Assembly: GCA_004299845.1 (NCBI GenBank)
Contig: CP036201.1
Coordinates: forward strand, 2,108,001 to 2,172,000
DNA from: Verrucomicrobia bacterium S94
Lineage (GTDB): Bacteria; Verrucomicrobiota; Kiritimatiellia; Kiritimatiellales; Pontiellaceae
DNA length: 64,000 bases
Reading direction: 5' to 3'
Within the stretch, counting starts at the first letter, position 1; the number at the start of each line of letters is the position of its first letter. Of the stretch, positions 1-64,000 are shown one piece after another. The position numbers and the translations under genes are program-made. The notes beneath the pieces were generated by a model, which was not told the DNA's origin, made no database searches, and worked only from the letters and a program-made list of their open reading frames with translations.

Positions 1-1
1 G

Positions 2-2062
2 GGCTATCCCCGTACCTGGCAGGGATTCATGCACGCCATCACCCGTGGACAGTATGAACGGGTCAAGCTGGCCCACGTCTTCACGCCGCGCTTCCTTGAA
101 CAGATCGGCACCTATTTCGGCGACCTACGCTCCCAGTTTATGTGGCCGATTGCCATTCTCGCGATCATTCCGCTCGGCTTTATCTGGAAAACAGGCAAGC
201 GGAATATCTGCTGGTTTGTAACCACCATAGTTGCATTCATTTCCGTAGGCCTGGTGTTCATGATTCTACAGAACCCCAAAACCGACATCCAGAGCCTCTT
301 CATCGGCCGAGTACAGTACATTCAGTCACACGCCATCTTCGTCATCTGGCTGGGCTACGGCATCCTTTTTCTCATGGCCTCGCTTGAAGCGCTGGTAAAA
401 AACAACCCCTACACAAAAATTGCCGGCGTTGCCCTGGTTCTCCTGCTCCCACTCGCCCTTATTCATAAAAACTACTTTAATGAACGTCAGCTCAAAGTCG
501 TCGGCGGTGCCGAACAGAACGGCCACGACTTCGGCTGGCAGTTCGGCAACTGGCAGCTCCGCGGCGTCGAAGGCATTAAAGACGACATGAAATACTGGTA
601 TGGCGAAGACACCGAAGAATTCAAAAAGCAATGGGCCGCCTACCCGAACAAAAACTATCCCGAACCGATGGGCCCCAACGCCATCTTCTTCGGAGGGACC
701 GACCCCGGACGATTTGTTCCTACCTATATGATCTACTCCGCCAAAGTCCGCCCGGACGTCTACCTCATCACCCAGAACGCCCTGGCCGACAATACCTACA
801 TGAACGTCATGCGCGATCTGTACGGGGATCAGATCTGGATTCCTTCGCCCGTCGACTCCAACCGCGCTTTTCAGATGTATGTACAGGGTGTCAGAAACGG
901 CACCATTAATGCCGGAGCCGACGTAACAACCGAAGGCGGAAAGGTTCAGGTGCAAGGCGTTGCCGGTGTGATGCAGATCAACGGCTTCCTGAGTAAAATG
1001 ATCTTCGACCACAATCAATATATCACCGAACCCAAAACCGATGAGAAAACCCGTCCCGTTGGTGCGGCCGTGGTTTACGAAGATCCCGTAATTGATCCGC
1101 AGACCGGCCTGCCGCCCCTGCGCTCATTCTACGTCGAAGAAAGCTACGTCCTGCCCTGGATGTATCCCTACCTCACACCGCACGGCCTGATCATGAAGAT
1201 CAACAACAAACCCACGCCATTGACGGCTGAAATCATCAAAAATGACACCGATTTCTGGAACTGGTACTGTGAACGTCTGCTGAACGACCAAAAATTCATT
1301 CGCGATATCGTCGCCCGCAAATCGTTCTCCAAACTCCGCAGTGCCATCGCCGGCCTCTACGCCGCTCGCGGAAAACCCAAAGAAGCCGAAGCCGCATTCC
1401 GCCAGGCGGTTGATCTCTATGACCTCAGCCCGGAAGCCAACTTCCGCCTCGCCGACCTGATCTCCAAACAGGGCCGTTACGACGAAGCCATCAAAATTTT
1501 CGAGATTTTCCTGGAGAAAGATCCGAAAAACGACAAGGCAGAAGCCTTCCTGGACAATCTGAAAAACATGAAAAAAATGGGTGCACGCCGTGCTGAACTT
1601 GAAGCCGGTCTGAAGAGCGGAAAAACCACTTTCCCGGGAATGATGGAACTCGTTCAGATTTATTACGCCATGAACAACTCCCGAGCCGGCGAGGCCCTGG
1701 CCCGTAACATGCTCAATTCCTCCGAACTTCCGCCCGAAGGGATGATGTCGATCGCCCAGTTCATGGCCCAGAAACGCAATCTCGACATTGTGGAACTGGC
1801 CCTCAAAAAATATACCGCCGCACGGCCGAAGGACAGCCAGGGCTGGATCAATCTTGCCGGACTGCAGCTGGCCCTGAATAAACGCAGTGAAATGTGGCCG
1901 TCCCTGCGTAAAGCGGTCGAAGCAGGCGGCGAACCGGCCCGCAATGCACTCCGCAAAGACAAACGTTTCGATACGGTTCGGAATACAACCGAATTCAAAA
2001 AAATCGTACCGCCCCTACAAACCGCAAATCCGCTGGGTCTGGCCCCCATTCCCGGCCTCTAA
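2..2062 (+). CDS. DUF2723 membrane protein with C-terminal TPRs, 5' end missing
   Basis: The reading frame is open from the left edge, so the start lies outside the window and 686 residues are visible. The first residues (GYPRTWQGFMHAITRGQYER) match the DUF2723 family, large PVC/Bacteroidetes membrane proteins thought to resemble protein O-mannosyltransferases. Four hydrophobic segments lie in the first 150 or so residues, followed by a long extracytoplasmic part. TPR-like helices occupy the C-terminal third (around AAFRQAVDLYDLSPEANFRLAD and DEAIKIFEIFLEKDP). The stop codon overlaps the next start by one base (TAATG), so it is probably translationally coupled to the glycosyltransferase that follows, which suggests a role in envelope glycosylation. 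The exact substrate cannot be read from the sequence. Confidence 0.85.
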   Translation, partial: GYPRTWQGFMHAITRGQYERVKLAHVFTPRFLEQIGTYFGDLRSQFMWPIAILAIIPLGFIWKTGKRNICWFVTTIVAFISVGLVFMILQNPKTDIQSLFIGRVQYIQSHAIFVIWLGYGILFLMASLEALVKNNPYTKIAGVALVLLLPLALIHKNYFNERQLKVVGGAEQNGHDFGWQFGNWQLRGVEGIKDDMKYWYGEDTEEFKKQWAAYPNKNYPEPMGPNAIFFGGTDPGRFVPTYMIYSAKVRPDVYLITQNALADNTYMNVMRDLYGDQIWIPSPVDSNRAFQMYVQGVRNGTINAGADVTTEGGKVQVQGVAGVMQINGFLSKMIFDHNQYITEPKTDEKTRPVGAAVVYEDPVIDPQTGLPPLRSFYVEESYVLPWMYPYLTPHGLIMKINNKPTPLTAEIIKNDTDFWNWYCERLLNDQKFIRDIVARKSFSKLRSAIAGLYAARGKPKEAEAAFRQAVDLYDLSPEANFRLADLISKQGRYDEAIKIFEIFLEKDPKNDKAEAFLDNLKNMKKMGARRAELEAGLKSGKTTFPGMMELVQIYYAMNNSRAGEALARNMLNSSELPPEGMMSIAQFMAQKRNLDIVELALKKYTAARPKDSQGWINLAGLQLALNKRSEMWPSLRKAVEAGGEPARNALRKDKRFDTVRNTTEFKKIVPPLQTANPLGLAPIPGL

Positions 2063-3083
2063 TGAACATACTGGTTTATGACGACACCCCCGGCTTCGGC
2101 GGCCATCAGATTATGGCCGCCCGGGGAATTGAGGCTCTCGCCGAAACACCGGGACTGCACGTCACCCTGATGTATAACCCCGAAAACCGAAAATTTATCC
2201 GGAACCTGAAACATTTTGAACATCTCACGGTTCTGGAAGCCGACGCCCCCCGCATTCCGACCCTGAAACCGGATCGCATGCTCGTTATTCAGGGCGATAT
2301 CACCCAGTCTATCTCCGGATTATGTGCGGCACGCCGCGCCGGCATTGAATGTATAAGCTATATCGCCATCCCTCATCGCCTTGCTGAAATGGGGGCGAAA
2401 ATGGGCAGACTGCGGGATATTAAAAACCGGCCGCTTTTTCAGAAACCCGATCGTTTTATCACCATCTCTGAAAGTATGGCCGCACTGCTGCGCGAACGCG
2501 GTGCCCACCAGCCTGTAACCGTCGTTCCTAACGGCATCCCCCCCCGCCCATTCCGAAACTGTCCGTTGAGGAAAAACCGTTTACGATCGGGGTCATCGGC
2601 CGCATAGAATTTAAACAGAAACAGCAGGATTTCTTTGTACGCACCCTCCGTAAACATGCCGGCCTGTTTGCTGACTGCCGGACTCATCTCATAGGCAGCG
2701 GTCCGGATGAACAGAAACTCCGGAAACTGATCCGGGGCGATAGCTCCTTCACCTTCCTGCCCTGGCAGCAGGATATGGAAGAGGAGTATGAAAAACTCGA
2801 TATGGTCGTGATTCCCTCGCGTTACGAAGGTGTTCCACTCGTCATGCTCGAGGCACTCGCCCGCGGCATTCCGGTTATCGGAAGCCGCCGTGACGGCATG
2901 CAGGATATTCTTCCGTCAGACTGGACATTCACCCCCGAAGATTCTGCCTCACTGGCCACCACCTTTTCAAATGTTCGAAAAACCTGGAAACAGAAAATCG
3001 AACAGATCCAGAACCGTATCCTGGAAGAGCATTCTCTGGAACGCTTCAGAACCGGATTCGTAAAAGCCGTAACACAGCAGTAA
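2062..3083 (+). pseudogene. GT-B (family 4-like) glycosyltransferase, frameshifted at a C8 run
   Basis: The N-terminal half opens with MNILVYDDTPGFGGHQ and runs to VVPNGI. The C-terminal half (FTIGVIGRIEFKQKQQ, then HLIGSGPDEQKL, then VVIPSRYEGVPLVMLEALARG) continues in another frame. The E(G)VP..MLEALARG segment is the nucleotide-sugar-binding signature of GT-B glycosyltransferases. The frames change at eight consecutive C (2538-2545). One more C would restore a single protein of about 340 residues. As read, translation stops after 181 residues at 2607. It overlaps the DUF2723 gene by one base. It is either a sequencing undercall or a phase-variable tract; both halves are otherwise intact, so it is probably not an old pseudogene. 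Confidence 0.85.
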
Positions 3084-3203
3084 AAAATTCCACTTTGATT
3101 TTCATCGCTATTACCGACAACAATATAATCGGGACTTTTTTTTGCAGCACAACCACAATCCCCCATCCCGCGGGCCGGTGTTCACCCCACAACAAGATAA
3201 CAC

Positions 3204-3235
3204 AAAAAAAGGCGCCCCGTAGGACGCCTTTTTTT
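3204..3235. terminator. Bidirectional intrinsic terminator
   Basis: An 11-bp stem (A-run plus GGCG at 3204-3214, CGCC plus T-run at 3225-3235) encloses a 10-nt loop. It has a T-tract on both strands and lies between the convergent glycosyltransferase and pnp genes, so it can end both transcripts. Confidence 0.85.
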
Positions 3236-3254
3236 ATTTCCATTAAACGGAAAC

Positions 3255-5360
3255 TTATTCGCCGGCTTCGGCATCGTCGTTCAGCGCGGCTTTACGGCTG
3301 AGACGTACACGGCCCTGGTTATCGATATCGATACACTTAACGCGCATCGCATCGCCCGGCTTACAGATTGAATCGACAGAATCAATGCGCTCATTAGCCA
3401 TTTCGGAGATGTGAACCAGACCTTCTTTGCCCGGCATACATTCAACAAAAGCTCCGAAATCTTTCACGGCAATCACTTTACCATCGTAGATTCTTCCGAT
3501 TTCAATTTCGGCCGTCAGAGCATTCACTTCACGAATCGCCGCCTCCATCGCATCGGCGTCTACCGCAAAGATGTTAACCGTACCGTCTTCTTCGATGTCG
3601 ATCTGGGCACCGGTTCCATCAGTAATCGCACGGATGTGTTTTCCACCCGGGCCGATAAGGGCGCCGATCTTTTCCGGATCAATCTTAACAGTGGTGATAC
3701 GCGGTGCAGTAGCCGCCAGTTCCTGACGCGGAGAAGAAATCACGGCCTCCATCTGGTCGAGAATATCGCAACGCCCCTTCCGGGCGATTTCGAAGGCTTC
3801 TTCAACCTGATCCCAGTTCATACCATGAACCTTAAGATCCACCTGGAAACCGGTGATACCCTTGCGGGTACCGACAACCTTAAAGTCCATGTCACCGCAG
3901 TGGTCTTCCACACCGAGAATATCGATCACTTCAACCGATTTATCCTGGCCGTCTGTGAACAGACCGACCGAGATCCCGGCAACCGGAGCTTTCAGCGGAA
4001 CACCCGCATCCATCAATGCCAGGCAGCCGCCACAGGCCGAAGCCATCGAAGACGAGCCGTTGGATCCCATCACTTCGGAAACCACACGTACGGTGTACGG
4101 GAAATCATCCGGCATCACCGGCGCAATGGAACGCTCTGCAAGGTTGCCATGGCCGATTTCGCGACGGCTGGTCATGCCGAGGCGTCCGCACTCACCCACC
4201 GAATACGGAGGGAAGTTGTAATGCAGGATAAAGTTCTTTTCGTCTTCACCGCCGGTCACCGCGTCAAAACGCTGTGCTTCTTTGGTGGTTCCGAGCGTAA
4301 CGGTACAGAGCGTCTGCGTTTCACCGCGGCCGAATACGGCCGAACCATGCAGTTGCGGGAATACTCCGACCTGAATGTCGAGCGGGCGGATTTCCAACAT
4401 ACCACGCCCTCCGATCCGGGTATGGTCTTCAAGAACGTTTTTACGGACCGTTTCCACTTCCAGATCGTGGAAAGCGTGGAAATATTCATCTTCCGTCATC
4501 TCCGGGAAGAGATCCTGCATCTGCGGTTTTAACTCTTCCTTCAGGGCGCTAACCGCATCCTGACGTTCGAGCTTTCCGCTGATTTTCATCAGCTCTTTGA
4601 ACTTATCACCAACGAGTTCACGGGCTTTATCCAGCAGCGTGGTGTCTTTCGGTTCCGGAGCGTATACTTTTTCCGGAAGACCGAGTTCAGCCCGAAGCTT
4701 CAGCTGACCGTCGATAATTTTAACCACTTCGGCATGCGCCGTTTTCATGGCTTCAATAAATTCAGCTTCAGGAATTTCCTTAGCGGAACCTTCAATCATC
4801 ATCACCTTGTCACGCGATCCACAATAGGTCAGGTCTATGTCAGACGCGGCCAGCTGATCATGATTCGGGTTGATGATCCATTCGCCATCGTTACGGACGA
4901 TCCGGACTGCGCCGATCGGGCCGTCAAACGGCAGATCGGTCAATGTCAGCGCCGCAGAAGCGGCATTCACGCTCAGCACATCGGTATCAAGCGTCTGGTC
5001 AGAGCTGATCAGCATGTTGTTGATCTGTACTTCGCGGTGGAAGTTGTCCGGGAAGAGCGTGCGGATCGGACGGTCTGTCACACGCATGGTAAGGATTTCC
5101 TTCTCAGAAGGACGGGCCTCACGTTTAATGTAGCCCCCCGGAAAACGGCCGGCTGCATAGAATTTTTCGCGGTATTCCACCTGCAGCGGGAAAAAATCCA
5201 CGCCTTCTTTGGCTTCTTTCGCGGAAGTGACTGCGGAGAACACGACGTTTGCTCCGATACCACAGGTAACAGCACCGTCTGCCTGCTTAGCGAGCAGCCC
5301 GGTTTCGAGGGTCATGGTTTTTCCACCGACCTCGAATTCAACTTTGGTTGTACCCTTCAT
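3255..5360 (-). CDS. pnp: Polyribonucleotide nucleotidyltransferase (PNPase)
   Basis: PNPase is a phosphorolytic 3'-5' exoribonuclease of the RNA degradosome. The 701-residue protein shows the two RNase PH-like domains (GRFPGGYIKREARPSEKE in the first; SNGSSSMASACGGCLALMDAG in the second), a KH domain with the GxxG loop (IGALIGPGGKHIRAI) and a C-terminal S1 domain (GRIYDGKVIAVKDFGAFVE...GLVHISEM). I chose the ATG at 5360 because the family alignment begins at MKGTTKVEFEVGG. A GTG at 5405 would add 15 residues and has a Shine-Dalgarno-like AAGG almost touching it, so it is less likely. It lies downstream of rpsO as in many bacteria, with a hairpin between them that may control its expression. 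Confidence 0.97.
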   Translation of the reverse strand: MKGTTKVEFEVGGKTMTLETGLLAKQADGAVTCGIGANVVFSAVTSAKEAKEGVDFFPLQVEYREKFYAAGRFPGGYIKREARPSEKEILTMRVTDRPIRTLFPDNFHREVQINNMLISSDQTLDTDVLSVNAASAALTLTDLPFDGPIGAVRIVRNDGEWIINPNHDQLAASDIDLTYCGSRDKVMMIEGSAKEIPEAEFIEAMKTAHAEVVKIIDGQLKLRAELGLPEKVYAPEPKDTTLLDKARELVGDKFKELMKISGKLERQDAVSALKEELKPQMQDLFPEMTEDEYFHAFHDLEVETVRKNVLEDHTRIGGRGMLEIRPLDIQVGVFPQLHGSAVFGRGETQTLCTVTLGTTKEAQRFDAVTGGEDEKNFILHYNFPPYSVGECGRLGMTSRREIGHGNLAERSIAPVMPDDFPYTVRVVSEVMGSNGSSSMASACGGCLALMDAGVPLKAPVAGISVGLFTDGQDKSVEVIDILGVEDHCGDMDFKVVGTRKGITGFQVDLKVHGMNWDQVEEAFEIARKGRCDILDQMEAVISSPRQELAATAPRITTVKIDPEKIGALIGPGGKHIRAITDGTGAQIDIEEDGTVNIFAVDADAMEAAIREVNALTAEIEIGRIYDGKVIAVKDFGAFVECMPGKEGLVHISEMANERIDSVDSICKPGDAMRVKCIDIDNQGRVRLSRKAALNDDAEAGE

Positions 5361-5455
5361 AACTTCATCTGCGCCCTTGCTAAAATTTTGTTCTGAAGAG
5401 CGCACCTTTCCTTGTTGTTTTTTGCCGTCCCATTGACGGCGATTATAAACGAAGC

Positions 5456-5482
5456 AAGCCCTTTACTTGAGATAAAGGGCTT
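5456..5482 (-). promoter_or_regulatory. rpsO-pnp intergenic hairpin
   Basis: A perfect 10-bp stem (5456-5465 with 5473-5482) and 7-nt loop lie between rpsO and pnp. On the transcribed strand no U-tract follows, so it is a weak terminator at best. In E. coli the rpsO-pnp intergenic region carries an attenuating terminator and an RNase III hairpin used for pnp autocontrol. The same role here is an inference from position and structure. Confidence 0.55.
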
Positions 5483-5522
5483 ACAAACGAATTACGGATT
5501 GTAGAACATCCGGTCAAACGAC

Positions 5523-5786
5523 TTATTTACGAAGTCCAAGCTTATTGATCAGCTCTTTATAACGTGCGTCGTCTTTTTTCTGCAAATAGCTCAGCAGTTT
5601 TCGGCGCTTGTTCACCATCATGATGAGGCCGCGGCGCGAACTGTGGTCTTTTTTATGTGTCTTCAGATGCTCGGTCAATTCCTTGATGCGGGTAGTCAGT
5701 AACGCAACCTGAACCTCTACGGAACCGGTGTCCTGCTCGCCGCGCTTGAATTCGTTTTTAATTTCAGCTTTTACTGCTTGATCCAT
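5523..5786 (-). CDS. rpsO: 30S ribosomal protein S15
   Basis: The 87-residue protein has the normal S15 length and signature ([17 protein letters not shown], then [11 protein letters not shown], then [12 protein letters not shown]). S15 binds 16S rRNA and nucleates assembly of the platform of the small subunit. The ATG at 5786 is preceded by AGGAG with about 10 nt spacing. The longer open frame upstream has no family similarity. It precedes pnp in the same orientation. Confidence 0.97.
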
Positions 5787-5930
5787 TGCTATGGACTCCT
5801 GTTGATATAGTTCTCTCTCAAAAAGTAAGAGCGGGACTATACGCACCGCCTCACCCCGTGTAAAGCACAGTTTCTCAAGGTTTTTCCGCCTGTTTTTGCA
5901 ACCCGGAAAACTCAACCCCGAAGCGGCAGT

Positions 5931-5990
5931 GAATGCTGAAAAAGCAACGAATAGATATATTTACAGAGTATTCATTGTTTTTCAGCATTC
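5931..5990 (-). terminator. Long inverted repeat after the sulfatase gene
   Basis: Arms of 22 nt (5931-5952) and 21 nt (5970-5990) pair with one bulge and one mismatch around a 17-nt loop. The distal 13 bp are perfect. It sits 20 bp past the sulfatase stop and upstream of rpsO, so it probably ends the sulfatase transcript. The run of five A/T lies inside the stem and there is no classical trailing U-tract. Confidence 0.5.
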
Positions 5991-6010
5991 ATTGCGACTG
6001 AACCGCCCGC

Positions 6011-7603
6011 CTATTTTATTACGAAATCCGGTTCCGAATCATGATGATCGAATTCCGGCAGAATACACATCAGTTTATCGCGCTCTGCACGATGCGCCGC
6101 AGAGACCTTTTCCCAATCTCTGATCTGCGGGAAACGAATCAGATCATCCGGCTGATGCTCCACATCCCACCATTTTCCAAAACCGTCTTTCATCACCTTT
6201 TTTCCGCGAATCAGCTGCATACCGCCACGATAAGCATAAATCCAGTCACGATGATCCTGTTTATCCGTGGTCAGATACGGCCAAAGGCTCTTACCATGGA
6301 TTTTATAATCGGCCGGAATTTCATACCCCATAATATCCGCCAGTGTCGGCAGCACATCAGCAATATTCACCAGAATATCCTGCTCGCCCTTTTTCGTGAA
6401 ATCCGCCCCCGGCGCATAAACCATAAACGGGACATGACAGCCTTTCTGACGATCCGGGCTCCCCTTGCCGTACGTACTGGTTCCATTATCTGCACAGAAA
6501 ATGAGAATCGTATTATCCGCAATGCCAAGCTCATCAAACTTCTTCAGATACTGCCAGATCTGAAAATCGATGTATTCCACATGGGTATGTATCCCCGGTT
6601 CCGTAACCGTACCATGCGTATCGTATCTCCCGTTATCGCCCGTTATATTCGGCTCTGTCCGGATATATTTTTTCCCGTCCCATTTAATACCCGGCGTCCC
6701 CGGCCATTTATTCCCCGACTCCGGATGCAGCCAGTCAAAACCGTCATGCCCAAGGTGAGTGGTGTGATAAACAAAAAACGGCCTGCCCTCATGATGCTTC
6801 CGCTCCATGAAGTCGAAAACAAAATCAAGCTCCACATCCGGTCCATACGTATTAAGACCGTAGTTTTTACGATCTTCTTCAGAAACCGGCCAATAGGTGC
6901 AGTTCTGCTCTGCAGTCGCCGGCGGTACAGTAGGATGATTCATCAAAGCTACAGACGGCTTCCAGTACCAGGATGTTTGAGCATAGTGCGAGAGCTCTTT
7001 CCCTGTATCTTCATTCACCTGTGTCTTCTTTTTCCCTTTCACATCCGTCAGCACAAAATCGGTATAAGGATTTTTCGGAAAGAGATAGGAACCCGGCGTG
7101 AAAACACCTTCATCAAAACCAAACAGTCGATGATCACACTTTTTCATCTGGGTTTTTCCGACCCATTGGGTCGCATACCCGGCCTTTTGCGCCACATGGC
7201 CTATCAGCAGCGGAGATGAAACGTAAAGAGGAACCACCCAGTCAGTTTTCTTCCCGTTTTCCACAATTCCGCCCAGATCACCGTTATGCCACCACTTATG
7301 CAGATTCGCATAGCGCCCCGTCATCATCATTGCCCGGCTCGGCGAACAGACCGTTGCCGCCCAGGCGGTTCTGATCCAGGCCCCCTTTTCCGCCAGCCTG
7401 TCGAGCACGGGCGTCTTCGCCCGATAACCCATATCCTGTGTATCGCGGCCCTTCGCATCGCTCCAGACAGAACTGCCATAGAACGGGATTTCGCGTGCGG
7501 AAATATCATCGGCAAACACCAGCACCACATTCGGTTTATCCAGTTTCGCCGACACACTGACAGCACCCGCCGTCAATAACACCAAAAGCATCCGTTTCAT
7601 CAT
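6011..7603 (-). CDS. Secreted S1-family sulfatase
   Basis: Arylsulfatase-type hydrolase of the alkaline phosphatase superfamily that removes sulfate esters, probably from sulfated polysaccharides. A signal peptide ([18 protein letters not shown]) is followed by NVVLVFADD (metal-binding Asp pair, about residues 32-33). The maturation motif CSPSR lies at about residues 86-90, where the Cys becomes formylglycine. [11 protein letters not shown] and [13 protein letters not shown] supply further metal and active-site residues. The start is one of two adjacent ATGs (7603 or 7600) preceded by AAGGA; the longer is given. An anaerobic sulfatase-maturating enzyme is required but is not in this window. 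It stands between translation genes rather than in a carbohydrate-utilisation cluster. The specific substrate is not deducible. Confidence 0.93.
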
Positions 7604-7666
7604 CTCATCCTTTTTTCCAGAAGTTGAAACCAAAGGACGAACGTAGCATACCGGTCCCTCTCCGCG

Positions 7667-8137
7667 TCAGCTGACCGAAAGTATTACCCCTTCGGCTCCT
7701 GCCCGGAACGAATACACATCCCCTTCCGTCTTTCCTGCCAGCGCTGCCCCCACGGGCGACTCCGGCGTAATCACTGTAACAGCCACTCCATCATCAACCG
7801 TCACCTCGGTACCGCCGCCACAGTCCAGCAGAAAAAACCAGTCTCTAAAACCGTCCATTTCCGCCTCAATCAGCGCTCCGGTTCCAATCGGTTTCCCTGA
7901 AAAATCCGGCGGTTGAAAACTGCGCAGTTCCAACACCCCGGCAGCCAACGCTTCAAACTGTTTGGCCAGCCCGCGTGCCAGATAGGACTGCTCTAAACCG
8001 CAGGTATCCCATTTGCTCTCCGCTTTGGCTTCAACATGCGTCGCCCCCTCCGCGGCCATTTTCTGCCCCTTTAACTGTACCCGAAGCTCCTCTTCCAGCG
8101 CATCAATCACGGCTTTCAGAACATTTGATTTATCCAT
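7667..8137 (-). CDS. GreA/GreB-family C-terminal domain protein
   Basis: This 156-residue protein has a helical N-terminal half (MDKSNVLKAVIDALEEEL) with the segment THVEAKAESKWDTCGLEQSY, and a C-terminal FKBP-like Gre domain (VTVITPESPVGAALAGKTEGD). Gre factors bind the RNA polymerase secondary channel. This branch lacks the usual GreA tip sequence (the GD.SENAEY region), so RNA cleavage activity is uncertain. The start ATG at 8137 follows the hflX stop by one base, implying coupled translation. It may be a Gre-like regulator rather than a true GreA. Confidence 0.8.
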   Translation of the reverse strand: MDKSNVLKAVIDALEEELRVQLKGQKMAAEGATHVEAKAESKWDTCGLEQSYLARGLAKQFEALAAGVLELRSFQPPDFSGKPIGTGALIEAEMDGFRDWFFLLDCGGGTEVTVDDGVAVTVITPESPVGAALAGKTEGDVYSFRAGAEGVILSVS

Positions 8138-8138
8138 T

Positions 8139-9437
8139 TTACCACTCCGGCTCTTCAACCGGATCGGTCGAATAGGGTTTACACTGTGCCGCAATCTGCG
8201 GCGAAACACGTACGAGCAGCTCAGCGTTGGCGCCCTCGTATTCCTGTTCCAGAATCGATGCATTCTTCTGCAGCGTCGCCAGCAGCTTGCCTTCGCTCAA
8301 CGGCACCGAAAGCCTCATTTCGACCTTCCGCCCTTTCAGACAGTCGGCCAGTTCATCAAAAAGAAGATCGATATTTTCGCCTTCGCGCGCAGAAACCGCC
8401 ACCGACTTCGGAAACTGACGCTGCAGGCGTTTGGCCGCGTTACGGCCTTTTTCATCATCGATTTTATTAAAAACATAAAGCATCGGCTTTTCGAGCCCGC
8501 CGATTTCATCCAGCACTTTGTGCACCGCCTCAATCTGCGTATCCACCTGCGGATGCGATGCATCGATTACATGCACCAGCAGGTCAGCTTCGACCACCTC
8601 CTCCAACGTCGCCTTGAACGAATCCACCAGATGATGCGGCAGTTTCTGAATAAATCCCACCGTATCGGTCATCAGCATCGGCTCATGATTCGGCAGCTCC
8701 ACCTGCCGCGTCGTTGGATCCAACGTGGCGAAAAGCTGATTTTCCGCATAGATATCGGCCCCGGAAAGCCGGTTCAACAGCGTTGATTTTCCGGCATTGG
8801 TGTAACCGACAATCGAAACCAGCGCCCAGCCGTGGCGCCGGCGTCCTTTTCGTTGCTCAGTACGGCGCGTCCGCACCAGTTCGAGATCACGTTTTAACGT
8901 ACGGATCAGCTCCTGCAGGCGGCGGCGGTCCATTTCGAGCTGCGTCTCTCCCGGCCCCTTCAGCCCGATGCCGCCCTTCTGGCGCTCAAGGTGCGTCCAC
9001 ATATTCCGCAGACGCGGAAGCAGATACTGATGCTGTGCCAGTTCAACCTGAAGACAGCCCTCTTTGGTCTGGGCCCGCTGCGCGAAAATATCCAGAATCA
9101 GCTGTGTGCGGTCGAGCACACGGGTCTCAAACACCTTCTGCAGGTTTCGGCCCTGCGCCGGAGTCAGATCATCATCAAAAACAACCAGCGAAACCCGGTT
9201 TTCTTTGATCCAGTCGGAAATCTCCTCCGCTTTTCCGGTTCCGATATAATGCCCGGCTTTGATTTTCTGCTGGCGGACCATAAAGCGGCCCTTTACCTCC
9301 GCACCGGCGCTCTCGGCCAGTTGCGCAAGTTCATCCATGGTATCCTTAACCCGCCACTCCTCCTCGTTTCTCAGAACGACGCCAACGAGCACGACGGTTT
9401 CAACACTCTTATCTTCAGTTTCTACAAGTTCAGGCAT
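8139..9437 (-). CDS. hflX: Ribosome-associated GTPase HflX
   Basis: The 432-residue protein has the HflX N-terminal domain (HYIGTGKAEEI, VVFDDDLTPAQGRNL, VLDRTQLILDIFAQRA), the linker motif GIGLKGPGETQLEMDRR and a TRAFAC GTPase domain with P-loop GYTNAGKST, DTVGFI (G3) and NKID (G4). HflX rescues and splits stalled ribosomes. It lies downstream of miaA, as in many bacteria (miaA-hfq-hflX), but no hfq gene is present between them. The gene continues directly into the Gre-like gene. Confidence 0.95.
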   Translation of the reverse strand: MPELVETEDKSVETVVLVGVVLRNEEEWRVKDTMDELAQLAESAGAEVKGRFMVRQQKIKAGHYIGTGKAEEISDWIKENRVSLVVFDDDLTPAQGRNLQKVFETRVLDRTQLILDIFAQRAQTKEGCLQVELAQHQYLLPRLRNMWTHLERQKGGIGLKGPGETQLEMDRRRLQELIRTLKRDLELVRTRRTEQRKGRRRHGWALVSIVGYTNAGKSTLLNRLSGADIYAENQLFATLDPTTRQVELPNHEPMLMTDTVGFIQKLPHHLVDSFKATLEEVVEADLLVHVIDASHPQVDTQIEAVHKVLDEIGGLEKPMLYVFNKIDDEKGRNAAKRLQRQFPKSVAVSAREGENIDLLFDELADCLKGRKVEMRLSVPLSEGKLLATLQKNASILEQEYEGANAELLVRVSPQIAAQCKPYSTDPVEEPEW

Positions 9438-9529
9438 TCTCTATTGCTCTAGTATTCAGCAGTGAATGTAAGAAAAACAACAACACTGAGCACCTTTGAA
9501 TTCGTTATTTTTCCCACACGCATTACATA

Positions 9530-10438
9530 TCAGATCTGCACCGGTGTCGGGCCGTTTTTCTGCCAGACAGAGGAAACCGCAGCCGCCAGCGCTTCCGGCG
9601 TTTTAAAATCGGCAGTGTTGATCCATTCCACATTCAGCTGATTGCGAAACCAGGTCATTTGGCGTTTGGCAAGCTGGCGGGTACGGATCACCGTTTTTTC
9701 CCAGGCTTCCTCAAGCGTCATTTCATTTTTCAAAACAGCAAAAGCTTCTGCATAGCCGATCGCCTGCATCGCGGTCTGAGACAGCTCAAGCCCCATCAGC
9801 CGTTCCGCCTCTTCCAGTAATCCGGCGGCATACATTTCATCCACCCGTTTTTCGATCCGCTCCAGCAGTACTGCGCGCTCAACGTACAAACCGACCAGCT
9901 TCGGCTTCGGTTTCGAATTCCATTTACTGTTGGCCGTACCATCCTTTTCCAGAATCCGGATCAGGCGGCGCGGGTTCTGCCGGTCGTCTTCGGTCAGACG
10001 CTCATACAAACCGCCGGCTTCGGCTTTGGCTCGTTTTTCCAAGGCCCGGAAATCGAGCGACTCCAGCTCTTTCCGAAGTTCGGAATTTTCAGGCGGCACA
10101 TCGTCGAACCCCTCGGTCAGACATTTGACATAAAGCCCGGTTCCGCCGACAACAATGATATTCCGCCCCGTCTCAAAAGACGGACGCACCGCATCCAGAT
10201 AGGCCGCAACATTGAACTTTTCGGTCGGCTCAACGAGATCAAAACCTGCATAGTCGACTTTCTCCCGATCCCCGAAAGTCGGCTTAGCCGTACCGATATC
10301 CATTCCTTTGTAGATATTCATGGAATCGGCCGAAACAATCAGCTGCCCTTCCCGTTCCGCGATATACTGCGCTACAGCACTTTTGCCTGAGGCAGTCGGT
10401 CCGATGACAAAATGAGCATGCGGAGCGGCATCAGACAT
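9530..10438 (-). CDS. miaA: tRNA dimethylallyltransferase MiaA
   Basis: MiaA transfers dimethylallyl from DMAPP to A37 of tRNAs that read UNN codons. The 302-residue protein begins with the P-loop GPTASGKS, then SADSMNIYKGMDIGTAKP (substrate tRNA/DMAPP region), VVGGTGLYVKCL and RQLAKRQMTWFRNQ near the C terminus, all diagnostic. The start overlaps the lspA stop by 8 bp, so the two are translationally coupled. Confidence 0.96.
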   Translation of the reverse strand: MSDAAPHAHFVIGPTASGKSAVAQYIAEREGQLIVSADSMNIYKGMDIGTAKPTFGDREKVDYAGFDLVEPTEKFNVAAYLDAVRPSFETGRNIIVVGGTGLYVKCLTEGFDDVPPENSELRKELESLDFRALEKRAKAEAGGLYERLTEDDRQNPRRLIRILEKDGTANSKWNSKPKPKLVGLYVERAVLLERIEKRVDEMYAAGLLEEAERLMGLELSQTAMQAIGYAEAFAVLKNEMTLEEAWEKTVIRTRQLAKRQMTWFRNQLNVEWINTADFKTPEALAAAVSSVWQKNGPTPVQI

Positions 10439-10904
10439 CTTCAGTTTTCTCTTCCTGCTTTTTCTTATCGAAAAAACTCATGACCAGAAAAACCACAAAT
10501 ACAATGCAGATAGCGGAATCGGCGACGTTAAAGGAAGGGTATTCATAGCTTCCGAAATGGAATGAAAGAAAATCGGTAACCCACCCGAAACGAATGCGAT
10601 CAATCAGATTTCCGGCAATCCCGCCGAAAAGCAGCCCCATCAGCACTTCATTCCGGCGCTTTCCCTCAATGATCTGGCTGCGGAACCAATAAAGCGCCAC
10701 CATCACGCCGAATGAAATCAGAATCAGGATAATCCCGTGACCGGCAAGCAGGTTCCAGGCGGCACCGTCATTGCGAACATAGACAATATTAAAAAAACCA
10801 TCAACAACCGGAATGGAATCGCCATAAACCAGATTAGCGCGTATCGCCTGCTTGGTTAGTTGATCAAGAAACAGAATGACCAAACCTATGATAAGAATCA
10901 GCAC
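10431..10904 (-). CDS. lspA: Lipoprotein signal peptidase II
   Basis: LspA is an inner-membrane aspartyl protease that cleaves prolipoprotein signal peptides. The protein has four hydrophobic helices and the two catalytic Asp motifs: NLIDRIRFGWVTDF and FNVADSAI. VRNDGAAW is also conserved. I chose the GTG at 10904 (157 residues) because AGGAG lies 7 nt upstream and the family starts here. A GTG at 10949 would add 15 residues without a ribosome-binding site. It follows the dksA-like and ileS genes, an arrangement similar to the common ileS-lspA pair. Confidence 0.95.
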   Translation of the reverse strand: MLILIIGLVILFLDQLTKQAIRANLVYGDSIPVVDGFFNIVYVRNDGAAWNLLAGHGIILILISFGVMVALYWFRSQIIEGKRRNEVLMGLLFGGIAGNLIDRIRFGWVTDFLSFHFGSYEYPSFNVADSAICIVFVVFLVMSFFDKKKQEEKTEDV

Positions 10905-10934
10905 TGACGAACTCCTGAAAAACAGCCGCAAAAA

Positions 10935-10989
10935 AGGCACAAGATGCACGAAGACCGGAGCAAAACATGTCTTTGTGTTTCTTGTGCCT
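10935..10989. repeat. Imperfect inverted repeat between dksA-like and lspA genes
   Basis: Two 20-nt arms (10935-10954 and 10970-10989) pair with three mismatches around a 15-nt spacer. The core is AGGCACAAGA with its complement. It precedes the chosen lspA start and could be a dispersed intergenic repeat or an RNA structure. No copies elsewhere in this window were noticed. Confidence 0.5.
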
Positions 10990-11024
10990 CTTCGTGGCCG
11001 ATAACAATCCGGTATTAATCCGGC

Positions 11025-11561
11025 CTACATGCCATGCATGGTGCTGCCGAACGGACGGTAGGTCGTGGCCTGCCCCTTTTCGATCTCATTCTGCGCCTTG
11101 ATGGAGTAACGAACATAAGGCAACGCTTCGAGACGCTCGATGTTGATCGGCTCACCGTACATTTCACAAATGCCGTACGTACCTTTTTCAATGCGACGAA
11201 TTGCCTCATCAATTTCAAACAGAACATCCTGTTCACTGGAAAGCTGATTAAGCGCAAATTCGCGGTCGAATGTATCGGTCCCCTGATCGGAAAGCGACGG
11301 ATCGCGCTCATTGGCACTCAGGGAGTCGCGGTTGATGGAAAGAATTTCACCGGTCACCCGCTCCCGCAGAATCAGAAGACGGTTGAGCTGCTCTTTGAGC
11401 TGCTTGGTGGTGAAATACTTATTTTTCCCGATCTTCCCGCTCAGCGGGCCGCCGGACGATTTTGCAACAGGCGAAGCGGATTTCGCTGTTTTATTCGCAG
11501 TCGTTTTCCCGGCAGCAGCTTTCTTTGCAGGGGCCTTCTTAGCAGTCTTTTTTGTCGCCAT
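11025..11561 (-). CDS. DksA/TraR-family protein with degenerate zinc finger and Lys/Ala-rich tail
   Basis: DksA/TraR proteins bind in the RNA polymerase secondary channel. The 178-residue protein starts with about 45 residues of histone-H1-like sequence (KKTAKKAPAKKAAAGK), then a coiled coil (TKQLKEQLNRLLILRERVTG), the tip region (ERDPSLSDQGTDTFDREFAL) and a C-terminal finger. In the finger only the first Cys of the usual four remains (GICEMYGEPI, then VRYSIKAQ, where C, C and C are replaced by Y, S and A). It therefore probably folds without zinc. The ATG at 11561 has GGAG upstream. It lies between ileS and lspA. Confidence 0.88.
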   Translation of the reverse strand: MATKKTAKKAPAKKAAAGKTTANKTAKSASPVAKSSGGPLSGKIGKNKYFTTKQLKEQLNRLLILRERVTGEILSINRDSLSANERDPSLSDQGTDTFDREFALNQLSSEQDVLFEIDEAIRRIEKGTYGICEMYGEPINIERLEALPYVRYSIKAQNEIEKGQATTYRPFGSTMHGM

Positions 11562-11656
11562 TTTCGGTTGTACTCCAGTCAAAATTCAGTTCCGAACCCG
11601 AATGAGGGCTGGGTATTTATCATCTGCCCCATGTCGTGTCAATGAGCATATCCGCT

Positions 11657-14600
11657 TTATTCAGCGGTCATAATGGACACCACACAACCATGTCCGTTCA
11701 AATCTAATTCCGTACCATTTTCAATACCTTTTTCCGTTACTTCGCAAGAAAGTGCCAGCGTTTCCCCGGCGATATATTCCCGGTTCGCAGCAACAGCGGC
11801 CGTCACCTCGTCATCCGAGCTGAAAAGCACGTGAATGCGCTGGGTAATCTCCAGATCCATTTCCTTACGCAGATTCTGTACCTTATTCACAAATTCGCGT
11901 GCCAACCCCTCGGCAATCAGATCCTCATTGAGCTGCGTATCAAGGCCGACAACCAATGCGCCTTCAGCACTCACCGCCATGCCTTCTTTCGGATTACGGA
12001 CAATTTCAATATCATCGGAAGTCAGCTCAACCGTCCGGCCGTCCAACTCAACCGGCACCGTTTCACCGCTGGAAATCTCCGCAATCTGCGCATCCGTCAG
12101 GCTGTTGATCAGCGGAACGGCCTTTTTCATCAGCGGGCCGAGTTTCGGGCCAAGCTGTTTAAAGTTCGGTTTCGCCTGAATCGTAGCCAGTTCCGAGGAA
12201 TCGGTTCCGAACTCCACAGTACGCACATTCAGCTCATCGGAAATCAGACTTTCCAATGCCTGAATATTGGCCAGCAGCTTTTCGTCATCGCAGACGACAT
12301 ACATTTTAGCCAGCGGCTGGCGGTTTTTCAGTTTGTATTCCGCGCGCAGCGTGCGCCCCTGCTCAACAGCATTCATCACCATGGCCATCTGACCTTCGAG
12401 CACTTCATCGCGTTTGGCGTCGGCCGCGGTCGGAAAATCGCAGAGATGAACCGATTCCGGCATATCGTCGGTTTTCAGGTTCTGATAGATGGTTTCGGAA
12501 ATAAAAGGAGTAAACGGCGCGGCAATTTTGCACAGACCGAGCAGCACATCATATAAAGTGGAATAGGCCTGCACCTTGTCGGTATCATCTTCCGTTTTCC
12601 AGAAACGGCGGCGAGAACGGCGGATATACCAGTTTGTCAGATCTTCAATAAACGCCACGAACGGACGAACCGAAGCCTGAAGATCGTAGCGGTCCATCGC
12701 CCCGGTCACCTGCTGCTGCAAACGGGCCAGTGAACTCTGAATCCAGCGGTCCATCAGATTGTCGCGCTCCGACACCGACTGCCCCGGCGTCCAGCCGTCA
12801 ATATTGGCATAGGTCACGAAGAAACTGTAGGCGTTCCACCACGGCAGCAAAAGATGGCGGAGCGAATGCTTCACGCCCTCCTCCGAAAACCGGAGCGATT
12901 CCGCCCGAACGACCGGCGAATAAATCATATAGAGGCGCAGCGCGTCGGCACCGTATTCATTGATCACGTGGATCGGGTCCGGATAGTTTTTCAGGCGCTT
13001 GGACATCTTCAGCCCGTCTTCCGCCAGTACCAGACCGTTGACCACCACATTTTTAAAGGCCGGTTTATCGAACAGCGCCGTGGACAGCACCATCAGCGTG
13101 TAAAACCAGCCCCGGGTCTGATCAAGCCCTTCAGCAATAAAGTCCGCCGGGAAGTTCGCTTCGAAATGCTCCTTGTTTTCAAAGGGATAGTGGTTCTGTG
13201 CATACGGCATGGAACCGGACTCGAACCAGCAGTCGAGCACCTCCGGCGTCCGTCTGTAGGTTTTACCGTCCTTTTCGATGATGATTTCATCGACATAATG
13301 CTTATGCAGATCTTCAACTTTTCTGCCGGACAGTTTTTCCAGCGTTTCAATGGAATCAACGCAGATCATATCGGACTTATCGTCTACATTCACCCACACC
13401 GGAATACAGGACCCCCAGAACCGATTACGGCTGATATTCCAGTCCTTGGCGTCAGCCAGCCAGTTGGCAAAACGCTTTTCGCCGACGTAATCCGGCATCC
13501 AGTGCACGCCCGAATTGTTCGCAAGCATTTTTTCGCGCAGATCCTCAACCCGGACATACCAGGCATCAATGGCGCGGTAAATCAGCGGAGTATCCGTACG
13601 TTCACAGAACGGATAACTGTGCTGAATGGTGCTCTGATGGATCAGTTTTCCGCTGTGCTTCAATACTTTGATAATGGCCTTATCGGCGTCTTTGCAGAAC
13701 TGTCCTTCATAATCCGGAACCCGGGACGTGAAAACACAATCCTCGTCAAGCGGATCGACCAGCGGAATATCGGCGGCGCGGCAGATCCGGTAGTCATCCT
13801 CACCATAAGCCGGAGCCATATGTACAATACCGGTACCGTCTTCGGTCGAAACAAAATCATCGTTCAACACCTGGAAGGAGTTCGGGTTATCAACAAAGAA
13901 ATCGAAAATCGGCTCATACTTCAACCCCTTCAGTTCCGACCCTTTAAAGGTTTTGAGTATTTCGTATTCTTCTTCCTTTTTGTAATAGGCCGACAGGCGT
14001 GCTTCGGCCAGAACGAAGACCTCGTGCGTCTCTTTGTCTTTGATCGCCACATAATCAATGTCCGGACCGGCACAGATCGCCAGATTGCTCGGCAGCGTCC
14101 AGGGTGTTGTGGTCCAGATCAGCGCCGAAGCATTTTCAAATTCAAAATCGAGCAGTTTTACCCGAACCGTGATCGCCGGGTCCTGGACATCCTGATAGTT
14201 GCGCCCTGCCTCGAAATTGGAAAGCGGGGTATTGAGTTTCCAGCTGTAGGGCATAATCCGGTGCGCTTTATAAATACGCCCCTGCTTCCACAGCTCGGAA
14301 AACACCCACCAGATCGTTTCCATGAACGGTTTATCCATGGTTTTGTAGTCATTCTCAAAATCGACCCAGCGACCCATGCGGGTAACCGTCTTCTCCCATT
14401 CCTCCACATATTGGGTCACCATCGAGCGGCACTGCTCATTAAACACATCAACACCGGCCTCTTTAATGGCCGGAGCTCCGGCAAGCCCGAGCGCCTCCTG
14501 CGCCAGCGCTTCAATCGGAAGCCCATGGCAATCCCAGCCAAAACGACGGGAGACATAATGACCGCGCATCGCCTGATAACGCGGAATGATATCCTTGATC

Positions 14601-14788
14601 GTTCCGGCAAGCAGATGTCCGTAATGCGGCAGACCTGTGGCAAACGGAGGACCGTCGTAAAAAACAAATTCATCACTGTTTTTACGAATTTCCAGCGATT
14701 TCTTAAAAATATTCTGCTCTTTCCAAAACTGAATAATCTCCTCTTCCATCTGCGGAAAACTGACTTTGCTGGAAATATCACGGAACAT
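11657..14788 (-). CDS. ileS: Isoleucyl-tRNA synthetase, eukaryote-like type
   Basis: This 1043-residue class I synthetase charges tRNA-Ile. The HIGH motif is HYGH at residues 55-58 within GPPFATGLPHYGHLLAGTIK, and the KMSKS motif is KMSKR at 594-598. The CP1 editing domain lies between (WTTTPWTLPSNLA). FATGLPHYGH and the LAEDGLKMSKRLKNYP segment are typical of the IleRS2/eukaryote-like class, which includes the mupirocin-tolerant bacterial enzymes. A C-terminal Cys zinc cluster of the IleRS1 type is not visible. It is the first gene of the minus-strand run toward pnp. Confidence 0.97.
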   Translation of the reverse strand: MFRDISSKVSFPQMEEEIIQFWKEQNIFKKSLEIRKNSDEFVFYDGPPFATGLPHYGHLLAGTIKDIIPRYQAMRGHYVSRRFGWDCHGLPIEALAQEALGLAGAPAIKEAGVDVFNEQCRSMVTQYVEEWEKTVTRMGRWVDFENDYKTMDKPFMETIWWVFSELWKQGRIYKAHRIMPYSWKLNTPLSNFEAGRNYQDVQDPAITVRVKLLDFEFENASALIWTTTPWTLPSNLAICAGPDIDYVAIKDKETHEVFVLAEARLSAYYKKEEEYEILKTFKGSELKGLKYEPIFDFFVDNPNSFQVLNDDFVSTEDGTGIVHMAPAYGEDDYRICRAADIPLVDPLDEDCVFTSRVPDYEGQFCKDADKAIIKVLKHSGKLIHQSTIQHSYPFCERTDTPLIYRAIDAWYVRVEDLREKMLANNSGVHWMPDYVGEKRFANWLADAKDWNISRNRFWGSCIPVWVNVDDKSDMICVDSIETLEKLSGRKVEDLHKHYVDEIIIEKDGKTYRRTPEVLDCWFESGSMPYAQNHYPFENKEHFEANFPADFIAEGLDQTRGWFYTLMVLSTALFDKPAFKNVVVNGLVLAEDGLKMSKRLKNYPDPIHVINEYGADALRLYMIYSPVVRAESLRFSEEGVKHSLRHLLLPWWNAYSFFVTYANIDGWTPGQSVSERDNLMDRWIQSSLARLQQQVTGAMDRYDLQASVRPFVAFIEDLTNWYIRRSRRRFWKTEDDTDKVQAYSTLYDVLLGLCKIAAPFTPFISETIYQNLKTDDMPESVHLCDFPTAADAKRDEVLEGQMAMVMNAVEQGRTLRAEYKLKNRQPLAKMYVVCDDEKLLANIQALESLISDELNVRTVEFGTDSSELATIQAKPNFKQLGPKLGPLMKKAVPLINSLTDAQIAEISSGETVPVELDGRTVELTSDDIEIVRNPKEGMAVSAEGALVVGLDTQLNEDLIAEGLAREFVNKVQNLRKEMDLEITQRIHVLFSSDDEVTAAVAANREYIAGETLALSCEVTEKGIENGTELDLNGHGCVVSIMTAE

Positions 14789-14985
14789 ATGCTATACCTC
14801 ATCTGTTTAAAGAAGCGGAGAATGTAGCGACTGCCCTCCCCCTTGACAAGAAGGCAGGTCCGCCAATTTCGGGAAAAGCGGAAGCTTCATTCCCAGCCAG
14901 CGTTACTTGAGCTACATGATAAATCCAATCAAGTTATCAAAAATTTCGGATTGGACACAAAATTCTAATTTACGTTCGATTTCAA

Positions 14986-15014
14986 TTGATCGGAACCATG
15001 GTGGGAGTTACATT
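14986..15014 (+). promoter_or_regulatory. Candidate sigma-70-type promoter for autotransporter 1
   Basis: TTGATC (14986-14991) and TACATT (15009-15014) are separated by 17 bp, 52 bp before the start codon. It is in the 277-bp divergent region between ileS and the autotransporter. Match is moderate; the assignment rests on sequence alone. Confidence 0.4.
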
Positions 15015-15065
15015 GTGCTGTCTTTTTGTAAGGAGTATTTCGACCAACTACCGAGGGGAAATGGA

Positions 15066-18000
15066 ATGAAAAAAACACTTTCAACGATGCTGATCGTTTA
15101 TTTATCAACTTCGTCGCTGATGGCACAGAACCTGATTGATGCCAACGGCGGCTTTGGTGCCGTCGTCGGCGACGAGATTGTAACCGGCCTTAGTGACCCG
15201 TCTGATTATGACCTTTGGTATTATGCCGATCATTACACCACCGTCGGAACTACCGGTTATCTTGAACTGAACGTGAGTACAAATACTGTCATTGATATTG
15301 CCAATGGTATAACCACCAGCGTCCGAGATGGTGACAACGATATGTACGGAACAATTCATGTCAATTCATCGTTTGGAAAGAACACACTGACCATCAATCA
15401 TAGTGGCGATAACAAAGTCGAGAACACCAATAGTGATGGCGGTTCCGCCATACACGTCAATTCCGCTTCTGATATCACCATTAACGGGGGCACATACGCC
15501 AAAACCGTTGTAAACTGGAGACAATCAGCAACCGGCATTTTCGGCGGCTTTGACAACCTATACCTGAACGGCACATCATTCTACGGAGGTGAAAACACCG
15601 GTGCGGATAGCGATGACGGTGGTACTGCTCTCGAAATAGCGGGGGGTAATACCGTTATTGTATTCGACGAAGACATGGGACAGATTATTCAGGGCGGCAG
15701 TACAGGTACAACAGACACAAAAGATGATTTTGATGCATTTAACGAAACCCTATCTGGTGAATCCAAATACGGAGGGTACGGCATTGAGGTTTCGGGCGGA
15801 ACCCTTACTTCCACCAACATTAAAGTTACAGCCGGCTCTGCAGGTAAAATCGTTCTTACCGCCATTCGCCTTATAGACTCCACTGTGACAAGCGATGAAA
15901 TCGGTGGTAATGCCATTCAAGGCACCACAACATTCAGTGCATACAAGGGGGATATTACCGGGACTGACGGCGGGGAAATCACCATGCAGAGTGTTTCTGT
16001 GGCCGACGGCTGGAGCGTGGAATTCAATGTGGACGGCGGCTCAACCATCAACGGAGGGATTCAAAGCGGAACGCTTGAACAAAGTACTCTAGTCGCAGGG
16101 AGCGGAGGCACCATTTCCATTGTACCGACCGTGGAAGGCAGTGCTACTCTGACTATGGAAGGCGGAGACGTCGTCAACGGCGATTCGGCAGGAGCAACGC
16201 TGATCGGATCATCCTTTTCTGCCGGCGATGGCGGGAGCACTGAAGACACATTCACAGCTTCTAATGTAGTAGCAATGTTAAACGGCGGAAATGGCTTTGT
16301 GAATACCGGCTCTACTGCAGCCGGCATCGATGACAGTGTCTTCTATGGCGGAGATGGCGGAACCATTTCGGTAATCACACTTGATGCGAGCAATGCCACA
16401 ACGATTGCCGCTTCTGGCGGATCAGCTTATTCCGGAGCCCTGCAAGCCACAAACAGCACTTTTCTGGGCGGTGATGGAGGCGACATTGACCAGTCAGGAA
16501 CCAGTTCTACCGTTGCTACAGCTGATGGAGGAAACGGCGCCACTGTTTCAGGCACTTCCTCCATTTCCGGAGGAATATATTCAGGAGGTAATGGCGGGAA
16601 GGCCGTTACTACTGAAGGCACGGCATCATCTTCCGGCGGTTCAGCTGTCTATCAAAATGGAGGCACTCTAACAATTGACGGGGGAACATTTGCCGGTGGT
16701 AATGGCGGTGTAGCAAGCGGTTCTGATGCATCCGCAAACGGCGGCCACGGCGTGTTCACAACAGGTGGAACACTCACCATTACCGGCGGTCAGTTCCGGG
16801 GAGGACTTAAAGGCAGCTCCGGTGCCGGAGATTCGAAAACAGCCGAAAACGGAAGAGGTGTTGCAGCTCTCGACAGCTCAGTAACCATTGATGGATCAGA
16901 TGTTGAAATTACAAGAGGCCTTCTGTTTGAAGTCACCAGCGGATCCCAGGAATTAAACCTGCTTCAAGGTGCCATTTATGGCGATATCGACCTGTATATG
17001 GACAGTGGAGCCACAACCGAACTCAGCCTATCACAGGCCATTGAAACCGATGGCGTACTTAACCAGTACGGAGGAACTACAAAAGTGATGCTGACCGACT
17101 CAGAGGACGCCTCCGTTTTCAAAACAGTGAATTTAGATGGAACGATGAGTTTTGAAGGCGCTTTTGCAACGATTGCCGGGAATTATAATCTTTCGACCAA
17201 CAGCGCTCTGATTTTTGATCAGGGTGCGGAGCTAAGTTCCGGCACATCCATTAAAGCCGGTCTCGCTGATATCGAAACGACCTCCGGCGACCTTATCCTC
17301 GGTAACGGCTCTTCCATTTCAATCGATTACAAGACGACGTTTGATCAAAACGGAACCTCTACAATGACTGGAGGACATATCACAACCGCCGGCTCCCTGG
17401 ATCTATCCAACCCTACGGCTAATATATCGGTAAAAGGCATTGCGGCGGTTCCGAATCAGGTTGTACAATTGACGACAGGTGATGTTGAAACCGGAAGTAA
17501 CAACCTTGAAGATGTTGTTACCGCTAATTTTGGATGGCTCGTGGATGTTGCTCTCGCGGAGAATAACGGTATTGAAGCCACCCTTTCATACGCGGGGCTG
17601 GATTCTGAACTGGGTGATATCCATTCAAATGTTCTGGACAGTGTCGAAACCGTCCTTACAGATCCCAATCTTACTTCTGAAATGGATTTCTATGAAATGA
17701 ACGCATCGGGTTCATCTTCTATGCGTTTCGGAATCAGCCAGCTTGCAGATGTTGCAGAATCAACATTTCTTATGAGTCAGCACGTCAATCAGCAGCTTGC
17801 CGCGCGCGGCACAGAATTTCGTTCAATGAACGGATTTGCCTCCAGCAATCCCTCTTTAGGGAAAACCCCTAACGGGGTTGCCGGTCCGGACAGCGACGAA
17901 AAAACCATGCAAGGCTGGGTCCGTGCATATGGCTCCAAAGGATCCACAGATTCAAAAGGCGAATTTTCAGACTATGATTCAGACACATGGGGCATGGTCA

Positions 18001-18713
18001 TCGGTGTGGATAAAAGTTTTGGGAACCTGCTGATAGGACTTGCCGGCGGCCACGCTCAAAGTGATATTGAAGGCTCTTATGATGCGGACGTCGATTCCTA
18101 TTACGGCTCTCTTTATTCCACCTATGGCGGAGAACGCGTTTTTCTTGATCTCGCACTTACCTATGGTCAGGCGGATACAACAGAGACTCTGTCCGGAGGA
18201 GATTCCACTTCGTTCGATTCCGATTTCTTCAGCTTCTACGCCGGAGTCGGAATTACATATGACGTACATGAGATCATGAGCATCACGCCGGAAGCATCCT
18301 TCCTTGGAACATACTATGAACAGGATGGGTTTGACCGTTCCGGCTCTTGGGGAACAGCAGTTGCCAAGGAATATGACACCGCCTCCTACCTCACCTCTCT
18401 GGGGGTAAATCTCTCAACCATTCATCAGCTGGACTGGATCAGCAAAAACATTGCATTCCTTCCGGAGTTGCGTCTTCATTGGTTACACGAGCTGAATGCA
18501 GATCAGGATGATTTCCAATATAACGTCAACGGTGTCGGCTTCCTTCCCTTTGCCGTACGTTCGCGGGATGAGGATTTCGGTCGTATCGGACTCGGATTTG
18601 ATGTATGGAGCTGGAATCATGAGAATGCCAAACTCGAATTTGACTATGACGGCCTGTTCTCCGACACCTATAATGAGCAGATCGTAAGCGGAAAACTGAC
18701 TGTTAGATTTTAA
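15066..18713 (+). CDS. Autotransporter (type Va) with Gly-rich passenger (AT1)
   Basis: The 1215-residue protein begins at the ATG at 15066, preceded by GAGGGG and a signal peptide (MKKTLSTMLIVYLSTSSLMA, then Q). The open frame reaches back to 14907, but those residues are not signal-like. The passenger (to about residue 940) is rich in Gly, Ser and Thr, with recurring blocks such as FYGGDGG, FLGGDGG, YSGGNGG and FAGGNGG that suggest a beta-helix adhesin. The last 270 or so residues form an autotransporter barrel (QGWVRAYGS, LLIGLAGGHAQS, LRLHWLHELN) ending in the terminal Phe (LTVRF) used for outer-membrane insertion. A short motif, PNGVAGP, precedes the barrel and recurs in the two other autotransporters here. 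Codon use appears richer in A/T than in neighbouring housekeeping genes. Confidence 0.9.
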   Translation: MKKTLSTMLIVYLSTSSLMAQNLIDANGGFGAVVGDEIVTGLSDPSDYDLWYYADHYTTVGTTGYLELNVSTNTVIDIANGITTSVRDGDNDMYGTIHVNSSFGKNTLTINHSGDNKVENTNSDGGSAIHVNSASDITINGGTYAKTVVNWRQSATGIFGGFDNLYLNGTSFYGGENTGADSDDGGTALEIAGGNTVIVFDEDMGQIIQGGSTGTTDTKDDFDAFNETLSGESKYGGYGIEVSGGTLTSTNIKVTAGSAGKIVLTAIRLIDSTVTSDEIGGNAIQGTTTFSAYKGDITGTDGGEITMQSVSVADGWSVEFNVDGGSTINGGIQSGTLEQSTLVAGSGGTISIVPTVEGSATLTMEGGDVVNGDSAGATLIGSSFSAGDGGSTEDTFTASNVVAMLNGGNGFVNTGSTAAGIDDSVFYGGDGGTISVITLDASNATTIAASGGSAYSGALQATNSTFLGGDGGDIDQSGTSSTVATADGGNGATVSGTSSISGGIYSGGNGGKAVTTEGTASSSGGSAVYQNGGTLTIDGGTFAGGNGGVASGSDASANGGHGVFTTGGTLTITGGQFRGGLKGSSGAGDSKTAENGRGVAALDSSVTIDGSDVEITRGLLFEVTSGSQELNLLQGAIYGDIDLYMDSGATTELSLSQAIETDGVLNQYGGTTKVMLTDSEDASVFKTVNLDGTMSFEGAFATIAGNYNLSTNSALIFDQGAELSSGTSIKAGLADIETTSGDLILGNGSSISIDYKTTFDQNGTSTMTGGHITTAGSLDLSNPTANISVKGIAAVPNQVVQLTTGDVETGSNNLEDVVTANFGWLVDVALAENNGIEATLSYAGLDSELGDIHSNVLDSVETVLTDPNLTSEMDFYEMNASGSSSMRFGISQLADVAESTFLMSQHVNQQLAARGTEFRSMNGFASSNPSLGKTPNGVAGPDSDEKTMQGWVRAYGSKGSTDSKGEFSDYDSDTWGMVIGVDKSFGNLLIGLAGGHAQSDIEGSYDADVDSYYGSLYSTYGGERVFLDLALTYGQADTTETLSGGDSTSFDSDFFSFYAGVGITYDVHEIMSITPEASFLGTYYEQDGFDRSGSWGTAVAKEYDTASYLTSLGVNLSTIHQLDWISKNIAFLPELRLHWLHELNADQDDFQYNVNGVGFLPFAVRSRDEDFGRIGLGFDVWSWNHENAKLEFDYDGLFSDTYNEQIVSGKLTVRF

Positions 18714-18730
18714 CCCATCTTTATCGGATT

Positions 18731-18764
18731 AAAAAAAGGTGATCAGAAATGATCACCTTTTTTT
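18731..18764. terminator. Strong intrinsic terminator after autotransporter 1
   Basis: A perfect 15-bp stem (18731-18745 with 18750-18764) closes a GAAA tetraloop and ends in a T8 tract on the + strand. It begins 17 bp after the AT1 stop and separates it from the heme-motif/TPR gene. Confidence 0.93.
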
Positions 18765-18850
18765 TGTACACCCGCGAATAAACTTGTTTTCGCACTGAAG
18801 AAAGGTAAATCTGAAACCAGATATTCCTCGGCGCATCAAAAGCATCTGTT

Positions 18851-21289
18851 ATGAAATCAATTATCATTCCCTGCTTGAGTTTTTTTCTCTTTTCATTTGA
18901 AGCACAGTGCATCAATGCTGAAGGCATAGAAACGATTTCAAAAATTCAGACTGAAACGATACCTGCGGATTTATTGAAGAGTATCCACATTAAATATCCA
19001 TTCAACCATGCCGTCTTTCCTCCCGACATCGTAGCCCCTTCCTTTCAATGGCATGACGAAAGTAACTCCCGCTTATGGTTGATGCTTATATCATCAGAAA
19101 CGCTGTACGAACCTTTGCGGATTTTTTGTGACGGGAAAAATCCGGAACCGGTCATTGATCCCAAAGCTGTCAGTCCTCTCCACAATAGAGAAAAACTGGT
19201 GGAGAAAAACCTTAGAAGCTGGCGACCAGACCCTAAAACATGGGAAATAATAAAAAAGAATTCCCGTACAGCCCCTCTGAAAATCACTATCTACGGCTTT
19301 AGAAACCAAAACGCTACGACCCCACTCTCTTCCGGTACTGTTACGATTAACACTTCTGAAGACCCGGTGAATGCTCCGGTATTTTACCGGGATGTTCCTC
19401 TTATGCCCTCCCAGGATAAAAGCGGGAGCATTAAACCCATTGCAGCTGATGCTCTGGACCTTATTAAATGGAAACTCCGTGATATTTCAAAAGAAAATGC
19501 AGTAACGGTGTTATCAAAAATGCCGACCTGCGCAAACTGTCACTCTTTTTCAACGGATGGAAAATATCTTGGTATGGACCTTGATGGCCCCGATGGAGAC
19601 AAAGGTGCATACACGATCGTCGGTATCGCAAAAAACATAACGATTAACCAAGAAGATATCATCAGCTGGAACGCCTTTGAAGGCTCTTCCCGGAACCATG
19701 AAAACTTCGGGCTGTTTTCTCAGATATCGCCGGATGGAAGATATGTCATCAGCACGCTCAACGAATCCGTATATGTTGAAAATTTCGCCGATGCCCGCTT
19801 TATCCAGGCGTTTTACCCTACCCGCGGGATTCTGGTCTTTTATGATACAGAAACCGGACAGATGAAACCGTTGCCCGGAGCCTCCTCTCCCCAATATGTA
19901 CAAACAAATGCAGTCTGGACTCCGGATGGAAAAACTCTGATTTTCTCAAGAGCTTCAGCAAAAGATAAGTATGAACACAAGCGCCGAGCCTCCTTTCCCG
20001 GCGATAAATACGAAACCCAAATCCAGTATGATCTTTATTCCATTCCATTTAATGAGGGGAAAGGAGGAAAAGCTGTACCCATAAAAGGAGCCTCCAATAA
20101 CGGAATGAGCAACTCATTTCCCAAGGTTTCTCCGGACGGAAAATGGATTGTATTTGTTCAGAGCAAAAACGGCCAATTGCTCCGCCCTGACAGTCGCCTG
20201 TATATTGTCCCGGTCGAAGGCGGAGATGCTCGTGAAATGAACTGCAACCTCGATCTTATGAATTCATGGCACAGCTGGTCCCCCAATGGGAAATGGCTGG
20301 TTTTCTCATCTAAAGGTTTAACGCCTTTCACCCAGATGTTTCTGACCCATATTGACCGCGACGGAACTGATACTCCGCCTGTTCTCATCCCCAATTCGAC
20401 AGCCGCAAACCGGGCCGTCAATATCCCGGAATTTGTGAACGCGGAAACAGATGTAATCCAATCGATCAAAGCGCCGACTCAACAATCCTACAAACTGAAT
20501 AACGAAGGAGTTAAACTTGGTAGAAGCGGAAGATACACAGATGCCCTATTCAAATTTGAACAATCAATAGAGCTAAACCCGTATTTCGCAGAGGCCCATA
20601 TACACCGCGGAGTCACTCTGCTCAGACTCAAACGATACCGGGAAGCCGAACAAAGCCTCCGAAAGGCACTTGAACTAAAACCCGACGATGAAAATGCACA
20701 TTTTAATATGGGGGCCGTTTTAGAGTCCAGAGACCTTCCCGAAGCAGTTCAGCATTACGAACATCTTTTAGTGAATTACCCTTATCTCGACCAGATCAGA
20801 TCCCGCCTGATAGAAATCTATCTTGCGCAGCAAAACTACACACAGATTATCTCTCATGCGGACTATTTCTTAGAAGCCAGACCGGAGAATATAGAACTCA
20901 GAAACTTACTGGGCATTGCCTATTTCAAACTCGGGGCATTCAAAAAAGCAGAAAAACAACTGCAACAGGCCCTCAAACATAATCCGGATAAAATCCCCAC
21001 ATTAATCAACTACTCCTGGTGCCTGGCATCCGACCCACAGGCTACCGCTTCGGACAGAGCACAGGCAATACAACTTGCACTGCACGCAAAAGAGTTGACC
21101 GGAGGAAATCAGGCAGGAATCCTGGACGCAGTCGCTTATGCCTATGCAGCAAACAAACAGTATGATAAAGCTTTAACGTATGCGATGGCAGCATTGAATC
21201 TCGCAGAAAATGAACGAAATACCGCTCTGAAAGATCAGCTATCCCGGCGGATTAAACAATACAGACAGCAAAATACGTCGACCCGTTAA
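18851..21289 (+). CDS. Secreted protein with CxxCH heme motif, TolB-like propeller and TPRs
   Basis: This 812-residue protein has an N-terminal signal-like segment (MKSIIIPCLSFFLFSFEA). A single c-type heme-attachment motif, CANCH, lies at residues 227-231 (PTCANCHSFSTDGKYL). It is followed by WD40-like/PD40 repeats (ISPDGRYVIS, WTPDGKTLIFSR, VSPDGKWIVFVQ, WSPNGKWLVFSS) as in TolB-type propellers. From about residue 545, several TPRs follow (NNEGVKLGRSGRYTDALFKF, AEAHIHRGVTLLRLKRYREA). Similar PD40/TPR proteins occur in Bacteroidetes and PVC bacteria, with no settled function. It is presumably periplasmic or surface-bound. Transcription is separated from AT1 by a terminator. It may be a sensor or scaffold rather than an electron carrier. 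Confidence 0.82.
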   Translation: MKSIIIPCLSFFLFSFEAQCINAEGIETISKIQTETIPADLLKSIHIKYPFNHAVFPPDIVAPSFQWHDESNSRLWLMLISSETLYEPLRIFCDGKNPEPVIDPKAVSPLHNREKLVEKNLRSWRPDPKTWEIIKKNSRTAPLKITIYGFRNQNATTPLSSGTVTINTSEDPVNAPVFYRDVPLMPSQDKSGSIKPIAADALDLIKWKLRDISKENAVTVLSKMPTCANCHSFSTDGKYLGMDLDGPDGDKGAYTIVGIAKNITINQEDIISWNAFEGSSRNHENFGLFSQISPDGRYVISTLNESVYVENFADARFIQAFYPTRGILVFYDTETGQMKPLPGASSPQYVQTNAVWTPDGKTLIFSRASAKDKYEHKRRASFPGDKYETQIQYDLYSIPFNEGKGGKAVPIKGASNNGMSNSFPKVSPDGKWIVFVQSKNGQLLRPDSRLYIVPVEGGDAREMNCNLDLMNSWHSWSPNGKWLVFSSKGLTPFTQMFLTHIDRDGTDTPPVLIPNSTAANRAVNIPEFVNAETDVIQSIKAPTQQSYKLNNEGVKLGRSGRYTDALFKFEQSIELNPYFAEAHIHRGVTLLRLKRYREAEQSLRKALELKPDDENAHFNMGAVLESRDLPEAVQHYEHLLVNYPYLDQIRSRLIEIYLAQQNYTQIISHADYFLEARPENIELRNLLGIAYFKLGAFKKAEKQLQQALKHNPDKIPTLINYSWCLASDPQATASDRAQAIQLALHAKELTGGNQAGILDAVAYAYAANKQYDKALTYAMAALNLAENERNTALKDQLSRRIKQYRQQNTSTR

Positions 21290-21305
21290 TCATTCTGTAA
21301 TAAAC

Positions 21306-21334
21306 AAAAACCCCTCCTTTTACGGAGAGGTTTT
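21306..21334. terminator. Bidirectional terminator between the propeller gene and pgk
   Basis: A stem of about 10 bp with one mismatch (CCCCTCC against GGAGAGG, flanked by A and T runs) and a 6-nt loop lies between two convergent genes. The T-tract is short on the + strand (TTTT) and better on the - strand (TTTTTG). Confidence 0.7.
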
Positions 21335-21356
21335 CAATGCTGAACTGCCGGAAATT

Positions 21357-22556
21357 TTATTTATCGGTCAGAGCAACGATACCCGGGAGCTGCTTGCCTT
21401 CCATAAATTCGAGGGAGGCACCGCCGCCGGTGGAGACGTGACTCATCTGATCGGCTACGCCGGACAGATTGACTGCGGCAACAGAGTCGCCACCACCGAT
21501 GATGCTGATGCTGTCGGATTTGGCCACCGCTTCGCAGACCGAGAAGGTTCCCTTCGCGAACGGTTCCATTTCAAAGCAGCCCATCGGTCCGTTCCACACC
21601 ACCGTTTTCGCATTGGCTACCGCATCGCAGTAAAGCTCAATGGTTTTCGGACCGATATCCAGAGCCATCCAACCGTCTTCGATGGAATCGCCGGAAACTT
21701 TAACATTGGCGTCAGCGGAAAATGCGTCGGCAACGGTGTTATCGATAGGAAGCAGCAGCTCAACGCCCTTCTCTTCCGCCTGTTTGAGAATCTGACCGGC
21801 CAACTCAACTTTGTCTTCTTCAACCAGAGAACCTCCGATGGCTTTGCCCATCGCTTTGTAGAAGGTGTAGGCCATGCCGCCGCCGATGAGGATTTTATCG
21901 CATTTATCCATCAGATTGATGACTACGTCGATTTTTCCGGAAATCTTCGCCCCGCCGATGATGGCTACAAACGGTTTTTCCGGGGCTTCCAGGGTCTTAC
22001 CGAGATACTGGATTTCTTTTTCCAGCAGGAAGCCGGCGGCACACTGATCAATAAATTTGGTCACTACAGCCATGGAGGCATGGGCACGGTGAGCAGTACC
22101 GAAAGCATCGGAAACGTAAACATCCCCGTAAGAGGCAAGCTCTTTGGCAAAAGCTTCCTGTTCTTCAGCGGTGCAGCCTTTGCCTTCTTCTTCTTTATAA
22201 AAACGGACGTTTTCCAGTACCAGGATTTCGCCGGCCGGGAGTGCTTCAACCAGGGCCTTCACTTCATCGCCGATCACATCGGGAGCGAGGGTGACTTTGG
22301 CATCAACCAGCTCTGCCAGACGGTCTGCTGCCGGTTTAAGGGTGAATTCCATGTTCTTTTCGCCTTTCGGACGACCGCAGTGGCTCATCAGTACCAGCGA
22401 ACCACCGTTCTCAAGCACATAGTTAATGGAAGGCAGGGCGGCCTGAATACGCGTGTCGTCCCCGACAACACCGTCTTTTACCGGAACGTTGAAGTCGACG
22501 CGCATCAGTACACGCTTACCCCGAACATCCAGGTCCTTAATCGTCATTTTATTCAT
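21357..22556 (-). CDS. pgk: Phosphoglycerate kinase
   Basis: Pgk interconverts 1,3-bisphosphoglycerate and 3-phosphoglycerate with ADP/ATP. The 399-residue protein shows RVDFNVPVKDG, the substrate-binding MSHCGRPKGE, LVLENVRFYKEEEG, the hinge VAIIGGAKISGKI and the nucleotide loop IIGGGDSVAAV with the terminal STGGGASLEFMEG. The ATG at 22556 has AGGAG 6 nt upstream; an alternative reading from 22682 has no family similarity. It has a good promoter upstream and is separated from gap by three genes and a pseudogene. Confidence 0.97.
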   Translation of the reverse strand: MNKMTIKDLDVRGKRVLMRVDFNVPVKDGVVGDDTRIQAALPSINYVLENGGSLVLMSHCGRPKGEKNMEFTLKPAADRLAELVDAKVTLAPDVIGDEVKALVEALPAGEILVLENVRFYKEEEGKGCTAEEQEAFAKELASYGDVYVSDAFGTAHRAHASMAVVTKFIDQCAAGFLLEKEIQYLGKTLEAPEKPFVAIIGGAKISGKIDVVINLMDKCDKILIGGGMAYTFYKAMGKAIGGSLVEEDKVELAGQILKQAEEKGVELLLPIDNTVADAFSADANVKVSGDSIEDGWMALDIGPKTIELYCDAVANAKTVVWNGPMGCFEMEPFAKGTFSVCEAVAKSDSISIIGGGDSVAAVNLSGVADQMSHVSTGGGASLEFMEGKQLPGIVALTDK

Positions 22557-22599
22557 TTCTAACTCCTGTTGGTTAAACGTCCTTCGAAATAAGCCGTTG

Positions 22600-22627
22600 A
22601 CTATAAGCATATCGAAAACCGAGTCAA
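22600..22627 (-). promoter_or_regulatory. Candidate pgk promoter
   Basis: On the minus strand TTGACT (22622-22627) and TATAGT (22600-22605) are separated by 16 bp. It lies 44 bp upstream of the pgk start, in the region that diverges to the small gene at 22700. Confidence 0.6.
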
Positions 22628-22699
22628 ACGAAACAAAGCTGTTGTCCTGCGTTACGAATCCGATAAATTGTTCCTTAAACAACGTCCGAGGATTAAAAA

Positions 22700-23116
22700 A
22701 TGAATATAGACACTGCTACCGCCCGAATTGAAGCTGACTTGAAAAACCTGGAACGTGCTATCGGCGAACCAGTCTTTGATGAATGGGCGATTATTGAAAA
22801 AACTTCCGAAGGCTGGAAGCTGGTGGAATACCGAGGCGACCGGCATGAAGAATTCGTAGCCGGCTTCGTTCGGGATATGGCTGCACTGAAAGAGACCCTT
22901 GACCCCTCCAATATTCAGATCGGGGATTTTGCCTTTTCGCACGAAGGCTACGGCTCGGGCTTTGACGCCCACATCTGCGCCGGAAAAAATAAACTGGTGA
23001 TTTTCAACAACACGAAGAAAAACACCGATGAAATCACGGCGAATCCCAAATGGACTTCCGCCCAGGTGCATTTCAACAATCTGCTCGAAGCATTTATTGC
23101 CGATCCTATAGCATAG
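22700..23116 (+). CDS. Small cytoplasmic protein of unknown family
   Basis: This protein of 138 residues is preceded by GAGG about 8 nt before the ATG. It has no signal peptide or membrane segment. The sequence alternates predicted helices (ATARIEADLKNLERAIG) with hydrophobic strands (GFDAHICAGKNKLVIFNNT). I do not recognise the family; a roadblock/profilin-like fold is a guess from size and pattern only. It diverges from pgk and converges on the cation-exchanger gene. The length, ribosome-binding site and codon use support a real gene. Confidence 0.7.
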   Translation: MNIDTATARIEADLKNLERAIGEPVFDEWAIIEKTSEGWKLVEYRGDRHEEFVAGFVRDMAALKETLDPSNIQIGDFAFSHEGYGSGFDAHICAGKNKLVIFNNTKKNTDEITANPKWTSAQVHFNNLLEAFIADPIA

Positions 23117-23141
23117 ACGAAGCGGAAAGCGCCATCTACTT

Positions 23142-24125
23142 TCAGGCCATCCCTGTCCAGAGAAAATAGCCGAAGGCAGCCAGCAGAAGTACGGCCACGA
23201 TACGTGGCAGTCGCCCGAGCACCACAACAAACAGCAGATGCACAGCACACAACCCCATCAGAATCAGTAGAGACTGCTGCAGAAATTCAGAGCCTGGAAT
23301 GTCTCGGAAAACAGCAAAAATTCCTATGCAGAGCGGAATGCAGATATGCGCATCGCCCGACTGCGAGGTGTAGACCACATCCATCCGGGCTTTGGAGGCA
23401 TAGTAAAAGGCCAGAATTGCATTCGGCAATACCATGAGCACACCACTCGCCCAGCCTAGCACCTGCGGCGGAAAGGTATCGCTTTCCAGAGACTGGAACC
23501 ACTGCACCAGCCAGTCAGTCGAAACAAAAACCCCGGCGGCCCCGATCAGCAGCAACAGCATTTCAACCGGAAGCGTCAACGGATAACTTTTCTTTTTCAG
23601 CAGATTGGTCTTTTTTACATCATAGACATGAAAGCACTGCCAGAATACAAAAAGAAGAAGCAGCACGAATCCGTCCATCCGTCCGATTTTTCCATCGGCA
23701 GCCAACAGCCAGATAAAAAGGGAAAAGAAAAGCGCCGCCACCAGATTGAGCGCCAGTGAAAGACGCCCCATTTTATGCTCCAGCACCACGGCCTTGCTTT
23801 TTTTCCGCGGAATGCTGGCCATGCCCCAAATCAGTACCGGTGCCCCGATCAGCAACGTCATATTCGTGATATTATTAAACAGACAGTTGATCAGAACGTC
23901 GTCGCCTTTTCCCGCATTCATGGCCAGGACAAGTGCAAAAACAATGTTGCCCATCCCCGAGCAGAACGGCATGAAAACGGTGCCCAGCACCGTACCTTCC
24001 ACCCCCTGCCCCGACAGGGCCTCCAGACGCCAGACGACCAGCAGGCTCGCCAGCAAAAACAGCAGGATGCAGATGACGGGTGCGTAGTCGCCGAAGGCGG
24101 TGATCGTTTTATAGACAGCTTCCAT
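23142..24125 (-). CDS. Sodium/calcium exchanger-family membrane protein
   Basis: The 327-residue protein has about ten hydrophobic helices arranged as two similar halves. Each half has a short polar re-entrant segment: GMGNIVFALVLAM with LFNNITNMTLLIG in the first, and LPNAILAFYYASKAR with SQSGDAHICIPLCIGIF in the second. This layout fits the CaCA (cation/Ca2+ antiporter) superfamily, although the classical GNS.PE/GTS.PE motifs are diverged. It would be an inner-membrane cation antiporter; the ion is uncertain. The ATG at 24125 starts the protein at MEAVYKTITAFG. Confidence 0.7.
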   Translation of the reverse strand: MEAVYKTITAFGDYAPVICILLFLLASLLVVWRLEALSGQGVEGTVLGTVFMPFCSGMGNIVFALVLAMNAGKGDDVLINCLFNNITNMTLLIGAPVLIWGMASIPRKKSKAVVLEHKMGRLSLALNLVAALFFSLFIWLLAADGKIGRMDGFVLLLLFVFWQCFHVYDVKKTNLLKKKSYPLTLPVEMLLLLIGAAGVFVSTDWLVQWFQSLESDTFPPQVLGWASGVLMVLPNAILAFYYASKARMDVVYTSQSGDAHICIPLCIGIFAVFRDIPGSEFLQQSLLILMGLCAVHLLFVVVLGRLPRIVAVLLLAAFGYFLWTGMA

Positions 24126-24262
24126 AGGCCGGAAAACCTAGCAGGTTTGGAACCATTTTTAAGATTAAATTCGCCGCATACCGCTATTGGTATGCTTAAT
24201 CCTTTTGAAGTATGGTGTATACCGATTTTGTGTGTTAGATGTATGTGCTTCAAATCGTGAAG

Positions 24263-24292
24263 AGGTTCAGCTGTCGGGGGACGGCTGAATCT
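24263..24292 (+). promoter_or_regulatory. Stable leader hairpin before the sodium:solute symporter
   Basis: A 13-bp stem containing two G-T pairs (24263-24275 with 24280-24292) closes a GGGG tetraloop 31 bp before the start. No U-tract follows, so it is not a simple terminator. Together with a 7-bp hairpin at 24176-24195, it fills most of the 198-bp divergent region. Function is unknown; it could be a structured 5' leader. Confidence 0.45.
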
Positions 24293-24323
24293 AAACGCCT
24301 GATTAGACACAAAGGGACTTCAG

Positions 24324-26186
24324 ATGCATATAGTGGATTGGATTATCGTCGCCGCATTTCTCGGTGTTAACATTGCCATTGGAATTTATTTCAGCCGCCG
24401 GGGCGGAAAAAATGTGGATTCCTTTTTTGTTTCGGGTCGATCGTTGAAGTGGTATGTCGCCGGAGCTTCGATGATTGCCACTAATTTTGCATCCGACACT
24501 CCCCTTTGGGTCGGCACCTGCGTCCGGGAATCCGGGCTGCACGCCGTCTGGCGATACTGGTCTCCACTCATCGGCTGTGCACTGGGCGTGGCCCTGTTCA
24601 GCCGCCTCTGGCGCCGCACCCGCGTTGTTACGGATAATGAAATGCTGGAACTGCGTTACAACGGGAAAGGGGCTCAGCTTCTGCGGGGAGTTACAGCCGG
24701 AGCCGGCGCATTACTGCTCTGCCCGATGATTATCGGCTGGGTCTGTAAAGCCATGATCACTATTGCTCAGGAAGCACTGGGAGTATCCGGACAGACCTTC
24801 TCCATTATCGGCATGGAAATGCCTGCCGAGATGGCCGTTACAGTTGTGGTTATGGCCTGTGCCATTGTGGTTTCAACCTGCGGCGGCATGATGGGTGCGG
24901 CCTACTCCGACTTCCTGCAGTTTCTTCTCGCGACGCTCGGCACCTTCGTGCTGGCCTGGCTCGCCATTCAGGAAGTCGGCGGTTTGAGTTCCATGGTGGA
25001 GCAACTGCAGTCGAATACCTCCTGGATGGGGCACGAAATGAATATTGCACCCCAAATCAGCACCGGAATCACTCCTGAAGGAAAACCCGGGGTAATGTCC
25101 ATATGGAATGCTATCGGCTTCTTCGGAATCCTCTGGTGGGGCAATGCATTATGCGGCGGACACCAGGCTCAGCGCCTTCTGTCGTGCAAAAATACAAAAC
25201 ATGCCTCAAATGCACTGCTGATGTTCGCCATCATCTATTTCGCCGTCATCTGCTGGCCATGGATTGCCGTGGCTCTCTCTTCCCTGATTGTTTTCCCGGA
25301 TATGGGCGAAGCCGGCCACGATGCGGCTTATCCACGAATGATGCTGCACATTCTTCCGATCGGACTCCGGGGCATTATGATGGGAACCATGATTGCCGCT
25401 TTCACCTCCACGGTACAGACCATGTTCAACTGGGGGTCGAGCTATATCGTTAATGATATTTACCGCCGGTTTGCCGTCCGGGAAGCTTCGGACAAACACT
25501 ATGTGCGGGTTTCCCGTGTCGTTACTGTACTGGTTGGAGTACTGGGGGGCTTCATCGCTTTTAAAGCGGACAACATTCTTCAGCTGCTGGACATCTTTTT
25601 TGTAGTCGGCATCTGCTCTACCATGGTTGCAGTCCTGCGCTGGCTCTGGTGGCGGCTGACTGTCGAGGGCGAAGTTGCAGCATTTATCCTCAATTATGTA
25701 CTCGGAATTCTTATGCTCTTCGGCCATCGGATTTTCGGTCTCGACACCCCGCTTTTCGATCGTCCTATGGGCTGGCTGTTCAACCTTCCTGATGAGATAA
25801 GTTTCACCCAGAGCGCCGATATGCTCGGCGCCCGCATGCTCGTTGTCATGTTCATCAGCACCGCCGCAGCCATCATCATTTCGCTACGGACAAAACCGAC
25901 CGACATGAAACTTCTGACCTCCTTCGTTCAACGAACACGCATTCACCGCTTCGGCTGGGCACCGGTCGTCGACCGGATTGAAGGCTATAAACCGGCCCAA
26001 ACACTTCCTCAGGTCTTAACGGACTGGATTTTAATTACAGCCACTATCTGCTCACTGCTCTTTATGTTTGCAAACATCCTGCGCAACCGCCTGCCCGAAG
26101 CCGCCGGAATGCTGGTCCTTTTCGGTGCACTTCTTTTCTGGGTCGTCCATCGAACCAGAAAGGAACTCAATGAAGACGATGCATAA
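24324..26186 (+). CDS. Sodium:solute symporter (SSS) family transporter
   Basis: This 620-residue polytopic protein has about 13 membrane segments. The N terminus (VDWIIVAAFLGVNIAIGIYFSRRG...DSFFVSGRSLKWYVAGASMIATNFA) matches the SSS family, in which sodium drives uptake of sugars, amino acids or other solutes. A later segment (RGIMMGTMIAAFTSTVQTMFNWGSSYIVNDIYR) contains the conserved helix 8 region with the Ser/Thr pair used for the Na2 site. The substrate cannot be read from sequence, although in sulfatase-rich PVC genomes such carriers often take up sugars. GGGA lies upstream of the ATG. Confidence 0.92.
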   Translation: MHIVDWIIVAAFLGVNIAIGIYFSRRGGKNVDSFFVSGRSLKWYVAGASMIATNFASDTPLWVGTCVRESGLHAVWRYWSPLIGCALGVALFSRLWRRTRVVTDNEMLELRYNGKGAQLLRGVTAGAGALLLCPMIIGWVCKAMITIAQEALGVSGQTFSIIGMEMPAEMAVTVVVMACAIVVSTCGGMMGAAYSDFLQFLLATLGTFVLAWLAIQEVGGLSSMVEQLQSNTSWMGHEMNIAPQISTGITPEGKPGVMSIWNAIGFFGILWWGNALCGGHQAQRLLSCKNTKHASNALLMFAIIYFAVICWPWIAVALSSLIVFPDMGEAGHDAAYPRMMLHILPIGLRGIMMGTMIAAFTSTVQTMFNWGSSYIVNDIYRRFAVREASDKHYVRVSRVVTVLVGVLGGFIAFKADNILQLLDIFFVVGICSTMVAVLRWLWWRLTVEGEVAAFILNYVLGILMLFGHRIFGLDTPLFDRPMGWLFNLPDEISFTQSADMLGARMLVVMFISTAAAIIISLRTKPTDMKLLTSFVQRTRIHRFGWAPVVDRIEGYKPAQTLPQVLTDWILITATICSLLFMFANILRNRLPEAAGMLVLFGALLFWVVHRTRKELNEDDA

Positions 26187-26241
26187 AATCATTCAGTAAC
26201 CCATCAGAGCCACATAGAACCGAATCATCAGCGCCCGGAGA

Positions 26242-26778
26242 ATGCATAAAAAAAGCGGTCCGGATTTGCCTCGCACTGTTCTTCGGAAGTTCAAATATTC
26301 CGGCACAGAAAAACACTGCAGCAAAACCGGCCTCCATGACGCGAAAACTTCACCGAATGAATCCCGAAGCAACCCCGCGACAAACTGTATTTCGGCGGCT
26401 TCATCAATTTATCCTTCGGCGATTATTCAGTGATTGGAATAGAACCGATGATCAGCTATCAGATAACGCCGAAGTGTTCTTCGGGTGTGGAAATCCGGTA
26501 TGACCACTACCCAAAGTGTGTTTGCGCGCTGCCGCATTACACAGCAGTTTTATCTGCAGCTGGAACCCGCAACATACAACGTTGAACGGTTTTACCGAAG
26601 CGGAGATTCCGCCGGCCGGCAAAGGGTCCCTTATATTTTCACAGGCGGCGACATCAGCCAGCCGACCAACGAAAAAAGCCGGATCTATACAGAAATCATG
26701 CTCGACCTGCTTCAGGACAGCAAATCGCCCTATGACAACCGAATGCCCTTTTTCAGCATTGGCACCGGAACCGGTTTC
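26242..26778 (+). pseudogene. Decayed outer-membrane beta-barrel protein gene
   Basis: Three pieces of one coding sequence lie in different frames. The first is a signal peptide (KKAVRICLALFFGSSNIPAQ), readable only if one A is removed from the A7 run at 26248-26254. The second is a strand-rich part (KLYFGGFINLSFGDYSVIGI) after a C4 run. The third (FYLQLEPATYNVERFY, then RVPYIFTGGDISQP, then SPYDNRMPFFSIGTGTGF) follows a CCC triplet. Each break needs a base removed. The terminal GTGTGF resembles the end of small Bacteroidetes/PVC barrels, but the stop codon has become CAA. From 26779 to 26890 no clear gene remains. Confidence 0.7.
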
Positions 26779-26893
26779 CAACCCCGAAGAATATATCTTT
26801 ACCAGACTGCATTCGATGGGGACGCGATCGGTTGTTTATTCCGAGCCGGGCCTCGTATCTCCGCTGATAACGTACTGGCAGGTTCGTACATAA

Positions 26894-26924
26894 AAAAAGC
26901 GTCTCCGGAATGGAGACGCTTTTT
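26894..26924. terminator. Bidirectional terminator after gap
   Basis: A perfect 13-bp stem (26894-26906 with 26912-26924) with a 5-nt loop has A/T runs on both sides. It lies 22 bp past the gap stop and also ends any transcript through the pseudogene. Confidence 0.9.
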
Positions 26925-26946
26925 GAATTCAGAGAATCGTCCGAAC

Positions 26947-27960
<1,014 letters not shown>

Positions 27961-27999
27961 TTAGGTTAGAAACACCAGTTTCGTTCAAAATGAGCGCAA

Positions 28000-28028
28000 A
28001 CACTACCCAACCGCCCAAACCCCGTCAA
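28000..28028 (-). promoter_or_regulatory. gap promoter
   Basis: On the minus strand TTGACG (28023-28028) and TAGTGT (28000-28005) are separated by 17 bp, 58 bp upstream of the gap start. The spacing is ideal and the -35 is near consensus. Confidence 0.6.
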
Positions 28029-28236
28029 TATCCTTAGAATTGTTTTTCGATGCGTAAATACCGATAGTTACCCAGCCTCTAATAAGATTGATTCTCAATA
28101 TCAAAAACACCTCTATCGCAGAGTCTTCGGTTCGTTAACAGCCCTGCGGCGATCAACCCTGCAAACATCAGAAGCCATTTCTGCAACCTTTCCCGTCCCT
28201 GTCATGCTCAAATCCGAAATCCATACAAACGCGTCG

Positions 28237-28291
28237 TTATTTATATTTAATCTAAATAAGAATTTGACTTGCTGCTAGGCTGCGTTAAATT
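28237..28291 (+). promoter_or_regulatory. Operator-like inverted repeat and promoter for the porin/flavoprotein operon
   Basis: TTATTTA (28237-28243) and TAAATAA (28253-28259) form a perfect 7-bp inverted repeat with a 9-bp spacer. Immediately downstream TTGACT (28264-28269) and TAAATT (28286-28291) are 16 bp apart. The promoter is about 240 bp before the first gene, so the mRNA would have a long leader. The regulator is unknown. Confidence 0.5.
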
Positions 28292-28298
28292 CACGGCG

Positions 28299-28391
28299 TT
28301 TTCCGGATATCGGAAAAGTTTCCTGTCAGGGTGGTCCTGAAGGCTGTTGTTAAACGAGATAATCCCAGCGGGCGGGTTCTGCGGCTGAACC
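28299..28391 (+). promoter_or_regulatory. Structured 5' leader of the porin/flavoprotein operon
   Basis: Three short hairpins follow one another: 28299-28305 with 28311-28317, 28326-28330 with 28336-28340, and 28375-28379 with 28387-28391. The rest of the leader to 28525 holds no convincing gene. I could not match it to a known riboswitch consensus (cobalamin, TPP, SAM, Mn and Moco were considered by eye). It may be a regulatory leader, or simply local pairing. Confidence 0.3.
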
Positions 28392-28531
28392 GTGTGCCGG
28401 ATCGTAAAACTATGCCCGAACAATATCATTCCAGACCGTTTGAGGACTGCACTTTTCCGCCTGTCACTATGCCCCTCTTTCTACCGGTTCCTCTTCGTTC
28501 GCGGCCGATTTAATAGACAAAGGAGATGCAA

Positions 28532-29761
28532 ATGAACTGTAAGAACATAATGATCATCGGTCTGACCGCTGCAGCAACCGTGACTCTGGCCGGAGACCGT
28601 GACGCCGAGCGACTGGCTGCACTCGAAGAACAGGTGAAAGCTTTAACCGGTGAAGTGGAAAAGGACCGTTTCGCCGATGTTATCCCCGAACTTGGAGAAT
28701 CCGTTTACGGCATGGGCCCTGCGGCATCGAAGGTCTACAATAAAGACCAGGGTCTGTCCATCGGCGGTTACGGCGAAGTGCTCTATGAAAACCACAACGG
28801 GTCAGACAGCACCAAAGACGATCAGTTCGACATGCTTCGCGCCATCCTCTATTTCGGATATAAATTTAACGAGAAGTGGGTACTCAACACTGAAATCGAA
28901 CTTGAACACGCTAATGAAGCCTTTGTTGAATTCGCCTATCTGGATTATCTTCACAGTGATGCGCTAAACTTCCGCGGCGGTCTGATACTTATTCCGGTCG
29001 GCATCATAAACGAACTGCACGAACCCACCGTCTTCCTCACGGCCAAACGCTCCATGGTTGAAAATAAAATCATCCCGACCACCTGGCGTGAAAACGGTGC
29101 CGGTATTTTCGGTGATATCGGACCGGTCAGCTACAAAGTTTATGTCGTCACCAGTCTGGACGGCAACGAGATCGACGCGGATGGTGTACGCGGGGGACGG
29201 CAGAAAGGCTCCAAAGCGGTTGCCGAAGACTTCTCGCTCGTCACCCGTGCAGACTGGGAAGTCACACCGGGATTCACCATCGGCGGCTCAATCTACGGCG
29301 GTGAACAAGGGCAGAATACCGGCGTAGACGCAGGATTCATGCTGGGAGAAGCCCACATTATGGCCCGCAAAGGCGGCTTCACATTCAACGCACTGGTAAC
29401 AGCAACCAAACTGAGCAATGCGGATGACCTGAGTGTTGCTAACAGTTTGCCAACTTCCGAGTATATCGGCGAACAGATGTTTGGCTGGTACACCGAATTC
29501 GGCTACGATATCTTTTCAAACTCAGACAAAGGGGAACTCCAGTTGACCCCGTACCTTCGGCTGGAGCAGGTGGATACACAGAGCAAAAAAGCGGCAGGCT
29601 CCACCGTCAACGCCGATCTGTATCGTTACGACATCATCACAGCCGGCCTGAACTTCCAGCCGATTGATGAAGTCGTGTTCAAACTTGAACATCAGTTCAT
29701 CCGGAACGGAAACAATGACAACCTTGATCAGACCAACCTGGCTATGGGCTATGTCTTTTAA
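28532..29761 (+). CDS. Outer-membrane porin-like protein
   Basis: The 409-residue protein has a signal peptide (MNCKNIMIIGLTAAATVTLA), a short coiled coil (RLAALEEQVKALTGEVEK) typical of porins anchored to peptidoglycan or trimeric, then amphipathic strands. Segments such as LSIGGYGEVLYENH and FEFAYLDYL-like stretches resemble carbohydrate- or phosphate-selective porins, and the protein ends in Phe (LAMGYVF). The ATG at 28532 has AAGGAG 6 nt upstream; an ATG at 28526 touches the Shine-Dalgarno sequence. It is the first gene of the module with two FMN-binding proteins and a cytochrome-b-like protein, and the last 11 bases overlap the next gene. The solute is unknown. Confidence 0.8.
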   Translation: MNCKNIMIIGLTAAATVTLAGDRDAERLAALEEQVKALTGEVEKDRFADVIPELGESVYGMGPAASKVYNKDQGLSIGGYGEVLYENHNGSDSTKDDQFDMLRAILYFGYKFNEKWVLNTEIELEHANEAFVEFAYLDYLHSDALNFRGGLILIPVGIINELHEPTVFLTAKRSMVENKIIPTTWRENGAGIFGDIGPVSYKVYVVTSLDGNEIDADGVRGGRQKGSKAVAEDFSLVTRADWEVTPGFTIGGSIYGGEQGQNTGVDAGFMLGEAHIMARKGGFTFNALVTATKLSNADDLSVANSLPTSEYIGEQMFGWYTEFGYDIFSNSDKGELQLTPYLRLEQVDTQSKKAAGSTVNADLYRYDIITAGLNFQPIDEVVFKLEHQFIRNGNNDNLDQTNLAMGYVF

Positions 29762-30281
29762 GGCAACTTTTTTATCGTGCATACTGCTGGCGGCCTCTGT
29801 GCAGGCGGGGAAATACCCCACTGCAGATGAGGCCGTCCGCCAGATCTTCCCCAAAGCGGTCTCTTTCGGGCGGGAAACACGGCTTTTGACGCAGACACAG
29901 CAACAGGCCGTGGCGGATCTTTCAGCACAGAAAGACATCACAGCCCTGGTGACCCGCTACGCGGTATACAGCGAATCCGGAACATTGGGCTATGCCTATC
30001 TCGACAAACATATGGTACGAACGCTGCCGGAAACCCTGATGGTGGCAGTCGATACCGACAGGAAGCTGGTCGGCATCCGGGTGCTGGCTTTTCGCGAACC
30101 TGCAGAATACATCGCGCGTGACGGTTGGCTGGAACAGTTCCTCGGAAAAACGGTTAAAGATGAAATCCGCATGAAAAAGAACATCGACGGTATCACCGGG
30201 GCCACCCTGACCTCGCGGGCGGTTACACAGTGCGCACGGCGCACACTGGCTATCCATCAGGTCCTCGAACAGCAGGATTGA
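29751..30281 (+). CDS. Secreted FMN-binding (flavinylated) protein
   Basis: This 176-residue protein has a signal peptide (MSFKATFLSCILLAASVQA) and a C-terminal FMN-binding domain. The segment DGITGATLTSRAV near residue 150 contains the Thr-Gly-Ala-Thr motif at which the transferase ApbE covalently attaches FMN (last Thr). Preceding strands (GYAYLDKHMVRTLPE, LVGIRVLAFREPAEY) fit the family seen in RnfG/NqrC. It overlaps the porin by 11 bp and is 2 bp from the next gene, so all three are coupled. It would be a periplasmic one- or two-electron carrier. No apbE is present in the window. Confidence 0.85.
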   Translation: MSFKATFLSCILLAASVQAGKYPTADEAVRQIFPKAVSFGRETRLLTQTQQQAVADLSAQKDITALVTRYAVYSESGTLGYAYLDKHMVRTLPETLMVAVDTDRKLVGIRVLAFREPAEYIARDGWLEQFLGKTVKDEIRMKKNIDGITGATLTSRAVTQCARRTLAIHQVLEQQD

Positions 30282-30283
30282 TC

Positions 30284-30724
30284 ATGACCCGTTCCGACGC
30301 CTGGCTGCTGCACAGCTCCAACGGTCTCGTCATCGTTACCGGGCTTGTTTATGCCTGGATGGCCTACGGCTGTGAATCTGACGATCCCTATGCCATCGTC
30401 GGACACCCCTGGCAGCCGCATATCCAGCATGCCCACATCTGGGTCACTCCTCTGCTGGTTCTCATGCTGGGCCATCTCTGGGCCCGGCATGCAGAACCCC
30501 ACCTGAAGCGGAAAACCGGAAAACGGAAGAACAGCGGATTGAGCATGCTCTATTCGGCACTGCCCATGATTTTTTCAGGATATGCCATAATGACCGCTAT
30601 CGAGCCGGTCTGGCGCAAAACCTGGATTATCGTCCACCTGATGGCCTCACTCATATGGATACTGGGTTACCTTGTTCATTTACTACAGAAAGTTCGCCCA
30701 GTCTCCCCCCTATCCCGAAACTGA
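30284..30724 (+). CDS. Small four-helix membrane protein, candidate diheme cytochrome b
   Basis: The 146-residue protein has four membrane helices (about residues 12-28, 52-68, 88-105 and 113-135). Two helices carry paired histidines at cytochrome-b spacing: H51 and H64 in helix 2 and H118 and H132 in helix 4. This pattern in b-type cytochromes and ferric reductases holds two stacked hemes. Other histidines (H10, H41, H46, H49, H69) lie at membrane edges. A Lys-rich cytoplasmic loop (KRKTGKRKN) separates the pairs of helices. I do not assign it to a named family. Placement between two flavinylated periplasmic proteins suggests it passes electrons from the quinone pool outward. Confidence 0.7.
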   Translation: MTRSDAWLLHSSNGLVIVTGLVYAWMAYGCESDDPYAIVGHPWQPHIQHAHIWVTPLLVLMLGHLWARHAEPHLKRKTGKRKNSGLSMLYSALPMIFSGYAIMTAIEPVWRKTWIIVHLMASLIWILGYLVHLLQKVRPVSPLSRN

Positions 30725-30808
30725 CGCACACACAGATGGCTTTTTACATTTAAGCCCTTGCACCTGATCGTCATAAAACCGTATCTTGCGTCGTTCCCAA
30801 GACAGAGT

Positions 30809-31315
30809 ATGATACGAAACGCAACCATTCTGACAACACTCTGGCTGATCGCATCTACTGTATTAGCTGATACTGTGGAGCAGACCGTAAAAACCGCGCT
30901 CAAAGGCCTGCGGACAGCCGAATCCCCTATCCCCTATTCACGCACAATTAAAGCGCTCTATATCGGCTTCGATGAAAAAGGGAAACCGAAAACCGGTGTG
31001 GCTTTCCGCGAAATCGAATCCTTTAAAACCATCACCGGAGTAGTCATCGTCGATAAAACAGAAACCGGCTACATTCTGCGCGAAGCTGTTTTTCCAGACA
31101 TTGAAAAAATAAAAAATGCCAAGGACCGTAAACAGGTCATGACCGTCCTCGAACAGTTCCGGAATGTTCCGTTCGATCCTCATGCTGAAAAATCGGCCGT
31201 TGATGCCTTGTCCGGTGCCACACGCTATGGGATTAAAACCTCCGGATATCTTAACTACCTTGCGCGCCATATTGCTCTGCAGCTGGAATCGCCGCCCGAA
31301 TGGACCAAACCATAA
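30809..31315 (+). CDS. Second secreted FMN-binding protein
   Basis: This 168-residue protein has a signal peptide (MIRNATILTTLWLIASTVLA) and an FMN-binding domain ending with the motif DALSGATRYG, where ApbE would link FMN to the Thr. It differs from the first FMN-binding protein and is not a recent copy. The start at 30809 was chosen because the signal peptide begins there; the longer frame from 30758 has a non-signal N terminus. An 84-bp gap separates it from the cytochrome-like gene, but no terminator is seen, so it probably belongs to the same transcript. Confidence 0.78.
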   Translation: MIRNATILTTLWLIASTVLADTVEQTVKTALKGLRTAESPIPYSRTIKALYIGFDEKGKPKTGVAFREIESFKTITGVVIVDKTETGYILREAVFPDIEKIKNAKDRKQVMTVLEQFRNVPFDPHAEKSAVDALSGATRYGIKTSGYLNYLARHIALQLESPPEWTKP

Positions 31316-31500
31316 GGATACATACGCTGTACCATTAAGATCGACTGGGAAAATCCTGTGGATTTCCAGACGCCGGAAACGCCCTTTCTACATCCGGAAC
31401 AGATTTTCCTCGGCTTCGACGAAATCGCCCCTGATACAACCGGCTCCCCCCGCCCCTCTTAAGCGCCGTATTCATCGTATCCGCCCCGGTCTCAACCCTA

Positions 31501-31706
31501 TGAACAAAAGCGGTCAGATCATCTGCTGCCTCATCATCGGAATCAGCAATGCCCTGATCCGGAAATTCACCTTTTATACCGAAGCCATCATTTACGTAGT
31601 CCCGATAGAAAACTGCTGCACCCCGAGACTTAATAAAACCGTCTTCCAACTGCGCGGTATGCAGCTGCAGAAACGCACCGGCAAACCGCCGTCCCTTGGC
31701 AAATAA
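31501..31706 (+). CDS. Doubtful short frame in the region 31316-31791
   Basis: The 476-bp stretch between the flavoprotein operon and trxB has no convincing gene. A 68-residue frame (MNKSGQIICCLIIGISNALI...) runs to just before the trxB terminator and has C-rich third positions. A preceding open piece (31351-31461) stops at TAA after a C6 run; adding one C would extend it, but no family is recognisable. These may be remnants of one broken gene. No ribosome-binding site is visible. Confidence 0.25.
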
Positions 31707-31707
31707 A

Positions 31708-31730
31708 AAGCCCCGCTGAAAACGGGGCTT
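31708..31730 (-). terminator. trxB terminator
   Basis: A perfect 8-bp stem (31708-31715 with 31723-31730) with a 7-nt loop is followed on the minus strand by TTTTTATTT. It lies about 60 bp past the trxB stop. Confidence 0.85.
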
Positions 31731-31791
31731 GAGACCGAAGCATCGCCGACTCTGCAACCTATGAAAGCAAAGCGTGCGACCTCTACATCGA

Positions 31792-32712
31792 CTAATCTTC
31801 CAGCGATTCCAGATAACGCTCCGCTTCCAGTGCAGCGGCACAGCCGGTTCCGGCAGCAGTGATCGCCTGGCGATAAACCGCATCCGACACATCACCCGCC
31901 GCATATACACCCTCAAATTTGGTTTTCACACCATCTGCAATCAAATAACCCACTTCATCCTTTTCAAGCTGATCAAATGGTTCCGTATTCGGCTTATGAC
32001 CAATGGCCGAGAAATATCCCGACGCCGGAATCTCTGTGATTTCATCCGTTTTGACATTGCGGATTTTCACGCCCGTCACTCCGGAATCATCGCCTACGAT
32101 TTCTTCAACAACAGAATTCCACGCGATTTCAATTTTCTCATTCTTAACGGTGCGTTCAGCCATAATTTTCGAGGCTCGCAGTTCATCCCGACGATGCACC
32201 AGCGTCACTTTAGAAGCAAAACGGGTAAGAAAAGTTGCCTCTTCACAGGCCGTATCGCCGCCGCCAACCACTACTACCGGAACATCCTTATAGAAAGCGC
32301 CATCGCAGGTGGCGCATGCCGAAACGCCGCGTCCCATAAATTTCTGCTCCGACTCCAAACCGAGATATTTAGCCGTCGCACCCGTGGCAATAATCACAGA
32401 TTTAGCCTCAATCGGATCGCCCGCCATCATTTCGAGTCTGTACGGCTTCTTCGAAAAATCTGCTTTAGCCACCGCATCATACTGCAGAAACTTTGCACCG
32501 AAGCGCTCTGCCTGCGCACGGAATTTATCCATCATTTCCGTACCATCGATTCCCTCCGGGAATCCCGGATAGTTTTCCACTTCTGTCGTCGTGGTCAACT
32601 GCCCACCCGGCTGCATACCTTCAATCACGAGCGGTTCAAGGTTCGCACGGGCGCAGTAAATCGCCGCAGTATAGCCCGCAGCTCCAGCGCCGATAATTAC
32701 AACATTTTCCAT
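31792..32712 (-). CDS. trxB: Thioredoxin reductase
   Basis: TrxB reduces thioredoxin with NADPH. The 306-residue flavoprotein has the FAD site [14 protein letters not shown], the active-site disulfide CATC (C133-C136) in [15 protein letters not shown], the NADPH-binding [14 protein letters not shown] with HRRDELRAS, and the terminal [23 protein letters not shown]. The ATG at 32712 is preceded by AAGGAA. It is divergent from lpdA, with operator-like palindromes between them. Confidence 0.97.
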
Positions 32713-32865
32713 ATTGTTTCCTTCAGTTAAATACATTGGAGTTTATGGACGTTGAAACTACAGGAACGTTCAGCCTTAATCAAACGCGTTTACAACTGTT
32801 TACCCACCCCGCCCTTTCTTTTTCTTCCGAAAAGAATCCTCAGAATAATGCACGATATACGCTAT

Positions 32866-32897
32866 ATAATTTCATACATTATAATGTATGAAATTAT
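32866..32897. promoter_or_regulatory. Perfect 32-bp palindrome (operator site 1)
   Basis: A perfect 16+16 palindrome in an AT-rich stretch contains TTCATA at 32871-32876 and TATGAA at 32887-32892, with 10 bp between. The same pair with the same spacing recurs 60 bp downstream (site 2). It has no loop, so a DNA-binding homodimer is more likely than a terminator. Confidence 0.7.
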
Positions 32898-32929
32898 TGA
32901 TCCTTAACGGAGAATTAGGCAATGGTACG

Positions 32930-32953
32930 ATTCATATATTTAAAAGTATGAAT
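32930..32953. promoter_or_regulatory. Second TTCATA-N10-TATGAA site (operator site 2)
   Basis: ATTCATA (32930-32936) and TATGAAT (32947-32953) are inverted across a 10-bp spacer. The half-sites are exactly 60 bp from those of site 1. The remaining region to lpdA contains a 14-bp TTCCAA-CA-TTGGAA palindrome (33074-33087), but no gene. Confidence 0.65.
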
Positions 32954-33098
32954 ATTTAATATAACGCCGGACTCCACCCCGCCGGGAACCCGCTTTGTGC
33001 AGACTGCAATGTTCACGCTTTCACATAGGGAATACACTTTGATAGAAGTTGACTTCAGTGAAACTGCGGAAACTTCCAACATTGGAAAACGCTTAGGG

Positions 33099-33128
33099 TT
33101 GACTCATAGATCATAAAATACCAATACT
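33099..33128 (+). promoter_or_regulatory. Weak candidate lpdA promoter
   Basis: TTGACT (33099-33104) and AATACT (33123-33128) are 18 bp apart, 30 bp before the lpdA start. The -10 match is poor. Confidence 0.3.
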
Positions 33129-33157
33129 CCGATCATTATTTAAGGAGAGCAGATAAA

Positions 33158-34546
33158 ATGGATTTTGATGTTATTGTAATCGGTGCGGGCCCGGGAGGTT
33201 ATCCGGCGGCTATTAAAGCGGCTCAACTGGGCGCAAAAACCGCAATCATTGAACGGGAATGGCTCGGCGGAACCTGCCTGAACTGCGGCTGTATCCCGAC
33301 GAAAACCCTGATTGCCGGAGCAGAGGTTTATCAGAAGATTCTTCATGCGGAATCCTTCGGCATCAACGTCGGAAAACCGGAAATCGACTATTCCGCCATG
33401 AAAAAGCGGAAAGATGATGTCATTCAGACGCAGCAGAACGGCATCGCCTACCTCCTGAAATCGCACGGCATCACCCTTTTTGAAGGAACAGGCTCATTCA
33501 AAGACGCTAACACCATTGCGGTGAAAAAAGCCGACGGTTCAACGGAAACCATTACCGGTAAAAATATTATTATCGCCACCGGCTCCACGTCCACCGTTCC
33601 CGGCTTTATTCCGAAGCATGATCGGATTGTTGAGAGCCGCGCCTTTCTGGAACTGGAAGAACTTCCGGAAACCCTGCTTGTACTCGGCGGTGGCTACATC
33701 GGGTCCGAGCTGGCCTGTATGGCGGCAGGACTGGGCGTAAAAGTCACCATTGTTGAATTACTGCCCGATATTCTGATGCTGCTCGACAAAGATATCCGCA
33801 ATGTCGTTAAAAAACATATGAAGAGCGAGCTCGGCATGACGCTCCTGACCGGCGATGCCATGCAGGATATCGTGGCCGCCGATGACAAGGTGACCGCAAA
33901 AGCGGGTGATAAAATTCTCGAAGCCGATATGCTGCTGGTATCCATTGGCCGCAGCCCGGTACTGGACGGTCTTAATATTGAAGCCGCCGGCGTGAATGTG
34001 AACGAACGCGGCTACGTCGAAGTCGACGAGCTCAGCCGCACCAACATTCCGAATATTTTCTGTATCGGCGATGTTTCCGGACGCATGCAGCTTGCCCATG
34101 CGGCTACCTCGCAGGCAATGTATGTCTGCGAATACATTCTGAAACAAGAAGAGAAAATCGAAGAAGTCGTCATTCCCGGCGTCATCTTCACCTCACCCGA
34201 AGTGGCGCTTGTCGGCCTCACGGAAGAAGAAGCCAAAAAACTTGGCCGAGCATACAACATCGGCAAATTCCATTTTAAACCACTCGGCAAAGCGCAGGCA
34301 GCAAACGAAACCGAAGGCTTTGTAAAAATTATCGCGGACAAGGAAAGCGATATTATTATCGGTGCTCAGTGTGCCGGCCCGCACGCCACGGACCTGATCA
34401 GCGAAATGGTCGTGGCCGTCCGCGAAGAAATTACAGCAGAAGAACTGGGCAATACGGTTCACGCCCACCCGACTTTCGCCGAAGTCTGGATGGAATGTGC
34501 GCATGCCCTGCACAAAAGCTGTGTACATGCTCCGCCAGCTCGCTGA
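33158..34546 (+). CDS. lpdA: Dihydrolipoyl dehydrogenase (E3)
   Basis: This class I pyridine nucleotide-disulfide oxidoreductase reoxidises dihydrolipoamide of 2-oxo-acid dehydrogenases or the glycine cleavage system. The 462-residue protein has the FAD site VIVIGAGPGGYPAA, the redox disulfide in GGTCLNCGCIP (C40 and C45, with an additional C43), the NAD site VLGGGYIGSELACMAAGLG, the second FAD motif IFCIGDVSG and the C-terminal His-Glu pair HAHPTFAEVW. An AAGGAGA ribosome-binding site lies 9 nt upstream of the ATG. No E1 or E2 genes are near, so which complex it serves is open. Confidence 0.95.
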   Translation: MDFDVIVIGAGPGGYPAAIKAAQLGAKTAIIEREWLGGTCLNCGCIPTKTLIAGAEVYQKILHAESFGINVGKPEIDYSAMKKRKDDVIQTQQNGIAYLLKSHGITLFEGTGSFKDANTIAVKKADGSTETITGKNIIIATGSTSTVPGFIPKHDRIVESRAFLELEELPETLLVLGGGYIGSELACMAAGLGVKVTIVELLPDILMLLDKDIRNVVKKHMKSELGMTLLTGDAMQDIVAADDKVTAKAGDKILEADMLLVSIGRSPVLDGLNIEAAGVNVNERGYVEVDELSRTNIPNIFCIGDVSGRMQLAHAATSQAMYVCEYILKQEEKIEEVVIPGVIFTSPEVALVGLTEEEAKKLGRAYNIGKFHFKPLGKAQAANETEGFVKIIADKESDIIIGAQCAGPHATDLISEMVVAVREEITAEELGNTVHAHPTFAEVWMECAHALHKSCVHAPPAR

Positions 34547-34570
34547 AAAAAACGTCCAATCACAGGAAGC

Positions 34571-34598
34571 AAAAACGTCTTTTCCGAAAGGCGTTTTT
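34571..34598 (+). terminator. lpdA terminator
   Basis: A 12-bp stem with one T-G pair (34571-34582 with 34587-34598) and a 4-nt loop is followed by TTTTTCTTTTT. It starts 25 bp past the lpdA stop. Confidence 0.88.
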
Positions 34599-34674
34599 CT
34601 TTTTGCAGAGATTGACCCGCGGAAACCAAACCGATACGTTCCGCGGCCTGTTATTGAAAAGTACGTGTTCATTC

Positions 34675-35721
34675 ATGAAAAATAGTATTTTCAGCCTCAT
34701 TCTCCTGTTCAGCGCAGCCCTGACCGGCTTTGCGCAGGATACCATTGTGCTGAATAACGGCGATGTATTGAGCGGCGAAATTCTTGAACAGACTGCCAGC
34801 CATGTGTATTTCAAATCGGCGGCCTTTGGCTCGATCAGCATTAATCCGCGCGATATTGCCGAAATCCGTTTCACTCAAGATCAGCTTGGCGAAATTACCG
34901 TCCCGAAAGACGCAATTGCCAAAAACGAGGCAAAGCCCCCCAATCTTCCTGCATCTAAAAAACCAGAAAAAGCTGCAGCAAAGCCGCCCCAAAAAGACAC
35001 CTCCAAAAAGACAAAGAAGAAAAAACAATGGTCAGGCCAGGCAGGTCTGGCCATTGCTCTGCGAAACAAAACCACTTCCAATCTCAGTGGGGTCTATAAA
35101 GATGAAAAATATGAAACCTATCGACTTTACGGAAACCTGAACTGGAAAGGTGAGCGCAACTCCCTGCGCTGGGACTGGACCTACCGCTACAGTGAAGATG
35201 AATATAAAATCCGCGATGATTTCTTCAATATCACACAGAAATACAACCGCAGTTTCAAGAACAAGAATCTTTACGCCACAGCCAAAACACTCTATCAGCG
35301 CGACTACAACCGGCGTATCGAAAACGAATATCTACAGACTGCGGAACTGGGGATTAAATGGTTTGGCAAAGACTCACGGGTAAAACTCTCCACTTCTGCC
35401 GGCGGTGGCTACCACATCTACGACCGGCTCGATTCCAGCCGGAGCAACAAGACATCAGTCTCACTGCCGAAATTTATCTTTGATGAAAATTTCAGCTGGA
35501 AAATCCTGTCCGCTCAGGAATTGGAAATCATCCAGAAATACACCCACCTGGGCAATCTGGACGACTATCATCTCGTCTTTTCCTTCGGTGTTCAAAACAA
35601 ACTGGTACGCGAACTGTTTTTGCGCGTGGAATACAAGATTGATAAGGACACCGAAGTTTTCTACGACGACAAGGGCTATTATGACAAAGCCCTACTGACC
35701 AGCCTGGTCTATAAGTTCTGA
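34675..35721 (+). CDS. DUF481-family outer-membrane protein
   Basis: The 348-residue protein begins with a signal peptide (MKNSIFSLILLFSAALTGFAQ). Residues 20-85 form a small beta domain (DTIVLNNGDVLSGEILEQ, then ISINPRDIAEIRF) common to PVC envelope proteins. A Lys/Pro/Ala-rich linker (about 85-120) follows. The remainder is a DUF481-type barrel with alternating aromatic strands, ending in Phe (LLTSLVYKF). DUF481 proteins are outer-membrane barrels without a settled role. The 3' end overlaps the convergent lipoprotein gene by 13 bp. The start was chosen by the signal peptide; the frame is open much further upstream, inside lpdA. Confidence 0.82.
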   Translation: MKNSIFSLILLFSAALTGFAQDTIVLNNGDVLSGEILEQTASHVYFKSAAFGSISINPRDIAEIRFTQDQLGEITVPKDAIAKNEAKPPNLPASKKPEKAAAKPPQKDTSKKTKKKKQWSGQAGLAIALRNKTTSNLSGVYKDEKYETYRLYGNLNWKGERNSLRWDWTYRYSEDEYKIRDDFFNITQKYNRSFKNKNLYATAKTLYQRDYNRRIENEYLQTAELGIKWFGKDSRVKLSTSAGGGYHIYDRLDSSRSNKTSVSLPKFIFDENFSWKILSAQELEIIQKYTHLGNLDDYHLVFSFGVQNKLVRELFLRVEYKIDKDTEVFYDDKGYYDKALLTSLVYKF

Positions 35722-36317
35722 ACCGGCCTGTTTTTATTTTTACCGAACACCGTATCGGACTGCAACTCCGCGCCCTCCGACTCACGCAGAAGCTCTGTTT
35801 GATGCTCCATTCCTTCCTCCGGAAGAAGTTCATAGTCCCCCGTACTGACCAACCGCACAGCAGTCGCCGCCAGTAGAACCGCAGTGTCATCTCGCCGCCA
35901 GGGTTTTCCGTAAACCAGAATCATATAACCAGGTTTTGCCAGCGTTTTCAGATAACTGATCCGAGTCGGCTTATCAACAGTCCATCCGGCCTTAAACCGC
36001 CCCCCGTTTTCAGCTGCCAGACGGTACGGTTTTCCGCCGCCGTAATTTCTCCAGTCAAAATCGTGGTAATCGATATCAAACGCCACCTGAATCGTACGCT
36101 CCGTTTCCTTAAACTCAATACCACGAATGACCCCCGCCCATGCCACTTCAGTTTCGAGATATGTCTGAAAATTGGTCTGAACATCAGCAAACGTCACAGA
36201 CCGGTCAGCACGGACAAATGCTTTCTTTTCCCGGCTGCTATGCGGTTTGTACACTTTCGATCCCGTCGACGCGCAGCCAGCCAACATACCGGAAACAAGC
36301 AGGACAAAAATTCTCAT
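35709..36317 (-). CDS. Slp-like lipoprotein
   Basis: The 202-residue protein starts with a lipoprotein signal and lipobox (MRIFVLLVSGMLAGC, Cys 15). Conserved-looking parts are VTFADVQTNFQTYLETEVAWAGVIRGIEF and LAKPGYMILVYGKPW, which resemble the Slp family of outer-membrane lipoproteins (beta-barrel OB-like fold). The family assignment is moderate. Its 3' end overlaps the DUF481 gene on the opposite strand by 13 bp. No strong promoter was seen. Confidence 0.65.
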   Translation of the reverse strand: MRIFVLLVSGMLAGCASTGSKVYKPHSSREKKAFVRADRSVTFADVQTNFQTYLETEVAWAGVIRGIEFKETERTIQVAFDIDYHDFDWRNYGGGKPYRLAAENGGRFKAGWTVDKPTRISYLKTLAKPGYMILVYGKPWRRDDTAVLLAATAVRLVSTGDYELLPEEGMEHQTELLRESEGAELQSDTVFGKNKNRPVQNL

Positions 36318-36598
36318 AAATCACTCCAATGATAATACATACCCTTCCCCGAACACAATAAGTGTAAATAGTGGCATACTGCATAAAAGAATACCATGCT
36401 AATTAAAGAAGAATTCAAACTCCACACATCATTTTCTCTTTCTTTTTAGCCGGTCCTGTTCAGCAAGAAGGTGCCCGATAGGAATCCGTTTATGAGCACA
36501 ACAGAAAAAGATGCCCGACGGGCGCAACTGAACCGACAGCTCCCTCCCCCCTCATAAAACCCCGAAAAAAAGCGGATCGAATTCAAAGCCCGTGCCAA

Positions 36599-36627
36599 TT
36601 GACACCCCTGCCCTAACGCCCTATATT
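36599..36627 (+). promoter_or_regulatory. thrS-infC promoter
   Basis: TTGACA (36599-36604) and TATATT (36622-36627) are 17 bp apart, 51 bp before the thrS start. It is the best consensus promoter in the window. Upstream, 36318-36598 holds no recognisable gene; a 21-codon frame at 36492 ends at TAA and is probably a remnant. Confidence 0.8.
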
Positions 36628-36677
36628 TACCGCCTTTTTACAGAGTATTCTTTCTACTTCAGAGGATGAGAAACGAC

Positions 36678-38417
36678 ATGAATGATTTGGATCGCCTGCG
36701 CCACTCCACAGCGCACGTTATGGCCGCAGCCGTCTGCCGCCTGTATGATAATGTGCAGCTCGACATCGGACCATCGACCGAGGACGGCTTCTATTACGAC
36801 TTTGACCTGCCCGAACGCATCACCCCGGAAGACTTCGAACGCATTGAAGCCGAAATGCAGAAGATCATTGATGAAGATCATGAATTTGTCTGTAAAACCG
36901 TTTCCCGTGATGAAGCCAAAGAAATTCTGAAAGACCAGAAATACAAACTGGAGCGGCTGGCGGATATTCCCGAAGGTGAAGACATTACCTTCTACACCTG
37001 CGGCGAATTCATGGATCTTTGCGCCGGACCGCACGTGGAAAGCACCGGCAAACTGCGCGCCTTCAAAATCATGAATATTGCGGGCTCGTATTACCGCGGA
37101 AAAGAAACCAACCCGATGCTGCAACGCCTTTACGGCACCGCTTTCACTAATCCGAAGCAGCTGCGACTCTATCTGAAACAGATCGAGGAAGCCCAGAAGC
37201 GCGACCATCGAAAACTGGCCAAGGAACTCGACCTTTTCTCCATCTCTGAAAATGTCGGTCCGGGACTGGTGAACTGGCATCCGAAAGGCGGCCGCGTCCG
37301 TACCATCATCGAAGATTTCTGGCGCAAAGAGCATTATAAAAACGGTTATGACATCATTTTCACACCGCATGTCGGGAAAGCCAATCTATGGGAAACTTCG
37401 GGCCATCTCGACTTCTACCGCGAAGGCATGTTTTCCGCCATGGACGTGGACGGTCAGGAATATTTTGTCAAACCGATGAACTGCCCGTTCCATGTGGAAA
37501 TCTATAAATCCGGACTCCGCTCCTATCGCGAACTGCCGCTGCGCTGGGCCGAACTCGGCACGGTTTACCGCTACGAAAAAGCCGGCACACTGCACGGTCT
37601 CTTCCGCGTCCGCGGCTTTACCCAGGACGATGCCCACATTTTCTGTACCGTTGAACAGATTGAAGACGAAGTGAAAGAAGTCATTCGGTTCTGCAACTTC
37701 ATCTGGAAAACCTTCGGCTTCACCGAAGTAAAGGCCTATCTCTCCACCCGCCCGGAAAAAGCGGTCGGTGAAGAAGCCCGCTGGGATCAGGCCACCAAAT
37801 CGCTCGAATCCGCCATTAAAGCAGAAGGCCTCCCCTACGAAATCGACGAAGGCGGCGGCGCGTTTTACGGCCCGAAAATCGACCTGAAAGTGAAGGATGC
37901 AATCGGCCGCGAGTGGCAGACCTCGACCATTCAGTTTGACTTCAACCTGCCGGAGCGTTTTGATCTTAAATACATCGGCGACGACGGTGAAGCGCACCGC
38001 CCCTATATGGTGCACCGGGCACTTTTCGGCTCAATCGAACGCTTCTTCGGCATTCTGACTGAACATTATGCCGGCGGATTCCCGGTCTGGCTCGCACCCG
38101 AACAGGTGCGTGTACTGCCGCTTTCCGACGAGCAGCTCGATTATGCCGACGACATTCTTTCCAAACTCCGGAATGCGGAAATCCGCGCTACGGTCGATAC
38201 AAAGCAGGGCAAACTGAACGGAAAAGTAAAGAACGCTCAGCTGGACAAAGTCCCATATATGCTTATTATCGGAAAGCAGGAAATGGAAAACGGCGAGGTG
38301 TCCGTACGTCACCGCCTAAAAGGCATGAAAGGTGCTTGCACGCTCGACGATTTCATCGCCCAGCTCAAAAAAGAAGAGCTGGATAAAACAACAGTAGACA
38401 TGGAGGTCTCAGATTAG
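36678..38417 (+). CDS. thrS: Threonyl-tRNA synthetase (no TGS domain)
   Basis: This class II synthetase of 579 residues charges tRNA-Thr. The N-terminal editing domain is present (HSTAH at residues 9-13, CGEFMDLCAGPHVESTG), but the usual N-terminal TGS domain is absent. The catalytic core shows motif 2 (ELGTVYRYEKAGTLHGLFRVRGFTQDDAH) and motif 3 (GSIERFFGILTEHYAGGFPVWLAP), followed by an anticodon-binding domain. I chose the ATG at 36678, with GAGGA 11 nt upstream; an ATG at 36666 touches the Shine-Dalgarno. It shares a transcript with infC, as in E. coli. Confidence 0.96.
   Translation: MNDLDRLRHSTAHVMAAAVCRLYDNVQLDIGPSTEDGFYYDFDLPERITPEDFERIEAEMQKIIDEDHEFVCKTVSRDEAKEILKDQKYKLERLADIPEGEDITFYTCGEFMDLCAGPHVESTGKLRAFKIMNIAGSYYRGKETNPMLQRLYGTAFTNPKQLRLYLKQIEEAQKRDHRKLAKELDLFSISENVGPGLVNWHPKGGRVRTIIEDFWRKEHYKNGYDIIFTPHVGKANLWETSGHLDFYREGMFSAMDVDGQEYFVKPMNCPFHVEIYKSGLRSYRELPLRWAELGTVYRYEKAGTLHGLFRVRGFTQDDAHIFCTVEQIEDEVKEVIRFCNFIWKTFGFTEVKAYLSTRPEKAVGEEARWDQATKSLESAIKAEGLPYEIDEGGGAFYGPKIDLKVKDAIGREWQTSTIQFDFNLPERFDLKYIGDDGEAHRPYMVHRALFGSIERFFGILTEHYAGGFPVWLAPEQVRVLPLSDEQLDYADDILSKLRNAEIRATVDTKQGKLNGKVKNAQLDKVPYMLIIGKQEMENGEVSVRHRLKGMKGACTLDDFIAQLKKEELDKTTVDMEVSD
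38402..38415 (+). promoter_or_regulatory. Shine-Dalgarno and ATT start codon of infC
   Basis: GGAGG at 38402-38406 is followed after exactly 6 nt by ATT (38413-38415), in frame with infC. No comparable site precedes the downstream GTG (38458) or ATG (38464). IF3 genes of E. coli and many bacteria start at AUU, which IF3 itself discriminates against. Confidence 0.8.
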
Positions 38418-38964
38418 CAGGCAAAACTTCAGAGGACGGCAGCAGCGCGAGCCGCAGGTGCGTATGAATCATCGTATTCGGGTACCTGAAATCCGCGTAA
38501 TCGATCCGAACGGTGAACCGATAGGCATCATGAAAACAAGCGATGCCCTCAATCGTGCAAAACAATACGGTATCGACCTGGTCGAAATCACACCCAATGC
38601 CAAACCGCCCGTGTGCAAAATCATGGACTATGGCAAGTATAAGTATGATCAGGAAAAAAAGAAAAAAGAACAGAAGAAGCATCAGGTTCAGACCAAGCTC
38701 AAAGAAGTGAAGTTCCGTGTCAACGTAGGCGACCACGACTACGAGACCAAGATGCGCAATCTGCGCAAATTCATTGAACATGGCGACCGGGTCAAAATTT
38801 CGCTGATGTTCCGCGGCCGTGAAAATGCCCACCGCGAACTGGGTATGGAAGTGATGCAGCGGGTCATTCAGGACACTGTCGATATCACCACGGTTGATCA
38901 GGCACCCCGCATGCAGGGGCGTTTCATCAATGCGGTACTCGTTCCGAAAAAGAAACAGAAGTAA
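38413..38964 (+). CDS. infC: Translation initiation factor IF-3
   Basis: IF3 prevents premature subunit joining and checks the start codon. From the ATT at 38413 the protein has 183 residues. It opens SRQNFRGRQQREPQVRMNHRIRV, keeping a basic N terminus like that of other IF3s. The N domain shows VEITPNAKPPVCKIMDYGKYKYDQ, a Lys-rich linker follows, then the C domain (VKFRVNVGDHDYETKMRNLRKF and GRENAHRELG). The start overlaps the thrS end by 5 bp. The rare start codon probably allows autoregulation. The usual rpmI and rplT do not follow; an autotransporter does. Confidence 0.93.
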   Translation: MSRQNFRGRQQREPQVRMNHRIRVPEIRVIDPNGEPIGIMKTSDALNRAKQYGIDLVEITPNAKPPVCKIMDYGKYKYDQEKKKKEQKKHQVQTKLKEVKFRVNVGDHDYETKMRNLRKFIEHGDRVKISLMFRGRENAHRELGMEVMQRVIQDTVDITTVDQAPRMQGRFINAVLVPKKKQK

Positions 38965-39005
38965 AAGACAGATACCATAAAACCCGATCCACGGAGCTGT
39001 TCCCT

Positions 39006-41813
39006 ATGAAAGCGTATTCAAACCGGAACCCGTTGGTCGGTCAGCTGAAAAAGGCCATGCCGCTTGTTGCGGCATATGCCTTTTTTTTATGTCTGGCCGC
39101 CTACGCCCAGAACAACGAAGCATCAAACAGTGATGTCTATGGGTCCAATCTCGACCGAACCGCCCTGACCACGTTTAATGACGGCTCAACCGATCTGGAT
39201 ATTTTCAATCCCCTTACCACCTCGCTGACCCTGAATCATGAGGTATCGGGATATGTGAATATCAGCAACAGTTTCAACACGTTCAGCATCAGCACAACTG
39301 CCGGAGGTTTGTTAACCTCGTCCAATCACGTATCGCTCTCGGTTTTCGGCGGAACCGACCTAATTGTCAGCGGAGGCTCCTTCGGAGGAAGCTCAGTAAA
39401 CGCGGCTTCCAATGAGTGGACCGGTGCCATCGGCGGGCGGCTTTCAAGTGTAAGTCATGCGGAAATTCAGGATGCCGTATTTACCGGACAATCTGTTGAA
39501 AACGGCGGCACGGTGTCCGGCGGCGGTCCTCCGCTTCCCGGCGAGGCCTCCGTTGCGAATGCGTCGGGCTCAACCGCACTCATCGTGGAAAACGGAACAT
39601 ATGCCTCTATTTCGGACGGCACACTGACCGGCGGTGCAGCCGGAAGTGCCAGCTCCATCGAAACCAACACCTGGGCTGTCGGAGGCCACGGTCTGGAAAT
39701 TTACTCCTCGTCTGTTGTGCTCAGCAACACCACGGTATCCGGCGGGGCCGGCGGAAGCGCCGGGGCTTACGGGAACTATACGTCCTATGCCACAGGCGGC
39801 CACGCCGTGCTGGCCACCAACTCCACCCTCGTCATTCACAGCGGAACGTTCAATGCCGGAGCAGGCGGCTCGGTGAACGGAACTGACGATGCCGGCGGCT
39901 ATGCATTGTACGCCCGCAATGGCTCATCCGTCACGAATTACGGCGGCACCTTTAATGCGGCCGATGACCTTCATTCCGCCGTGATTGAAAACAGCGATAT
40001 GACCACCTATGGCGGCACCTATTCCGGCGAAGGCCTGCTCAGCATAACCACCGGATCCGGGCACAACGACCTGTACCTTCATGGCGGCAACTTCAACGGC
40101 CTCTCTTTTATTAACACCTCTAACGGTACGCAGTTTGTCAGCGTCAGTAATATTGCCGTATATGCCGATGTATACATGGAGGGAGGAACCGTTGAAGTGG
40201 AAAATTATGATGATACCGCCTTCCAGACACTGAAAATCGAAAGCGGCACCCTGACTTTTAATCAGGACTTTGTTCTCAGCGGAGACATCACGCTCAACAC
40301 CACAGAAAGTACGGTGCATTTTTCCGGTCTCACCGTAACCAACGGCGGCACCTTGAATACCGGAACCGGATCCATCATAACCTCCGGGGATGCACGCTTT
40401 GCCACGGGCTCCGGCCTCAACCTCTCCATAATCACCAATCAGGCAGGAATGCTGCAGGCCGCCAGCGTCACCTTTGAAACCAATTCAAGCCTGACGGTAG
40501 ACGCCAGCCTCGCCGGTCTCTCCTCCGGCGTCACAAACATCAGTATTATCAGCGGTGCGCTTTCCGGCTTTGACACCAATCTGATCAATGCCGAAATCAT
40601 TGTTTCGGCAAATACGAATGCGGAAAGCCGGACCACCGCCGTATTTGATCCGTCAGGCTCCGGACTAAGCATCATTTTTGACACCCTCAAACTTTCCGAC
40701 TACTGGAATGCCGCAGGTGATTTCGCCGTGCTGGCCAACGAACTGGAAAATCTGGCCCCCACCGAGATGAACGTCATTATTAATAATCTCGGCGTCAAAC
40801 AATCGAGCGCACTGGTCGAAGAAACCTACTTCACCACCATGAACACCTTCCAGGTTGCCAAACAGGGCCTCGATGCCGCAATCGGTCTCTCTCTTTCGCG
40901 CGGAACCGAATTCCGCGACCAGCTTGCACTGCCGAAAGCGCCGAATGGCCTCCGGGGCCCAGGGGCCGAAACACCGAACGACTGGCGCTTCTGGATGAAA
41001 TATTATGGCAACTTTTACTCACGGAGTCCTGATGGACTGAACCCGGAATATGATGCCACCATGCACGGTGGCTTAATCGGCATGGATAAAAGTTTCGGAC
41101 GGCTACTCATCGGTCTGGCCGGCGGAATGGGCAATTATAAAATCGATGCCGAAAGCAGCGCCGAACAGACGATGAATGCTTTCCAGGGAACTGTGTATTC
41201 CACAATCGGTTTCGGGCATTCCTTCATCGATGCCGGACTGGCTTATGGATTCAACGATGTGGAATCCTCCACAGCCGATCCGCTCACGCTTGAAAGCGAG
41301 TTTGACTCCCATCTGTTCAGTGCCCATCTCGGCGGCGGTATCGGCTTTGAACTCCCGAGGGCCGGAACCGTCATTACGCCGGAAACCTCTATCCGCTACA
41401 CCACCTACAAGCAGGACGGCTATACTGAAAGCGGAACGGCAGCGGCACCGCGCACGTTTGACTCCTTTGATTCCGACTCATTTGTCGGTTCGCTGGGTCT
41501 CAATGCAGCCATGCTGAATTCCACAGCCATGGAGACCTTTGCATTCAAAATCGAGGGCCGCGCCCACTGGCTTCGGGAATTCAATCCGGAACCCGGTGAC
41601 CTCCATTATCAGCTTGTGGGCGGCGCGAACGATTATACCATCATTTATCCTTATCTTGATGAGGATACTATCCGCCTCGGAGTCGGGCTTACCTTTTTCA
41701 ATACGGAAAAAGCATCCCGCAAAAACGTGTTGTTACGCCTCGATTTTGATGAACTGATCGGCGAAGACTTCAACTCACACAACCTTTCGGCCAAAGCCAT
41801 CTTCGCATTCTGA
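39006..41813 (+). CDS. Autotransporter (type Va) AT2
   Basis: This 935-residue protein has an extended signal peptide (hydrophobic part MPLVAAYAFFLCLAAYA, then Q). The passenger, to about residue 650, is rich in Gly/Ser/Thr with recurring GGxxGS blocks (LTGGAAGS, VSGGAGGS, FNAGAGGS) fitting a beta-helix. The C-terminal 270 or so residues form the barrel (DWRFWMKYYGN, LLIGLAGGMGNY, GRAHWLREFN) ending in Phe (AKAIFAF). The linker RGTEFRDQLALPKAPNGLRGP closely parallels AT1. GGAG lies 9 nt upstream of the ATG. It begins only 41 bp after infC, with no obvious terminator between. Confidence 0.9.
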   Translation: MKAYSNRNPLVGQLKKAMPLVAAYAFFLCLAAYAQNNEASNSDVYGSNLDRTALTTFNDGSTDLDIFNPLTTSLTLNHEVSGYVNISNSFNTFSISTTAGGLLTSSNHVSLSVFGGTDLIVSGGSFGGSSVNAASNEWTGAIGGRLSSVSHAEIQDAVFTGQSVENGGTVSGGGPPLPGEASVANASGSTALIVENGTYASISDGTLTGGAAGSASSIETNTWAVGGHGLEIYSSSVVLSNTTVSGGAGGSAGAYGNYTSYATGGHAVLATNSTLVIHSGTFNAGAGGSVNGTDDAGGYALYARNGSSVTNYGGTFNAADDLHSAVIENSDMTTYGGTYSGEGLLSITTGSGHNDLYLHGGNFNGLSFINTSNGTQFVSVSNIAVYADVYMEGGTVEVENYDDTAFQTLKIESGTLTFNQDFVLSGDITLNTTESTVHFSGLTVTNGGTLNTGTGSIITSGDARFATGSGLNLSIITNQAGMLQAASVTFETNSSLTVDASLAGLSSGVTNISIISGALSGFDTNLINAEIIVSANTNAESRTTAVFDPSGSGLSIIFDTLKLSDYWNAAGDFAVLANELENLAPTEMNVIINNLGVKQSSALVEETYFTTMNTFQVAKQGLDAAIGLSLSRGTEFRDQLALPKAPNGLRGPGAETPNDWRFWMKYYGNFYSRSPDGLNPEYDATMHGGLIGMDKSFGRLLIGLAGGMGNYKIDAESSAEQTMNAFQGTVYSTIGFGHSFIDAGLAYGFNDVESSTADPLTLESEFDSHLFSAHLGGGIGFELPRAGTVITPETSIRYTTYKQDGYTESGTAAAPRTFDSFDSDSFVGSLGLNAAMLNSTAMETFAFKIEGRAHWLREFNPEPGDLHYQLVGGANDYTIIYPYLDEDTIRLGVGLTFFNTEKASRKNVLLRLDFDELIGEDFNSHNLSAKAIFAF

Positions 41814-41831
41814 ACAGTCTGCCGGACAAGA

Positions 41832-41863
41832 AAAATCCCCGCCTGATTTCAGCCGGGGATTTT
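41832..41863. terminator. Bidirectional terminator between AT2 and pyrG
   Basis: A 10-bp stem (41832-41841 with 41854-41863) encloses a 12-nt loop with its own small stem. A and T runs flank it on both strands. It sits between two convergent genes. Confidence 0.88.
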
Positions 41864-41895
41864 ATGTCCACCCGTCGAAATATTCCGGAACGGAA

Positions 41896-43509
41896 CTATT
41901 GCTCTTTCATCCGGGCTACGGATGCGGCGACAAAATCTTTGAACAGCGGATGCGGATCAACCGGTTGGGATTTCAACTCCGGATGCGCCTGCGTGGCAAC
42001 ATACCAAGGGTGATCGGCCAGTTCGATCATTTCCACCACACCGATATCCGGATTGATTCCCGAAAGAATCAGACCATTGGCTTCGAGCTGCTCACGATAG
42101 CGGTTATTGACTTCATAGCGGTGACGGTGACGCTCTGAAACCCGTTTTTTCCCGTACGCGGCAAAGGATTTAGACCCTTCTTTCAGATCGCACGGACAGG
42201 CTCCTAAACGCATGGTACCGCCCTTTTCCTGCACCTCGGTCTGCTCTTCCATCAGGCAAACCACCGGATGCGTGGTTTTCACACCGCGCTCCTCGTCAAA
42301 CTCGGTCGTGTGCGCGTCCTCCAGCCCGCAGACATTCCGCGCAAATTCAATGACTGCACACTGAAGACCCAGGCAGATGCCAAGGAACGGAATTTTGTTT
42401 TCCCGGGCATACTGAGCCGCGCGGATTTTCCCTTCCATTCCGCGCGATCCGAAACCGCCCGGAATCAAGACACCGTCCACCGTATCCAGAACGGACGGAT
42501 CATCTTCAATATCTTCCGCCGCCACTTTCACGGCATCCACTTTATACCCGGCCGCATAACCACCATGGTACAATGCTTCATAAATTGATTTATATGCATC
42601 CTGCAATTCCGAATACTTGCCGACCACACCGATACGAACCGTTCCTTTGGGATGACGGATCGTTTCGATCAGCTTTTCCCATTTAGTGAGCGGCCGCGAC
42701 GGTTTTGCAATCCGGAAGCGGTTAAGAATAATTTCATCGAGACCGGCGCGCGACAACACCAGCGGAATTTCATAGATCGAGGTTTCAACATCTTTTTCAA
42801 CGATCACGCAGTCTTTCGGCACATTGCAGAAGAGCGACAGTTTTTCGAGATGCTCCCGTTCCATATCGACTTCCGTCCGGCATACCAGCACGTCCGGCAT
42901 AATCCCGATTTCACGCAGTTTGGCCACGCTCTGCTGAGTCGGTTTGGTTTTCACCTCTTTCGCCGCGGCAATATACGGGACATAGGTGAGATGAATAAAC
43001 ATGGAATTATCACGCCCAACCTCCAGGGCCAGCTGCCGGAGTGCTTCGAGAAAAATCAGACCTTCAATATCGCCCACCGTTCCGCCAAGCTCGCAGAGAA
43101 TGACATCCGGGTTATCTTCTTCCAGCACTTTAATGCGTGCTTTGATCTCATTAGAGATATGCGGAATCATCTGAATCGTTCCGCCCAGATAATCGCCGCG
43201 CCGTTCTTTATGCAGCACATCCCAGTAAATACTGCCGGCGGTAATGTTGCTTTTCTGAGAGGTCGGCGCACCGGTGTAGCGTTCATAGTGCCCGAGATCA
43301 AGGTCGGTTTCCGCGCCATCGTCCGTCACATACACCTCACCATGCTGATACGGACTCATGGTGCCGGGGTCGACATTGAGGTAGGGGTCCATTTTGAGCA
43401 TGCGGATTTTCAAACCGCGATTAATCAGAAGACGCCCTACGGAGGCGGCAGTGATGCCCTTGCCAAGCGAAGAAACCACGCCACCGGTGATAAAGAGGTA
43501 TTTAGCCAT
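41896..43509 (-). CDS. pyrG: CTP synthase
   Basis: PyrG converts UTP to CTP with glutamine and ATP. The 537-residue protein has the amidoligase domain ([17 protein letters not shown]-loop; [36 protein letters not shown]) and a C-terminal class I glutamine amidotransferase domain with the nucleophile in [12 protein letters not shown] and the His-Glu pair in [10 protein letters not shown]. Length is normal. A weak GGGA lies upstream of the start. It converges on AT2 and diverges from AT3. Confidence 0.97.
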
Positions 43510-43749
43510 TAAATTTGTCCCATATTTAAAGTGCTGGATCGTTCAAAAAAATACGGGAAAAGAATCTATCGCCTTTCCGCAACCGGCTCAAAGCCTAAAA
43601 TCCAACTATCGGAAAAAAGACATCATCTTCCCAGGCCTGCAAACAGTGAAAATCACCAAACTTGTTTGTGTTTTGCCCCTTCCGCCTGTACATTGCGCGA
43701 ATATTTTCCGGGGCAGTAAGCCCCGCGATTAACACGGAGTCTTATACTG

Positions 43750-46700
43750 ATGAAATTTACCCGAACCACGGTCTTTCTATCCCTGATTTTTGCGGTCGCT
43801 TCCACCCAGGCTCAGCTTTATAAACTGAACGAATCGGGCGGCACGAATGCGGTCCTTTCCACGGAAGAGACCTACGCCCGGATCATTATCGGCCAGGATC
43901 GTGCGGACAATTCGCTGGAAATTACGACCGGGGGCCGCGCCAACGTCGATTCGCTGGTGGATATTGGACAGCAGGTAGGGGCAACCAACAGTCAACTGAC
44001 CGTACACAACGGCGGGCTGCTGGTCGTCGGATCGGCCGACACCAACAACCTGCCCTCCAGCGGCATCGTGGTGGGCGACTCAACCGGAACCGGCGAACTG
44101 AAGGTCGGGTTCGACTCCAGCGTTGAAACCGACAATCTGATCGTGGGGGCCGGAGCAGGTGAAACCGGCACTGTCGTTGCCCGCAACGGCGGCGAGATCA
44201 CCGTGCTGGACGACCTCACCATCGGCACAACCAACAATTCGGGAAATACAGTTACCATTGAGGATGAAAGTTCGCTGATCATTGCCGACACTCAGAACCT
44301 CAACATCAACAATATATCCGGGGCCACCGAAGATCTGAATGAACTGAATATCAACAGCGGAGGTGCTCTTCTTGTTCAGGGCGATGTTGATTCCACAGCC
44401 CTCTCTTCTGTTGAAAATGTCAATTTTGAATCCGGATCCACGCTGGGAGTCGGCGGCACACTTACCGCGAAGGACAATTCGATTAACAATAGTATCAATG
44501 TACTGATCGACAACGCTCTCTCCACCAATCATACCGCACAGTGGTACGCAGACTACATGGATATCGGCACTTCGACCAGTGACAACGCATTGATTCTCCG
44601 GAATGGAGCCATTGCCGTATCCACCAATGATGTCAATATCGGCACTGACAGCTCCGCTCAGAATAACACTCTTTCGGTTGAAGGAAGTAATTCCGTCTTC
44701 ACGGCTCAGGACCGGGTTTTTGTAGGCATCAACGGCAGCAACAATAAACTCTCCGTCCTGGACGGCGCTGAAGCCGACATTACCAGCGACCTGATTATCG
44801 GGTCCTCGCTCTCTTCCGGAAACACTGTACAGGTCAGTGGCACCAACAGCATGTTTTCTGTCGGGGGCAATACATATGTCGGCAGAAGTGGTGGAAGTAA
44901 CACGCTTGAACTGGAAGATGGTGCCGTTGCGGATTTTCAGGGTGTTGTTTATGTGGGAAACCAGAGCGCAAACAACCGTTTCACACTTTCCGGAGCCTCA
45001 GCCTCGGTGACCGGCGAATTTATTATCGGCAACGAAGACTCTGCATCGGGAACTACCGGATCGGTAAACCAGAATTCAACGCCGAATACCTCCGGCAATA
45101 TGGCCTTGGTCGGAACAAACTCCACTCTTACTCTGAATAACGGCCTGGTTGTTGGCAAAGAAGGCAGCGGCAGTATTCTCAATATTAATGATGGGGGTAT
45201 CGTCGATGTAACCGGAGATGCTGTCATCGGTGAAGCATCCGGCGATAACTATATTTATCTGCAGCGCGACTCCAATACACAGTTCAACGTCACCGGCGAT
45301 CTGGTGGTAGGCGAATCAGAAGAAGGCTCCAACCGGTTTGCCGTATATGGCGGCACTGCGGACATTGGCGGTGATCTGCTGCTCGGAGCCAGCACCAACC
45401 AGCACGAAATCAAAAACTTTATTCATCTGGAAACCACAAATGCCGCACTCCTGGTCAGCGGATCGCTTCAGATCGGGGCATCAAACTCTTTGAATACGCT
45501 TGATATCGTTGACGGAGCAACCGCATCGGCCTCACAGCTTCTCGTCGGAGCTTATGCCGGAACATCGAACAATACGGTAACGGTTTCGGGCGAAAATGCT
45601 TCACTCGCCGTATCCGGGCTGGTTCAGATCGGCTCCACTAACAGTGGCGGAAACGGCATCCTGCTGGAGGATGGCGGCATCCTGGAGGTTGCGCAGGACA
45701 GGATCACGATTGGCTCAACCAATGATTACCTTACCGTGGCCGACGGCGGTATCCTTAAAACACTTGGCTGGGATTTTGATGCCCAGACGAACCTGGCTAC
45801 CAACATTGTTTTCGAATCGGGGTCCACACTGCATATGATGGGCTCTCTTTACGGAACCAACATGGTTGAAGGCGGCCTTAACTTTATTCTTGATGGCGCT
45901 GGAGCAGATTGGGATACCGGAACCAATACGCTGTATGTCGGTTATGAAACCGGAAATAACATCCTCTCCCTGACCAACGGGGCCTCAGTCTCCACAGCAT
46001 CCGATCTATATATCGGCTACGACTCTTCGGATAACAGCGTGAATGTAGGCGGAAGCGGCTCCATTCTTTCTGTCGGCAACAACCTGATTCTCGGAGCGGA
46101 AGTCAATGACTGGCAGCGTAACTACCTGAATGTGCTCGATGGCGGTCAGGTCAGCGTCGGCAACGACCTGTTTGTATACCGAGGATCGGAAATTACGATT
46201 GATCCGGATTCCACCATCCATGTGGACGGGAATTATATTCAGGACCAATACTCCACCCTCAGCATCGGTGTCAGCAGCAATCAGGCCTCTTCAGGAAATA
46301 TCAATCTGGTCGTTGAAGATGATGCCCGGTTCACCAGTAGCTACGATCCGGACAATCACGACATCATCCGCGTTCTGGACTACGGCATCGGAGAGTCCAA
46401 CACCGTGACGATTGTTAAAGCGGGAAGGCTGTATCTTGACGACAGCAAAACCTCCGGCGGCGCCATTGCCGGCAGCATTGCCACCAACGATCTCCTCGGC
46501 TTCAGTGTGAGCATCTCAAACGAAACGGATTACACCTACATTATCCTCTCCGACTTCATCCAGGAATCTATCGGCAGCGGGGGCAACCTGAAGGGTCAGC
46601 TGCTTAACATTTCCAATGAAATTGAAACCATGGCGGATAATGGAAATTCCAATGCGGTGGCCATGGTTGACACCATCCGGGCAAACTTTTCCACCGAAGC

Positions 46701-47703
46701 GGAAATTAAGAAAGTCTACAGCGATCTGTATGGCGAAAAGACCAGCTCGATTCCTGCGCACAATGTAATCAATCAGGGCGTTCAATCCGTGAACAATCAC
46801 CTCTTCATGCGCGCAGATACCACCCGTGCCCGCTCCGGACAGGCCCCTTCCACAATACAACAACCTGAAGGTGTTTCCGGACCACACCGACCGGGACAGG
46901 AACTCCAGGGCTGGATTTCCGGCTTCGGTTCCTGGGCAGACAAGAGTTCCTCTGACGGTTTCAATGGATATGATTCCAGTCTCAGCGGTTTCATGATCGG
47001 TGCCGATATGTCGGTTGCTCCGAATGTCCTTATCGGACTGGCCGGCGGTAAGGGAAGTGCCGACATCGACAGTGATAACGGGGCTTCGGCGGACACAAAA
47101 TCAATCTATGCCGCCCTCTATTCCTCCATCGGTACAGATGCCTGGTTCGGCGACTTCAGCCTGATTTATGCAAACAGCGATGTAGATCTTGATCAGGCCC
47201 TGGGTACCACGGCCGACTACAACGCCGATAACCTCGCCTTCTCCATCGGCGGCGGAAAAGAAATCGTCAGCCGTTATCTGATCTTCACCCCGCAGGCTTC
47301 GCTGCTCGGAAATATCTACTCGCAGGAATCCTATGAAGAAGATGCACCCTATACCGTCGGACGCGAAGTCGACAGCTTCAACGCATTTTACCTGCAGAGT
47401 GCGATCGGCGGAAGTGCATCTTTCTACATGGGTATGGGCAATATAACGTTCAAACCGGAAATTCGGCTGCATTGGCTGCATGAATGGTTGGCCGACGATG
47501 ACGACCTCGACTACAAACTGGCCGGAGGGGCCAGCAACTACACCCTGCAACTCCAGGCGCCGGAGGAGGATATCTTCAAACTGGGCATCGGGTCATCGGC
47601 AAAAATCGGGGAGTTCCTCGAACTCCGAGCCGATCTGGATACCCGGTTCGGGAAGGACTACAGCGATTACACCCTGCTGGGCTCCCTTCGCTATCAGTTC
47701 TAA
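43750..47703 (+). CDS. Autotransporter (type Va) AT3 with about 25-residue repeats
   Basis: This 1317-residue protein begins with a signal peptide (MKFTRTTVFLSLIFAVASTQA, then Q) and GGAG 10 nt upstream of the ATG. Most of the passenger is a chain of about 25-residue repeats alternating a hydrophobic (V/I)xVG/IG strand, an Asn-rich turn and a second strand (for example VFVGINGSNNKLSVLDGA, LIIGSSLSSGNTVQVSGTNS, TYVGRSGGSNTLELEDGA). This is a clear beta-helix or beta-solenoid. The C-terminal barrel has LQGWISGFGSWADK, VLIGLAGGKGSADI and IRLHWLHEWL, ending in Phe (LRYQF). The linker motif PEGVSGP matches AT1 and AT2. Confidence 0.9.
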   Translation: MKFTRTTVFLSLIFAVASTQAQLYKLNESGGTNAVLSTEETYARIIIGQDRADNSLEITTGGRANVDSLVDIGQQVGATNSQLTVHNGGLLVVGSADTNNLPSSGIVVGDSTGTGELKVGFDSSVETDNLIVGAGAGETGTVVARNGGEITVLDDLTIGTTNNSGNTVTIEDESSLIIADTQNLNINNISGATEDLNELNINSGGALLVQGDVDSTALSSVENVNFESGSTLGVGGTLTAKDNSINNSINVLIDNALSTNHTAQWYADYMDIGTSTSDNALILRNGAIAVSTNDVNIGTDSSAQNNTLSVEGSNSVFTAQDRVFVGINGSNNKLSVLDGAEADITSDLIIGSSLSSGNTVQVSGTNSMFSVGGNTYVGRSGGSNTLELEDGAVADFQGVVYVGNQSANNRFTLSGASASVTGEFIIGNEDSASGTTGSVNQNSTPNTSGNMALVGTNSTLTLNNGLVVGKEGSGSILNINDGGIVDVTGDAVIGEASGDNYIYLQRDSNTQFNVTGDLVVGESEEGSNRFAVYGGTADIGGDLLLGASTNQHEIKNFIHLETTNAALLVSGSLQIGASNSLNTLDIVDGATASASQLLVGAYAGTSNNTVTVSGENASLAVSGLVQIGSTNSGGNGILLEDGGILEVAQDRITIGSTNDYLTVADGGILKTLGWDFDAQTNLATNIVFESGSTLHMMGSLYGTNMVEGGLNFILDGAGADWDTGTNTLYVGYETGNNILSLTNGASVSTASDLYIGYDSSDNSVNVGGSGSILSVGNNLILGAEVNDWQRNYLNVLDGGQVSVGNDLFVYRGSEITIDPDSTIHVDGNYIQDQYSTLSIGVSSNQASSGNINLVVEDDARFTSSYDPDNHDIIRVLDYGIGESNTVTIVKAGRLYLDDSKTSGGAIAGSIATNDLLGFSVSISNETDYTYIILSDFIQESIGSGGNLKGQLLNISNEIETMADNGNSNAVAMVDTIRANFSTEAEIKKVYSDLYGEKTSSIPAHNVINQGVQSVNNHLFMRADTTRARSGQAPSTIQQPEGVSGPHRPGQELQGWISGFGSWADKSSSDGFNGYDSSLSGFMIGADMSVAPNVLIGLAGGKGSADIDSDNGASADTKSIYAALYSSIGTDAWFGDFSLIYANSDVDLDQALGTTADYNADNLAFSIGGGKEIVSRYLIFTPQASLLGNIYSQESYEEDAPYTVGREVDSFNAFYLQSAIGGSASFYMGMGNITFKPEIRLHWLHEWLADDDDLDYKLAGGASNYTLQLQAPEEDIFKLGIGSSAKIGEFLELRADLDTRFGKDYSDYTLLGSLRYQF

Positions 47704-47724
47704 ATATTTCCAGTGTCCGGAAAC

Positions 47725-47756
47725 AGCAAAGGGATCGCAATTGCGATCCCTTTGCT
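47725..47756. repeat. Perfect 32-bp palindrome, candidate terminator
   Basis: A perfect 16+16 palindrome (arm AGCAAAGGGATCGCAA) lies between the convergent AT3 and FAH-family genes. As RNA it would form a hairpin on either strand, but neither side has a good U-tract. It might be a terminator for both genes or a protein-binding site. Confidence 0.6.
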
Positions 47757-47788
47757 ATGTGAGCCGGAGCATCTGAACATCGCGCTTC

Positions 47789-48643
47789 TTATGCCGAAAC
47801 CACTTCGTTCCGTTGCACCCCGACACCGTCAATCCCGATTTCCACGACATCCCCGCTTTTCAACAGCACCTGCGGATCCCGCGCAGAACCGATCCCGGAG
47901 GGAGTACCGGTGGAAATAATATCACCTGGATTCAACGTCATCCCCTGCGAAATAAATTCAATCAGAAACGGAACATCAAACATCATCTCACCGGTATTAC
48001 CGCTTTGAAGCTCCTCGCCATTGCATCTCTGCCAGACCCTTAACGTTCCAAGATCCGGCACTTCGTCCGGCGTTACCAGAAAAGGACCCAGCGGAGCAAA
48101 TGAGTCGAATCCCTTGCCGCGCATCCACTGTCCGCTTTTTTTCTGAACAATACGCTCGGTCACATCATTCATCAATGTATAGCCGGCCACATAATCCAGG
48201 GCATCAGCGGCAGAAACGTTATATGCTGTTTTTCCGATTACAACGGCCAGCTCGGCCTCTCCATCCATCACCCGGGCCCCGTCCGGAATCCGGACCGGAT
48301 CATTCGGCCCGTTCAGCGCCGAGGTCACTTTGGAGAACAGAATCGGTTCTTCCGGAATCTCATGCCCGAACTCTTTAGCATGGTCGGCATAGTTGGCCCC
48401 CACACAGATTATCTTGGACGGCCGGGCAACCGGCGGACCGAGACGGACCCCTTCAGCGGAAACATATACAGCTCCAGGATCCTTCAAAAGCTGTTCCAGC
48501 TGACGTAAACCATAATGGTCGAAAAAATACTCATTAAAATCTTCGATATGGAAAGCCAGCGCCCTCACATCAAGAATGCGTCCGTCACCGATCCACACTC
48601 CAGGACGCTCTTCCCCTCTTTCACCAAACCGAACCAGCTTCAT
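47789..48643 (-). CDS. Fumarylacetoacetate hydrolase-family enzyme
   Basis: The 284-residue protein has an N-terminal FAH domain (MKLVRFGERGEERPGVWIGDGRILDV) and the catalytic fold with IICVGANYADHAKEFG, the metal-binding Glu residues in VMDGEAELAVVIGK and the DVTERIVQKKSGQWMRGKGFDSFAPLGP segment. Family members hydrolyse or decarboxylate 2-oxo acids, often in catabolism of aromatics or sugar acids (the ureidoglycolate lyase-like branch). The substrate is not deducible. The ATG at 48643 has GGAGG 5 nt upstream. It diverges from the SRAP gene. Confidence 0.88.
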   Translation of the reverse strand: MKLVRFGERGEERPGVWIGDGRILDVRALAFHIEDFNEYFFDHYGLRQLEQLLKDPGAVYVSAEGVRLGPPVARPSKIICVGANYADHAKEFGHEIPEEPILFSKVTSALNGPNDPVRIPDGARVMDGEAELAVVIGKTAYNVSAADALDYVAGYTLMNDVTERIVQKKSGQWMRGKGFDSFAPLGPFLVTPDEVPDLGTLRVWQRCNGEELQSGNTGEMMFDVPFLIEFISQGMTLNPGDIISTGTPSGIGSARDPQVLLKSGDVVEIGIDGVGVQRNEVVSA

Positions 48644-48716
48644 ACGATCCTCCAATGTCTCGAACTCATCGTAACGGGATTGCAAACTTAGGCAATACCG
48701 ATTAATTATAACCTTC

Positions 48717-49364
48717 ATGTGCGGACGATTTACACAGACCAAAACACGTAAAGAAGTGCTCGAACAAATCGGTGAAATTGAACTGCCACCGCTTTTTCAG
48801 CGCCGTTACAATATAGCTCCGACCCAGCGCGTCACCGTTATCCGCCAACAGAATCCGGCCAAAGCTGAAGAAGCGGTCTGGGGCTTCGAAAATCCGCGCT
48901 CCACTTCCCCCGTTATTAATGCCCGATCAGAAACCCTCACAGAACGTCCGATGTTCAAATCCCTGCTTTTCACCCATCGCTGCCTCATTCCGGCCGATGG
49001 CTTTTATGAATGGAAAGACCGACAGCCCTACTACTTTCAGACCCTGAAAAAACAGCTTTTTGCTTTTGCCGGACTGTATAAAAGAGGACGGTGCGTCATC
49101 ATCACCCGGGCGGCCGATCATAATATGCAGGGCATACACGATCGCATGCCCGTCATCCTTTCTCCGGAACAGTGGAAGGATTGGTTGCTGGTTCCACCTC
49201 CGGGGAAGCCGAAAAGCACCATCGTGCATATGGAGCTTCCTGAACACCCCGCACCGCTTTCGGCGCGTCCGGTTTCACTGCGGGTCAACAAAGTAATACA
49301 TGATGACCCCGCCTGTCTGGATCCCGGAGAAGTACAAACATCCTTGTTTCCCGACGAGCCCTGA
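48717..49364 (+). CDS. SOS response-associated peptidase (SRAP/YedK/HMCES family)
   Basis: SRAP proteins trap abasic sites in single-stranded DNA by a thiazolidine crosslink through the N-terminal Cys. The 215-residue protein starts MCGRFTQ (Cys 2 is exposed when Met is removed). Other active-site residues are visible in YNIAPTQ (Asn), ADGFYEW (Glu) and IHDRMP (His). Length is normal. It precedes aroQ by 30 bp in the same orientation. Confidence 0.93.
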   Translation: MCGRFTQTKTRKEVLEQIGEIELPPLFQRRYNIAPTQRVTVIRQQNPAKAEEAVWGFENPRSTSPVINARSETLTERPMFKSLLFTHRCLIPADGFYEWKDRQPYYFQTLKKQLFAFAGLYKRGRCVIITRAADHNMQGIHDRMPVILSPEQWKDWLLVPPPGKPKSTIVHMELPEHPAPLSARPVSLRVNKVIHDDPACLDPGEVQTSLFPDEP

Positions 49365-49394
49365 TCTACTTTTAACCGTTATGGAGAACCCCCG

Positions 49395-49829
49395 ATGAAA
49401 ATTCTTGTACTGAATGGCCCTAATCTAAATCTGCTGGGAACACGCGAACCCGAAATTTACGGTTATGAAACACTCGCTGATATTGAAGCTGAAATGAGCA
49501 GTATTTTCCCGGAAGTGGAACTGGATTTCCGGCAATCCAATTCTGAAGCAGAGCTGATTACCTGGATCGGGGAATCCCGCGGAACATTCGACGGTATCAT
49601 CATCAACCCCGCCGCGCTCACTCACACCAGTCTGGCTCTGTGCGATGCCCTCAAAGCGGTAGCCGATATTGTGCCGGCAGTAGAAATTCATTTGAGTAAT
49701 ACCCACACCCGTGAGGCAATCCGGCATAAAAGCCTGACCGCTCCGGCATGCATCGGTCAGATTATGGGATTTCAGGGGTTCGGATATACACTTGCATTGC
49801 GCGCATTGATCCACGCAATCAGCAGATAA
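49395..49829 (+). CDS. aroQ: 3-dehydroquinate dehydratase, type II
   Basis: AroQ dehydrates 3-dehydroquinate in the shikimate pathway as a dodecamer. The 144-residue protein shows ILVLNGPNLNLLGTREPEIYG (active-site Tyr and Arg), DFRQSNSEAELITWI, IINPAALTHTS, EIHLSNTHTREAIRH (catalytic His) and ACIGQIMGFQGFGY. GGAG lies upstream. The gene converges on holB, only 5 bp apart, without a visible terminator. Confidence 0.96.
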   Translation: MKILVLNGPNLNLLGTREPEIYGYETLADIEAEMSSIFPEVELDFRQSNSEAELITWIGESRGTFDGIIINPAALTHTSLALCDALKAVADIVPAVEIHLSNTHTREAIRHKSLTAPACIGQIMGFQGFGYTLALRALIHAISR

Positions 49830-49834
49830 CGCCA

Positions 49835-50821
49835 CTACCTGCGGGCCAACTTGCGGAAGGCCTCATCGAAAATCTGCAGATCCGGTATATTACGCTCCAC
49901 CCGGCGAGACATGGCCTCCACATCCTGGACTGCTTTCAGCGCGGAACCCTGCGTATGCATTTTCATCTGGGCTTCCAGAATTTCCAGGTCCTGTTGATTG
50001 ATCAGCTCCTGAGTACCCACTCCCGAAGTCAGCAGCAGCACATCACGCTGCCAGTCCAGCATCACGCGAAATACATCGGCCTGTACTTCTTTCAAACGCG
50101 CATTGGTCCGTGCCTCAAGAATCACCTTCAGTTTCGATTCATCCAGCGCTTCATCATCATGATCCAGCTCCTCCATCACCGCATCGGAAATGCCTTCTTT
50201 AACCCGGTCGAGCAACGCTTTAAGCAGACTTGCCAGACGCGCGGCCTCCAGACCGTTCGACGGCGGCATTGCATGCAGAATCGTCATTAGCGGTTCTCGC
50301 CAAACCTCATCCATTGCAGAAAAACCGCCTTCGGAAAGGACAATTTTCTGACAGCGGGAAATGATGGTCGGCAGCAGCGCTTCAGCCGAATCAGTAACAA
50401 GCAGCAGCAGCGTATTCGCGGGCGGTTCTTCAAGGGTTTTCAGCAGCGCATTTTCAGAACTTTCATTCATGCAGTCGGCAGAAAGAATCACACCGCTTTT
50501 CCATCCCCCTTCGAACGAAGTCTGCGTCATGCGCTGGATCAGACCGCGCACATCTTCGGCCAGAATCTGTCGCGATTTACTCATTGGTTCGATCCAAAGG
50601 GTATCGACATGACTATGAGCTTCAACCTGCCGGCAGCCGCTGCATGCATTACACGGTTTTTCAGCCCGCTCGCAATAGAGCAGCTTCAGAAACGATTCTG
50701 CGAACTGCAATGCATTTCCACGCGGAGAACCAACAATGACATATGCATGTGCCAGACGACCGGTTTCATACCCGTTTTTAATTCCGGCCCACGCCTCTGC
50801 ATGCAGGTCCACCACATCCAT
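49835..50821 (-). CDS. holB: DNA polymerase III delta' subunit
   Basis: Delta' is the non-ATP-hydrolysing subunit of the clamp loader. The 328-residue protein has the degenerate P-loop VGSPRGNA (the catalytic Lys is missing, as expected), a zinc module (CERAEKPCNACSGC), the ENALLKTLEEPPANTLLLLVTD segment and the SRC sensor motif (PTIISRCQ). Its start overlaps the tmk stop by 1 bp. The tmk-holB pairing is widespread. Confidence 0.92.
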   Translation of the reverse strand: MDVVDLHAEAWAGIKNGYETGRLAHAYVIVGSPRGNALQFAESFLKLLYCERAEKPCNACSGCRQVEAHSHVDTLWIEPMSKSRQILAEDVRGLIQRMTQTSFEGGWKSGVILSADCMNESSENALLKTLEEPPANTLLLLVTDSAEALLPTIISRCQKIVLSEGGFSAMDEVWREPLMTILHAMPPSNGLEAARLASLLKALLDRVKEGISDAVMEELDHDDEALDESKLKVILEARTNARLKEVQADVFRVMLDWQRDVLLLTSGVGTQELINQQDLEILEAQMKMHTQGSALKAVQDVEAMSRRVERNIPDLQIFDEAFRKLARR

Positions 50822-51459
50822 TACAGTAAAGCTCCTTTCACAGCATTCCAGACCTCGGAAGCCACATCATCAATCAGCCGACCGGCATCAATCACGCGGA
50901 ACCGATCAGGCTCCCGTTCTACCAACCGATGATATCCATCCCGTACGCGATAGTGAAAATCGCGAGCCTCGCGCTCAAAGCGGTCGTGCGTTTCATCAGA
51001 ACCGGCATAGCGCTTTTCCAACCGCCGGAAGCCGGTTTCAATATCCAGATCCAGCAGAATGGTCAGGTCGGGTTTCCGATCATAAACAGCAAATGTATTA
51101 ATGGAATCCAGCGTCGCGATATCCATTCCGCGGGCGAATCCCTGATAGGCTATTGTGGAATCAATGAAACGATCGCACACCACCCACTCTCCTTTTTCGA
51201 GAGCAGGAAGAATAATCCGCTTCATAAGCTGCGCACGGCTGGCCGTAAATAGAAGCAGTTCTGCCCGATCCGCCAGCGGCTCTCCGGCAGTATCATGCTG
51301 CAAGAGATTGCGGATCTGTTCACCGGTGGCGGTCCCACCGGGTTCCCGGCTGCAGGAAACAGAGATCCCCTGTTCCTCCAGCCTGTCCACCAGCAACTGA
51401 ATCTGAGTCGACTTACCGCTTCCCTCAGGACCTTCGAACGTTATAAACCGGCCCGGCAT
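50821..51459 (-). CDS. tmk: Thymidylate kinase
   Basis: Tmk phosphorylates dTMP to dTDP. The 212-residue protein shows the P-loop FITFEGPEGSGKSTQ, the REPGG motif (SREPGGTATGEQIR), the DR(F/Y) motif in VVCDRFIDSTIAYQG and a lid region (KRYAGSDETHDRFERE). It overlaps holB by one base and follows cysS after a 1-bp gap. Confidence 0.96.
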   Translation of the reverse strand: MPGRFITFEGPEGSGKSTQIQLLVDRLEEQGISVSCSREPGGTATGEQIRNLLQHDTAGEPLADRAELLLFTASRAQLMKRIILPALEKGEWVVCDRFIDSTIAYQGFARGMDIATLDSINTFAVYDRKPDLTILLDLDIETGFRRLEKRYAGSDETHDRFEREARDFHYRVRDGYHRLVEREPDRFRVIDAGRLIDDVASEVWNAVKGALL

Positions 51460-51460
51460 C

Positions 51461-52861
51461 TTAAAGCTTCCGGAGTTTGGGCCCCTCGGGGGTGTCTTTC
51501 ACGGTCCAGCCCAGCTCAGCCAGGCGGTCGCGGATACGGTCCGACTCCGACCAGTCCTTATCGGCTCGTGCCCGGGTTCGGGCTTCCAGCAATTCTTCAA
51601 CTTCCGGCGGAACCTCTTCTTTCTGAGGGATAAGCAGGCCTAGCACTGAATCCAGCTCTTTCCAGAGGTTGGAAACCGCCAGAGCTTCTTTTCCGGACAT
51701 CGGCTTTTCCGCCATCGCTTTATTGCCTGCATGCACGGTATCAAAAACGGCCGCCATTGCTCCGGAAATATTCATGTCATCATCCATCGCCTCAGTAAAT
51801 TTCGCACGCGTCTCGCGGGCCCATTCCGGCAGATCTCCGGCCTTGGTTTCAGAACCGATGGATTCTGTTACGTTGGCGTAGAATTCATCAAGCCGCTTAA
51901 GTGCCGCCCGGTTTGCATCCAGCGATTTAAAGGCAAAGTTGAGCGACTGACGGTAGTGCGAAGAAAGTAACTCATAACGCACTTCCCGGCCGGTATACCC
52001 CATATCCAGAATTTCCCTCAGTGTGTAGAAATTGCCCAGCGATTTAGACATTTTCCGTCCGTCTACCACAAGGTAGCCGCAGTGCATCCAGTATTTGGAA
52101 TACATTTTCCCGGTCGCCGCTTCCGATTGAGCGATTTCATCTTCGTGATGGGGAAAAATATTGTCTACCCCACCGGTATGAATATCGAAGCTCTCTCCCA
52201 GCAGTTTCATACTCATGGCAGAACATTCGATATGCCAGCCAGGTCGTCCTTTACCCCAGGGAGAATCCCAGACCACATCACCGTCTTCGGGAACATAGGC
52301 TTTCCATAACGCAAAGTCGGCCGCGTTATCTTTATCGTACTCATCCTGAGAGACACGCGCTCCGGACTGCATGCCTTCTCGGTCAAGATGCGCCAGTTTT
52401 CCGTATTCTTTGAATTTATCAATGCTGTAATAGACCGATCCATCATCCGACTGATAGGCATAGCCTTTTTCAAAGAGCGTCTCGATGATGGAAATCATTT
52501 CGGGAACATAATCCGTAGCCGCAGGATAGTGCTCAGCAGGTTCAATGTTCAGCTTTCTGAGATCTTCAAAAAAGGCATCAATGTAGGTTTTAGTATATTC
52601 TTTCAGCGGCACACCCTGCTCAATGGAGCAACGGATGGTTTTATCATCGACATCCGTGAGGTTCTGAACCTGAGTCACCTCAAATCCGCAGAACTTGATG
52701 TACCGACGGAGAAGATCCTCAAACATATAGGCACGGAAGTTTCCGATATGAGCATAGTTATATACCGTAGGTCCGCAGGTATACATACGGACATGTTTTC
52801 CATCGAGCGGAACCAGCTCCTCTTTATTCCGGCTCATCGTATTGTAAATCCTGAACGCCAC
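51461..52861 (-). CDS. cysS: Cysteinyl-tRNA synthetase
   Basis: This class I synthetase of 466 residues has the HIGH motif as HIGN at 38-41 (CGPTVYNYAHIGNFRAY), KMSKS at 270-274 and zinc ligands in CGPTVYN, GWHIECSAM and HHEDE. I chose the GTG at 52861: it overlaps the rsfS stop TAG by one base, and GGAGGAG lies 7 nt upstream. An ATG at about 52837 would be shorter and lacks that site; the frame upstream (to 52903) does not fit the family. It gives the usual MAFRIYNT... start. Confidence 0.95.
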   Translation of the reverse strand: MAFRIYNTMSRNKEELVPLDGKHVRMYTCGPTVYNYAHIGNFRAYMFEDLLRRYIKFCGFEVTQVQNLTDVDDKTIRCSIEQGVPLKEYTKTYIDAFFEDLRKLNIEPAEHYPAATDYVPEMISIIETLFEKGYAYQSDDGSVYYSIDKFKEYGKLAHLDREGMQSGARVSQDEYDKDNAADFALWKAYVPEDGDVVWDSPWGKGRPGWHIECSAMSMKLLGESFDIHTGGVDNIFPHHEDEIAQSEAATGKMYSKYWMHCGYLVVDGRKMSKSLGNFYTLREILDMGYTGREVRYELLSSHYRQSLNFAFKSLDANRAALKRLDEFYANVTESIGSETKAGDLPEWARETRAKFTEAMDDDMNISGAMAAVFDTVHAGNKAMAEKPMSGKEALAVSNLWKELDSVLGLLIPQKEEVPPEVEELLEARTRARADKDWSESDRIRDRLAELGWTVKDTPEGPKLRKL

Positions 52862-53217
52862 TATTCCACTCCTCCCAATGCCATCCGAGGTGCATCTTTC
52901 CAAAGTTTTTCCAAATCGTAGAATTCACGTAGTTCCTGTTCAAAAATGTGCACCATAATGCCCTGATAATCCATAATCATCCAGCCGCTATCCGGAACAC
53001 CTTCTTTGTGGAACCCTTTGAATCCTGCATTTTTAAACAGTTTCTGAAGGCCATCATACAACGCTTTCAGGTGTGGCTTGTTAGCACCGGTTGCAATGAC
53101 AAAATAATCCGCAATATTGGCATGTTCACGCAAATCCAGCACAACGATGTTCTCCGCTTTCCGGTCATCCAGAAAAGCGGTTAACTCTGCTATAATTTCT
53201 AAGTCTGTCTTTTCCAT
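52861..53217 (-). CDS. rsfS: Ribosomal silencing factor RsfS
   Basis: RsfS binds ribosomal protein L14 and blocks subunit joining during starvation. The 118-residue protein has the family core (VVLDLREHANIADYFVIATG, KGFHKEGVPDSGWMIMDYQGIMVHIF, REFYDLEKLWKDA). The ATG at 53217 has AAAGGA about 5 nt upstream; an ATG at 53229 is possible. It overlaps cysS by one base and follows nadD, a common pair. Confidence 0.95.
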   Translation of the reverse strand: MEKTDLEIIAELTAFLDDRKAENIVVLDLREHANIADYFVIATGANKPHLKALYDGLQKLFKNAGFKGFHKEGVPDSGWMIMDYQGIMVHIFEQELREFYDLEKLWKDAPRMALGGVE

Positions 53218-53225
53218 TGTTCCTT

Positions 53226-53855
53226 TCAACCCTGATAAAGGCCATGCTCAAAAATATACATTTCCACCTCAGCAGGCACCAGATAGCGTATACCAAGACC
53301 TTCTGCCACGCGCATCCTGATCTCAGACGAGGAAATGTCTACCATATGGGATTCAAAAGTATTGGCAAGCACCCTCTGCCGTAACGGTTCGGCCAATCCG
53401 ACCTTTTGCTCAATCGCTGTAAAATCATCTTCCCCGGGACGAAGAAAAGATGCGATTTCGCAACAGCTCATGATTTCATCAATACGGTACCAGTTATGCA
53501 GATCCACTAGGGTATCACTTCCAACAATAAAAAACAGTTCCGCTTCCGGAAGCTCATCCACTAATCTGTTTACCGTATCCACCGAATATGAAATTCCTCC
53601 ACGACGTATCTCTATATCGGAAACACTGAAACGAAGGTCATTTTTCACAGCCAGCGTCAGCATCTTCAAGCGATGTTCGGCAGATGCCTGCTGGAGATGC
53701 GTTTTATGCGGCGGAATGGAGGCAGGAATGAAAATAACCTGATCAAGTTCCAGTTTTTCAACCGCATCCTGCGCAATGATCAGATGGCCGTTATGCACCG
53801 GATCAAAAGATCCGCCGAACAAACCGACACGACTCACCGGGGCCTGCTCATCCAT
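53226..53855 (-). CDS. nadD: Nicotinate-nucleotide adenylyltransferase
   Basis: NadD forms deamido-NAD from nicotinate mononucleotide and ATP. The 209-residue protein has the nucleotidylyltransferase motif GLFGGSFDPVHNGHLI (with the GxFDPxHxGH signature), FIPASIPPHKTHL, FIVGSDTLVDLHNWYR and the ISSSEIRMRV motif. It starts 20 bp after the Wza-like gene, so it is apparently co-transcribed with polysaccharide genes. Confidence 0.96.
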   Translation of the reverse strand: MDEQAPVSRVGLFGGSFDPVHNGHLIIAQDAVEKLELDQVIFIPASIPPHKTHLQQASAEHRLKMLTLAVKNDLRFSVSDIEIRRGGISYSVDTVNRLVDELPEAELFFIVGSDTLVDLHNWYRIDEIMSCCEIASFLRPGEDDFTAIEQKVGLAEPLRQRVLANTFESHMVDISSSEIRMRVAEGLGIRYLVPAEVEMYIFEHGLYQG

Positions 53856-53875
53856 GAGCGAACTCCCCTTTCAAG

Positions 53876-54493
53876 CTACCAGGGCTTCTGCGGAACTTTA
53901 ATGACGTCTCCGGCTTCAATCTTCACATCCAACGACGGATTTTTTTCCAGATCTTTCATGTTAAACCGATAGACCTTTCCATGCCGCGTGATTGTTACCC
54001 GGCTTTCCCAGGCAAACGGTGTATATCCTCGAGCTCCCGCAATCGCCTGCAGCAGTGTTGTTCCGCTCGAAAGCGGAAACTGCCCCGGCTGATTAACTTC
54101 ACCCTGAACATAAAAAACCTTGGCGGTCATCGTAACATTGACCGATACCGTCTTGTAAATTCCGCCTTCAATATACAATCGTTCAATTTTAGCCGCCAAC
54201 TGTGAAGGACTCAGCCCCGCAGCCATAATCGGTTCCAGATGCAACAAATTGATTTCACCGTTTTCATCAATAGTTACTTCCAGCTGCTGCTGCTCAAGGA
54301 TTCCGCTGAAACGAATGTAAAGCGGGTCGAGCGGTTTCAGAACCAGACCACCGAGTGTCACATCCGAACCCTGCTCACCCTGCTCAATTAACGGCTGGGA
54401 GGCTCCGGTTCCGGACGGATTGACAGGCTGAATAACACAACCCGTGAGTAGAACGGAAAAAAGAAAAACGGTTGAAAAAATAAACTTACGCAT
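53876..54493 (-). CDS. Polysaccharide export lipoprotein (Wza-like)
   Basis: The 205-residue protein has a lipoprotein signal with lipobox LLTGC (Cys 19). It shows the poly_export domain (DPLYIRFSGILEQQQLEVTIDENGEINL...PIMAAGLSPSQLAAKIERLY) and an SLBB-type domain (FYVQGEVNQPGQFPLSSGTTLLQAIAGARG). Such proteins form the outer-membrane or periplasmic channel for exopolysaccharide. It is shorter than E. coli Wza, lacking its extra C-terminal domain. GAGG lies upstream of the ATG. It follows the Wzc-type gene. Confidence 0.92.
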   Translation of the reverse strand: MRKFIFSTVFLFSVLLTGCVIQPVNPSGTGASQPLIEQGEQGSDVTLGGLVLKPLDPLYIRFSGILEQQQLEVTIDENGEINLLHLEPIMAAGLSPSQLAAKIERLYIEGGIYKTVSVNVTMTAKVFYVQGEVNQPGQFPLSSGTTLLQAIAGARGYTPFAWESRVTITRHGKVYRFNMKDLEKNPSLDVKIEAGDVIKVPQKPW

Positions 54494-54527
54494 TGCTGTA
54501 ATCCTCTGATCAAATATGCCGCGGTTT

Positions 54528-56623
54528 TTAAGAACCACTCTCATCCAGTACTTCACTCTGCGAACTATGGTAATAGTCCGAATAATATGAGTGATAATAG
54601 TAGTAATAATCATCACGCATTACATTAATATTGTTCAATACTGCCCCGACGACATTGACTCCAAGCGTTTCAATCATCGCTTTGGCTTTCACCAGCATGT
54701 CACGCGGATATTTACGGTACTGGACCACAATAATCGCGCCGTCGGTTTCCTTGGCAATGATCGATGAATCACTGATACCAACCAGCGGCGGCGTGTCAAT
54801 CAGTACCACATCATACTTGGATTTCAGACTGGAAATCAGCTCACCGATACGTTTGGGATCCAGTACGCCAAGCGAAGTGCGCGGAAGGCGGCCGCTCGGA
54901 AGAAAATGCAGATTCGGAACGCTGGTCGCTTTTATCGCCTCCTCTACAGGTACGTCACGCAACAAAACATTCGTCAGACCAAACCGGTTTGAAACCCCCA
55001 GAATCGTATGCTGAACCGGACGTCTGAGGTCGGCATCAATCAGGAGAACTTTTTCACCTTGCTGTGCACACACAAATGCAAGATTGAAACAGGTGGTAGA
55101 CTTACCCTCACCGGCTCCACTTGAAAGAACGGCAAATGCCCCCCGGTGAGATCCCCCTCGGAGAAAGCAAGGTTTGTTCGAAGCACACGATACGATTCAG
55201 CATGTTCACTGTCCGGACCTTCTTCAATGAGCGGACGTACCTTCTGCGGTATCAGACCGAGAACAGGAAGACCAAGGATGCGCTCTACATCATCCGCAGT
55301 TTTGATCGAGGTATCAAGATACTCGATAAAGTATGCGAGACCTACGCCGGCTCCCAGCCCCACAAAAATGCTCAACAGCACATTCATGAAAAGATTCGGG
55401 CTAACCTGGCGCCGATTCGGCTCAGCAACATCAATAATTTCTACAGGATTTCGGGGTACTTCGAGTGTAATAATTTCCTGCCGATGTTTGGCTTTCAGCT
55501 GATTATAAATAAACCGTTCTGTTTCGAGGTCAGCCAATGCATTACGAAAGGGGCGGTATTTTGCGCCCTGAGACTCAATGGTTTCCGTTCGGACGGATGC
55601 CAGAGCTTTATCCAGACTTTCAAATTTGTTCCGGGCAATAAGATACTCGGTTTCCAGACTTAACCGGAGGTTACTGAGATGAGTTTTCAGAGACTCTTCC
55701 AAACGAGCTTTCTGCAGACGGTATTTTTTCACTTCCGGATGATTTTCACCGTAATCCGCATCCAACGAACTCAGCTGAACATCAATATCCTGCAACTGCT
55801 GAATTGTGGTCATCACAAACTGATCAAATGTAATGCGTGCCGCACGCTTCATCAGATCATCATCCTTGAGATTATCCAGAATATCGAGCAGCCCTTTTTT
55901 CTCCAGCATCTGCTCCTGTGCAACCAGCCGATCGCCCTCCAGCTGCTGCATCCGAATATCCTCAACATCAATGCTGCCCTCTGCACCAACAACCGCAATA
56001 TCCAGACTCTCGCGAATCTGCTGCACTTTTTCTTCGACCGCCTCAACCCTGCGCGCCTGTTCTTTCAATGCCTCATCAATTTTATCGATGGCACCGCGGG
56101 CGGTTTTGATTGCAAGATCCAGACGGGAGTCCCGGTATACTTCAGCCAGTTCATTGGCAATGTCAGCCGCTTCTTCAGGATCATCGCGTCGTACATTAAT
56201 AACAATAAGCGTTGTGTCGCGCTGCTGAAACACATCAATACTGTTAGCCAGAATTTTATGAGCAACATCCCGGCTAAGCTTTTCTCCATCATTCCCCCAT
56301 TCTTCCTGAAGATTGAGACGGTTGATCACTTCATAAAGAATGGGTTTCGAAGTCAGGATTTCAAACTGAGTGCGAAGAAAGTACGGGTTATATGAGGAAT
56401 AATAGGACTGTTGAACAGCAAATGGATTAATTTCCGGTGCATCTTCTGATACAGAAATACGAACAGAAGATGCGTAAATACTGGGTAGCATCAGAGTATA
56501 TACAGTACCGGTTAATACAACGAGAATCGCAACTGCCAGAACGATCTCTTTTCGTGACCGAATTACACGCCAATAGTCGAGAAAGTGAAGGGTACTCGAC
56601 TGTTGCGCCGTCTCATTGTTCAT
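54528..56623 (-). pseudogene. Wzc-type chain-length/tyrosine kinase gene, frameshifted at a G6 run
   Basis: The first part (56623 down to 55145) encodes a Wzz domain (membrane helix near residue 30), long coiled coils, a second helix (LLSIFVGLGAGVGLAYFIEY) and the start of a BY-kinase (YRVLRTNLAFSE). In another frame it continues with the Walker A SSGAGEGKST, Walker A' VLLIDADLRRP, Walker B VVLIDTPP and a C-terminal Tyr cluster (DDYYYYYHSYYSDYY) for autophosphorylation. The break is at 55139-55144; one extra G on the coding strand fuses the parts. The ATG at 56623 has GGAGAG 6 nt upstream. As read, the product would lack the kinase. Confidence 0.88.
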
Positions 56624-56712
56624 AAACTGCTCTCCATTCAAAAAATCAAGATGGTGAAGGTAAACCTCACCACCTTGTCATTCAAATCAAATCTGAAGAT
56701 AAGACGCGTTTA

Positions 56713-57894
56713 CTACAGGCGCAGTCTCCAGGCCGCATCGATACGATTTCCATCCCAGTCAGACAGCGGGCCGTCTGCACTACGATCGCGGAAAAGATAA
56801 CCAAGCTCAACGAAGTTGTTACGGTTGACCTGATAGGAACAACGAAGTCCCAGCGTGACAAAGTTATCTTCCGCATCATCAACACCGAATGACGAATAGG
56901 AACTGTCATATTCACTGTACGTATAGCTCAGCGAACCTGAAAGAGCGATTTTTGCGGTAACATCATGACGCGCGCCAAGTGCAACATTGAAACGATCCTG
57001 AGCGTTATAGAGACTGTTTTCAGAACGATAAACCGAATAGCCCAGTGACGTCGTGATACTGGTACGAGCAGAAGGATTGACCTCCAGTCCCGCAGACAAA
57101 TACGGCGTAGAGGTATCTTCACTTCCACTATTGTCAACATCCACAGATGTCAGTGTATAACCAACCCGTCCGAAACCAGAGACAGTCGGCGTAAAATTCT
57201 GATCCACACCTACAAGGAAGGTGACAGAATCATATCCGCCTCGATCACCATCATACGTCAGACTTCCGTAATTAACTCCACCCATTACCTGGGTTTTATC
57301 AGGATTCAGCTGTCTGAAATAAGAACCATCTGCTTTGAACAGGTCATAGTTGTTACCACTTCTGGTTCCGGTTCCCTGCCACTCACCATAGTCGCTGTCA
57401 TCCCAGATCCGGAATTCATAACCCAGTCCAAGTTTCAGGAAGCTGACTTCATTCAGCGTGTAGTCAACAGAACCTAACAGATCATTTTCAAAATAATTCT
57501 GATTATCCTGCGATGTATAATCCGACTGCCCGTCCTTCTGCTGATAGCGGAAACGATCAGAAAGCGTCAGGAACGCGCGCTGAGAAACAGCATGATTCAG
57601 CTGCGCATACAGATTCTGATAACTTACGAATTCAGGATCCGCATCAAAACGATACTGGAATTCCGGTTCCCAATAAAACAATGCGTCAGTCCGTGACGAG
57701 AAGTTGAACTTAGCCGTAAGATTGACGATATCTGTAATAAAACCGGAATCTACAGCATCTTCAGTTTGGTAAATATTATCATCATATCCAACACGGACAT
57801 GGTTTTGAAAGCGGATCACACGTTCTTTAGCTGCGAAAGATGTCGCAGAAGCAAGTGTAAGAGCAATGAGCACTTGAAGTGGTCTATTCGTCAT
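56713..57894 (-). CDS. Outer-membrane beta-barrel protein of the exopolysaccharide operon
   Basis: The 393-residue protein has a signal peptide (MTNRPLQVLIALTLASATSFA). About 18 alternating strands with aromatic girdles (for example VIRFQNHVRVGYDDNIYQT, ELGYLFRDRSADGPLSDWDGN) run to the end RLRL. It resembles OMP_b-brl_2-type and TIGR03016-like barrels found beside Wzc/Wza genes in exosortase-linked polysaccharide loci, but no exosortase or PEP-CTERM gene is in the window. GGGAG lies upstream. Probably the secretion pore partner, or a surface polysaccharide anchor. Confidence 0.82.
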   Translation of the reverse strand: MTNRPLQVLIALTLASATSFAAKERVIRFQNHVRVGYDDNIYQTEDAVDSGFITDIVNLTAKFNFSSRTDALFYWEPEFQYRFDADPEFVSYQNLYAQLNHAVSQRAFLTLSDRFRYQQKDGQSDYTSQDNQNYFENDLLGSVDYTLNEVSFLKLGLGYEFRIWDDSDYGEWQGTGTRSGNNYDLFKADGSYFRQLNPDKTQVMGGVNYGSLTYDGDRGGYDSVTFLVGVDQNFTPTVSGFGRVGYTLTSVDVDNSGSEDTSTPYLSAGLEVNPSARTSITTSLGYSVYRSENSLYNAQDRFNVALGARHDVTAKIALSGSLSYTYSEYDSSYSSFGVDDAEDNFVTLGLRCSYQVNRNNFVELGYLFRDRSADGPLSDWDGNRIDAAWRLRL

Positions 57895-57947
57895 GATGTA
57901 TAACTCCCTTAAACAACCTAAATAATTAATTTCGCCCTATAGTAAGA

Positions 57948-58508
57948 TCATTCCGGCGTAGCTTCGGAATCCCGAGGCGTATTACCCAAAGAAGCCCAGA
58001 GATTGCCAAACTGCCGCTGATAAAAATTTCTTACACGAGCGGAATCCCAAGGGACATCATACACGTTCGGGGGATCATAAGCTCCCCAAGCGCTACCACC
58101 CGTATTGGCATTTGCTGCTTCCGTCCGATCCTTAACAGCTTCTTTAACATCTAAAGCAATTACGCCATTAATCGCATCCTTCGCCTTCTGCAAAGCATCA
58201 GCTATATCATCAACAGCGGACTGAGCAGCATCTTCATCTCCGCTCTCAACGGCCTTTTCCATTGCGGAATACGCATCAAGTGCCATAGCCATTGCGGCAT
58301 CAACAGCATCCGAACGCTCGCCAGCCTCAGCCACAAGCTCGGCATTTCCAGAACTTGCGGCTTCCGCCAAGGCAGCCTTGGCATCCACGGATATCTTTGC
58401 GATCTCCGACAAATCACTCGCTGCACCGGCAGGATCCACAGCAGATGCTGTAAGCGAGGTTAACCCCAAACCGACTGTTACCAACATTATTTTGGAAAGC
58501 TTTTTCAT
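57948..58508 (-). CDS. Secreted Ala-rich helical protein, unknown
   Basis: The 186-residue protein has a signal peptide (MKKLSKIMLVTVGLGLTSLTASA). Residues 25-130 are almost entirely Ala/Asp/Glu-rich helices (LAEAASSGNAELVAEAG, DAVDAAMAMALDAYSAME). A different C-terminal segment has aromatic residues (WGAYDPPNVYDVPWDSARVRNFYQRQFG). The family is not recognised. A GGAG-like site lies upstream of the ATG. It lies between another secreted unknown and the barrel gene of the polysaccharide operon. Confidence 0.75.
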   Translation of the reverse strand: MKKLSKIMLVTVGLGLTSLTASAVDPAGAASDLSEIAKISVDAKAALAEAASSGNAELVAEAGERSDAVDAAMAMALDAYSAMEKAVESGDEDAAQSAVDDIADALQKAKDAINGVIALDVKEAVKDRTEAANANTGGSAWGAYDPPNVYDVPWDSARVRNFYQRQFGNLWASLGNTPRDSEATPE

Positions 58509-58523
58509 AATCCCTCTCTCCTT

Positions 58524-59087
58524 CTATTTTGAATATTTTTGAGCAATAATTTTTTTAACACGCTCATAGTTAAACTGAACCTGAGAACTGGATGCCAAAG
58601 CATCCTGCAGAGAAGTACGCATTACCGGTAACGTTTCAGTCTTATCTTCAGCAACAGCCTCTATGTAAAGCAGAGCAATCTGAACCACTTTGGCACCGGA
58701 ATGAGCAACCCCGGCATTCACCTTTGCAAGCAAAGCATAATCGTTTGCAATTTCATCAGATGAGGCTGTTGCAATCTTCGATGCACTCACTTTAGCACCT
58801 TTCAGAGAATCAATCGCAATCTTCCAGTTATCAGAAGCCGCCTCCAGAACGCTGGCCACCTCAGACATCAAAGGAGAATCTTCAGGAATAGATACGATAA
58901 GCTGCTTCCCCTTTTCAATTGCCATACGGGCCTTTTCAACTTCAGCCTCCGCGTCGGCCACGGCCGAATCGGAGTTAGTGATAATTGAAGCCTCTTTTGA
59001 GGCAGCTTCCTGCCCCATAGCATGGCTGGGAACCAGCCCGCACAAAGCCGTAACGGCCAAACCAAAGATAAAACTGTGTCTAATCAT
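58524..59087 (-). CDS. Secreted helical protein, unknown
   Basis: The 187-residue protein has a signal peptide (MIRHSFIFGLAVTALCGLVPSHA). The mature part is helical with Ala/Glu/Lys heptads (DSAVADAEAEVEKARMAIEKGKQL, SSQVQFNYERVKKIIAQKYSK). The family is not recognised. It is 15 bp from the next gene, so coupled expression is likely. The composition resembles that of the next protein, and the two may form a helical assembly; this is an inference. Confidence 0.75.
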   Translation of the reverse strand: MIRHSFIFGLAVTALCGLVPSHAMGQEAASKEASIITNSDSAVADAEAEVEKARMAIEKGKQLIVSIPEDSPLMSEVASVLEAASDNWKIAIDSLKGAKVSASKIATASSDEIANDYALLAKVNAGVAHSGAKVVQIALLYIEAVAEDKTETLPVMRTSLQDALASSSQVQFNYERVKKIIAQKYSK

Positions 59088-59148
59088 GCCCTATCCTTTA
59101 GTTAATTTTCCAACAATTATAAAAAAACACTTCTATACGCAAGTAAAA

Positions 59149-59604
59149 CTAATGCTTTAAACGAGACAATATTTTCAGGGTATCAACCAACGCCGCATAG
59201 CCCTCTCTATAATCAACACGATTAATAATACAGAATTCTTCCCAGGAGGCAATGCCTTTGGGCAACTTTACTTTCCCCATAAAATACTCTGCCTCTCCCG
59301 AAAACAGCAACTCAATCTGTCCCATAACCCTGGCACAATCTTTCAAGGTAAACTCGGTTCCATTAACCACTTCCATTAAGCCGAAATAAACACCCTGATC
59401 ATTGAAAAAGGAAACACAGTCCGATAGCGAAGCGTTCTTATCCACATACCGCTCAAATAAACCGAAATACTTTCCGAACACCATCGCGGCGTCAGCATGA
59501 GTAGGAACCTGGGAATCGGATGCGGACATTTTCGACGCAGAGGAAGAACTCGCAAAGACGAAACCGATCATGACAACCATCAATACAATTCCGTTTTTTT
59601 TCAT
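59149..59604 (-). CDS. Secreted protein, unknown, first gene of the polysaccharide operon
   Basis: The 151-residue protein has a hydrophobic N terminus (MKKNGIVLMVVMIGFVFASSSSA) and a mature domain with three Cys (LSDCVSFFNDQGVYFGLMEV, FTLKDCARVMGQIELLF and WEEFCIINRVDYREGYAALVDTLKIL). The Cys residues could form a disulfide. The ATG at 59604 has GAGGTG 8 nt upstream; a GTG at 59613 is possible. The family is not recognised. It diverges from rnhC. Confidence 0.75.
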   Translation of the reverse strand: MKKNGIVLMVVMIGFVFASSSSASKMSASDSQVPTHADAAMVFGKYFGLFERYVDKNASLSDCVSFFNDQGVYFGLMEVVNGTEFTLKDCARVMGQIELLFSGEAEYFMGKVKLPKGIASWEEFCIINRVDYREGYAALVDTLKILSRLKH

Positions 59605-59692
59605 CTTCGACACACCTCATACAACGCGCTAAATTACATCTTTCCGCGTCAACCCTTATTACTTATACTAATAATTTAACTACGGAAACCTC

Positions 59693-60640
59693 ATGAAAAC
59701 CAACTCTTTTACCTATAAACTCACACCGGAACAACAGAACGCGGTTTTTGAACTCCTCAGCTCCCCTGCATATCTGCCTGAAAAAGTGCCGCACACCCGC
59801 ATCGCCGTATCCATTCCGGACTGTCGCATCAATCTGTACAATTCGGGCAAACTGCTCGTACAGGGAAAAGCCGCCCGCGATTGGATCACCTTCACTCTGG
59901 AAACCGAAATTTTACACGAAGCCCGCCTAGGCTACGAAGATTTCCACGACCCGGAAGCCATCCAGCCGCACATGGGCATCGATGAATCCGGGAAAGGCGA
60001 TTTTTTCGGACCGCTTGTTATTGCATCGGCCTACGTCAACGAAGAGCTTGTCGAAAAACTTAGAGAACTGGGCGTTCGCGACTCCAAAAAAATCTCATCC
60101 GACAATGTTGCATTAAATATGGCGCGCGATATCCGAAAACTGCTCGGCGACCGCTGCGCCATGATCACGATCGGACCGCGCTCCTACAACCGGATGTATT
60201 CTAAAATACGAAACGTAAATAAAATGCTGGCCTGGGGCCATGCGCGCGCTATCGAAAACCTGCTCGAAAAAGTTCCGGACTGTCCTCGCGCCCTGTCCGA
60301 CAAATTCGGCCCGACCCACCAGATTGAGCGTGCTCTTATGGAAAAAGGACAGAAAATAAAACTGGATCAGCGCACAAAAGCCGAATCCGATCCCGCAGTA
60401 GCAGCGGCCTCCATTCTGGCACGCGCCGGCTTCGTATATGCCCTGAAACAGATGGGAAAAATACATGGATTTGAAGTGCCCAAAGGAGCATCGGACAAGG
60501 TACGGCGGGCAGCGGAAAAACTGATCGCCGACAAGGGACCGGGAATTTTACTCGATGTTGCAAAATGTCATTTTCAGACTACGGATAAGGTGCTTGCTGA
60601 AGTCGGTTATTCCCGCAGCGACCTACCCCGTCCCGATTAA
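59693..60640 (+). CDS. rnhC: Ribonuclease HIII
   Basis: RNase HIII degrades RNA in RNA-DNA hybrids. The 315-residue protein has an N-terminal TBP-like domain (to about residue 90) and the RNase HII-type catalytic domain with GIDESGKGDFFGPLVIAS (Asp-Glu pair), RDSKKIS, ALSDKFG and KAESDPAVAAASILARAGF (catalytic Asp). Length and N-terminal extension separate it from RNase HII. A poor ribosome-binding site (GGAAACC) precedes the ATG. Confidence 0.94.
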   Translation: MKTNSFTYKLTPEQQNAVFELLSSPAYLPEKVPHTRIAVSIPDCRINLYNSGKLLVQGKAARDWITFTLETEILHEARLGYEDFHDPEAIQPHMGIDESGKGDFFGPLVIASAYVNEELVEKLRELGVRDSKKISSDNVALNMARDIRKLLGDRCAMITIGPRSYNRMYSKIRNVNKMLAWGHARAIENLLEKVPDCPRALSDKFGPTHQIERALMEKGQKIKLDQRTKAESDPAVAAASILARAGFVYALKQMGKIHGFEVPKGASDKVRRAAEKLIADKGPGILLDVAKCHFQTTDKVLAEVGYSRSDLPRPD

Positions 60641-60693
60641 CACTCATCCGCCCGAACAGGCCAGACGTTGAAAATGTGTATAGGGACGGGAAA

Positions 60694-61134
60694 CTACTCC
60701 GCAGTCCCGAACGTCACATTTTTTATGCCGGCACCGGCGCAGGCGTTGAGCACATCAATCACGCGCTCGTGCACCGCATCATCATCAGCAGCAATCGTGA
60801 TCACCGCTTTGGTTTTAGAAATCTTTGCCGCCTGGGCATACCGTAGAAGCGTATATTCAAGATCAGCCAGATCGGATTTATCCGGCGAGGCATACACCTT
60901 GTTATTCAGCACAATTTCACCGGACGCGAGTACCTCGATAATCTGCTCATCCGGCATCTCCATCTGAGTTGACACCGAAACGGCGCCGGGCAGCGCAAGA
61001 TCCAGATCCGCCTCCGTACGCTTTAACTGCGCGCTGACCATAAAATAGATGAGCAACAGAAACACCACATCGATGAGCGGAGCAATCTGCAGCTCCGTTT
61101 TTTCATTGATGAGCTCTTCGATCCAGGACTTCAT
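60694..61134 (-). CDS. ExbD/TolR-family protein (second copy)
   Basis: The 146-residue protein has one N-terminal helix with the proton-path Asp (LQIAPLIDVVFLLLIYFMVSAQL) and a periplasmic domain (DLDLALPGAVSVST, AVITIAADDDAVHERVIDVLNACAGAGI). ExbD partners ExbB in using proton motive force for TonB-type or Tol-type work. It begins 2 bp after the first exbD gene. It is the last gene of the Exb cluster. Confidence 0.92.
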   Translation of the reverse strand: MKSWIEELINEKTELQIAPLIDVVFLLLIYFMVSAQLKRTEADLDLALPGAVSVSTQMEMPDEQIIEVLASGEIVLNNKVYASPDKSDLADLEYTLLRYAQAAKISKTKAVITIAADDDAVHERVIDVLNACAGAGIKNVTFGTAE

Positions 61135-61136
61135 GC

Positions 61137-61568
61137 TCAGTTCCCCGACTCAAACGTTGCGAAAATAACATTCACCACTCCGCCTTCAGCACAGGCCGCC
61201 ATAACCTCTTTAACATGCTTATGTTTTGCATAGCGGTCGGCCCGCAGATAGATCTCCGTCTTCGGATCCTCACTCAGCAGTTTTCGTACATAGGGGGCAA
61301 TCTCCTCAACCAGAACCGGCTTGAGATTCATAATAATATCCACCTTCTCACCCGTATGGTCCTGAGACCGGATCGTGATCAGGCGGCGCCCGCGCGCATC
61401 CTCCGGAACTTTCGACTCATCCGCCACCGGCAGCTCAACCGGCGTGCGGTCCATCTTCGACATATGCGAAGCCACCATAAAGAAAATCAACAGCAGAAAG
61501 ACCATATCAATCATGGGAGCCATGTTGATTTCGTCTTCGCCGCCTTCAGCTGGAATTTTAAACTTCAA
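61137..61568 (-). CDS. ExbD/TolR-family protein (first copy)
   Basis: The 143-residue protein has the helix INMAPMIDMVFLLLIFFMVAS with the conserved Asp and a periplasmic part (VELPVADESKVPEDARGRRLITI, IYLRADRYAKHKHVKEVMAACAEGGVVNVIFAT). Tandem exbD copies are frequent in PVC and Bacteroidetes. It starts 21 bp after exbB. Confidence 0.92.
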   Translation of the reverse strand: MKFKIPAEGGEDEINMAPMIDMVFLLLIFFMVASHMSKMDRTPVELPVADESKVPEDARGRRLITIRSQDHTGEKVDIIMNLKPVLVEEIAPYVRKLLSEDPKTEIYLRADRYAKHKHVKEVMAACAEGGVVNVIFATFESGN

Positions 61569-61589
61569 AGAAGCCGCCCGCTTTCAGAA

Positions 61590-62350
61590 TCAGTCCACTT
61601 TAGCGTAACGGAAAATATTCATGTAATGCCCGACCAGACGCCCCATGGTCGACATGGTTTTGATGAAGTTATTCTTGAAAAGAAAATAAGCAATCATCGC
61701 GGGAATCGCAATCACCAGACCGGTTGCCGTTGTAATGAGCGCCTCGCCAATGGAGCCGGCCAGTTTGCCCGGGTCCCCCATGCCGCCCTGTGCAATAATC
61801 GAAAACGCCTTAATCATCCCCGAAACCGTGCCGAGCAGACCGAGCATCGGTGCCGTTCCGCCGATGATTGACAGAAAATTGATCGGCTTCATGAAGATCA
61901 CCATCTGTTCATTGCCCGCCTCCTCAATCGCCTCCATCACATGCTGCGCATCATAATCGTGCTCCTCGGAAATCCGTTCCATTCCGGCATCGAGCACCGC
62001 CGTAATCAAACTGTCATTTTCCGCACATAGACTACGAATACCCTGCACATCGCGCTTGCGCATCAGCTCCTCAATCCGCTCTTTCAAATCCTGCCGCAGC
62101 ATATTTTTTTCGCGAAGAAGCAGAAGATTCCGAATGATAAAATAAAACATCGCCACCGAAAACAGCCCCAGCGGATACATGGCCCAGCCCCCTGCTTCAG
62201 CAGAGTTCCGAGTGTAACCGACTCCGCAGCCTCAGCCTGAACCGCGGCAGCATCCACCCCGGCCTCCTGCGCAAGCGTCGTTGCAATCGGCAGCATCATG
62301 CCAACAAGCAGCACAACCATTGCAAAAACTCCGAAATAACCTTTTTTCAT
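61590..62350 (-). pseudogene. ExbB/TolQ/MotA-family proton channel gene, frameshifted at a G5 run
   Basis: The N-terminal part (MKKGYFGVFAMVVLLVGMML...SVTLGTLLKQG) carries a signal peptide and periplasmic segment. The body (MYPLGLFSVAMFYFIIRNLLLL through GLLGTVSGMIKAFSIIAQGG and ITTATGLVIAIPAMIAYFLFKN) lies in another frame. One more G at 62188-62192 (C run on the + strand) joins them as LLKQG-GWAMYPLG. The GTVSGM..AF and TATGLVIAIPA motifs are diagnostic of ExbB/TolQ. The ATG at 62350 has GGAGG 8 nt upstream. Probably functional in the organism, with a sequencing error here. Confidence 0.9.
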
Positions 62351-62354
62351 AACG

Positions 62355-63173
62355 CTAACCTCCACGGCTTCCAGTTGATTCCATTTTAATCGTTTCGCCC
62401 CGCTTACTCCAACGCGAATTCGGATAGGCAATAATCAGTTCGTCCGCAACCGCCGCAGCCTTAACCGGCTGCCCCAGCTTCTGATAAATCTCTGCTTCCA
62501 GCACCGTGGCCGGCGGCAGCCACTCCTCATCCCGAATATGAAAAGCGATAATTTTAGCCACATGCTGCATCGCGGTTTTCAGTTTCCCCGCCTCCAAAGC
62601 AAACCGCCCCTGAATATATTCCGTCATAGGCTCCGAAATGTCCGCCGGATTTCCAATGTCCGAGAAAACAGTCCGGGCATTCTCCACATTGCCCTGATCC
62701 AGCAGCATCAGCGCGAAATACATCCCCGCCACATCCATATCTCGTTCGTTTCCGGTTTTCCGAATATAACCCACCGTGGTACCGGCACCACCGGTATTTC
62801 CGTTCCAATATTGGCACCTCAGCCACCACACCAGATAATCGCCCAGATTGGTCGGCAGAGCACTGTATTGCGCCACCGGACCGACATACTGCTCCAGCAG
62901 TCCTTCAAGCGCTTTGCGGTCGCCACGATAAAACATCGATTCACACATACTTAACCCAACCCCCGAAAAACGGAACTCAATGGATTGAATCATCGACAAA
63001 GCAAACGACGAAGAACCTGTATCCTGCATCAGCCGATCGCCCTGAATATTGAGCGCCTTCACCACAAAGGAATGTCCCGAATTCAGCGTTACTTTCGCGG
63101 CATACTGCGACTTCGCCGCAACAGTAAGCATCGACAGCAAGATCACTGCGACGGTTTTAGACCGCATCCTCAT
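62355..63173 (-). CDS. Secreted protein of the Exb cluster, possible TPR-like repeats
   Basis: The 272-residue protein has a signal peptide (MRSKTVAVILLSMLTVAAKSQ). A short beta domain (AKVTLNSGHSFVVKALNIQ) resembles that of the DUF481 protein. A helical C-terminal half has TPR-like pairs (AGMYFALMLLDQGNVENARTVF, LEAEIYQKLGQPVKAAAVADELI). The start overlaps the upstream TPR gene by 4 bp (ATGA), so the two are coupled. Specific function unknown; probably a periplasmic partner of the ExbBD complex. Confidence 0.78.
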   Translation of the reverse strand: MRMRSKTVAVILLSMLTVAAKSQYAAKVTLNSGHSFVVKALNIQGDRLMQDTGSSSFALSMIQSIEFRFSGVGLSMCESMFYRGDRKALEGLLEQYVGPVAQYSALPTNLGDYLVWWLRCQYWNGNTGGAGTTVGYIRKTGNERDMDVAGMYFALMLLDQGNVENARTVFSDIGNPADISEPMTEYIQGRFALEAGKLKTAMQHVAKIIAFHIRDEEWLPPATVLEAEIYQKLGQPVKAAAVADELIIAYPNSRWSKRGETIKMESTGSRGG

Positions 63174-64000
63174 GGTACCACCTCCCCGGCCCGAAGCTCC
63201 CCAAGCCGCATCGCCGCCTCAATCCCCTCCGGCGTGGCCGCCACTTCCTCGTTCGCCAGCATTTCCCGCAGCGTATTAATAATTTCCTGTTCGTAGCCGC
63301 CCAGTGTTTCCATACACTGAATACTCTTCATATAAGCCGGCGCCACCCATTCCGTATAATCTTCGTACAACACATAGATTCGCTGAAAATAGGCAAAAGC
63401 CTCATCGACCGCCCCGAGCTCCATTTTACAGATCCCCGACCAATACAACGCCTCCGGCGTCAGCGCCCCGCGCCATTCCCGAATGGAAAGCACCTCGGTA
63501 TACGCCTCCAGCGCCCGCTCGAAATCGCCCGACATCCGGAACGCATCACCGCGCCGCTTCCGCGCATACCCCACCGATTTACTGTACCCGAACTTCAACA
63601 GAATCTCCTCGGAACGCTCAACCGCTTCGGGATACCGCTCCTCCCCGATCAGCGCATCAAGATCTGCGATCATAATATAGAGCATATGGTTCGAAACCGG
63701 AAAATGGACCATAAACCGCTCGTACGCTTCATGAACCAGCACCCAATCCTCCCGCTTCACCGCCTCACGGGCAATCAGCAGCAACGTGCCGGACCCCGCA
63801 GCCGGAATATTTTCGGACCGCACCACCGCACCCACAAAAGCCTCACGCTCGCCCCCCTCCGTAATTTCGGCCAAAACAGTCTGATAGCGCAATTCCAGCG
63901 TTCGCTCCGCTCTCCCGGAAACCGCCTGCAGATGCTCTTCCAGCGCCTCCATAATCATGGGTTTATGGACCGCAAGATCCGGATTCCGGTAGTCACTCAC
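63170..64000 (-). CDS. TPR-repeat protein, 5' end at or beyond the window edge
   Basis: The reading frame is open to the right edge; a GTG at the last codon is probably not the true start. The visible 276 residues are rich in TPR-like helices (AVERSEEILLKFGYSKSVGYARKRRGDAF, ALEAYTEVLSIREWRGALTPEALYWSGIC, DEAFAYFQRIYVLYEDYTEW). It is likely a periplasmic scaffold feeding the ExbB/ExbD complex. The full length and any signal peptide lie outside the window. Confidence 0.82.
   Translation of the reverse strand: MSDYRNPDLAVHKPMIMEALEEHLQAVSGRAERTLELRYQTVLAEITEGGEREAFVGAVVRSENIPAAGSGTLLLIAREAVKREDWVLVHEAYERFMVHFPVSNHMLYIMIADLDALIGEERYPEAVERSEEILLKFGYSKSVGYARKRRGDAFRMSGDFERALEAYTEVLSIREWRGALTPEALYWSGICKMELGAVDEAFAYFQRIYVLYEDYTEWVAPAYMKSIQCMETLGGYEQEIINTLREMLANEEVAATPEGIEAAMRLGELRAGEVVP

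Follow-up and report, generated by a model that had tools for sequence, protein, structure and literature searches.

Flavinylated extracytosolic electron-transfer systems draw on several kinds of transmembrane carrier, which the text of a published survey sorts into NapH-, MsrQ-, PepSY-, DsbD-, and NQR/RNF-like classes (Meheust 2021, PMC8238504). The module considered here, composed of a porin, a putatively secreted FMN-binding protein (FMN1), and a small four-helix membrane protein, shares with the systems of that text (PMC8238504) a probably secreted FMN_bind protein bearing the ApbE motif, an apbE gene often nearby, a transmembrane carrier, and links to iron assimilation. Judged by its FMN_bind protein and apbE, it belongs among these systems, but departs from those described there in having a carrier outside all five classes and a porin as constant partner. 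The word porin is absent from the texts of Meheust 2021 and Huang 2024, whose supplementary tables may list members.

Other known families offer partial likenesses. DUF4405 proteins are described in the text of Huang 2024 (PMC10979944 / PMC11334425) as having six helices, and FezC is modelled there with sites formed by homodimerization. As in that family, conserved central histidines (four here, in 48/48 relatives) lie within a membrane protein with a link to flavinylation or iron; unlike it, the module protein has four predicted helices and carries all four histidines in one chain, and its scores are sub-threshold. Cytochrome b561 and hydrogenase cytochrome b (PF01292, HyaC) give the best sub-threshold profile match and are among the best sensible fold matches, yet the module protein falls below the Pfam threshold and is partnered by an FMN_bind protein and a porin rather than a hydrogenase. 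A different kind of resemblance is to Rnf subunits C, D, and G: sibling loci have rnfC-rnfD and an FMN_bind-like gene (FMN2) behind a leader common to both locus types, together with a related porin, whereas the genome under study keeps rnfC and rnfD as remnants and its trio has the four-histidine protein in RnfD’s place. LbtU (NF033652) is likewise an outer-membrane porin behind the common leader, in genomes G160 and G248 (150 bits; cut-off 90), although the module porin has no detectable homology to it; LbtU was ruled out as a homologue at an hhalign probability of 0.2%.

The locus comes from Verrucomicrobia bacterium S94 (GTDB lineage Verrucomicrobiota; Kiritimatiellia; Kiritimatiellales; Pontiellaceae), assembly GCA_004299845.1, contig CP036201.1. 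The window, the whole stretch of DNA that was analyzed, spans 64,000 nt (positions 2,108,001-2,172,000, forward strand); its genome is labelled G000, and other G- and L-numbers label the genomes and loci compared with it. In the window the locus runs from gapdh and the leader through the trio-type porin, FMN1, and the proposed cytochrome to FMN2, an rnfC piece, an rnfD piece, and trxB (Table 1). A gene for a sodium:solute symporter family protein (24324-26186) lies upstream of gapdh and gives no sign of a tie to the trio. A first-pass annotation, made from the sequence, had placed four tandem genes (porin, FMN1, the 146-residue membrane protein, FMN2) at positions that the present analysis bears out. 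In the main its reading of the genes as one module survives, in the form of a trio, while one of its proposed heme ligands (H64) and the membership of FMN2 do not.

Table 1 Features of the locus, in window coordinates
Feature	Position	Strand	Basis
Inverted repeat TTATTTA-N9-TAAATAA, A/T-rich, possible operator	28237..28259	.	Sequence reading; before -35 box
Sigma70-like promoter candidate, TTGACT, 16-nt spacer, TAAATT	28264..28291	+	Sequence reading
Structured leader RNA, candidate cis-regulatory element	28320..28434	+	Covariance model, covariation
Outer-membrane porin	28526..29761	+	OmpC/OmpF fold match; conserved family
FMN1, probably secreted FMN_bind protein, motif ITGAT	29751..30281	+	PF04205; RnfG chains match in PDB
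Four-helix membrane protein, 146 aa, proposed diheme cytochrome b	30284..30724	+	Invariant His; helices; weak profile matches in relatives
FMN2, FMN_bind-like, probably secreted protein, motif LSGAT	30809..31315 (from ATG)	+	PF04205 slightly below cut-off; sibling FMN2 identity
rnfC 5'-end remnant	31331..31438	+	67% identity to L137 RnfC codons 4-39, E 1e-8
rnfD 3'-end remnant	31456..31706	+	tblastn E 2e-23 to L137 RnfD C-terminus

Evidence that the trio forms a unit comes from its recurrence. Of 346 genomes in the window’s class, 11 encode the membrane protein, as do 35 of 392 sampled from the phylum of the planctomycete Pla163. Across 48 compared loci, a count that excludes the weak phylum matches L013/L031 and L014/L032 (E ~5e-4), porin, FMN_bind protein, and membrane protein follow one another in that order in 45: 11 from the window’s class and phylum, all 33 from Planctomycetota, and a betaproteobacterial plasmid of Ideonella. 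Conservation of this order across phyla is more than chance, and the earlier expectation that the neighbors travel together is borne out for these three genes. The Ideonella plasmid reads cytochrome c peroxidase-like gene, porin, FMN_bind, apbE, and membrane protein; on two plasmids from Alphaproteobacteria (L044, L045), a DUF6662 barrel takes the porin’s place ahead of FMN_bind, apbE, and a four-histidine membrane protein, and may substitute for the porin as the partner in the outer membrane. One locus (L029) has the membrane protein alone, and a search of plasmids with the window cytochrome gave no match. Beyond apbE and feoB, further neighbors showed only lineage synteny, and no multiheme c, terminal reductase, or periplasmic dehydrogenase is conserved at the compared loci.

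The membrane protein is predicted to form helices at residues 3-29, 44-75, 79-104, and 108-137 (mean pLDDT 85). All 48 relatives carry H51, H69, H118, and H132, and a second alignment of 47 sequences returned the same invariant set; H41 is kept in 46/48 and H64 in 8/48. Of the histidines originally proposed as ligands, in the pairs H51/H64 and H118/H132, three are among the invariant set and H69 replaces H64, and the idea that homologues would retain four histidines is upheld with that substitution. The first loop is acidic, and the second loop and the C-terminus are basic, a charge pattern that would put both termini inside. With the termini so oriented, H51 and H118 would sit close to the periplasmic side of the membrane and H69 and H132 close to its cytoplasmic side; from this predicted topology follows a pairing of H51 with H118 (outer) and H69 with H132 (inner). 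We infer that the four histidines hold two b hemes, one per membrane face.

A profile scan of the window protein returned only weak CopD (17.8 bits; cut-off 32.1) and UcrQ matches, with no match to PF01292 or PF14358. Among its relatives, 8/47 match PF01292 (b561) at E <= 0.01 (best 8.1e-6) and 5/47 match PF14358 (DUF4405) at the same level (best 3.4e-4). Against solved folds, the sensible matches of the four-helix model come from hydrogenase cytochrome b and cytochrome b6, with TM 0.54-0.62 and E-values that are not significant; HyaC-like comparisons give TM 0.54-0.59, probability 0.69-0.89, and E 0.6-1.0.

The porin matches no Pfam porin family in a profile scan, and searching either the porin or the cytochrome sequence against solved structures yielded nothing meaningful. 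Its predicted structure (mean pLDDT 71) is nonetheless a barrel of OmpC/OmpF type (E ~1e-12, probability 1.0, TM 0.55-0.57), in keeping with the initial call. Bacteroidetes relatives of the porin adjoin imelysin and di-heme oxidoreductase genes, both of which are associated with iron uptake. The start of FMN1 overlaps the porin’s end by 11 nt. FMN1 scores 45.1 bits against PF04205 (cut-off 22) and FMN2 20.2-20.6 bits, slightly below; both N-termini look Sec-like by eye. The [ST]GA[ST] motif deviates in 12/47 FMN1 relatives, mostly to AGAT, and its final T or S is kept in nearly all. Two apbE loci exceed the cut-off in the window genome, neither adjoining the module, so the gene that the first-pass annotation suggested seeking elsewhere in the genome is indeed present. 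In Planctomycetota at least 20 of the 33 loci carry apbE upstream of the porin, and three proteobacterial plasmids have it beside the module. Nqr- and Rnf-type clusters were recognized by eye elsewhere in the window genome.

Sibling loci offer an explanation for the fourth gene. Five siblings (G248, G424, G423, G035, and G228) have the arrangement gapdh, leader, porin, FMN2, rnfC, rnfD, and in those checked further trxB follows; the sibling RnfC scores 214 bits, slightly below its subfamily cut-off, and NQR2_RnfD_RnfE 169 bits (cut-off 27.7). The window locus holds rnfC and rnfD as remnants only, with nucleotide identities of 75% over 96 nt and 81% over 134 nt (E 2e-31), respectively, and its FMN2 is 69-83% identical to sibling FMN2. 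FMN2 had been counted as part of the module; it lies outside the conserved trio, pairs with rnfC-rnfD in the siblings, and is probably a leftover of the Rnf-like path on the evidence of this synteny. It may still take part in the module, or may be a relic. Each genome of the genus that has any module-family porin has one, of trio type in G000, G127, and G433 and of sibling type in the others, the exceptions being an extra porin fragment at a contig end in G427 and a split reading frame in G440. Sibling-type rnfC is kept elsewhere in G127 and G433, and therefore the trio does not require its loss; the window genome has only a distant match (33% identical, at 844196). A conjectural history of the locus is that one flavin electron path took the place of another while the leader stayed the same.

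That leader suggests a link to regulation. The upstream regions of three genus members have a conserved leader in common, and the window copy matches the leader covariance model at E 2.3e-20, with no family found in Rfam 15. A pattern search found the leader in 15 of 29 family genomes and nowhere in the reversed control; the covariance model matches 20 of 28 genus genomes and 0 of 318 others in the class sample. Across 17 copies, 85.5% of cells are paired, versus 29-54% when the structure is slid, and 13 pairs are changed on both sides versus 7.1 +/- 1.6 in shuffled alignments, a difference that relatedness can inflate. Folded by itself, one leader sequence reaches an energy no lower than its shuffles do (z 0.46), so the structural case rests on covariation. 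Ahead of it, the 7-9-7 inverted repeat recurs in L023 and, in related form, at other leader copies, and TTGAC stands at equal distance from most copies. A search for E. coli-type Fur boxes gave one Fur-like site near 28090 (P ~0.02 versus shuffles), but nothing comparable lies upstream of the relatives’ trios, and we do not claim a Fur box.

What the leader precedes is suggestive. Of 30 matches, 17 stand ahead of a porin of the module family, six ahead of a gene of AraC type or related to AraC, mostly with flavodoxin next, two ahead of a TonB receptor, and two ahead of an LbtU siderophore porin; the rest are L152 at a contig edge, L170 before a gene of no named function, and the weak L167. In G160 the genes behind the leader encode, in order, a TonB receptor, a periplasmic binding protein, and FecCD permease. 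A second copy in the window genome (G000:C1:3023899-3024016, minus strand; L145) heads genes for AraC, flavodoxin, and ChuW/HutW (427 bits; cut-off 400), along with one for a TonB receptor of heme type, which scores below its own cut-off on the fragment. No leader copy was found at the window genome’s feoB. At L170 and L182 (G127:C240:7639-7751), a good leader copy (E 2e-16) stands before genes for a 116-aa protein and a pseudopilin-like protein, and an iron pattern is not obvious there. A YgbA_NO gene (PF11756) follows the leader-led porin in L139, the copy to which the profile match applies, and a similar gene occurs in L138.

Outside the genus, L024 and L026 have feoB directly upstream of the trio and in the same orientation, and in L047 it adjoins the trio divergently. 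These are the only three such loci, none in the window’s genus or in Planctomycetota, and because the leader is confined to one genus the link to iron is indirect elsewhere. Taken together, gene context suggests a module function in iron acquisition, and we consider it reasonably probable that the trio serves iron assimilation as a periplasmic reductase under iron regulation. In such a scheme, ferric iron or a ferric chelate would be admitted by the porin, and the quinol pool would feed the small membrane protein as a diheme cytochrome b. Electrons would pass from the inner heme (H69/H132) to the outer heme (H51/H118) and on to covalent FMN on FMN1, whose flavin would reduce ferric iron; Fe(II) would then enter via a ferrous transporter such as FeoB. 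Heme and FMN loading, the quinol donor, the direction of electron flow, and the Fe(III) acceptor are all presumptive elements of this scheme. Both the adjacency of feoB and the iron-acquisition genes that share the leader lend support to the path sketched originally, from a cytochrome b to a periplasmic flavin and a porin-admitted metal or solute.

The anatomy of the module fixes no acceptor, and it is conceivable, if rather unlikely, that the same electron path ends on something other than assimilatory iron, serving respiration or redox balance via an extracellular metal, a quinone-like compound, or another porin-admitted solute. The module is widespread in Planctomycetota without feoB, and in the text of the published survey periplasmic reductases are often respiratory (PMC8238504). 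Against this, siderophore, heme, and flavodoxin genes share the operon’s leader, three relatives have feoB next to the trio, and no multiheme c or terminal reductase is conserved at the loci. In Ideonella the gene just before the porin, which is cytochrome c peroxidase-like, fits another acceptor as well, and would suit a supply of electrons for periplasmic peroxide or oxidative-damage defense, for instance peroxidase reduction, with the porin link incidental; the gene is absent from the other 47 loci, however, leaving this an improbable account.

Two further alternatives concern the membrane protein itself. Its histidines could bind metal directly, as in an iron or copper channel, rather than heme: the window protein has the weak CopD match, all ligands reside on one chain, and no family scores above threshold. 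We regard this as having a slender chance, given that the ligands are predicted to lie at both membrane faces, that relatives match the b561 and DUF4405 profiles (best 8e-6 and 3e-4), that the predicted fold matches hydrogenase cytochrome b, short of significance, and that the partners are FMN_bind and apbE. A diheme cytochrome b is in principle reversible, so electrons might flow inward, a periplasmic donor reducing FMN1 and the cytochrome passing electrons to quinone. In Rnf, however, electrons travel outward from the cytosolic side to reach periplasmic FMN, and the sibling porin is paired with Rnf-type subunits; a periplasmic dehydrogenase is not conserved beside the trio either, and inward flow seems very improbable.

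Returning to the ferric reductase for iron assimilation, a more far-reaching proposal can be put forward tentatively: the leader would be a new class of iron-responsive cis-regulatory RNA marking an iron-starvation regulon in the genus, with the trio a dedicated periplasmic ferric reductase built on minimal diheme cytochromes b of an unnamed family. The module would give flavinylated electron-transfer systems one more kind of membrane carrier, small and as yet without a name, and would assign a role to hypothetical proteins encoded next to apbE in Planctomycetota and Proteobacteria. It would also link an outer-membrane porin to periplasmic iron reduction, and the common leader offers a direct and testable way into the iron regulation of a group that has been little studied.
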